Source of the DNA: Schleiferilactobacillus shenzhenensis LY-73
GTDB lineage: Bacteria > Bacillota > Bacilli > Lactobacillales > Lactobacillaceae
DNA length: 32,758 bases
NCBI RefSeq assembly: GCF_000469325.1
Contig: NZ_KI271582.1
Span: 212,688-245,445 of the forward strand
Reading direction: 5' to 3'
The translations under genes were made by a program, and so were the position numbers. Positions 1 through 32,758 of this stretch are shown in pieces. Position 1 is the first letter of the stretch. Each line of letters opens with the position of its first letter. Under the pieces are notes generated by a model. It did no database searches, was not told where the DNA came from, and saw only the letters and a list, made by a program, of their open reading frames with translations.

Positions 1-203
1 ATGCCCGATCGTAAAGTCTTCGGTGCCAGGACATATTCGCCCGGAGTGCCGCTCGAACTTCCTACTTCTTGGTAACTGCTGTTACGACGGTGAAGGAGGC
101 TGCCAGGCTTTCTTGTCGAGCGAGACTATTCCAATCTGCGGAGCCCGTAGTCACCCGGGCCAGCGCCAGACAGCAGCGTTCTATCCGTAACGAGATTTCA
201 TCC
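1..203. other. Non-coding left edge
   Basis: No gene can be assigned here. A short frame open from the window edge stops at 73-75 and could be the last two dozen codons of an upstream gene, but I do not recognise the peptide. A second open frame to about 190 has no recognisable content. The stretch contains a stem-forming repeat (89-155) and leads into a terminator. The T-box consensus was looked for and is absent. Confidence 0.4.
89..155 (+). repeat. Palindromic intergenic repeat, degenerate copy
   Basis: The left arm GGTGA (89-93), GGCT (98-101) and CAG (104-106) can pair with CTG (136-138), AGCC (142-145) and TCACC (151-155), leaving small internal loops. The right-arm block 138-158 is a perfect 21-base match to 26812-26832, which lies in the right arm of the large palindrome downstream of pyk. 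This makes it a diverged member of the dispersed repeat family described in the findings. Confidence 0.6.
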
Positions 204-250
204 AGAGACAGCCAGCGCTCATCGGAGCGCGGGGGCTGTCTCTTTCTTTT
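204..250 (+). terminator. Rho-independent terminator upstream of uvrC
   Basis: AGAGACAGCC (204-213) pairs perfectly with GGCTGTCTCT (234-243). A second helix, AGCGCTC facing GAGCGC, fills the interior, and a T-rich run follows to 250. It probably ends the transcription unit that lies to the left of the window, insulating uvrC. Confidence 0.85.
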
Positions 251-299
251 GTCCCCAAAAGAGCGTACAATGCTTGCACTAGCAATCACGACAGAAAAT

Positions 300-308
300 T
301 GGTATACT
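300..308 (+). promoter_or_regulatory. Promoter of uvrC (extended -10)
   Basis: TGG followed by TATACT (303-308) is an extended -10 element. No -35 at proper spacing is convincing; TTGCAC at 274-279 is 23 bases away. The identical TTGGTATACT occurs upstream of dnaE (20195-20204), which supports this as a house-style sigma-A promoter. Transcription would start near 315, leaving a short leader before the start codon at 349. Confidence 0.6.
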
Positions 309-348
309 AAATATACGAACATTTGTTTTAAGGAGCGTGGGAACAAGC

Positions 349-2145
349 ATGGCGTCGGCACATATTGAACATAAACTCGCCCTGCTGCCGGATTTGCCGG
401 GGTGTTATTTGATGAAGGACATCAACGCCAAAATCATTTACGTCGGCAAGGCGAAGAATTTGAAACACCGCGTGCGGTCATACTTTAAGGGCGACAAGAA
501 CAACGGCCAGGCGCGGCTGATCGAGCAGATCGCGGATGATGAGATTGCCGATTTTGACACGATCATCACCACCACCGAGAAGGAAGCTTTCTTACTCGAA
601 ATCACTCTGATCCAGAAGTACCAGCCGTATTACAACATTAAGCTGAAGCGGGGGACAGGGTACCCGTATATCAAGATCACCAACGAACGCAATCCGCAAT
701 TGGTCCTGACCAGTGAAATTAAGAAGGACGGGGCCTATTACTTCGGGCCGTATCCCAACGTATACGCCGCCCAGGGGACCTTGCAGTTCTTGCAGAAGGT
801 CTATCCCTTGCGGCGCTGTGCCGGTCATCTGGGTCGGCCGTGCCTGTACTACCATATGGGGCAGTGCCTCGGTGCCTGCTTCCGGGAGGTCCCCGAGGAA
901 GAATATGCCGCGCAGATCAAGAAGATCAAGCGGTTCTTGGACGGCAACGTCGGCGACGCCAAGCGGGACTTGAAGCAGCGGATGAACGACGCCGCCAGCA
1001 AGCTGCAATTCGAGCTGGCCGCCGACCTGCGCGATCAGATTCGGTACATTGAGCAGACCGTCGAGAAGCAGCGGATCATTTCTAACGACACCACGCCTCG
1101 AGATCTGTTCACTTACTACATGGACAAGGGCTATCTGTCAGTGCAGATCTTCTTCATCCGCCAGGCCCGGCTGATCAAGCGCGAGAAACGGATCTTCCCC
1201 AGTATCAACACGCCGGACGAGGAGCTGGCCACGTTCATCCTGCAGTTCTACAACCGCAAGAACGCGGTCCTGCCGAAAGAAGTGCTGGTGCCGGCGGGCG
1301 TCGAGAAGAACGTCCTCAGTGACATTCTCGGCATTCCCTTCCGCACGCCGCAGCGCGGGCAGAAGCGGGCGCTGTTGGATATGGCCAACGAGAATGCCAA
1401 GTTGGCACTGGAAGAAAAGTTCCGGCTGCTGGAGTTGGACAATCGGCAGACCGTCGGTGCTCAAGAGGAAATCTTCACGGCCCTGGGCCTGCCGTTCGGG
1501 CACGTCATGGAGGCCTTTGACCATTCCCACATCCAGGGGACCGACCCCGTGTCGGCGATGGTGTACTATGAAGATGGCAAGCCCGTCAAAAGCATGTACC
1601 GCAAGTACAAGCTGAAGGGTGAGGTGGAACACCAAAACGGGGCAGACGAAGCCGCCAACACCCGGGAGGTCATCCGCCGGCGGTATACCCGTCTGCTGAA
1701 GGAGAAGAAGTCGCTGCCGGACTTGATCCTGATGGACGGCGGCGAGATTGAACTGGACGCCGTCAAGGACGTTCTACGCAACGAGCTGAATTTGAATATT
1801 CCGGTGGCCGGCATGGTCAAGAACGATAAGCACCGGACGGCCGCGCTGATGTATGGCGACCCGCCCCAACTGATCGACTTGGACCGCCAGTCGCAAGGCT
1901 TTTTCCTGTTGACGCGGGTCCAAGACGAGGTGCACCGCTTCGCCATCACCTTCCACCGGCAGTCTCACAACAAGAATTCTCTGGCCTCCAAGCTGGAGAC
2001 CATCCACGGCGTCGGTCCGAAGACGCGGATCAAGCTGCTTAAGCACTTCGGCTCCGTGACCAAGATCAAGGAAGCATCGGTGGACGACATCGAGTCCCTG
2101 GGCATCGCCAAGACGGTCGCCCAGACGATTTTACTCAGTTTATAA
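349..2145 (+). CDS. uvrC: UvrABC system protein C (excinuclease subunit)
   Basis: UvrC makes the dual incision on either side of a DNA lesion in nucleotide excision repair, after UvrA/UvrB recognition. The 598-residue product has the family's full length and order: an N-terminal GIY-YIG nuclease domain (PGCYLMKD and YVGKAKNL within about residues 14-40), the Cys-containing central segment, a UVR motif that contacts UvrB, the RNase H-like C-terminal nuclease with FDHSHIQGTDPVSAM, and terminal helix-hairpin-helix motifs (IHGVGPKTRIKLLKHF). An upstream in-frame GTG at 337 lies only one base from the AAGGAG at 330-335, so the ATG at 349 is chosen. It leads a unit with nrdI 30 bases downstream. 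Confidence 0.97.
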   Translation: MASAHIEHKLALLPDLPGCYLMKDINAKIIYVGKAKNLKHRVRSYFKGDKNNGQARLIEQIADDEIADFDTIITTTEKEAFLLEITLIQKYQPYYNIKLKRGTGYPYIKITNERNPQLVLTSEIKKDGAYYFGPYPNVYAAQGTLQFLQKVYPLRRCAGHLGRPCLYYHMGQCLGACFREVPEEEYAAQIKKIKRFLDGNVGDAKRDLKQRMNDAASKLQFELAADLRDQIRYIEQTVEKQRIISNDTTPRDLFTYYMDKGYLSVQIFFIRQARLIKREKRIFPSINTPDEELATFILQFYNRKNAVLPKEVLVPAGVEKNVLSDILGIPFRTPQRGQKRALLDMANENAKLALEEKFRLLELDNRQTVGAQEEIFTALGLPFGHVMEAFDHSHIQGTDPVSAMVYYEDGKPVKSMYRKYKLKGEVEHQNGADEAANTREVIRRRYTRLLKEKKSLPDLILMDGGEIELDAVKDVLRNELNLNIPVAGMVKNDKHRTAALMYGDPPQLIDLDRQSQGFFLLTRVQDEVHRFAITFHRQSHNKNSLASKLETIHGVGPKTRIKLLKHFGSVTKIKEASVDDIESLGIAKTVAQTILLSL

Positions 2146-2175
2146 CGGTTAGACAGAAAGCAGGGGTTTCATTCC

Positions 2176-2652
2176 ATGACCAATATCAGAGTCCTTTTCA
2201 TTTCCATTTCCGGTAATACCCGGTCGTTTGCAGAAAAGCTGGGGCGCTATGCTCAGGAACAGCACACGCAAGATCCACAGCAGCCGCTGGTCGAGCTGAC
2301 CGAAGTGTCTGAGGCGACTAACCCGGCACCGGAGAAGACCCCGTTCGTGGTCATGGTCCCCACCTATCTGGACGGCGGTAACGGCGTGGACAACGGGGTC
2401 AAGGAATTGATGACCAACGCATTGGGTGAGTATGTGGCCGATGGCGGTAACGAAGATTTGTGCATCGGGGTTATCGGCAGCGGCAATAAGAACTTTAACC
2501 GGCAGTACTGTTTGACCGCTAAGCGCTATGCCCAAGCGTTCAATGCCCCGTTCATTGCGGATTACGAGTTGCGGGGAACCCCGGCCGATGTGCAACGGAT
2601 CTATGGGGCGCTGAAAAAGACTTTTGCTCAGGTGCAGGCGAAGGCAAAGTAA
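2176..2652 (+). CDS. nrdI: NrdI-family flavodoxin
   Basis: This 158-residue protein is a flavodoxin-like NrdI, which in the known family supplies oxidant to assemble the Mn(III)2-tyrosyl radical cofactor of class Ib ribonucleotide reductase. The sequence shows the P-loop-like FMN phosphate site near the N terminus (SISGNTRSF, about residues 11-19), the PTYLDGGNGVDNG loop, and the GVIGSGNKNFN flavin-ring loop around residues 98-108. It is the longer form common in lactobacilli rather than the roughly 130-residue Bacillus type. A purine-rich ribosome site (AGGGG near 2161) precedes the ATG. No nrdHEF genes are in the window; it sits between uvrC and obgE, so a partner elsewhere in the genome is inferred. 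Confidence 0.85.
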   Translation: MTNIRVLFISISGNTRSFAEKLGRYAQEQHTQDPQQPLVELTEVSEATNPAPEKTPFVVMVPTYLDGGNGVDNGVKELMTNALGEYVADGGNEDLCIGVIGSGNKNFNRQYCLTAKRYAQAFNAPFIADYELRGTPADVQRIYGALKKTFAQVQAKAK

Positions 2653-2722
2653 CATAATAATAATTTTGCGAAGTAGTTGGCCGCCTTATTTTCCCGTGAG
2701 CGCTTTCTGCGGTGCCGGGAAG

Positions 2723-2751
2723 TTTACAATGGCGGTTCTTTTCTTTAGAAT
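2723..2751 (+). promoter_or_regulatory. Promoter of obgE
   Basis: TTTACA (2723-2728) and TAGAAT (2746-2751) are separated by exactly 17 bases, a good sigma-A-type match. A ribosome site AAGGAGG follows about 20 bases later, before the obgE ATG at 2782. No convincing terminator is visible between nrdI and this promoter, so read-through from uvrC-nrdI is possible. Confidence 0.75.
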
Positions 2752-2781
2752 GAAAAAAGGTATGTTTAAGGAGGATTTTCG

Positions 2782-4086
2782 ATGTTTGTTGACACGGTCA
2801 CGATCAACGTCAAGGCTGGTAAGGGCGGCGACGGTGCGGTAGCATTCCGCCACGAAAAGTTCGTTCCCTTTGGCGGTCCGGCAGGCGGGGATGGCGGTCG
2901 CGGCGGCGACGTCGTCCTCATTGCGGACGAAGGGCAGCGGACCTTGATGGATTTCCGCTACCAGAACCATTTCAAGGCCAAGCCGGGCCAAAACGGCATG
3001 ATCAAGGGCATGTACGGCCGCGGGTCGGAGCCGGTGTACGTCAAAGTACCCGCCGGCACCGTGGTATACGACGCTGAAACCGGGGCTGAGCTGGGCGACC
3101 TCACGCAGGATAAACAGACCCTCGTGGTGGCTAAAGGCGGCCGCGGCGGGCGCGGTAATATTCACTTTAAGACGCCCAAGAATACGGCGCCGGAGATTGC
3201 AGAAAACGGCGAACCCGGTGAAGAACGGCGGATCCGGCTGGAGTTGCGGTTGCTGGCCGATGTTGGCCTGGTTGGTTATCCCTCAGTGGGCAAGTCCACC
3301 TTTCTCTCTGTGGTGACGAAAGCCAAGCCGAAGATTGCCGCTTATCAGTTCACGACGCTGACCCCCAACTTGGGGATGGTGCGGTTGGATGACGGGCACG
3401 ACTTCGTTTTGGCGGACTTGCCCGGCTTGATTGCCGGTGCGGCTGACGGGGCAGGGCTGGGCTTCCAGTTCCTGCGCCACGTCGAACGTACCCGGGTGAT
3501 CCTGCACATGGTCGATATGGATCCGGATAACGGGCGGGAGCCGATGAAAGACTTCCAGCAGATCCTCCACGAATTAGGCACGTATGACGAAAAGCTGCTG
3601 CATCGCCCGCAGATCGTCGTGCCCACGAAGATTGAGATTCCCGGTGCCGACGAGCGCTTAGCCGCGTTCAAGAAAGCCCTGGCGGATTCTGAGTGGGCCG
3701 CACTGCCGGTGATGCCAGTGTCTAACGTGACCCACGCCGGGGTCCAGCCGTTGCTGCACAAGACTGCTGAGCTGCTGCAAGCTGTTGTGGCGGCAGATGC
3801 CGAGCAAGCCGCGGAAGAAGAATCCGCAGAGAAGACCAAGACGTATACCGGTCCGAGCGCTGAACCGGCGTTCAACGTGACCCGCGACGAGGATGGTGTC
3901 TACATTGTGACCGGCGACCGGATCGAGCGGCTGGCCAAGATGACGAATTTGGACCACCAGGATTCTCTTATTCGCTTCGACCGTCAGCTGCACGGTATGG
4001 GCGTCAATGATGCCCTGCGGGAAGCGGGCGCGCGGGACGGCGATACCGTGATGATCGGTGATTTGACCTTTGATTTTGTTGAATAA
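2782..4086 (+). CDS. obgE: GTPase ObgE/CgtA
   Basis: Obg is an essential GTPase that binds the large ribosomal subunit and links ribosome assembly to stringent-response and growth control. The 434-residue protein has the glycine-rich Obg fold (about 1-158), the G domain, and the C-terminal OCT domain (about 350-430). In the G domain, G1 is GYPSVGKST at 165-173, switch I includes TTLTPNLG, and G3 is DLPGL. The guanine-specificity motif G4, normally NKxD, reads T282-K283-I284-E285 here, with Glu in place of the base-reading Asp; this is listed as a finding. An acidic linker (about 335-350) separates G and OCT domains. The start is supported by AAGGAGG. oatA begins 28 bases after the stop with no terminator, suggesting co-transcription. 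Confidence 0.96.
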
Positions 4087-4114
4087 TTTGTGCTGAAAGG
4101 TGATAGGGAAGTTA

Positions 4115-6109
4115 ATGCAACGGGCAGAGCAAACTAAAAAGCGGCGGTTTATCACCGGCTTCAGCGGGTTGCGGACCATTGGGGTACTGGGGGTCATTCT
4201 GTACCACCTCAACCCGAATGTGTTTCGGGGCGGCTATCTCGGGGTCCCGATTTTTCTCGCACTCGCTGGATACTTGATCACGGATCAGGTCATGCGTGAA
4301 CTGCGCCGTACCGGTCATTTCCGCCTCCGTCGATTCTATGGTCGGCGGCTGAAAAAAATCTACCCCACACTGATCGTCATGCTGTTTGCGACCAGTACCT
4401 ATATTGTGCTATTCCAGCGGAACTTGTTAGCCAATCTGCACAAGATCATTGCGGCTAACCTGCTCAATTACTACAACTTTTGGCAGATTAGCAACGGTCA
4501 ATCGTACTTCGACCGGTTTGCCAATAATGAATCACCATTCACCCACATGTGGACGCTGTCCATTGAAAACCAGTGGTATATCTTTGGCCCGCTGATCATC
4601 ATCCTGTTGTACAAGCTCTTGAAGGACCGCAGCGGTTGGCTGGCCAATGTTTTTCTGGGCATTTCGCTGATTTCTGCAGCCCTCATGGCGTTCCTGTATA
4701 ATCCCCAGGTCGATCCCAGCCGCATCTATTACGGCACAGATACGCGGTTGTACGGCATCCTGCTGGGCGGAGCGCTGGCGTTTGTCTGGCCGACGGACCG
4801 GCTCAAGGATGCCATTGCCCGGACCGACCGCTGGCTCTTAGACGCCATCGGCCTGGTCGGCGTGGGCGGCATGCTGTGGCTGATTTTTACCTTGGATTCC
4901 CAGTCGGCTTGGACCTATCGCGGCGGCATGTTGCTGTTCACGGTCTTCACCGTGCTGGCGATTGCGGCCATTGCCCATCCCGGGGCGGACTGGAACCGGA
5001 TTTTGTCCAACCCGGTCTTTAATTGGGTCGGCTCCCGGTCATACGGTTTGTACGTCTATCAGTTCCCAGTGATGATCTTCTTCGAGTCCAAGTTCCCGGA
5101 CATCGCCAATCACCCCATTCTGTATCCCGTGATTGAGGTGATCATCATCGTCGCCATTAGTGAACTGTCGTACCGCTGGATTGAGAAACCGATCGGCCAG
5201 TTTGATTTCAGCCAAATTGGCACTTGGTTCCACGATCTGGTACAGCAGGGGGGTCTGCAGGGCTGGAGCAAGCGGATTGCCGCAGTCCTGGTGGCCCTTA
5301 TCATGGTCGGCGGGTCCGTCGGCGTGGTGCAGGGGAGCCAGACCAAACCAGGCGGTGCCGATAAATCTGCCTTGGCTGAAAAGATCAAGAAGAACGAAGC
5401 TGAGAACAACAAGCGCAGCAAGGCGCAATTGGCTGCGATCAAAGCCTCTAACGCGGCCAAGAAAAAGGCAGCGAAAGACAAATCGTTGTCTGAATCCTTG
5501 TCGAAATCGTCAAGTGCCGCAGAAGAATCCCGCGCTAAAGCCCATCCGGTGAATAAGGACTTAGAAGCTTACGGGCTGACGCAGGTCCAGCTGCAACGGG
5601 CGCAACAGATGCCGATCACGGCATTTGGCGATTCGGTCATGATTGACGGCCAGAAGCTGCTGACCCGTATCTTCCCGAAGATCTATATGGATGCCAGTGT
5701 TGGTCAGCAAATGATCACCACGATCAGCACCGTTGAAAAGTTAGCCCAGCAGGGGGCGATGGCGGACGTTGTACTCGTGGGTCTGGGCACTAACGGACCA
5801 TTCACTATGGACCAGCTGGATCAATTCATGAAGGCGATTGGTCCCCAACGCCGGGTTTATTGGATCACTGCCCGTGTACCCACACGCCAATGGCAAGGAC
5901 AAGTCAACAGTACCCTGGGTGACGCGGCCAAGCGGTATAAGAACCTGCATCTGATTGATTGGTATTCTTATTCCAATGCGCACAATGACTGGTTTTGGGA
6001 CGATCAGACGCACCCGAACAACGTGGGCAGCCCCCACTATGCCACCTTTGTCGCCAAAGCCATTCTCGATGGCGAACAAAAAGCCCAAGAACAAGCAGCT
6101 CAACAGTAA
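4115..6109 (+). CDS. oatA: Peptidoglycan O-acetyltransferase (OatA-type)
   Basis: OatA adds O-acetyl groups to N-acetylmuramic acid in peptidoglycan, which confers lysozyme resistance. The 664-residue protein has an acyltransferase-3 membrane domain of about ten segments (residues about 10-400), a Lys/Ala/Ser-rich linker (about 420-480), and an extracellular SGNH-hydrolase-like domain. In that domain the nucleophile is in GDS (S507), the oxyanion Asn in GTN (N560), and the D-x-x-H pair is D630/H633 in DDQTHPN, so the catalytic set is complete. An alternative GTG at 4100 overlaps the AAAGG ribosome site, so ATG 4115 is preferred. The gene lies just after obgE and ends at a terminator (6120-6149). 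Confidence 0.9.
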   Translation: MQRAEQTKKRRFITGFSGLRTIGVLGVILYHLNPNVFRGGYLGVPIFLALAGYLITDQVMRELRRTGHFRLRRFYGRRLKKIYPTLIVMLFATSTYIVLFQRNLLANLHKIIAANLLNYYNFWQISNGQSYFDRFANNESPFTHMWTLSIENQWYIFGPLIIILLYKLLKDRSGWLANVFLGISLISAALMAFLYNPQVDPSRIYYGTDTRLYGILLGGALAFVWPTDRLKDAIARTDRWLLDAIGLVGVGGMLWLIFTLDSQSAWTYRGGMLLFTVFTVLAIAAIAHPGADWNRILSNPVFNWVGSRSYGLYVYQFPVMIFFESKFPDIANHPILYPVIEVIIIVAISELSYRWIEKPIGQFDFSQIGTWFHDLVQQGGLQGWSKRIAAVLVALIMVGGSVGVVQGSQTKPGGADKSALAEKIKKNEAENNKRSKAQLAAIKASNAAKKKAAKDKSLSESLSKSSSAAEESRAKAHPVNKDLEAYGLTQVQLQRAQQMPITAFGDSVMIDGQKLLTRIFPKIYMDASVGQQMITTISTVEKLAQQGAMADVVLVGLGTNGPFTMDQLDQFMKAIGPQRRVYWITARVPTRQWQGQVNSTLGDAAKRYKNLHLIDWYSYSNAHNDWFWDDQTHPNNVGSPHYATFVAKAILDGEQKAQEQAAQQ

Positions 6110-6119
6110 GCAACACTCG

Positions 6120-6149
6120 GGGAGTGTGCCGTGCGGCGCCTCCCTTTTT
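6120..6149 (+). terminator. Terminator after oatA
   Basis: GGGAG (6120-6124) pairs with CTCCC (6140-6144), with an inner GCCG/CGGC helix, and five T residues follow (6145-6149). It closes the obgE-oatA unit before rnz. Confidence 0.75.
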
Positions 6150-6190
6150 CTAGTAATCACACTCGTATTAAGGATGGAGACGGAAACTAC

Positions 6191-7147
6191 ATGGAGTTGG
6201 TTTTTTTAGGTACCGGCGCGGGCGTGCCCGCGAAGTCGCGCAATGTCACCAGTATTGCGTTGAAACTGTTGGCGGAGCGCAACGAGATCTGGTTGTTTGA
6301 TGTGGGTGAAGCGACCCAGCATCAAATTTTACGAACCAACATCCGTCCCCGGAAGATTACGAAGATTTTTATTACCCACTTGCACGGCGATCATCTTTAC
6401 GGTCTGCCTGGCTTGGTGGCCAGCCGGTCGTTTCAGGGCGGCGACACGCCGCTGACGATTTATGGCCCGGTGGGGGTGAAGGACTTCCTGGAAACCGCGC
6501 TGCGGGTCTCGGATACCCATCTGAGCTACCCGCTCCATTTCGTGGAACTGACCCGCGGCGGCAAAATCTTCGACGATGCCACGTTCACTGTGAACGCGGC
6601 GACCCTGGATCACCGTATCCAGAGTTTCGGCTACCGCGTGACCGAGAAGCCCCATCCCGGGGAATTGCTGGTCGATGCCCTGCGGGCCGCCCAAGTGCCG
6701 TCAGGGCCCCTGTATGGCCAGCTGAAGGCCGGTCATGATGTGACCCTCGCCGATGGCCGCCTCATTCATGCCGCTGACTATGTGGCGGCTCCTCAACCCG
6801 GCCGGATCGTCACGATTCTTGGCGATACCCGGAAGACCCCGAATGCGGTAAAATTAGCCATGGATGCGGATGTTTTGGTTCACGAGAGTACTTTTGGCGC
6901 ACACGAGGCAAAACTCGCCAAGCGCTACTACCATTCCACCAGCCAAACGGCGGCGGAGACCGCCCGTCAGGCCCATGTGGGGCTGCTGCTGCTCACGCAC
7001 ATTTCTGCCCGCTACCTGGGGCCGGCGGCGCATCAGCTCGAAGTTGAGGCCCGCAGTGTGTTCCCGCACACCAAGCTGGTGCATGATCTGGAGACTGTAG
7101 ACATTCCATTCAAGAAAGGGGTAGTCATGAGTCATGTTAGCCAATGA
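6191..7147 (+). CDS. rnz: Ribonuclease Z
   Basis: RNase Z is a zinc-dependent endonuclease that removes the 3' trailer of tRNA precursors lacking an encoded CCA. The 318-residue product shows the metallo-beta-lactamase metal motif HLHGDH (H63, H65, D67, H68), further ligand motifs [12 protein letters not shown] and LGDTR, and a C-terminal HESTFG with a downstream THISARY. Length is normal for the bacterial long form. The open frame extends 20 codons upstream, but ATG 6191 gives the canonical N terminus [15 protein letters not shown] and has GGAG at proper distance. Its 3' end overlaps the next gene by 14 bases. Confidence 0.96.
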
Positions 7148-7940
7148 AGCACAAACACTGACCGGCCAAGTGGTGGCCATTACCGGCGCTAGTTCAGGGA
7201 TCGGTCAGGCGGTGGCCTACGAGGCCGCCCGCCAAGGCGCGACGCTGGTCCTGATGGCCCGGTCCACCGACAAGCTGACGGCTTTAAGCCAAGATGTCAC
7301 GCTTCTCTCAGGGGCGCCAGCCTATGTGGTCCCGGTGGACGTCGGCAGCCGTGAGGCGATCGATACGGCCGTTGCGACGATCCAAGAGAAGGTGGACCGG
7401 GTCGACATTCTCCTCAATGCCGCCGGCTTCGGCGATTTCGAGACCGTGCTGGACACTGATTGGGAGACCGTGCGGCGGCTCTTTTCCGTTGATGTGCTGG
7501 GGACGATGTATTTCTCCCGGCGCATCGCCAGTATGATGATCGATGCCCATTACGGCCACATCTTGAACGTGGGCTCGATGGCCGGTAAACTGCCGACGCC
7601 CAAGTCGGCTTATTATTCTGCAGCCAAGGCAGCGGTGATTCAATTCTCCAACGTCCTGCGGCTGGAACTCAAGCCCTTCGGTATCAACGTGACCAGTATT
7701 AATCCCGGTCCCGTCGCCACCAATTTCTTCAACATCGCCGATAAGACGGGGCATTACCTGGACAACGTGGCAGCCTTTACCATTGACCCGGGGGACCTGG
7801 CCAAGACGATCGTGCATGCCTTCGGCCGGCCGGTGCGGGAGATCAACGCGCCCACGATCATGGCCATTGCCAGCAAGCTGTATCCGCTGGCTCCGACCAT
7901 CGGTGACCGCATTGTGATGCTGTTCGGAAACCAGAAGTAA
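7134..7940 (+). CDS. Short-chain dehydrogenase/reductase
   Basis: This is a 268-residue classical SDR with an NAD(P)-binding Rossmann fold. The cofactor motif TGASSGIG is at about residues 18-25, the structural NAAG follows, and the catalytic set is S148 with Y161-S-A-A-K165. The PGPVATNFF segment is the usual cofactor-positioning loop. The substrate cannot be read from sequence; relatives such as YqjQ of Bacillus lie next to rnz as well and are uncharacterised. Translation is probably coupled to rnz, because the start lies inside the rnz coding end, with AAAGGGG at 7115-7121. A hydrophobic C-terminal segment suggests possible membrane association. Confidence 0.9.
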
Positions 7941-7966
7941 GTGATTCAGGGGAAGGGGAGGAAACC

Positions 7967-8392
7967 ATGCAGAAACAAGTCCGATTGATCGTCTCCGTTG
8001 CTTTAACGCTGGTGATCGTCATCTTTGCCGTGCTGAATGTGGATAACGCGGCGATTAATTTTGGCTTTGCCCAAATCCAGCTGCCGCTGGTCCTGATCAT
8101 CATCGGGGCGGCCTTTTTGGGCATCGTCATCACGGCGCTGGTGTCTATTGGTCAGCAAAACGACCTGAAAAAGCAGGTCAAAGAAGCCGACAAGCGGGTC
8201 GCTGAGGCTGACAAAGCCCAAGAGGTCGCTGTTAAAACCGCCGTCGCCGCTGAGACCGACCGGATGACGGCCGAGATGAACGCCGCCCTGGCCGAAAAGG
8301 ACGACCAGATCAAGGCCCTGCAGCGGCGCACGAACGAACTCACCCAGCAGCAGGGCCAAATGCCCAAGCCGACTCCGACTGAAGAAGGATGA
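7967..8392 (+). CDS. lapA: LapA-domain (DUF1049) membrane protein
   Basis: The 141-residue protein has two hydrophobic segments (about 7-27 and 40-62) separated by a short loop with NVDNAAINFGFAQIQLPL, the hallmark of the LapA/DUF1049 family. A charged, Ala/Glu/Lys-rich coiled coil follows (about 67-128), then a Pro-rich tail. In enterobacteria LapA partners LapB in lipopolysaccharide control; that partner and LPS do not apply here, so the role in Gram-positives is unknown. It follows the SDR gene by 26 bases with AGGGGAGGA as the ribosome site, so it is probably in the rnz unit. Confidence 0.85.
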   Translation: MQKQVRLIVSVALTLVIVIFAVLNVDNAAINFGFAQIQLPLVLIIIGAAFLGIVITALVSIGQQNDLKKQVKEADKRVAEADKAQEVAVKTAVAAETDRMTAEMNAALAEKDDQIKALQRRTNELTQQQGQMPKPTPTEEG

Positions 8393-8418
8393 CCAGGCGG
8401 CGGTTCTTTCACTATAAT
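8389..8418 (+). promoter_or_regulatory. Promoter of clpB
   Basis: A consensus TATAAT lies at 8413-8418 with ATGACC (8389-8394) 18 bases upstream as a weak -35. I looked for CtsR heptamers (GGTCAAA direct repeats) and a CIRCE inverted repeat between 8393 and 8450 and see neither, so the usual heat-shock operators are not obvious. Confidence 0.6.
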
Positions 8419-8449
8419 GAATAATTGAAATTGTATTGAAAGGACTGAC

Positions 8450-11074
8450 ATGACCCGTATGGATCCAGAAAAATTAACCCAGGCGGTGCGGGATGCGTTG
8501 ACCCAAGCCCGCCAAACCGCCGTCGTGCGGCACCACCAGGAAGTGGATGTGCCCCACCTGTTCCTGGCTTTGACGCTGCCTGAGACCCTTGGGGCCACGC
8601 TGCTCCAAAAAGCCGGCGTCAACGCGGCCGCTTGGACGGCCGAGTTGAACAAGGAACTGGACGCAGAGCCTGTGGTGGGCGGCGTCAGTGATTACGGCAG
8701 CGTCCTCAGCAGCAACCTCAATAATTTATTGACCCAAGCGGATCAGCTGCGCCAACAGTACCAGGATGATTTCCTGTCCAGCGAGCTGGTCTTTTTGGCG
8801 TTGTATTCTTTACAGTATCACCCACTGACCCAATTTCTGACCGCCCAGGGAGCCGACGAGGCCAAGCTGAAGAAAATCATCGATGACCTGCGCGGCGGGC
8901 AGCATGTGCGCTCAGCCAACGCAGAAGCCAATTACAAGTCATTGGAGAAATATGGGACCGACTTGGTCAAGGCGGCCCGGACCGGCAATCCGGACCCCGT
9001 GATCGGCCGGGACGACGAGATCCGCGACGTGATCCGTATCCTCTCCCGCAAGACGAAGAATAATCCGGTCCTCATCGGCGCCCCCGGGGTAGGGAAGACG
9101 GCCATTGTCGAGGGCCTGGCCCAGCGCATCGTCCGCGGCGACGTACCAGCGAACCTGAAGGATAAGACCATCGTTTCCCTGGATATGGGGGCTCTCATCG
9201 CCGGCGCCAAGTACCGCGGCGAATTCGAAGAACGCCTTAAGAGCGTCTTGAATGAAGTGAAGAAAAGTGCCGGCCAGATCATCCTGTTCATCGACGAGAT
9301 CCACACGATCGTTGGTGCCGGTCAAGCTGAGGGCAGCATGGACGCCGGCAACTTGCTCAAGCCCATGCTGGCCCGGGGCGAGCTGCACCTGATCGGCGCG
9401 ACGACCCTGGATGAGTACCGCCAGCGGATCGAGAAGGACAAGGCCCTGGAGCGCCGCTTCCAGCGGGTCTTGGTGCAGGAACCCAGTGTGGCTGAGACCA
9501 TCACTATCCTGCGCGGACTCAAAGAACGGTTTGAAATTTTCCACGGCGTGCGGATTCACGATGACGCCTTAGTCGCTGCGGCCCGATTATCCGACCGCTA
9601 CATTACCGACCGTTTTCTGCCGGATAAAGCCATCGACTTGGTGGACGAGGCGTCCGCCACGATCAACGTGGAAATGAATTCACGGCCCACAGCGCTGGAT
9701 GAGAATGAACGGACCATCATGCAGCTGGAAATCGAGCAGCAGGCGCTCAAGAGCGAGACCGATAAGGCGTCGGAGAAGCGCTTGGCCGCGGTGAACAGCC
9801 AGCTGTCCGACTTGCGGGAGACGAACCACACGTTGTCCGCCCAGTGGGATGCCGAGAAGCAGGCCATCAAGGCGGTCAACGATAAGAAGAGCGCCATTGA
9901 GAAAGCCCAGCATGACCTGGCGGCGGCCCAATCGCGGTATGATCTGGAAACAGCTGCCCGCTTGCAGCACGGGGACATCCCCAAGCTGCAGAAGGAGTTA
10001 GCCGATCTGGAAGCCCAGGAACACAGCGGCCACTGGCTGGTCCAAGAATCCGTGACCGCCAGCGAGATTGCTGCCGTGGTGGCGAATATGACTGGTATTC
10101 CCGTGGCCAAACTGGTGCAAAGCGACCGGGAGAAGCTGCTCCACTTGGCGGACCACCTGCACGAGCGGGTGGTGGGACAAGACGAGGCCGTCACTGCCGT
10201 GGCCGACGCTGTTTTGCGGTCCCGGGCCGGATTGCAAGACCCGAACCGGCCGCTGGGCTCGTTTCTCTTCCTTGGTCCCACCGGCGTCGGCAAGACCGAA
10301 CTGGCCAAGGCCTTAGCTGAGGACTTGTTCGATTCCGAGAAGCACATGGTGCGTATCGATATGAGCGAGTATATGGAGAAAGCTTCCGTGTCGCGCCTCG
10401 TCGGTGCTGCGCCAGGCTACGTCGGGTACGAAGAAGGCGGTCAGCTCACCGAGGCCGTCCGGCGCAACCCGTACACCATCGTGCTGCTGGACGAAATCGA
10501 GAAAGCCCACCCGGACGTGTTCAACATCCTCCTGCAAGTCTTGGATGACGGCCGCCTGACCGACAGCCAAGGGCGGACGGTGGATTTCAAGAACACGCTG
10601 ATCATCATGACCAGCAACTTGGGTTCAGAAGCCTTGCTCCAGGCACTGGACAACGGCGGTCAAATCACGCCGGCGACCCGGCAGGCCGTGAACCAAGTCG
10701 TCCAAGCCCATTTCAAGCCGGAATTTCTCAATCGGATCGACGATATTATCATGTTTGCGCCACTGAGTCAGGCGGCCATTCATACCATCGTTACCAAGCT
10801 GCTGGGTGAGCTGAACCAGCGCTTGGCTGATCAGGATCTGCACTTGGAAGCCACTCCGGCAGCCGTCGACTGGCTGGCCGCTAACGGCTACGAGCCCGCG
10901 TTCGGCGCTCGGCCGCTGCGCCGGTTGATTACCACAGCCGTGGAGACCCCCCTGGCCAAGGAGATCATCGCTGGTCATTTTGGGCCGGATAACACGGTGT
11001 TGGTCGATACGAATGGTCATGACGGGTTGTCGTTTCGGTTGAAAACACCGGTGAGTGCCGGAGAAAACAAGTAA
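8450..11074 (+). CDS. clpB: ATP-dependent chaperone ClpB
   Basis: ClpB is a hexameric disaggregase that threads aggregated polypeptides through its pore together with DnaK. The 874-residue protein has the Clp N domain (about 1-145), AAA+ domain 1 with Walker A GAPGVGKT (about 210-217) and Walker B ILFIDEIH, the long middle-domain coiled coil (about 410-540, rich in Glu, Lys, Ala and Gln), AAA+ domain 2 with [16 protein letters not shown] (from about 609) and [13 protein letters not shown], and the C-terminal D2-small domain ending GARPLRRLI. It lacks the IGF/IGL loop needed to dock ClpP, as expected for ClpB rather than ClpC/E. The start has GAAAGGA upstream. Confidence 0.97.
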
Positions 11075-11150
11075 ATCATCATCCGCACGGAGACCTTCTT
11101 CTAGTCTGTTCTGTGCGAAGAACTGGAAACCGCGCTTGGACGTCAACGTT

Positions 11151-11222
11151 TGCTATCATTTTTGACAAGTGGCGTCGCGTCGGGCGATTGGAGTCCTGGA
11201 TCTGTGATCCGGGACTTTTTTT
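11151..11222 (+). terminator. Terminator after clpB, preceded by an extended -10
   Basis: AGTCCTGGATC (11192-11202) pairs with GATCCGGGACT (11206-11216) around a 3-base loop, one G-T pair included, and is followed by seven T residues. This is a strong rho-independent terminator about 120 bases past the clpB stop. Between the two is TGCTATCAT (11151-11159), an extended -10 that could start a very short RNA ending at the same terminator. Confidence 0.8.
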
Positions 11223-11227
11223 GCCTC

Positions 11228-11256
11228 TTTCACGATGGCAGTGTAAGCGCTATAAT
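11228..11256 (+). promoter_or_regulatory. Promoter of the ABC operon with cre-like site
   Basis: TTTCAC (11228-11233) and TATAAT (11251-11256) are spaced by 17 bases. The sequence TGTAAGCGCTATAA (11242-11255), overlapping the -10, matches the catabolite-responsive element consensus in its first ten positions and fails at the closing CA. CcpA repression is therefore possible but not established. Confidence 0.65.
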
Positions 11257-11307
11257 GACAGCAACCTTTCTTTGAACGCCGGGCAGAAAGGCTATTTGGG
11301 AGAATGA

Positions 11308-11352
11308 ATGCAGGACCGCACAGACTTGTACCAGCTAGATTGCATGAAATAG
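11308..11352 (+). CDS. Possible 14-residue leader peptide
   Basis: An ATG at 11308 with GGGAGA upstream opens a frame of 14 codons (MQDRTDLYQLDCMK) that ends in TAG, and the stop overlaps a strong AGGAGGAG at 11351-11358. No long gene starts at correct distance from that ribosome site: the next in-frame TTG (11363) gives only eight codons. It could be a translated leader ahead of the ABC operon or a chance frame in degraded DNA. No similarity to known leader peptides is recognised. Confidence 0.25.
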   Translation: MQDRTDLYQLDCMK

Positions 11353-11441
11353 GAGGAGAGACTTGGGCAAAGTCGGCACATTGTCTTGAAAGACGATGGC
11401 ACGGGCGGCCTGGTCAAAAGCCAAGGGTCTCGAAAGAGCGA

Positions 11442-12239
11442 ATGAAATATTGGTGTCGCAGGATCAAACAGCCCCATTATTTCTTAGGTATGTTTATTGG
11501 CATGATGATCATTACTGCCCATCTGACGTCAGTTATCTTGAATCGAGCCCCTCAGATCGATGGCATCACTTATTGGTTTACGCCATACACCCAATGGATC
11601 AGCTTCAACACCGATTCGTGGACCATCGGCTTTTTCCTCGCTATGCCAATACTAAGTGTGTTATCCACCAGCCAGATCCTCGGTGAAGATGTCCAAAGCG
11701 GCTTCTTGATGCACATTTTGAAGCGGGAAAGCCTGAAGAAATATTTGACGATCAATCTGTTGGGTAGTTTTACGGGCGGCGCGGTTACTGTTGTGGTGCC
11801 ATTGGCACTTGATTTTTTGGGGGTTTGGAGCTTTTTCCCCAGTATCACACCAGACCGGATTCTTAATGCCAACATGCCGCTGTTACCTGATTTCACCTAC
11901 TTTCATGGCTGGTATTACACCCATCCGTTTTGGCTGGTGGCATTCTACGTGGTATTAGCGGGTGCAATAGCGGGGTTGTACGCGCTCTTTTCTGCAGTTC
12001 TTGCACTATTTTTTGACAACCGGTTTGTTTCGCTCGGTACCGCCTTCATGGTCACGATGATATTAAACGTGTTTGCCACCATTGCACCGCGGTCCGTGTT
12101 TTCACCCGTACTAATCAGTATTGGCCTCAGCCCGCTGTATATTCCGCCACTGGTCGATACGGTGATTGGTTATGTTGCGGTTCTTGTCGGCCTGGTCGTG
12201 TTGGGTATCGGAGGAGGCATTCGGCGTGCAAGTATGTAA
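11442..12239 (+). CDS. ABC-2-type permease-like membrane protein (first of three)
   Basis: The 265-residue product has about six hydrophobic segments (near residues 14-32, 62-80, 107-125, 165-190, 197-215 and 235-258). A cytoplasmic motif LSTSQILGEDVQSGFLMHILKR follows the second; the pattern of a small-polar loop, an acidic residue, Gly and a conserved Arg before the next helix is typical of ABC-2-like permeases found in bacteriocin-immunity and unknown export systems. An upstream in-frame ATG (11304) would add 46 charged residues with no family character, so ATG 11442 is chosen, although its ribosome site (AAAGAG) is weak. Base composition is more AT-rich than neighbours. Substrate unknown. 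The next gene overlaps its end. Confidence 0.7.
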   Translation: MKYWCRRIKQPHYFLGMFIGMMIITAHLTSVILNRAPQIDGITYWFTPYTQWISFNTDSWTIGFFLAMPILSVLSTSQILGEDVQSGFLMHILKRESLKKYLTINLLGSFTGGAVTVVVPLALDFLGVWSFFPSITPDRILNANMPLLPDFTYFHGWYYTHPFWLVAFYVVLAGAIAGLYALFSAVLALFFDNRFVSLGTAFMVTMILNVFATIAPRSVFSPVLISIGLSPLYIPPLVDTVIGYVAVLVGLVVLGIGGGIRRASM

Positions 12240-12816
12240 GGTAATCAAAATGCGCAGAGCCGGGTGGAGGCGATGGCTGACACCAATGGTGATCCTGGCA
12301 TGGGCAATGATTGTGTACGCCGTCATGGCCGAGATGGTGGTTTCTCGGCACCAAGAAACTGGACTCATTCAGGTTTTGACACTCACCTTGCAAAGCGTGC
12401 ATAACCAGTTGTATTTCCTATTACCGACCCTGGGTATTGCGTGGCTGCTTGTTTTCCAACGACCCACTCACCATGAACTTTTCCTCCTGGTCAATAGTCA
12501 CCACCTGTCAAGATTTCTCGCAATCAATGTGTTGCAGATGCTGGGAATTATACTCATGGGGACCGTCATCAGTTGTGGGTTGGCGCTCATGACCAGGGGT
12601 AACCTTATCGTGATTGGTTCAATTAATTTGCCGCTTGAGGCCACGTTACTGACCTTGCATTTTGCGGGTGTTGCGCTGTACTTGGATGTACTTGCCGTCT
12701 TAACGATTATTTTTAATAAAGTAGCGGCGGCAGGTTTGGTGTTTACGGCTATTCTTGGAGATTACCTTGTCCTGCAAGGTCCTGCAAGCTTTTTCATGGT
12801 CATTTTTCTTGGCTAA
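12226..12816 (+). CDS. Permease-like membrane protein (second), frameshifted near its end
   Basis: A GTG at 12226 with GGAGG eight bases upstream (12213-12217) opens a frame that overlaps the first permease by 14 bases, a translational-coupling arrangement. The 196-residue product has about five to six hydrophobic segments and a basic N terminus (KMRRAGWRRW). It stops at TAA 12814-12816 directly after a run of five T (12803-12807). Removing one T lets the frame run on to TGA 12941-12943, adding a hydrophobic tail and creating an ATGA overlap with the next start. I infer that the intact gene spanned 12226-12943 and that the last 43 residues are lost. No specific function recognised beyond a permease subunit. 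Confidence 0.65.
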   Translation: MQVCKVIKMRRAGWRRWLTPMVILAWAMIVYAVMAEMVVSRHQETGLIQVLTLTLQSVHNQLYFLLPTLGIAWLLVFQRPTHHELFLLVNSHHLSRFLAINVLQMLGIILMGTVISCGLALMTRGNLIVIGSINLPLEATLLTLHFAGVALYLDVLAVLTIIFNKVAAAGLVFTAILGDYLVLQGPASFFMVIFLG

Positions 12817-12943
12817 TGGATTAGTGCTGACGAGCAACAATTACGGTCCTGGTATTTTCTTTGATTTTTGCTTGTATATTGCGTACGGTTGCATTCTGTA
12901 TTTTTGGCAACCTGCGTTGTTAAAGTGGCGGTCAATCCTATGA
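12808..12943 (+). pseudogene. Out-of-frame C-terminal tail of the second permease
   Basis: Read in the +1 frame relative to the upstream gene, this stretch encodes LANGLVLTSNNYGPG and then a hydrophobic helix (about 25 residues) ending KWRSIL. It has no start or ribosome site of its own. Its stop TGA overlaps the ATG of the third permease as ATGA, exactly the junction seen between the ATPase and last gene of the same operon, which argues that it is the displaced end of the preceding gene. Confidence 0.65.
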
Positions 12944-13587
12944 AGAGATTTCGGGCACTCCTTTACCGCAATACAATCCTTTACTGGCAATATGTGCGTG
13001 TGCGCTGGATTTTGATTTCGGCAGCAACGGTCGTCTTGCTTACCATGTATCGTTTACGTCAATATCAGATATCCACCGTATTTTTCGGCGTCGTGCAGCG
13101 ACCTGGTTCTTTTGATTTGCCCATGACTTGGTTGTTTATGGTTTTTTCACCGCTATTGGTGGTGGGAGGCAGTGTGCATTCTCTGGTCCACCACGACTAT
13201 CCGCCAGTCAGTACGACACCATTCTCAATATACTTAGGATCGATTATGGTGTTGGCTGGTTTGACTACTTTCGTGATGTGGACTGTCTGGGTACTGCTGA
13301 TTGGCAATTGGCATTCCGTACAATTCAGCTTGACGATACTAGTGATTCTGTGTGTACTGAATTGGGGGTACGGCATCGTTCAGATATTCGTCAGCCCCAT
13401 TTTGGCACAACTGATCTTCCTGGCCCTGTTACTCGCATGTATTGCATTTAACGACTTTCCATTCTTGTCTCAGTTGATGTTCAGCCGTTTTGCAGCAAGG
13501 GAATGGGTGACAACAGTCGGACAACTTGTCATCACTTGCGCTGGATTGCTTGTATTGGCCAGACAGACGTATCGCTTGGACTTTTGA
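12940..13587 (+). CDS. Permease-like membrane protein (third)
   Basis: A 215-residue membrane protein with a basic N terminus (MKRFRALLYRN) and about six hydrophobic segments. The first two are separated by a loop with a FDLPMTWLFMVFSPLLVVGGSVHSLVHHDY stretch that mirrors the placement of the cytoplasmic loop in ABC-2 permeases. The start ATG 12940 overlaps the displaced tail of the preceding gene; longer in-frame starts lie inside that gene and have no ribosome site. It is probably the third membrane subunit serving the ATPase encoded 20 bases downstream. No family name can be given with confidence. AT-rich relative to the core genes. Confidence 0.65.
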   Translation: MKRFRALLYRNTILYWQYVRVRWILISAATVVLLTMYRLRQYQISTVFFGVVQRPGSFDLPMTWLFMVFSPLLVVGGSVHSLVHHDYPPVSTTPFSIYLGSIMVLAGLTTFVMWTVWVLLIGNWHSVQFSLTILVILCVLNWGYGIVQIFVSPILAQLIFLALLLACIAFNDFPFLSQLMFSRFAAREWVTTVGQLVITCAGLLVLARQTYRLDF

Positions 13588-13607
13588 CGTAGGAATGGAG
13601 GGAAGAC

Positions 13608-14255
13608 ATGGCAAAAGAAGTTATTTCTCTGGAAAACGTGTCTAAACGTTTTCGCCGGAAGGCTGCATTGACGGACATTACACTGCACATCTTTGAAAAT
13701 CACGTTTACGGTTTTAGCGGACCCAATGGATCGGGCAAGACGCTCACTTTCAAGACCATTCTGGGTTTTGCCAAAGCATCGCAGGGGAAGGTCATTGTCA
13801 ATGGTACGGTGGTTCGTCAAGATGACCTGTTTGCTCGGCAGATCGGTTTTGCAATCCCGGAGTACGGGCTTTTACCAAGTAAAAGCGGCCAAGAGAACCT
13901 TAAACTGTTGGCCATTCTCTCGCAAAGCAGTGAATCTGAAGTCTTCAATCTGCTGACCTATGTGGGCTTGAACCCAACGGATCCCCAAAAAATTAAAGAT
14001 TACTCTTTGGGCATGAGACAGCGACTGTTAATTGCAGCGGCTTTAGTAGGCGACAACCCCATCTTGATTTTTGACGAGCCCACGAACGCTTTGGACGAAG
14101 CAGGGCAGTTGTTCATGGTTAAACTTATCAATGATCTCAAGGCAAGGGGGAAAACGATCCTGGTTTCCAGCCATGATGCTTCTTTTTTGAAGCAGGTCAG
14201 CGATCACATTTTCTACTTTAGTGAAGGCCGGCTAGTTCGTGAGGAAAAGCAATGA
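13608..14255 (+). CDS. ABC transporter ATP-binding protein
   Basis: This 215-residue nucleotide-binding domain powers the membrane proteins encoded just before it. Visible motifs are Walker A GPNGSGKT (38-45), a Q-loop region IGFAIPEYGLLP in which the usual Gln is replaced, the signature YSLGMRQRLLIAAAL (the LSGGQ equivalent, as in bacitracin- and lantibiotic-export ATPases), Walker B ILIFDEPTNALD, and the switch His in SSHD. It is at the short end for the family and has no C-terminal extension. A strong GGAGGG precedes the ATG. It overlaps the last gene by four bases (ATGA), consistent with one coupled operon. Confidence 0.92.
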   Translation: MAKEVISLENVSKRFRRKAALTDITLHIFENHVYGFSGPNGSGKTLTFKTILGFAKASQGKVIVNGTVVRQDDLFARQIGFAIPEYGLLPSKSGQENLKLLAILSQSSESEVFNLLTYVGLNPTDPQKIKDYSLGMRQRLLIAAALVGDNPILIFDEPTNALDEAGQLFMVKLINDLKARGKTILVSSHDASFLKQVSDHIFYFSEGRLVREEKQ

Positions 14256-14716
14256 AACATAAATTGGCGATTGGTATCATATTGCTTGCTTCGGTCCTCA
14301 TAGTCTTGCTGGGCTGGCACAAAGCCACCGTGGAACGCCTATATCAGGACTTTGAAATTCAACAGGTGTTGGTCACTGCCAAGGATGAGTCAATTCCGAT
14401 TTCCAGTAATCTTTCCATGACGCTGATTCGGCAAGGGGTTCAGCACCGGAATCAATATACGGCAGTTGTGCTGATTCATGCTAAGAGACGGGGTGCGTTA
14501 TCGATTTCTCAGTGGTACTTGGACGAGGGGAGTAATCGTCAGCCCAATCAATTCCTGGAGGCTGAAATCAACGGCAAAAAAGGAAAAGTGGTGAATGCCG
14601 GTGACAATCAGGTCATTGTCCGCGCGGTAGCTGATCCCACCAAACACGTTTATCGTTTGGCCGTGGTCGTTCATTACCACCCGAGTAAATACCGCATCGT
14701 CACCTTTACACGATGA
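14252..14716 (+). CDS. Membrane-anchored extracellular protein of the ABC operon
   Basis: The 154-residue product has one N-terminal hydrophobic segment (about residues 5-21) behind MKHK, so it is probably anchored with its C-terminal 130 residues outside. There is no lipobox Cys. The exported part is rich in beta-type patterns (VLIHAKRRGALSISQWYLD, VIVRAVADPTKHVYRLAVVVHYH) and could be a small beta-sandwich. Its start overlaps the ATPase stop as ATGA. I do not recognise the family. By analogy with lantibiotic immunity loci, where an ABC transporter is paired with a surface-anchored binding protein, a substrate-binding or immunity role is a guess only. Confidence 0.75.
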   Translation: MKHKLAIGIILLASVLIVLLGWHKATVERLYQDFEIQQVLVTAKDESIPISSNLSMTLIRQGVQHRNQYTAVVLIHAKRRGALSISQWYLDEGSNRQPNQFLEAEINGKKGKVVNAGDNQVIVRAVADPTKHVYRLAVVVHYHPSKYRIVTFTR

Positions 14717-14883
14717 CTGCCGATTCCAAATCAAAAGATGGACGCGATGTCCCGAGTCCCTGGTATCAGGAAAGAACAACATTACAGTGCCCCCTTGTTT
14801 CTGCGGGTGAAAGATAGTATTATGTTTTGAGTGAGCTGTCAATGTCTTTTCCTTGACAGCAGATCGGGCCGCTTGCGGACCGG
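14717..14883. repeat. Gap with an 8-bp inverted repeat
   Basis: No gene is visible between the ABC operon and rpmF. GCTGTCAA (14835-14842) is perfectly inverted as TTGACAGC (14853-14860) around a 10-base spacer, without a U-tract, and a smaller hairpin CCGCTTGCGG follows near 14869-14878. The repeat contains a consensus -35 TTGACA (14853-14858), but the nearest -10 is 28 bases away. No good terminator for the ABC operon is seen. Confidence 0.45.
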
Positions 14884-14892
14884 TGCTTTAAT
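14884..14892 (+). promoter_or_regulatory. Candidate promoter of rpmF (extended -10)
   Basis: TGC followed by TTTAAT (14887-14892) fits an extended -10; no -35 with correct spacing stands out. It would give a short leader before AAAGGAG (14917-14923). Confidence 0.4.
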
Positions 14893-14931
14893 ACGTTGAA
14901 TCACTTAATCCACGGTAAAGGAGTTTTGAAA

Positions 14932-15162
14932 ATGGCAGTTCCTGCACGGAGAACTTCGAAAACGAAGAAGCGCATGCGTCGCGGTCACATCAAATTGACT
15001 GTGCCGAACATGCATTTTGATGCCGCCACCGGTGAATACCGTCTGAGCCACCACGTTTCCCCTAAAGGTTTTTACAAGGGTGAACAAGTGGTCAAGAAGG
15101 CGGAAGCAGCCAGCGAAGCTGGCAGCGACACTTCTGGTTCTGATACCAGCGCCAGTGCATAA
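14932..15162 (+). CDS. rpmF: 50S ribosomal protein L32, zinc-free form
   Basis: The 76-residue protein starts with the diagnostic L32 sequence [19 protein letters not shown], followed by a [27 protein letters not shown] core. In zinc-binding L32 this core holds four Cys; here none is present, so this is a C-minus form that needs no zinc. The last 20 residues are an acidic Ser/Ala/Asp/Gly tail beyond the usual length. An upstream in-frame ATG (14896) precedes the ribosome site AAAGGAG, so ATG 14932 is used. It is monocistronic with its own terminator. Confidence 0.95.
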
Positions 15163-15182
15163 TGATGCATTAGCATGAGGAA

Positions 15183-15230
15183 AGAGTCCAAGCTTTGGCC
15201 GTGCAACCGGCTGAAGGGGGCTCTTTTTTT
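15183..15230 (+). terminator. Terminator after rpmF
   Basis: AGAGTCC (15183-15189) pairs with GGGCTCT (15218-15224), with inner AGC/GCT pairing, followed by a run of seven T ending at 15230. A palindromic repeat begins four bases after the run. Confidence 0.8.
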
Positions 15231-15233
15231 ACA

Positions 15234-15372
15234 GAGGGCGGAGCCCGTTTCGGCGCAACAGGCGACTTGGCCCGACGCATCGCTTCTGCCGCCTGCGGCC
15301 CGTTGCCACAAGACATCAAGCCCGCACGCTGATTTTGTCTTATACTGTGTGTTCGCTGGCGGCCGGAGCCTC
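15234..15372 (+). repeat. Palindromic intergenic repeat, GGA/GGA-loop family
   Basis: The left end GAGGGC-GGA-GCC (15234-15245) faces GGC-c-GGA-GCCTC (15361-15372). The helices on both sides of the GGA pair, leaving GGA opposite GGA. Inside, GCAAC-a-GGC pairs with GCC-c-GTTGC (around 15256-15306). The first bases after the T-run, CAGAGGGCGGAGCC, are also found after the T-run of the yjzD terminator on the other strand (around 19873-19886). It fills most of the gap between rpmF and the DUF1836 gene. Confidence 0.6.
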
Positions 15373-15411
15373 AAGCACAGGGCATCGTCCTCCGGTGCAC
15401 ATCCCGCGTCA

Positions 15412-15420
15412 TGCTACAAT
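15412..15420 (+). promoter_or_regulatory. Promoter of the DUF1836 operon (extended -10)
   Basis: TGC-TACAAT with no clear -35. The same TGCTACAAT serves the minus-strand yjzD gene (20150-20158). A further TATACT at 15341-15346 inside the repeat is a less likely alternative. Confidence 0.5.
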
Positions 15421-15458
15421 GGATGGTGTTATCAATATTCGGAAGGTAGGCGTTTTTC

Positions 15459-16004
15459 ATGGCCCAAAATAAAGTCACTGGTTACGTCACCGCTTTGCAG
15501 CAGCTGGCGCTTCCGCGGTGGGCGGATCTGCCCGCGTTTCCGCTTTACGCAGAGCAGGCGGCCGATGTCGTGAACCAGGCCTTCGCACCGTTCGCGTTCG
15601 CCCCCGTGACGACTTCGGACATTATGTACTGGGTAAAGCAAAAAATCGTCCCCGAGGCAGGGAAAAAGAAGTTCGACCGCAACGGGATCGGCCACATTAT
15701 TGTGACTGCCTTTTTCTCAGAGGTGTATCCTTTGGCCGATGTGAAAACGGGTATTGGGCTGGTTTCTGCTGATCATCTGCCCCAGGCGTACGACTTCTTC
15801 GTGCTCACCACCCTGAATATGGTCCACCGCTATGCGACTAACTTTCAACAGGATGTCGTGATTCCCGGACAGACAGCAGCAGCGGTGAGTGCGATGGCCG
15901 TGCCGACCGCGCAGTTGGCGATCAACAGTGTCGTCCAGAAGGCGATCGTGCACCACGCCCTAGATGATTTGCGCAGCAATCCGGAAAGCCAGGGTCAAGT
16001 ATGA
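15459..16004 (+). CDS. DUF1836 domain protein
   Basis: This 181-residue protein matches the DUF1836 family of Firmicutes. The core, about residues 45-110, contains TTSDIMYWVKQKIVPEAGKKKFDRNGI, which resembles a MerR-like winged-helix start with a wing Lys cluster, followed by the helical IIVTAFFSEVYPLADVKTGI. A DNA-binding role is often suggested for the family but is unproved. The start has GGAAGG upstream at 15441-15446. Its stop overlaps the next start (ATGA at 16001-16004), so it is translated together with the 5'-nucleotidase gene. Confidence 0.85.
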   Translation: MAQNKVTGYVTALQQLALPRWADLPAFPLYAEQAADVVNQAFAPFAFAPVTTSDIMYWVKQKIVPEAGKKKFDRNGIGHIIVTAFFSEVYPLADVKTGIGLVSADHLPQAYDFFVLTTLNMVHRYATNFQQDVVIPGQTAAAVSAMAVPTAQLAINSVVQKAIVHHALDDLRSNPESQGQV

Positions 16005-17581
16005 CGGCCACGACCAAGCTGACTATTTTGTCCACCAGTGACACCCACGGCTACGTACTGCCGACGAATTACGTGATCCGCGCGGGCGTTCAGCCATTCG
16101 GCCTGACCCGGGCAGCGACGGTCATCAACACTGTGCGGCAGGAAGACCCTGAGCACACACTGGTGGTGGAGAATGGCGACTTTCTGCAAGGTTCGCCTCT
16201 GGCCTATTACGCGGTCCGGGGGACGGCTCAGCCGGACCCCACGCTGCTGACGCAGGCGTATAATGCGTTGGGCTACGACGTGGGCACGCTGGGGAACCAT
16301 GAATTCAATTATGGGTCCGCTTATCTCCGACAAGTGTTGGCCACTTTGACGTATCCGTTGGCGCAGGCCAATATCTTGGCTGCTGACGGGCAGCCCGCTT
16401 TTGCGCCCCCGTATCAGCTGATCAAGAAGGGTGAACTGACGGTGGCTGTCCTCGGTCTGACGACGAGTTTCATTCCCCATTGGGAGGGCCCGGACCACAT
16501 CGCCGGTCTGCAGTTTGCGGACGTACTGGCCACGGCCAAGACCTGGGTGCCGCGGTTGAGAAAGCTGGCCGACGTCGTCGTGGTGATTTACCACGGCGGG
16601 TTTGAACGCGATTTGGCGAGCGGCGCACCGACCGAACGGTTGACGGGCGAGAACGTTGGTTACGCCCTGTCTGCTATTCCCGGTATCGATGCCTTGGTTA
16701 CTGGGCATCAGCACCGCCAGTTAGCCGGTCACGTCCATGGCGTGCCGATTACCCAGCCAGGGTACCGCGGCGAAGCGGTGGGCCAGATTACTCTGACAGT
16801 CGCGCACAGCGGCAATCAGTGGCAGGTGCAAGCGAGTTCTGCCCGCTTGCTGCCGACCGGTGAGGCAGCGCCGGACCCGCAGATGACGACCCTGATGGCA
16901 CCGGTCCAAGCAACGGTCGAGGATTGGCTGGATTCGCCGCTGGGACGGGTCCAAGGCGACATGCGGATCACTGACCCGGACGCGGCGAGAATCACGGAGA
17001 GTCCGTATATCGAGTTCATTCAGAAGGTCCAGATGGCAGCCACCGGGACCGATATTTCCGGGACGGCGCTGTTCAACAACGAAGGCACCGGCTTCGGCAG
17101 CACGGTGTCGCTGCGGGATGTGATGACCAATTATATTTATCCCAATACGCTGGCCGTGCTGCGGGTGACCGGCAGCGTGCTGAAGGCCGCTTTAGAGAAG
17201 AGTGCCCGGTACTTCCAGCCGGGCCCTCACGGAACGATTGCGGTCAATCCGCGTTTCTTAACGCCGAAACCGCAACGGTACAATTATGACATGTACCACG
17301 GCATCACGTACACGATCGACGTGGCCCAGCCCATGGGAGAACGAATCACGCAGCTGGATTACCACGGGGCGCCCGTGCGGCCCGACCAAGTGTTGGAGAT
17401 TACGGTGAACCAATATCGGGCCGGGGGCGGCGGCAACTATACGATGTTCAGTGCGGACAGCATTGTCCGTGAGAACCAAAAAGACATGACCGAACTGATT
17501 GCTGATTACTTAAAGGCCCATCCCGTGATTACGGCGACAGCGGACCATAATTTCCACGTCATCAACAGCAGTGCCACTTAG
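16001..17581 (+). CDS. Bifunctional metallophosphatase/5'-nucleotidase
   Basis: The 526-residue enzyme belongs to the UshA/YfkN-type family that hydrolyses nucleoside monophosphates, 2',3'-cyclic nucleotides or UDP-sugars with two metal ions. Metal-site motifs are all present: D14 and H16 in SDTHG, D60 in NGDFLQG, N99/H100 in GNHEF, and H236/H238 in GHQHRQ. The C-terminal nucleotide-binding domain (about 330-520) shows the FNNEGTGFG and NQYRAGGGGNYTMF loops. There is no signal peptide, unlike the periplasmic or wall-anchored members, so it probably acts inside the cell in nucleotide salvage. Coupled to the DUF1836 gene upstream and 15 bases ahead of the lipoprotein. Confidence 0.92.
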   Translation: MTATTKLTILSTSDTHGYVLPTNYVIRAGVQPFGLTRAATVINTVRQEDPEHTLVVENGDFLQGSPLAYYAVRGTAQPDPTLLTQAYNALGYDVGTLGNHEFNYGSAYLRQVLATLTYPLAQANILAADGQPAFAPPYQLIKKGELTVAVLGLTTSFIPHWEGPDHIAGLQFADVLATAKTWVPRLRKLADVVVVIYHGGFERDLASGAPTERLTGENVGYALSAIPGIDALVTGHQHRQLAGHVHGVPITQPGYRGEAVGQITLTVAHSGNQWQVQASSARLLPTGEAAPDPQMTTLMAPVQATVEDWLDSPLGRVQGDMRITDPDAARITESPYIEFIQKVQMAATGTDISGTALFNNEGTGFGSTVSLRDVMTNYIYPNTLAVLRVTGSVLKAALEKSARYFQPGPHGTIAVNPRFLTPKPQRYNYDMYHGITYTIDVAQPMGERITQLDYHGAPVRPDQVLEITVNQYRAGGGGNYTMFSADSIVRENQKDMTELIADYLKAHPVITATADHNFHVINSSAT

Positions 17582-17596
17582 AAAGAGGAATGCGCA

Positions 17597-18484
17597 ATGC
17601 AACAACGTTTATTAGGAGTCGCCGCGGCTTTGGCGGCCAGCCTGGCTTTGCTCGCCGGCTGCGGCCAGCAAAAGATTACCACCACCAAAAAGAATTACAC
17701 AGCGGACGGCATGGTCGCCGTGATCAAGGGCAAGGCCCCGCACGACGCCCAATTGACCGCAGAGATTGACGGCAAGACCAAGAAGATTACCAACCATGAC
17801 GGCAACTTTGTGTATACCGTGGCACCCACGACGAAAGTGCAGACTGTGGCGTTAAAGAGCGGCAGCGCTAAACGCGACGTCACCGTGGCCGCCAGCAAGG
17901 GGTTTGGTACGTACCAGGCATTTGCAGCGAAATACAACATGATCTTGCTGCAGATGAACAGCAAGGGCAAGACGACGGCTAAGAGCGGTACAACAGCCAG
18001 CAGCCAGCAAAAGCAAGGTGCAGCCAGTGGCAGTCAAGGCCAACAAAGCGGCGCGACCACGACGGCCGCCGGCGCGGCGGCCGCGAAGAAGGCCCAAGCG
18101 ACTATGCAGGCCCAATTGCTGGCGCAAGCGGCGAAGCAGCCCGGGGCATTGCCGGTTACCGGTCAAGAAGGGATCCACAATATCTTGACTGTGAAGGATT
18201 CAACAGTCCGGACGAACGTACAAAACGGCCAGCTCATTGGGGCGACGTTTATCACGCCGACAGCCACGCTGAAGAGTAAGACCAAGGCTGCTGCGTTTGC
18301 CCAGCAATTTGCCCTGTTGGCATCAACGCTCGGGGCAGATGCCAAGGCTGTGATGAAGGACTTCCAGAAGCAAGCCAAGGATTCCCAAAACGGGCAGACG
18401 ACCATGAAGACGATCACCTCCAACAAGGTGCATTTCGATGTCGGTTATTCGCCGGATAAACTGTATATTTACATCACGAAGTAA
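17597..18484 (+). CDS. Putative lipoprotein
   Basis: The 295-residue protein has a lipoprotein signal peptide ending LLAGC with the lipidated Cys at 22, so it should be attached to the outer face of the membrane. Residues about 35-100 look like a small beta domain of the bacterial Ig-like type (GMVAVIKGKAPHDAQLTAEIDGKTKKITNHDGNFVYTV). A low-complexity linker rich in Gln, Ser, Ala and Thr spans about 125-175, and the last 110 residues form a second globular region. No enzyme motif is recognised. It is in the same unit as the 5'-nucleotidase (AGAGGAA ribosome site) and ends at a strong hairpin. Confidence 0.85.
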   Translation: MQQRLLGVAAALAASLALLAGCGQQKITTTKKNYTADGMVAVIKGKAPHDAQLTAEIDGKTKKITNHDGNFVYTVAPTTKVQTVALKSGSAKRDVTVAASKGFGTYQAFAAKYNMILLQMNSKGKTTAKSGTTASSQQKQGAASGSQGQQSGATTTAAGAAAAKKAQATMQAQLLAQAAKQPGALPVTGQEGIHNILTVKDSTVRTNVQNGQLIGATFITPTATLKSKTKAAAFAQQFALLASTLGADAKAVMKDFQKQAKDSQNGQTTMKTITSNKVHFDVGYSPDKLYIYITK

Positions 18485-18491
18485 GACCCCG

Positions 18492-18520
18492 TCAGCCCCC
18501 GGTGACGAACCGGGGGCTGA
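18492..18520. terminator. Shared hairpin between convergent genes
   Basis: A perfect 12-base-pair GC-rich stem, TCAGCCCCCGGT (18492-18503) with ACCGGGGGCTGA (18509-18520), with a 5-base loop. It lies between the convergent lipoprotein and GntR genes and forms the last codons of the latter (its stop is in the stem). There is no T-run on either side, so it may act as a weak bidirectional terminator or an RNA-stabilising end. Confidence 0.6.
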
Positions 18521-19442
18521 TCTCACGGTGCCAGGGCTGGGCCGTCCCCGGCCACTGTGCCGTGGCCATGAGCAGTGCCGTCCAGTCGAAATTCAGGATT
18601 TGGATACCCCAGGGCAGCAAGTCTTGCTGTAACTGGCTGGCACTCGTTGCCGGCAGATAACTGATGAGGAACAGATAAACGCGCTGCGTGTCAGCGCGTT
18701 TTTGTTTGGCCGCAAAAGCCACGGCGCGGCGGGCCTGGTTGAAGACGTAGACGCCTGCGGTCGGTTCGGTACTGGGGACATCATGCGCAGCCCCAAAAGC
18801 TTGGGTCATACTGATGAACCGGGCCTGGGCACTGGCCTGGTCCGCCAGCGGCGTATCACCGGTATCGTCATAAAACAAAGGGAGCGGCCCCGCGGCAGGC
18901 GCCACCTGAACGACTTCCTGGATCAAGGCGGCCGCTTGATCATTGGCGAAGCTGACTTGGGGAAACGGCAGCGGCTGACGACTGGTTGTACCGACCATAA
19001 AAGGTATATCTTTGTTGGATAAAGAGTATATCTTTTCGGTGGGCAACGTTGGACTGATGAGCACGACCGGCGCCTTGCCTGACGTTGGGGGCAGCGTCTC
19101 TTTGAGACTGTGCCAACGGTGGGCAGGGAGCACTGCAGAGTGCAATGTTGACCATAAGAAGGGCAGGGCGTCATCTAAATAGTAATGGCGCAGGGGGATG
19201 GCCGGCTTGCTGGGGGCAGCGGGCTGGACTTGTTTTTTAACGAAACTGCCTGCCCCCCGGCGGCGGACAATCAGCCCGGCATCAGCGAGCTCACTCAGTG
19301 CCCGCTTGCTGGTGATCAGACTGACATTGAACTCTGCCGCCAGCGCCTTTTCGGTAGGAATCTGACTGCCTGGCGAGTACGTACCGGCAGCGATACGTTT
19401 CTTCACTTCATTTTCGATTTGACGATAACGCGGTTCGGTCAT
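18492..19442 (-). CDS. GntR-family transcriptional regulator
   Basis: The 316-residue protein has an N-terminal GntR winged helix-turn-helix (about 1-70; YRQIENEVKKRIAAGTYSPGSQIPTEKALAAEFNVSLITSKRALSELADAGLIVRRRG split over helices 1-3 and wing). The C-terminal 240 residues are neither FadR-type nor UTRA. Segments such as PFPQVSFANDQAAALIQEVV recall the LacI/PBP1 sensor fold used by AraR, but the match is poor and the ligand is unknown. It is the only large gene on the minus strand and has no metabolic partner beside it. AAGAAGGTGA lies just before the start. An inverted repeat overlaps its start region (see 19468-19489). Confidence 0.85.
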   Translation of the reverse strand: MTEPRYRQIENEVKKRIAAGTYSPGSQIPTEKALAAEFNVSLITSKRALSELADAGLIVRRRGAGSFVKKQVQPAAPSKPAIPLRHYYLDDALPFLWSTLHSAVLPAHRWHSLKETLPPTSGKAPVVLISPTLPTEKIYSLSNKDIPFMVGTTSRQPLPFPQVSFANDQAAALIQEVVQVAPAAGPLPLFYDDTGDTPLADQASAQARFISMTQAFGAAHDVPSTEPTAGVYVFNQARRAVAFAAKQKRADTQRVYLFLISYLPATSASQLQQDLLPWGIQILNFDWTALLMATAQWPGTAQPWHREISPRFVTGG

Positions 19443-19467
19443 GGAGTCACCTTCTTAAAACATATAT

Positions 19468-19489
19468 TTAATCGCTGGATTAAGTATAC
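19468..19489 (-). promoter_or_regulatory. GntR gene promoter and possible operator
   Basis: On the minus strand TATACT (19488 down to 19483) is a -10-like hexamer in an AT-rich stretch. Directly downstream, TTAATC (19468-19473) is inverted as GATTAA (19478-19483) around GCTG, covering the expected transcription start. Such a site is where an autoregulating GntR protein would bind. Upstream, TATGGCATCG occurs twice 13 bases apart (19536-19545 and 19549-19558). Confidence 0.45.
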
Positions 19490-19624
19490 TATATTTTGAG
19501 CGAAATTACTGCCTTTCAGGACGGGCTCTTCTACGTATGGCATCGGTATATGGCATCGTGTTTGAATGGCCAGCCATGGACAGCATGAGCGGTTGGTGTC
19601 TCGTGATCGTTGGCCTCTGACCAC

Positions 19625-19759
19625 TAAACGGGCTCCGGTAGACAGCGGTACGTAGTCTGCGGACCCTAAGCCAAAAATTCCAAGTGCGGGGTGCGGGGAT
19701 TTCCTGCTTAAGGCCGCTCAGCTTAGTGCCGCTGACCGTCGGCCTTTGCCCTTTCACCA
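19625..19759 (-). repeat. Tandem palindromic repeat, unit 1 (diverged)
   Basis: This unit shares TAAACGGGCTCCG (19625-19637) and the loop CCAAGTGCGGGG (19680-19691) with the next unit, each exactly 135 bases apart. It folds through AGCGG (19644-19648) with CCGCT (19729-19733), GCGG with CCGC, and CTAAGC with GCTTAAG, but the arms have many mismatches. No coding potential is recognised here. Confidence 0.65.
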
Positions 19760-19880
19760 TAAACGGGCTCCGCCGAGCAGGCCACCGCAGTCTAAGGACC
19801 GTAACGCTAAAAGCCCAAGTGCGGGGCTTTTAGCGTTACGGCCATTTAGCCTGGGTGGCCTAACCGCTCGGCTCCGCCCT
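19760..19880 (-). repeat. Tandem palindromic repeat, unit 2 (well-preserved)
   Basis: GTAACGCTAAAAGCCC (19801-19816) and GGGCTTTTAGCGTTAC (19824-19839) form a perfect 16-base-pair apical stem. Further out, GCCGAGC (19772-19778) pairs with GCTCGGC (19866-19872), AGGCCACC (19079-type arm at 19779-19786) with GGTGGCCT (19854-19861), and GGGC (19765-19768) with GCCC (19876-19879). TCC faces TCC between the outer helices; read on the minus strand this is the GGA/GGA loop of the other copies. The minus-strand left end abuts the T-run of the yjzD terminator. Confidence 0.75.
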
Positions 19881-19883
19881 CTG

Positions 19884-19914
19884 CAAAAAAAGACCGCCGG
19901 TTGCCCGACGGTCT
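19884..19914 (-). terminator. Terminator of yjzD
   Basis: On the minus strand AGACCGTCGG and CCGGCGGTCT (19891-19914) form a 10-base stem with one mismatch and a 4-base loop, followed by seven T (19884-19890). It lies 12 bases past the yjzD stop. Confidence 0.8.
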
Positions 19915-19926
19915 GATGAATCTCTG

Positions 19927-20115
19927 TTACTCTGCTTTGGCGTGTTTGACTTGTGCTTCCATGTACATCGCGATGACGTTTAAAAACGCACCGGCAATGG
20001 CGGAAACGATCAGGGTCGTGGTGACTTCAAACTTGGTTTGGGTCAACGACGAGCCGATAAAACCGATGACCAGGCCGAGGATCATGGCCCAAATAATCGG
20101 AACGATGTGTTTCAC
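19927..20115 (-). CDS. yjzD: YjzD-family (DUF2929) membrane protein
   Basis: A 62-residue protein with two hydrophobic segments (about 4-22 and 33-52) and a charged C terminus (QVKHAKAE). The pattern IIWAMILGLVIGFIGSSL followed by a short polar loop and a second helix matches the DUF2929/YjzD family of small Firmicute membrane proteins, which is frequently divergent from dnaE in lactobacilli. Function is unknown. It starts with GTG, with GAAGGGAA about ten bases upstream, a -10 TGCTACAAT (20150-20158, minus strand) and its own terminator. Confidence 0.8.
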   Translation of the reverse strand: MKHIVPIIWAMILGLVIGFIGSSLTQTKFEVTTTLIVSAIAGAFLNVIAMYMEAQVKHAKAE

Positions 20116-20149
20116 GATACGTCACTTTCCCTTCACATACGCTGGCATT

Positions 20150-20158
20150 ATTGTAGCA
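20150..20158 (-). promoter_or_regulatory. Promoter of yjzD (extended -10)
   Basis: On the minus strand TGC-TACAAT (TACAAT at 20155 to 20150). It is back-to-back with the dnaE promoter. Confidence 0.55.
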
Positions 20159-20195
20159 CAGCGGCAGTCTCCCGCCCAGCACCCGAACAGATTTT

Positions 20196-20204
20196 TGGTA
20201 TACT
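20196..20204 (+). promoter_or_regulatory. Promoter of dnaE (extended -10)
   Basis: TGG-TATACT, identical with the uvrC promoter core at 300-308 including the preceding TT. No clear -35. The ribosome site GAAAGGAG follows at 20224-20231. Confidence 0.6.
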
Positions 20205-20239
20205 GGAAGGAGGAAGATACGAAGAAAGGAGCCGGTCCC

Positions 20240-23200
20240 ATGGCGTTTACCCAATTACAAGTGTTTTCGGCTTACAGCCTGTTGGAAAGCCCAACAAAAC
20301 TGGATGATTTGATTACCACAGCGGTGAGCGGCGGCTATGATGCCATTACCCTCAGTGACCACAATGTGCTTTACGGCAGCGTCGATTTCTATCGGCAGGC
20401 GGAAGCCGCTGGTATCAAAGCGATTCAGGGGCTGCTCCTGGACATGGCCCCGTTCACGGATCCTGCTGTGCCCACCAATGACGACAAGGGGACGGCGGTC
20501 CCCGCCGGCCGCTTGCTGCTGATCGCGCTGGATCAGGCGGGCTACCATAATTTGATGCTGCTGTCGTCAGCGGCGATGACCAGTGAGAGCCGCCAGTGCA
20601 GCTGGGCGGCGCTGACCGCACACCATGACGGATTAGCGGTCATCGTGCCGCCGTTCAACAGTCTGGTGGCGTATTGGGCCCATCGCCAGAATGCCGCAGC
20701 AGCGCAAGCGGTCATCGCCCAGTTGCGGGCAGCGACCCAGGGCGCCATGGTTTCTCTGGGGATCAGCCGCCATCAATCGGATCCGGAGCAGGCCTTTCTT
20801 AAAAAACTCGCGGCGGCCGTGCAGTTACCCCTGGCGGCGGTGGATGATGTGCGTTACTTGACGCCCAACGACGCCTTCTCGGCCCAAGTCCTGCAGGCGG
20901 TGGACCGGGGGGACACGATTGACCACCCGGAGGTCCTGGCTGCGACCCGGGGACAATTCTATCTGCCCCGCCAAGCGGACGCCCTGGCCGCGTACACGGC
21001 GGCTGGACTGGCAGACGCCGTGGCCCGGACGGCAGCCATCGCGGACCAGGCCAACGTGACCATGACTTTCAAGCGGGCCGAACTGCCGCACTTTCCCACA
21101 CCCAACGGCGAGTCGGCGCTGACCTATTTAACGACGCTCGCACAGCAAGGGCTGCAAAAGCGCTTCGCCGGCCAGCCTGTTCCGCCGGCCTATACCCAGC
21201 GGCTGCAGTACGAGCTGGGGGTGATCGACCAAATGGGGTTCCCCGATTATTTTCTCATCGTCTGGGACGTCATGAACGACATGCACCAGACCAACGTGAT
21301 GACCGGACCGGGGCGGGGCTCTGCCGCCGGGTCATTGGTCAGCTATGCGCTGGCGATCACCGAGGTGGACCCGATCAAGTATCACCTGCTGTTTGAACGG
21401 TTCCTCAATCCTGAGCGCCAGCAAATGCCGGATATCGACTTGGATATTCCCGACAACCGGCGGGAGGAATTGATCCAGTACGTTCACGAGAAATACGGCG
21501 ATAACCACATGGCCCAGATCATTACCTTTGGCACACTGGCGGCGAAAGCCGCCTTGCGGGACGTGGGCCGGGTCTTCGGTCTGAGCATGGCCGAGCTGAA
21601 CGGCTGGACCAAGACGATTCCCAATGTCATCCACGTGTCGCTGGACCAGGCCCTGCATGATTCCCTGCCGCTGCAAAACCGCATCAAGGACAGCGCCGCT
21701 AACCGGCTGCTCTTTGAGACAGCCCACCGGCTGGAGGGTTTGCCCCGAAACACCTCGACCCACGCTGCTGGGATCGTCCTCAGCGACCACGACCTGACCG
21801 ATGTCGTCGCGGTGCAAGAAGGCAGCAACGGCGTCAAACTGATCCAGCAGCCGATGGGTAACGCGGAAGCCCTGGGGCTGCTCAAGATGGACTTCCTGGG
21901 CCTGCGCAACCTGTCCATTCTGGCGGCGACGGTCCATTCCGTTGAGCGGGAAACCAACCAGCCCTTCGATCCCCGGCATATTCCGCTAGACGACGAGGAT
22001 ACGCTGGCTTTGTTCCGCGCCGGGGACACCAATGGCGTCTTTCAATTTGAATCCAGCGGCATCAAAAACGTGCTGCGCCAGCTGGCGCCCACGAGTTTTG
22101 AGGACATCGTGGCGACCAACGCGCTGTACCGGCCGGGGCCAATGGATAACATTCCCACGTTCATCGCCCGCAAGCACGGCCAAGCGCCCATTGAATATCC
22201 CGCGGCGGCACTCCAGCCGATTTTGGCACCGACCTACGGCGTGCTGGTCTACCAGGAACAGGTCATGCAAGTGGCCAACGTGATGGGCGGCTTCTCCCTG
22301 GCCAAGGCCGATTCCCTGCGGCGAGCGATGAGCAAGAAGAAGAAAGGCGTGCTCGACAGTCTGCGCAACGACTTTCTCACCGGGGCTCAGAAGCAGGGCT
22401 ATCCCTTGGCGGACGCCCAGAAGGTCTATGCCTATATCGAGAGCTTCGCCAACTACGGCTTCAACCGGTCCCACGCCGTTGCTTACAGTATGATTGCCTT
22501 CTGGCTGGCTTACCTGAAGGTCCATTACCCGGCGCCTTTCTTCACCGCGCTGCTCAATTCGGTGCGGGGCAACGATACGAAGATCAAGACCTACGTGCAG
22601 GAAGCCCGGCAGCACGGGGTGCGGTTGGCGTACCCGGATATTAATGCCTCCTGGGCGTATTTTTCCGTGCAGAAAGGCACCATTCGTTTTGGTCTGACCT
22701 TGATCAAAGGCATCCGGACGGACTTTGCCCAGGCCATCATCGATGAACGGCAGAACAACGGGGCGTATCACTCCGTGGATGAATTCCTCCGCCGCCTTCC
22801 GGCCAAGTTCTTGAAGGATGATGCCCTGACGGCTTTAGCGCTGAGCGGGGCGTTTGACAGCCTCGAAAGCAATCGCCGCCAGCTGGTTGCTAATCTTCAT
22901 AGCCGCGTTCAGAGTGCCGAATTTGCCGGGGACAACACCTCGCTGTTCAGTTTGCTGGCGCCTAAGGAAGAGGCGGTGGCGGATTATGACCCCGGCGAAC
23001 GGGCCGACTTGGCCGCGCAGTACCTCGGTGCCTACATCACCGGCCATCCCACCGATCGCTATGTCCTGCTCAAAGGCCGCTATCCGATCATCAACGTCAG
23101 TGACCTGACTGCCGACGCGCAGGCGACGCTGCTGCTGTATGTGCGCCACGTGAAGACGATTCGAACGAAGAAAGGCGACGAGATGGCCTTTCTCGCTGCT

Positions 23201-23617
23201 GAAGACGGCAGCGGCGGGGTGGACGTGACGGTCTTCCCGAACCTCTACCGGCGGGTCAGTCAGAGTCTGGCCAACGATACCGTCTACCTGGTGCAAGGCA
23301 AGACCCAGGAACGCAACGGGGAGCTGCAAGTGATCGCCAACACGCTCGATGCGGCTGCGCCACTGCTGGCCCAGACGGTGCCGTACACGCTGTACCTGCA
23401 AGTTCCGCCCGCGTTAGATCAGCCGGCAGTGCATCAGCAGATCGCCCAGTTACTGACGCTGGGTCGGGGAGCGACCCCCGTGGTCGTTTATCGACCCAAG
23501 AGCGGCGAAAAACGACTGCTGCAAACTCCGCTGGATTTTTCTGGCAACACGCCTGTGCTGACACAACTGAAGTCTTTACTGGGGGCCAAGAACGTTGTCT
23601 TACGGGCCCAGCGGTGA
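20240..23617 (+). CDS. dnaE: DNA polymerase III subunit alpha, DnaE type
   Basis: In Gram-positives with PolC, DnaE extends primers at the replication fork. The 1125-residue protein has the PHP domain (about 1-280), the palm with PDIDLD (residues 397-402, the catalytic Asp pair) and GPGRGSAAGSLVSYAL, the fingers, tandem helix-hairpin-helix near 800-850, and a C-terminal OB fold (about 985-1065). In the PHP domain the usual HVHS metal motif at the N terminus reads VFSAYS, so the first His ligands are gone; this is common in lactobacilli and argues against PHP exonuclease activity. A much longer upstream frame (from 19901) covers the yjzD region in antisense and is not used; ATG 20240 has GAAAGGAG. 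Confidence 0.97.
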   Translation: MAFTQLQVFSAYSLLESPTKLDDLITTAVSGGYDAITLSDHNVLYGSVDFYRQAEAAGIKAIQGLLLDMAPFTDPAVPTNDDKGTAVPAGRLLLIALDQAGYHNLMLLSSAAMTSESRQCSWAALTAHHDGLAVIVPPFNSLVAYWAHRQNAAAAQAVIAQLRAATQGAMVSLGISRHQSDPEQAFLKKLAAAVQLPLAAVDDVRYLTPNDAFSAQVLQAVDRGDTIDHPEVLAATRGQFYLPRQADALAAYTAAGLADAVARTAAIADQANVTMTFKRAELPHFPTPNGESALTYLTTLAQQGLQKRFAGQPVPPAYTQRLQYELGVIDQMGFPDYFLIVWDVMNDMHQTNVMTGPGRGSAAGSLVSYALAITEVDPIKYHLLFERFLNPERQQMPDIDLDIPDNRREELIQYVHEKYGDNHMAQIITFGTLAAKAALRDVGRVFGLSMAELNGWTKTIPNVIHVSLDQALHDSLPLQNRIKDSAANRLLFETAHRLEGLPRNTSTHAAGIVLSDHDLTDVVAVQEGSNGVKLIQQPMGNAEALGLLKMDFLGLRNLSILAATVHSVERETNQPFDPRHIPLDDEDTLALFRAGDTNGVFQFESSGIKNVLRQLAPTSFEDIVATNALYRPGPMDNIPTFIARKHGQAPIEYPAAALQPILAPTYGVLVYQEQVMQVANVMGGFSLAKADSLRRAMSKKKKGVLDSLRNDFLTGAQKQGYPLADAQKVYAYIESFANYGFNRSHAVAYSMIAFWLAYLKVHYPAPFFTALLNSVRGNDTKIKTYVQEARQHGVRLAYPDINASWAYFSVQKGTIRFGLTLIKGIRTDFAQAIIDERQNNGAYHSVDEFLRRLPAKFLKDDALTALALSGAFDSLESNRRQLVANLHSRVQSAEFAGDNTSLFSLLAPKEEAVADYDPGERADLAAQYLGAYITGHPTDRYVLLKGRYPIINVSDLTADAQATLLLYVRHVKTIRTKKGDEMAFLAAEDGSGGVDVTVFPNLYRRVSQSLANDTVYLVQGKTQERNGELQVIANTLDAAAPLLAQTVPYTLYLQVPPALDQPAVHQQIAQLLTLGRGATPVVVYRPKSGEKRLLQTPLDFSGNTPVLTQLKSLLGAKNVVLRAQR

Positions 23618-23679
23618 AAATCAGCCGGTGCAAAAACCGTTGTAAGTTGAAAAGAAAGCAAGATTTTATTGGGGTAACG

Positions 23680-23688
23680 TGATATATT
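23680..23688 (+). promoter_or_regulatory. Promoter of pfkA-pyk (extended -10) with leader hairpin
   Basis: TGA-TATATT is an extended -10. In the leader, GGAAC (23701-23705) pairs with GTTCC (23712-23716), a short stem near the RNA 5' end that may stabilise the transcript. No cre site was recognised. Confidence 0.5.
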
Positions 23689-23733
23689 GATAGGTGTTAT
23701 GGAACCCGCGAGTTCCAGTATTTTATTCCCTGA

Positions 23734-24702
<969 letters not shown>

Positions 24703-24764
24703 TTTTTGGTACCATGGGTATGGTGTACAAGGTAACTAATTCACATTGGAGGTTTTTATAGATT

Positions 24765-26534
24765 ATGAAAAAGACCAAAATTGTTAGCACGTTAGGGCCG
24801 GCGAGCAACGACGTCGAGACTATCACCAAGCTGATCGAGGCTGGCGCCAACGTTTTCCGCTTTAACTTCTCACACGGTGACCACCCCGAGCACAAAGCCC
24901 GGATGGAGATGGCTCGCGAAGCCGAGAAGAAGACCGGCAAGCTCATTGGTATCATGCTGGATACCAAGGGTGCCGAAATTCGGACCACTGTTCAAAAGAA
25001 CAAGGGCTTCGAAGCCCACACCGGTGACGTTATCCGCGTGTCCATGGATGACTCCCTGGAAGGTACTCCGGAAAAGATTGCTGTGACTTACCCTGGTTTG
25101 TACGACGATACGCATGTCGGCGGCCACGTGCTGATCGATGACGGCTTGGTTGATCTGAAGATCACTGAGAAGGATGAAGCCCACCGCGAATTGGTTACCC
25201 AAGTACAAAACGACGGCTACATCGGTTCCCGTAAAGGCGTCAACGCCCCCGGCGTTGAGATTCGTCTCCCTGGGATCACGAAGAAGGATGCCGACGATAT
25301 TCGCTTCGGCTGCGACAACGGCATCAACTTCATTTCTGCCTCCTTCGTTCGTAAGGCCCAAGATGTCTTGGACATTCGCGAGATCTTGGAAGAGAAGCAC
25401 ATGGAAGACGTCATGATCTTCCCGAAGATTGAATCCCAAGAGGGTATCGATAACATTGACGAGATTCTGAAGGTCTCCGAAGGTTTGATGGTTGCCCGGG
25501 GCGACATGGGTGTCGAGATTCCGTTCGAAAACGTGCCCTTCGTTCAAAAGCGCCTGATCAAGAAGTGCAACCAGCTGGGCAAGCCGGTCATCACGGCCAC
25601 TCAGATGCTGGACTCCATGCAGGAGAACCCGCGTCCGACCCGTGCCGAAGTGACCGATGTGGCCAACTCCATTCTGGATGGTACGGATGCGACGATGCTT
25701 TCCGGCGAGTCTGCTAATGGTAAGTACCCCGTTGAAGCCGTTGCTGCCATGGCCCGGATCGACGAACGCACCGAGCAGGAAGTCGACGCTTCTGGTACGC
25801 TGTCCTATCAGCGGATCCGTGAATTCACTGGCGCTAACGCCACTGAGTCCATTGGTGAAGCCGTTGTGAATACCGCCAACGATCTGCACATCAAGACCAT
25901 TGTGGCTGCCACCAATTCTGGCTACACGGCCCGCATGATTGCCAAGTATCGTCCGGCGGCTGACATTCTGGCCATGACCTTCGACGAACGGACCCAACGT
26001 TCATTGACCGTCAGCTGGGGTGTTCACCCTGTTCTGACCAAGCGTCCGAGCACCACTGATGAAATGTTCAGTGCGGCTGCTGAGTTGGCCCAAAAGGAAG
26101 GCTTCGCTAAGGAAGGCGACCTGATCATCGTCGTTGCCGGTGTACCGGTCGGTGAGAGCGGCACAACCAACTTGATGCGGATCCAGCTGATCGGCTCTAA
26201 GCTGACCAACGGCCAAGGGGTCGGCGACGAGACTGTTGTCGGCAAGGCAGTCGTTGCCGGTTCTGCTGACGAAGCTAACGAGAAGGCTGTTGACGGCGGC
26301 ATTCTGGTCGTTAAGACGACCGACAAGGATTACCTGCCGGCCATCGAGAAGTCCAGTGCCATCGTCGTTGAGACTGGCGGCCTGACTTCCCACGCTGCAG
26401 TTGTCGGCATCGCCATGGGTATCCCCGTGGTTGTCGGCGCCAAGGACGCGACCAAGCTCATCCAAGACGGTGAAGTCATTACTGTTGATTCCCGTCGCGG
26501 CATGATCTACCGTGGTGCGAGCAACGCGCTTTAA
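24765..26534 (+). CDS. pyk: Pyruvate kinase with C-terminal PEP-utiliser domain
   Basis: Pyruvate kinase transfers the phosphate of phosphoenolpyruvate to ADP, the last step of glycolysis. The 589-residue protein has the barrel with the signature around MIFPKIESQEGIDNIDEI (catalytic Lys in PKIE), the GDMGVEIP metal and substrate loop, TATQMLDSM, and the allosteric domain (about 350-470). An extra domain of about 110 residues (about 478-589) carries TGGLTSHAAVVG, the mobile-domain His motif of PEP-utilising enzymes, as in Bacillus and other lactobacilli. GGAGG precedes ATG by 12 bases. The codon usage looks strongly optimised, as expected for a highly expressed gene. It ends at a strong terminator. 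Confidence 0.98.
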   Translation: MKKTKIVSTLGPASNDVETITKLIEAGANVFRFNFSHGDHPEHKARMEMAREAEKKTGKLIGIMLDTKGAEIRTTVQKNKGFEAHTGDVIRVSMDDSLEGTPEKIAVTYPGLYDDTHVGGHVLIDDGLVDLKITEKDEAHRELVTQVQNDGYIGSRKGVNAPGVEIRLPGITKKDADDIRFGCDNGINFISASFVRKAQDVLDIREILEEKHMEDVMIFPKIESQEGIDNIDEILKVSEGLMVARGDMGVEIPFENVPFVQKRLIKKCNQLGKPVITATQMLDSMQENPRPTRAEVTDVANSILDGTDATMLSGESANGKYPVEAVAAMARIDERTEQEVDASGTLSYQRIREFTGANATESIGEAVVNTANDLHIKTIVAATNSGYTARMIAKYRPAADILAMTFDERTQRSLTVSWGVHPVLTKRPSTTDEMFSAAAELAQKEGFAKEGDLIIVVAGVPVGESGTTNLMRIQLIGSKLTNGQGVGDETVVGKAVVAGSADEANEKAVDGGILVVKTTDKDYLPAIEKSSAIVVETGGLTSHAAVVGIAMGIPVVVGAKDATKLIQDGEVITVDSRRGMIYRGASNAL

Positions 26535-26567
26535 TCTTTAACCAGCGGCCGTTTCTGACCGCACCTT

Positions 26568-26610
26568 CCGCCAAGCCATCCCGGGACGCCGGGGTGACTT
26601 GGCGGTTTTT
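26568..26610 (+). terminator. Terminator after pyk
   Basis: CCGCCAAG (26568-26575) pairs with CTTGGCGG (26598-26605) with inner CCCGG/CCGGG pairing, followed by five T and GTTTG. Confidence 0.85.
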
Positions 26611-26668
26611 GTTTGCGGGGAGTACGTTTGCCGATGCATGTTGACCACTCACACGCTTGTCGGTGGGA

Positions 26669-26830
26669 GGGTGACGAAGGGCGGAGCGGGAGGGGGCTCA
26701 GCAGTGAAATTGTTGTTGGCGGCTTTGCCGCCTACAACAAGGCCGAGCTTTGAGACAATGCGGTTTTTGCATTGGCTCAAAGTCGTGCCCACTGCGTTCC
26801 AGCCCCCTCCCGCGGAGCCCGTAGTCACCC
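26669..26830 (+). repeat. Large branched palindromic repeat
   Basis: The outer arms, 26669-26698 and 26801-26830, pair as GGGTGAC/GTCACCC, GGGC/GCCC and a perfect 13-base helix (26686-26698 with 26801-26813), with GGA facing GGA between the last two and GAA facing GTA between the first two. An inner helix GCAGTG/CACTGC (26701-26706, 26790-26795) encloses two hairpins: 26710-26740 (TTGTTGT and GGCGGC arms, one T-T mismatch, TTT loop) and 26741-26789 (CTTTGAG and CAATGC arms). The result is a three-way junction of about 162 bases. It fills the 300-base gap between pyk and the DUF441 gene, with no gene in it. Confidence 0.8.
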
Positions 26831-26919
26831 GGTGCGGGCCAACGCACGGCGCGCACCTCTTCCCCGCGCCCGGTAATTCCTGTAGAATGGTAGGGAATAT
26901 CAAGAAAAGGGGCTGGATG

Positions 26920-27399
26920 ATGTCCGCACAGTGGGAAAGCTGGTTGTTTTTGGCGGCGATTTTGGCCGTGGCGCTGTTCGGCAAGAATCGCTCGCTGATC
27001 ATTGCGGTCCTCGTTGTGGCGGCGGTTAAGCTGCTGCCGTTTTCGGACAAGATCTTCGCCACAGTCGGCGCGCAGGGGATCAACTGGGGGGTCACCGTCA
27101 TTTCGGTGGCTATCCTGGTGCCGATTGCCACCGGCAAGATTGGCTTTGCCGAGCTGCTCAACGCATTCAAATCCCCCGCCGGCTATATTGCGGTGGGCTG
27201 CGGCATTCTGGTGGCGATCCTGTCCGCCAAAGGCGTCGGGCTGCTCGCCGCCAGCCCGGAGATGACGGTGGCCCTGGTCTTCGGCACCATCCTCGGGGTC
27301 GTTTTTCTCAAAGGTATTGCTGCCGGACCGGTCATTGCGGCGGGGATCACGTATACGATCCTCACCGTGCTGCACCAGCTGCCGGCGGGTATTAAGTAA
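26920..27399 (+). CDS. DUF441 (YeaL-family) membrane protein
   Basis: A 159-residue protein with four or five hydrophobic segments (about 8-40, 52-70, 88-103, 115-130 and 133-152). The motifs [20 protein letters not shown] and PIATGKIGF, then [21 protein letters not shown], match DUF441, a small family of inner-membrane proteins of unknown function. ATG 26920 is chosen over ATG 26917 because AAGGGG (26907-26912) is seven bases from it; a longer frame back to 26599 only crosses the palindrome. It is 14 bases ahead of cvfB and probably co-transcribed. TAGAAT at 26883-26888 may be its -10. Confidence 0.87.
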
Positions 27400-27413
27400 G
27401 GAGTAATCAATTC

Positions 27414-28307
27414 ATGGCAGAAATGCAAAGCACCATGATTCCGCTGCTGGGGCATGTCGTGAGCGCCCAAGTAACCGATCGGAACGACAAGGAAGTCTTC
27501 GCCCAGGTCGAGGGCCAGACCCTCGGCATTCTGCGCAGCGAGTTCGACCCAGTGCCGGAGTTGGGCGCCGCAGTCCAAGTGCTGGTCTACTCGGATAAGC
27601 ATGACCACCTGCGGGGCACGACCCAGCTGCCCAAGGTGCGCCAAGACCATTACGCCTTCGCCACCGTGACCCAGCGGATGCATTCGCTGGGTGTGTTCGT
27701 GGACATTGGCCTACCGGACAAGGACATCGTGGTGTCGAAGGATGTTTTGCCCTTTGACGACGCGGTTTGGCCCCAGATTGGCGACCGCCTGTTGGTGGCT
27801 CTGAGCGTTGATAAGAAAGGCCGCCTGTGGGGCGAGTTAGCCACCCCTGAGATCTTCCAGGCGATTGCGGCGCCCGCCAAGAGCGGTCAGCGCAACGCCC
27901 AGGTCAAGGGGACTGTGTATAAGGTCCGGGAAATCGGCGCCCACGTGTTGACCGATGACTACCAGGAGGGCTTCATCCACCGTTCTGAATGGTTCGCCAC
28001 CCCGCGGCTGGGCCAGCAAGTGACTGCCCGGGTGATTGGCACAACCCAGGACCATGGCTTGAACTTATCCTTGAAACCCATGGCTTATGAAGAGATCTCT
28101 GACGATGCCCAGATGATTCTGGCCATGCTGGAAGTGGCCCCGGACGGCACGATGCCGTTTTCTGACAAGAGCACGCCAGAGGAGATTCAAGACACCTTCG
28201 CCATCTCGAAGGGGGCCTTCAAGCGGGCCTTGGGCAATCTGTTGAAAAATCGCCGCATCACCCAAGCCGATGGGCACATCACCCTGGTGCCGCCGGATGG
28301 AAAATGA
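27414..28307 (+). CDS. cvfB: S1-domain RNA-binding protein CvfB
   Basis: CvfB (YitL) proteins bind RNA and, in Staphylococcus, influence virulence-gene expression. The 297-residue product has tandem S1-like OB folds (about 5-65, 72-135 with RMHSLGVFVDIGLPDKDIVV, and 150-215 with the HVLTDDYQEGFIHRSEW stretch) and a C-terminal winged helix (about 225-295; FAISKGAFKRALGNLLKNRRI). Length and domain order fit the family. A GGAG ribosome site precedes the ATG. xerD starts 11 bases before its stop, so translation is coupled. Confidence 0.92.
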   Translation: MAEMQSTMIPLLGHVVSAQVTDRNDKEVFAQVEGQTLGILRSEFDPVPELGAAVQVLVYSDKHDHLRGTTQLPKVRQDHYAFATVTQRMHSLGVFVDIGLPDKDIVVSKDVLPFDDAVWPQIGDRLLVALSVDKKGRLWGELATPEIFQAIAAPAKSGQRNAQVKGTVYKVREIGAHVLTDDYQEGFIHRSEWFATPRLGQQVTARVIGTTQDHGLNLSLKPMAYEEISDDAQMILAMLEVAPDGTMPFSDKSTPEEIQDTFAISKGAFKRALGNLLKNRRITQADGHITLVPPDGK

Positions 28308-29187
28308 GCAGGATGCCCTGGCGGACTTCGGCCGGTACCTGCAGTTGGACCAGGGGTTAGCCAAGAATACCCGGCTGGGGTACACGCGGGATGTGGAGAC
28401 GCTCTTGGCCTGGCTGAAAGAGAAGCATGAGGCTTTGCCGGAGACCCCCAGTGTGCTCGAGGCCTTTCTCCAAGACCAAGCGGCGGCGGGGAAGGCGGTC
28501 CAGTCCCAGATACGGATGGTGGCGTCACTGCGCAAGTTCTACCGTTTCGCGGCTCACCAGCACTTGATCAGCCACGATCCGATGTCCTTCGTGGACGCGC
28601 CCAAGGCCACCCAGCACCTGCCGGACGTCTTGTCGGTGGATGAGGTCCAGCGGGTTCTGGCTCAGCCGGATACCAGTAAGAAACTGGGCATCCGCGACCG
28701 GGCAATTCTTGAAACGCTCTATGCGACGGGGATGCGGGTCTCCGAACTGACCAGTCTGCAGCGCAGCCAGCTGCATCTGGATATTGCCCTCGTGCAGGTC
28801 ATCGGGAAGGGCGACCGGGAGCGGCTGGTGCCCATCGGTGACACGGCCATCGACTGGGTCACCCGGTACCTGCGGGATGTGCGGGGACAGTACGCGAAGG
28901 GGCGGGACGACACGGTCTTCCTTAACTTCCGCGGCGGCGGGCTGTCTCGCCAAAGTGTGTGGAAGATGATCAAAAAGTATGTGGCCGCCGCGGGCATTAA
29001 GAAAGACGTCACGCCCCACACGCTGCGCCACTCCTTTGCCACCCACTTGCTGGAAAACGGCGCTGACCTGCGGGTAGTCCAAGAACTGCTGGGCCACGCC
29101 GATATTGCGACCACCCAGATTTATACCCACATCTCGAAGAAACGGCTGCTGGACGTCTATGCCCAGTATCACCCGCGCTATCACTGA
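28297..29187 (+). CDS. xerD: Site-specific tyrosine recombinase XerD
   Basis: XerD, with XerC, resolves chromosome dimers at dif. The 296-residue protein has the N-terminal SAM-like core-binding domain (about 1-90) and the catalytic domain with the full set R147 (TGMRVSEL), K171, H241 and R244 (HTLRH), H267 (GHAD) and nucleophile Y276 (QIYTH). The C terminus DVYAQYHPRYH is characteristic of Gram-positive XerD. The open frame begins nine codons earlier; ATG 28297 gives the family N terminus and overlaps cvfB. This is the conserved position before ribT-scpAB, so it is the chromosomal XerD and not a mobile-element integrase. Confidence 0.95.
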   Translation: MENEQDALADFGRYLQLDQGLAKNTRLGYTRDVETLLAWLKEKHEALPETPSVLEAFLQDQAAAGKAVQSQIRMVASLRKFYRFAAHQHLISHDPMSFVDAPKATQHLPDVLSVDEVQRVLAQPDTSKKLGIRDRAILETLYATGMRVSELTSLQRSQLHLDIALVQVIGKGDRERLVPIGDTAIDWVTRYLRDVRGQYAKGRDDTVFLNFRGGGLSRQSVWKMIKKYVAAAGIKKDVTPHTLRHSFATHLLENGADLRVVQELLGHADIATTQIYTHISKKRLLDVYAQYHPRYH

Positions 29188-29197
29188 GGCCCCTGAC

Positions 29198-29226
29198 TTG
29201 TTTGGTCTGGACGGCTGTGCTACCGT
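29198..29226 (+). promoter_or_regulatory. Candidate promoter of ribT-scpAB-rluB
   Basis: TTGTTT (29198-29203) and TACCGT (29221-29226) are 17 bases apart and the latter is preceded by TGC. GGAGGG (29243-29248) follows as ribosome site for ribT. Confidence 0.45.
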
Positions 29227-29254
29227 ATGGGTGTTGTGAAAATGGAGGGACACC

Positions 29255-29647
29255 ATGCTTGTAAAGTACAAAAATGACTACGAAAAAATAGCCATGGGCT
29301 TGCTTTCGTTTGTCCCGGATCTCAAACCACTGGACCATTTGCAAACGGAAATGGCCCTTTACCAAAATGATCCGGAGTATTTGCTGTATTTGTGGCGGCC
29401 TGCCGATTCCCGGGACTTTGCCGGCGTTGTCGGTGTTCAGGTCAGCCAAGATATCATCCTGGTCCGCCATATCTCGCTGATGCCGTCGGAACGGGGCACT
29501 CACCAGACGTTCATGGTCTTTGATGAACTGGCCAAGCTCTATCCGCATCAGAAACTGATGGGCACGTTCGAGACGACCCCGCTGCTCGTTAAGTGGGAGA
29601 AACAGCGAGGCGAGGAACCGACACCGCCGGAGGATGATCCCCGATGA
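29255..29647 (+). CDS. ribT: RibT-family GNAT acetyltransferase
   Basis: A 130-residue GNAT protein that closely resembles Bacillus RibT: MLVKYKNDYEKIAMGLLSFVPD at the start (read as two overlapping segments) is nearly the Bacillus sequence, followed by the VRHISLMPSERG core with the acetyl-CoA loop region. In Bacillus ribT ends the riboflavin operon and its substrate is unsettled. Here it is apart from any rib biosynthesis genes and coupled to scpA through a four-base ATGA overlap (29644-29647). The acetyl-CoA pyrophosphate loop (Q/RxxGxG/A) is poorly preserved as SERGTHQ, so catalysis is uncertain. Confidence 0.85.
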   Translation: MLVKYKNDYEKIAMGLLSFVPDLKPLDHLQTEMALYQNDPEYLLYLWRPADSRDFAGVVGVQVSQDIILVRHISLMPSERGTHQTFMVFDELAKLYPHQKLMGTFETTPLLVKWEKQRGEEPTPPEDDPR

Positions 29648-30411
29648 CGGCGCTGCCCTTGACCTTTTCCGTCCAGGACTACACGGGGCCGCTGGACTTG
29701 CTGCTGCACCTGATTCGGCAGCAGAAGATCGATATCTACGATATTCCCATTGCCCAGATCACCAGTCAGTATCTGGACTTTATTCATCACCAGGAAGTCC
29801 TCGTGCTGGATTCAGCCGGGGATTATTTGGTGCTGGCGTCGACCCTGATGGCGATCAAGTCCAAGATGCTCCTGCCGGACAATCCGCTGACGGCGGCGGA
29901 CGACGAAGAACCGGATGATCCCCGGGAGAACCTGGTCAACCAGCTGCTGGTGTACGAGAGTTATCAGAAAGTCGCCGGTATTCTCCGGGACATGGCGGCA
30001 GACCGGGCCAAGTGCTACGACCGCGAACCCCAGACGCCGCCGGCGGCCACCGCGCAGCCCTTGGCGCCGGGCCTGTTGACCATCGATGCCCTGCGGCTGA
30101 CCATGGAGCGCATCTGGCAGCGCCAGCGGGCACCGCGGATGCCGCGACGGACGATTCCGTTAGAAAAGCACGTTTTGGCGACCCAGATGAAACGAATCAG
30201 CAGCTTCTTACAAAACCTGGGACCGCACCGGCCCGTGTCGTTCGGCCGTCTGTTGAGCGATGCGCCGACGGTGGACGAAGTGGTCACCACCTTTCTCGCT
30301 GTCTTGGAACTGTTGAAAGACGCCACGGTGGCCTGTACCCAAGAAAGCTTCGCCGCTCCGCTGTACGTGGAGTGGCGGCCGACGGAAACGGCGAAAGGAA
30401 TGATCTCATGA
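29644..30411 (+). CDS. scpA: Segregation and condensation protein A
   Basis: ScpA is the kleisin that bridges the SMC ATPase heads and binds ScpB, giving the condensin that organises and segregates the chromosome. The 255-residue protein has the diagnostic N-terminal helix region (DYTGPLDLLLHLIRQQKIDIYDIPIAQITSQYL, read as consecutive motifs DYTGPLDLLLHLI and DIYDIPIAQIT) and a C-terminal winged-helix (about 190-250; PVSFGRLLSDAPTVDEVVTTFLAVLELLKD). The central linker is acidic and then Pro/Ala-rich. Length is typical. Coupled at both ends by ATGA overlaps with ribT and scpB. Confidence 0.95.
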   Translation: MTALPLTFSVQDYTGPLDLLLHLIRQQKIDIYDIPIAQITSQYLDFIHHQEVLVLDSAGDYLVLASTLMAIKSKMLLPDNPLTAADDEEPDDPRENLVNQLLVYESYQKVAGILRDMAADRAKCYDREPQTPPAATAQPLAPGLLTIDALRLTMERIWQRQRAPRMPRRTIPLEKHVLATQMKRISSFLQNLGPHRPVSFGRLLSDAPTVDEVVTTFLAVLELLKDATVACTQESFAAPLYVEWRPTETAKGMIS

Positions 30412-31055
30412 GTGCCAAACACTTCAGTGCGGCTCTGGAAGCTCTGCTGTTCGCGGCGGGCGAAGAGGGGATGACCCTGAATGATCTGGCCAGTACGCTA
30501 GGCATCGCCGTGCCGGCCGTCCGGGAGCAGATCGATCAGTGGTCCACCGCCCTGGCGGCGGACCGGGAACGCGGCGTGTACTTAGCGGAGTTCGGGGACC
30601 GCTACAAGCTCTTGACCAAGCCGGATTATGCGGACCTGATCCAGAGCTATCTGCAGGATGCCGGCAGCCGGCATCTCTCCCAGCCGGCGATTGAAGTGTT
30701 GAGCATCGTCGCCTACCAGCAGCCGATCACCCGCATTGAGATCGATGACATTCGCGGCATCCACAGTGCCGGGGCGCTGCAGACCTTGCTGGCCCACGAC
30801 TTGATCAGTGAGGCCGGGCGCAAGGATGCCCCTGGCCGGCCGATCCTGTACGAGACGACACCGGCTTTCCTGGATTATTTTGGCCTGCAGACTTTAGACG
30901 ACTTGCCAGCCTTGACGCGCACAACGGAACGCAGCGCCCCGGCCACGGACCTGTTTGCGTCTTTCAACGAACAATTGAATGCGGACACTGACGATGACCC
31001 GGATGCAGCCGAGCCCAACGATGACACAGAAGAGGAGCACGATACTGATGAGTGA
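30408..31055 (+). CDS. scpB: Segregation and condensation protein B
   Basis: ScpB dimers bind the ScpA linker in the SMC condensin complex. The 215-residue product has two winged-helix domains (about 1-80 and 85-165) with the family signature LSQPAIEVLSIVAYQQPITR, IRGI and GRPILYETT. The last 45 residues are acidic (DDDPDAAEPNDDTEEE), a tail common in lactobacilli. The start codon overlaps the scpA stop (ATGA at 30408-30411); longer upstream frames lie inside scpA. rluB begins eight bases before its stop. Confidence 0.95.
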   Translation: MSAKHFSAALEALLFAAGEEGMTLNDLASTLGIAVPAVREQIDQWSTALAADRERGVYLAEFGDRYKLLTKPDYADLIQSYLQDAGSRHLSQPAIEVLSIVAYQQPITRIEIDDIRGIHSAGALQTLLAHDLISEAGRKDAPGRPILYETTPAFLDYFGLQTLDDLPALTRTTERSAPATDLFASFNEQLNADTDDDPDAAEPNDDTEEEHDTDE

Positions 31056-31791
31056 ACGATTACAGAAAGCCATTGCCAATGCGGGGGTGGCCTCGCGGAG
31101 AAAAGCGGAGAAGCTGATTGCCGCCGGCCACGTGACTGTGAACGGAGAAACCGTCACGGCAATGGGCGTCCAAGTCACACCCCAAGACGCAGTGGAAGTG
31201 GACGGCGTGCCGCTGACCACGGAGCAGAAAGTCTATTACCTGCTCTATAAGCCCCGCGGTGTGGTCACGACCGCTCACGACGACAAAGGCCGCAAGACGG
31301 TCGTTGATCTGCTCACCGGGGTGACGGAACGGGTCTATCCCGTCGGCCGGCTGGATTACGATGCCAGCGGGCTGCTGCTGCTGACCAACGATGGCGAACT
31401 GGCCAACGGCTTGATGCACCCCTCGTTTCAGATCGACAAGACTTACGTGGCCCGGGTCAAGGGCATTCCCGTGGGTGAACAGCTCAAGCGGCTGGAGAAA
31501 GGCATCGTCCTCGACGGTAAAAAGACCCGTCCGGCCAAGGTCAAGGTGATTCGTACGGAACAGGCCAAGAACTACAGCATCATTCAGATCACCATTCATG
31601 AAGGCTGGCACCACCAAGTTAAGCGCATGTTTGCCGCCGTGGGCCTGCCCGTGGATAAATTGTCTCGGGAAAAGTACGCGTTTCTCGATCTCAGCGGGCT
31701 GTCTGCCGGCGAGTACCGATCATTACGCACCCATGAGGTGCGCGGGTTGTACGATTTGCTCGAAACCCGAGGCGAATCTGTTGACAATTAA
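31048..31791 (+). CDS. rluB: Pseudouridine synthase RluB
   Basis: RluB-type enzymes convert a uridine of 23S rRNA helix 90 region to pseudouridine. The 247-residue protein has an N-terminal S4 RNA-binding domain (about 2-60; RLQKAIANAGVASRRKAEKL) and the RsuA/RluB catalytic domain with GRLDYDASGLLLLTNDG, where D103 is the catalytic Asp. The EGWHHQVKRMF motif supports RluB over RsuA. AGGAG at 31033-31037 is ten bases before ATG 31048; an earlier in-frame ATG (30979) lies well inside scpB. Last gene of the xerD-scpAB string; no terminator is visible before the ribU promoter, which lies at its 3' end. Confidence 0.93.
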   Translation: MSERLQKAIANAGVASRRKAEKLIAAGHVTVNGETVTAMGVQVTPQDAVEVDGVPLTTEQKVYYLLYKPRGVVTTAHDDKGRKTVVDLLTGVTERVYPVGRLDYDASGLLLLTNDGELANGLMHPSFQIDKTYVARVKGIPVGEQLKRLEKGIVLDGKKTRPAKVKVIRTEQAKNYSIIQITIHEGWHHQVKRMFAAVGLPVDKLSREKYAFLDLSGLSAGEYRSLRTHEVRGLYDLLETRGESVDN

Positions 31792-31825
31792 GCGCTTTTT
31801 GCGTAAGCTACCATTTGGTTATAAA
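31781..31825 (+). promoter_or_regulatory. Promoter region of the ribU riboswitch RNA
   Basis: A consensus TTGACA (31781-31786) is 17 bases from a poor TAAGCT (31804-31809). An alternative is TATAAA (31820-31825) with TTTTGC (31797-31802) 17 bases upstream, which would start the RNA near 31832, just before the aptamer. The second fits the riboswitch boundary better. The region overlaps the end of rluB. Confidence 0.5.
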
Positions 31826-31837
31826 AAATAAGTGGTT

Positions 31838-31954
31838 TGTCTTCAGGGCAGGGTGCAATTCCCGACCGGCGGTAAAGTCCGCGACCCGCATTCGTTGATG
31901 CGGTGGACTCGGTGCAACTCCGAGACCGATAGTATAGTCTAGATGGAAGAAGAT
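31838..31954 (+). ncRNA. FMN riboswitch (RFN element)
   Basis: All conserved RFN blocks are present in order: TCTTCAGGGCAGGGTG, AATTCCCGACCGGCGGTA, AGTCCGCGACC, GGACTCGGTGCAACTCCGA, GACCGATAGTATAGTC and GATGGAAGAAGA. The basal helix P1 joins TCTTC (31840-31844) to GAAGA (31946-31950). It binds FMN and precedes a terminator and the riboflavin transporter gene, so it should shut off ribU when flavin is plentiful. Confidence 0.97.
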
Positions 31955-31957
31955 GCG

Positions 31958-31998
31958 AAAGCGGAGACAAACGAATTCTGTTTGTCTCCGCTTTTTTT
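31958..31998 (+). terminator. Regulated terminator of the FMN riboswitch
   Basis: GCGGAGACAAAC (31961-31972) and GTTTGTCTCCGC (31980-31991) form a perfect 12-base stem, extended by AAA/TTT, followed by seven T. Its 5' half (31963-31972) can instead pair with 31835-31844 at the base of the aptamer over ten bases with one G-U, giving a mutually exclusive antiterminator. Confidence 0.9.
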
Positions 31999-32030
31999 CC
32001 TGGAGCAGCCTCGTTGGAGGTTTTTCAGAA

Positions 32031-32606
32031 ATGCAAGCAAACCGTGGGTTAGAAAAGTGGATCGGGGTCGCCATCTTTGGCGCCCTGGCCACGTTGGTCA
32101 TGTACATTGAGATTCCCATCATGGGCTTTCTCAAACTGGACGTCAGCGACGTCGTCGTGCTGCTGGCCATGAGTCTGTATGGGCTCGGCGCCGGTATCGG
32201 GGTGGCCGCCGTGAAGGTGGGCGTGCACTTCGTCCTGACTGGGGCGGGGGTCGGTTCGCTGATTGGCGATTCCGCCGCGTTCATTGCCGCCATTGCCTTC
32301 ACCGTACCGCTGTACTTCATGCTTTCCCGGCGGAACGGCAACTGGCCGCAACGCATCCTGGCGATCACCGTTGCGACGTTATCCTTGACGGTGGTCATGG
32401 CAGTGCTTAACTGGCTGGTCTTGATCCCGTTATACGCCGCCGTCATGCACTTCGGTATCGGGATGGCGTTGTCGAAGTACATCCTGACCATGGTCGTGCC
32501 GTTCAATTTGCTGAAGGGTGTGGTCCTCGCAGCGGTGTTCCTGCCGTTGTACTTCAAGCTGGTGCCATGGGTGATGCGGCACCGGACCGTGGCGCACAGC
32601 CGGTGA
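32031..32606 (+). CDS. ribU: Riboflavin ECF transporter S component RibU
   Basis: RibU is the membrane-embedded riboflavin-binding subunit of an energy-coupling-factor transporter; the shared ATPase and T subunits are not in this window. The 191-residue product has six hydrophobic segments (about 9-28, 33-52, 56-76, 79-95, 108-135 and 158-178) and the LDVSDVVVLLAMSLYGLGAGIGVA region, with a KYILTMVVPFNLLKG motif near the end, both typical of RibU. ATG 32031 is selected by TTGGAGG (32014-32020); an earlier frame opens inside the riboswitch. Control by FMN through the upstream riboswitch confirms the substrate. A terminator follows. Confidence 0.95.
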   Translation: MQANRGLEKWIGVAIFGALATLVMYIEIPIMGFLKLDVSDVVVLLAMSLYGLGAGIGVAAVKVGVHFVLTGAGVGSLIGDSAAFIAAIAFTVPLYFMLSRRNGNWPQRILAITVATLSLTVVMAVLNWLVLIPLYAAVMHFGIGMALSKYILTMVVPFNLLKGVVLAAVFLPLYFKLVPWVMRHRTVAHSR

Positions 32607-32628
32607 TTTTTTAACGGAGAAATTGAAG

Positions 32629-32678
32629 AAAGTTCCGCGGCGGAGGGCAATCCCTTGGCTGCGGAACTTTTTGTTTTT
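32629..32678 (+). terminator. Terminator after ribU
   Basis: AAAGTTCCGC (32629-32638) pairs perfectly with GCGGAACTTT (32661-32670) and a T-rich run continues to 32678. The matching A-run on the left would let it act in both directions. Confidence 0.85.
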
Positions 32679-32703
32679 GCATCCGTGTATGAAATGTACT
32701 TCG

Positions 32704-32758
32704 CGAGACCCGGCGATTTGGGCCCTCCGGCTGGCTGGGCGTGGAACGCCATGGGCAC
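32704..32758 (-). repeat. Partial palindromic repeat at the right edge
   Basis: On the minus strand the edge reads GTGCCCA-nn-GCGTTCCA, then a CCC and GCCGGAGGGCCC. The 26669-26830 element on the plus strand reads GTGCCCA-nn-GCGTTCCA (26786-26802) followed by CCCCC and GCGGAGCCC in its right arm. The match and order point to another copy in reverse orientation whose rest lies outside the window. Confidence 0.5.

Follow-up and report, generated by a model that had tools for sequence, protein, structure and literature searches.

The window analysed here, a 32,758-nt stretch of contig NZ_KI271582.1 of Schleiferilactobacillus shenzhenensis LY-73 (positions 212,688 to 245,445), contains complete, degraded and truncated copies of repeats belonging to two families, A and B, as well as terminators. 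The following features were located, R1 and R2 being the structure models used in the searches:

1–170, plus strand: truncated element A, its conserved core joined to the right-hairpin 3' strand; starts at a scaffold gap.
15233–15250, plus strand: solo core AGAGGGCGGAGCCCGTTT (R1 match at 15233–15251, 13.1 bits, E 0.069).
19625–19754, minus strand: degraded, older family B copy (R1 75.6 bits, E 3.8e-22).
19760–19882, minus strand: full family B element of 123 nt (R1 146.2 bits, E 5.1e-45; one of the 12 rows of R1).
19885–19913, minus strand: intrinsic terminator, a GC hairpin followed by T7, read from the sequence.
26569–26610, plus strand: terminator after a pyk-like gene, upstream of the family A hairpin, read from the sequence.
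26665–26834, plus strand: right (branched) hairpin of family A (R2 match at 26693–26804, 55.7 bits).
32698–32758, plus strand: another element A, represented by the 5' strand of its left hairpin, with a terminator upstream; a scaffold gap cuts it at the window end.

The full family B element has the layout AGA-[GGGC]-GGA-[GCCGAGC]-GGTTA-[long stem]-T-[GCTCGGC]-GGA-[GCCC]-GTTTA and a folding energy of -83.6 kcal/mol (z -10.6 relative to 200 single-base shuffles); it was aligned with 11 further family B copies from the same genome. The T-run of the terminator at 19885–19913 ends 2 nt ahead of this element on the shared strand, and the degraded copy, which was absent from the original prediction, adjoins it head-to-tail. 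The family A hairpin at 26665–26834 (-111.8 kcal/mol, z -9.8) carries the loops GGA/GGA and GAA/GTA in the layout GGGTGAC-GAA-GGGC-GGA-GC...GC-GGA-GCCC-GTA-GTCACCC and is without the left hairpin and core of the full element A, a complete example of which is present at locus L004. The original prediction counted these two elements and the interval 15234–15372 as three full copies; the first two stand, but the third is a collapsed core of 18 nt, in which two element ends are joined over a single GCGGAGC immediately downstream of a T7 terminator, and the interval folds no better than its shuffles (z -0.2). The partial members suspected near both window ends proved to be the pieces of element A listed above. 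Positions 32709–32758 (C1:245396–245445) correspond to positions 6–53 of the L004 element with an 84% match, R1 giving the interval 32698–32758 only a chance-level score of 8.6 bits, and the reported identity of 138–158 to 26812–26832 across 21 bases holds. Since elements are found at the scaffold gaps of both window ends, draft assemblies of the genus are probably broken by them.

Genome-wide, GCGGAGCCCGT occurs 62 times versus 4 for the reversed control, and it marks the 3' end of both families. The dispersed repeat predicted from the window therefore exists, with many more copies here and in other genomes, but as several families and not as one. Family B is a hairpin of 120–123 nt with the ends AGA...GTTTA, while family A is about 512 nt long and consists of three domains, of which the right hairpin is branched. 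Counts within the window gave weak evidence: GCGGAGCC was found 5 times versus 2.27 expected, with 5 of 100 shuffles reaching 5, and GGGCGGAGC, with at most one mismatch, 16 times versus 14.25 expected. At least two families (A/C and B) have the GNA/GNA loop in common.

Structure models were used in the searches, and copies were counted within and beyond this genome. Of the 140 model matches, 31 were discarded because they overlapped on the opposite strand or were identical, and 5 from this genome were set aside; 104 distinct B copies outside it remained, 102 of them 116–127 nt long. The loop had been described as GGA facing GGA; a loop is indeed conserved, but its true pattern is G-N-A opposite G-N-A. 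It is kept in 70 of the 104 copies over 57 different second helices and departed from in 34, and the loop variants include a tandem GA/GA register in some copies and complementary bases in a few. Neither a small number of copies nor a loss of the loop elsewhere was thus observed. The helices vary through compensatory pairs while the loop mostly persists, in line with the selection on structure originally deduced from the changing helices. In family B, 99.4% of 492 cells were paired and 19 of 41 pairs were altered in both partners (none of 500 shuffles). Compensatory pairs amounted to 17 of 44 and 14 of 40 in the inner-hairpin sets, 3 rearranged hairpins of 25 having been omitted from set A2; further pair types in the C-like set were no more numerous than in shuffled data (294 of 500). 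The covariation score of family B was 0.889 versus 0.193 for shuffled and at most 0.146 for slid alignments (124 distinct rows), the alignment being one that was fitted to the structure and includes opposite-strand matches.

The inner stem, read on the GNA strand, contained 135 G-U and only 8 A-C pairs in 103 copies outside this genome (one copy shorter than 100 nt being omitted). The GNA strand is therefore the folding strand, because the wobbles of the inner stem are G·U rather than A·C. The G-U share of about 10% (135 of 1,297 cells) is at the level usual for RNA. Copies chosen by end motifs only showed 22 G-U and no A-C in the inner stem (n = 23, mostly from this genome, after one non-palindromic copy of 24 was dropped). 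In helix 3, this motif-only set had 4 A-C and 1 G-U, and the larger set had 62 G-U and 14 A-C. The 12 B copies of this genome showed 11 G-T and 3 A-C, the inner A/C hairpins taken jointly only 9 G-U and 3 A-C, and the copies outside Lactobacillaceae 30 to 14 over whole arms. The whole-arm count, 359 to 38, is artificially raised by invariant positions, the AGA/GTTT end among them, and a tRNA control, comprising 4 tRNAs only, gave G·U in 4 of 87 pairs. Strand-biased C-to-T mutation could explain part of the bias, as could the preference of model-based matches for G-U. Purely DNA-level palindromes, favoured when helix 2 was seen to be nearly free of G·T (4 G-T and 2 A-C among 714 cells), were dropped for RNA or a single strand given the inner-stem bias.

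Of 201 sampled Lactobacillaceae genomes, 43 (15 of 40 genera) carried family B and 38 the inner A/C hairpin; family B was also present in 7 sampled genomes belonging to other families of the order. Head-to-tail arrangement was observed in 17 of 97 B arrays, some of which are not independent (L311, L327, and L328 represent one plasmid site); loci L080 and L093 were left out of one step of the analysis. The B query matched 9 plasmid records and the C query 2, all from Lacticaseibacillus or Lactiplantibacillus. No match was found for the element A query among plasmids or phages, or for the C query among phages.

The original prediction had proposed to examine the position of copies relative to terminators, and copies often lie just after one. 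A same-strand terminator was found within 100 nt upstream of 24 of 94 B arrays; the other arrangements gave 10 (facing the array from its other end), 6 (downstream, same strand) and 2 (upstream, opposite strand). No upstream same-strand terminator was detected in this range for the other 70. Family A had terminator neighbours within 150 nt in 10 of 27 cases versus 2. The likewise proposed comparison of filled and empty sites revealed orthologous sites without the element in sister species, where exact junctions and target duplication were not delimited. The pyk site carries element A here, a B element in G001, which follows the orthologous pyk terminator (R1 64.1 bits, L340 8181–8298), and none in G002. 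Neither model detected an element in G001 or G002 at the dnaE site or at the 15-kb site, and terminator-like hairpins judged by eye occur in both genomes at the position of the terminator at 19885–19913. A copy in G050 has no counterpart at the orthologous position in G204, G131, and G211, a comparison that involves a larger composite insertion without an exact junction. Among copper plasmids, 10 of the 90 records that matched were examined; they presented two alleles with rearrangements and a single case in which B is precisely lacking between two ATAAGT repeats, but no clean target duplication. This absence may be a deletion, and presence/absence could partly reflect loss. The plasmid copy at copY-copB has a GNA strand that lies antisense to the operon and whose local transcription is therefore not guaranteed.

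These observations could be read in several ways. The elements may serve the host as RNA, forming a second barrier or processing signal after terminators that catches read-through and is selected at each site. The same-strand terminators directly preceding copies, the inner-stem wobble bias, which resembles that of RNA, and the highly stable folds agree with such a role. However, it seems unlikely, since two of the three window sites have a terminator-like hairpin without an element in sister species and the third has a different family or none, for most B arrays no same-strand terminator was detected in the 100 nt upstream, and a plasmid copy that is widely shared has an antisense orientation within an operon. 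Alternatively, the folded single strand could be DNA on which a transposase or recombinase acts, as with IS200/IS605-type ends or integron attC sites. According to PMC4686876, GNA loops with two or more closing G-C pairs make extraordinarily stable DNA hairpins. The GCGNAGC motif forms a DNA mini-hairpin of exceptional stability, and the near absence of G-T from helix 2 points the same way. We regard this possibility as doubtful given the G-U content of the inner stem and the results for the Y1/HUH transposase domain PF01797, absent from all 3 genus genomes and present in 5 of 14 control genomes.

Structure could also arise without selection, if the arms were perfected by template-switch correction of quasi-palindromes and the GGA/GGA loop were a 7-bp target duplication around an inserted palindrome; GCGGAGC is directly repeated on either side of the inner palindrome, and solo cores occur. 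Correction should have erased the facing-GNA mismatch, which is kept in most copies over many helix variants, and arm-copying does not predict strand-specific wobble. Moreover, the variants keep G-N-A alone, with neighbours differing between the sides, which rules out GCGGAGC as a target duplication and leaves this scenario very improbable. Classical REP/REPIN sequences spread by RAYT resemble the present elements in being palindromic and intergenic, and GTAG and GGAG motifs were identified close to the ends of family A. Nevertheless, REPs are 20–40 bp long (PMC3733652), compared with 120–512 nt here, and GNA stands on both sides of the loop on the same strand, unlike the head-to-head order of REPINs. 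With no PF01797 protein in the three genus genomes, REP/RAYT was excluded and has almost no chance of being correct, in agreement with the original prediction, which did not recognise the family among known repeats such as REP or BOX.

Among known systems, bcr1–bcr3 of the Bacillus cereus group are likewise short, gene-free, folding elements with tens of copies per genome and mobile features (PMC6542083, PMC2267715); the available parts of these papers make no mention of GNA/GNA loops. TTTAT motifs are characteristically associated with bcr elements, and bcr1 occurs only in the B. cereus group, whereas TTTAT/ATAAA was found within 10 nt of both ends in none of 109 B copies (7 at the 5' side and 5 at the 3' side). 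Bacterial MITEs such as RUP, NEMIS, EFAR, Nezha, and ERIC are described in PMC3733652 as non-coding, 70–300 bp long, located near genes, bounded by terminal inverted repeats and mobilisable by transposases recognising these repeats. The elements studied here are also non-coding and multi-copy, with terminal inverted repeats in B. No transposase partner was found in searches for PF01797 and PF08388 in the three genus genomes, and none of the copies seen was an autonomous version bearing genes. Group IIC introns are also structured RNA elements inserting after intrinsic terminators (PMC7161350), but the present elements are much shorter and have no group II match in Rfam, neither the window nor L004 nor any of 20 additional loci giving a domain V/VI hit. 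A group II maturase domain was encoded once in this genome and not in the two sister genomes, and a group II intron origin was rejected. GOLLD and ROOL are long RNAs of differing architecture and not short interspersed repeats. The likeness lies in their being large, ornate RNAs, GOLLD being named for lakes and Lactobacillales (PMC12286853), but the elements have no Rfam match to them. When the window, L004 and the 20 additional loci were compared with Rfam 15, no family reached the gathering threshold over an element; the matches that passed were an FMN riboswitch within the window and, next to L082, an RNase P gene, and weak sub-gathering matches covered elements in L095 and L082. A literature search, in which subscription journals were mostly lacking, found no description of the elements.

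Taken together, these repeats (at least families A/C and B) are likely non-coding, non-autonomous mobile elements of lactic-acid bacteria that have made many intergenic insertions, often right after intrinsic terminators, and whose folded GNA/GNA strand is under selection. They probably propagate via this folded strand, as RNA rather than single-stranded DNA. The fold would be recognised while the element is copied by a putative host or mobile-element protein acting in trans. The recognised module would comprise the sheared G-A pairs of the loop and the strictly Watson-Crick second helix, and pairing alone would be required of the remaining stem. More tentatively, the elements might be a bacterial counterpart of SINEs, that is, gene-less structured RNAs reverse-transcribed in trans and inserted after intrinsic terminators, with GNA/GNA and helix 2 as the handle for the enzyme.

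Bacterial miniature repeats are usually read as relics of transposons whose enzyme reads the DNA end. Here the conserved property is the fold, with loops mostly kept and helices rewritten between genera, which makes a case for small selfish RNAs, or folded single-stranded DNA, in common food bacteria.

The 11-mer GCGGAGCCCGT, the 3' end of the palindromes in the original prediction, occurred in 62 copies in the source genome (61 contigs, 3.27 Mb) versus 4 for the reversed control. Inspection of all 62 sites revealed two families, A and B, together with fragments and collapsed cores. The predicted single family is multi-copy but divides in two, with the common ends GGGC-GGA-GC ... GC-GGA-GCCC. 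The three proposed copies fared differently. The palindrome at 19760-19880 is a full family-B element, whereas 15234-15372 contains only a collapsed core and no full element. The hairpin at 26669-26830 exists, in branched form, and corresponds to the right third of a larger element. The window features are as follows:

15233-15250, collapsed 18-nt family-B core
19625-19754, minus strand, decayed family-B copy behind the full one (covariance-model match)
19760-19882, minus strand, full family-B copy (covariance-model match)
26665-26834, branched hairpin, the right third of a family-A element
31835-31958, plus strand, FMN riboswitch (115.5 bits)

The gene downstream of the riboswitch, judging by its sequence, presumably encodes a riboflavin-transporter-like protein. 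Both window ends (1 and 32758) are scaffold gaps within family-A elements, and the assembly break point there is the left branched hairpin.

Family B is 123 nt long (120 nt in a sub-family) and has a fixed anatomy: AGA, helix 1 (4 bp), a GNA/GNA loop, helix 2 (7 bp), GGTTA opposite T, a long stem interrupted by small fixed loops, a terminal loop, and a GTTTA end. In 12 copies of the source genome, standard pairs made up 99.4% of 492 pair cells and double-sided changes were found at 19 of 41 pairs, each value being reached by 0 of 500 shuffles; the loop was GGA/GGA in eight copies and GCA/GGA in four. Removal of opposite-strand overlaps and identical rows reduced 140 model matches to 109, including 104 outside the source genome, of which 102 were 116-127 nt long. 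The prediction of a conserved GGA/GGA loop between changing helices held for the outer loop bases and the helices but not for the middle base, which is free: 70 of the 104 copies had G-N-A on both sides, and helix 2 occurred as 57 distinct sequence pairs. The remaining copies included tandem GA/GA registers and, in a few cases, complementary bases. With G·T counted as a pair, helix 2 was fully paired (7/7) in 94 of the 102 copies where it contained no gaps. In RNA, GNA/GNA forms two sheared G·A pairs flanking a free pair. In DNA, C-GNA-G is a known mini-hairpin, described in PMC4686876 as extraordinarily stable.

Element A (~512 nt), complete and without gaps in stretch L004, consists there of a left branched hairpin with TCC opposite TCC as loops, a core of ~160 nt that also folds, and a right branched hairpin. 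The left hairpin resembles an inverted copy of the right one, and the element is matched by copies on both strands. Element C, the branched hairpin without the core (~165-215 nt), was found in the two sister species and carries two GNA/GNA loops in succession, spaced six pairs. Compensatory changes affected 14 of 40 pairs in the A-like set of branched hairpins (99.7% of cells paired) and 17 of 44 in the C-like set (97.4%); for the latter, one of five measures, further pair types, did not exceed shuffles (294 of 500). In six stretches (L014, L026, L044, L050, L067, and L070) a longer module (CTAGCTCCGC...) replaced the CGTTCCAG loop strand, and a similar swap was seen in another species of the genus; the two strands are perhaps interchangeable modules. 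In L074, L165, and L212, C elements were enclosed by a larger inverted repeat (CTGGGACAAAAGTC...ACTTTTGTCCCAG type), and such host repeats lacking C could yield exact insertion junctions. Some A elements (L005, L021, L036, L043, L048, and L058) had another short hairpin repeat (CGGCGTTGCGCTTCGCGC.GCCGCC and similar) immediately upstream.

To count wobble pairs, the two arms of each copy were aligned with a neutral score and bases were read on the GNA strand, whose facing loop sides both read G-N-A. Inner-stem mismatches in 103 B copies outside the source genome were 135 G·U versus 8 A·C, with 70 copies leaning to G·U and 3 to A·C; 23 copies picked by end motifs alone, most from the source genome, gave 22 and 0. 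This excess identifies the GNA strand as the folding strand, with an inner stem that accepts wobble pairs in an RNA-like manner. Strand-biased mutation possibly contributes to the bias. Departures from Watson-Crick pairing were very rare in helix 2 (4 G·T and 2 A·C among 714 cells), and helix 3 was mixed (G·U 62 versus A·C 14 in the larger set, 1 versus 4 in the motif-only set). Branched hairpins had hardly any wobbles or mismatches (9 G·U versus 3 A·C in total), and outside the bacterial family the bias was weaker (30 G·U versus 14 A·C, whole arms). Because of the inner-stem pattern, RNA is favoured as the folded molecule.

Flanks were complete in 94 B arrays. In 24 of these a same-strand terminator lay upstream, its T-run ending 0-13 nt before the element; terminators faced the element from the other end in 10 arrays, lay downstream on the same strand in 6, and upstream on the other strand in 2. 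For family A, the terminator counts were 10 of 27 versus 2, at distances of 23-118 nt. The preference for terminators recalls, by analogy, group IIC introns (PMC7161350). A host function behind terminators is possible. Head-to-tail arrays accounted for 17 of 97 in family B.

Occupancy differed between species. The pyk terminator site carried A in the source genome, B in sister species G001 (64.1 bits), and neither in sister species G002. At the dnaE and 15-kb sites of both sister species neither model found an element; terminator-like hairpins, judged by eye, were present. The B copy in L108 of genome G050, placed in Lacticaseibacillus by inference from its resemblance to the L130 copy, had no counterpart at the orthologous site in G204, G131, and G211, within that genus. 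On copper plasmids, one B copy lay between copB and copY, its GNA strand antisense to the operon; the region was matched by 90 plasmid records, 16 of them from Listeria. Listeria is among the many genera whose plasmids share this B element with its flanks (L365-L374); there are also rearranged alleles and alleles without the element. Alleles were compared in 10 of the 90 records, and the exact junction was indistinguishable from a deletion.

With covariance models, 43 of 201 genomes sampled from the bacterial family, belonging to 15 of 40 genera, were found to have B; for the branched hairpin the figures were 38 of 201 genomes and 9 of 40 genera. Both samples included the source genome. Copy counts per genome are lower bounds, since scoring was limited to 9 to 18 candidates per genome. 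Across the order, 25 of 395 genomes had B matches, seven of them outside the family. Of ten order-level stretches inspected, those of family groups f2 and f5 and the copper-plasmid copy (L357) retained AGAG or AGTG, opposing G-N-A or close to it, and GTTTA-like ends; L359-L361 were more distant. A pattern scan of named genomes gave at least 118 stretches; the 80 matches listed were all from lactobacilli (Lacticaseibacillus, Lactiplantibacillus, Levilactobacillus, Companilactobacillus, Lapidilactobacillus, Schleiferilactobacillus, and Lactobacillus).

No named repeat family fitted, and searches of openly licensed papers yielded no description of these repeats. PF01797 transposases were absent from all three genomes of the genus; the source genome encoded one group II intron maturase domain and the two sister genomes none. 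MITE and bcr repeats, as presented in PMC3733652, PMC6542083, and PMC2267715, are of the same working kind. The repeats are dispersed, folded, compensated, and strand-biased, they often follow terminators, and they are polymorphic between species. They are most simply read as a set of mobile elements of the non-autonomous type, the folded strand of which would be recognised during copying of the element.
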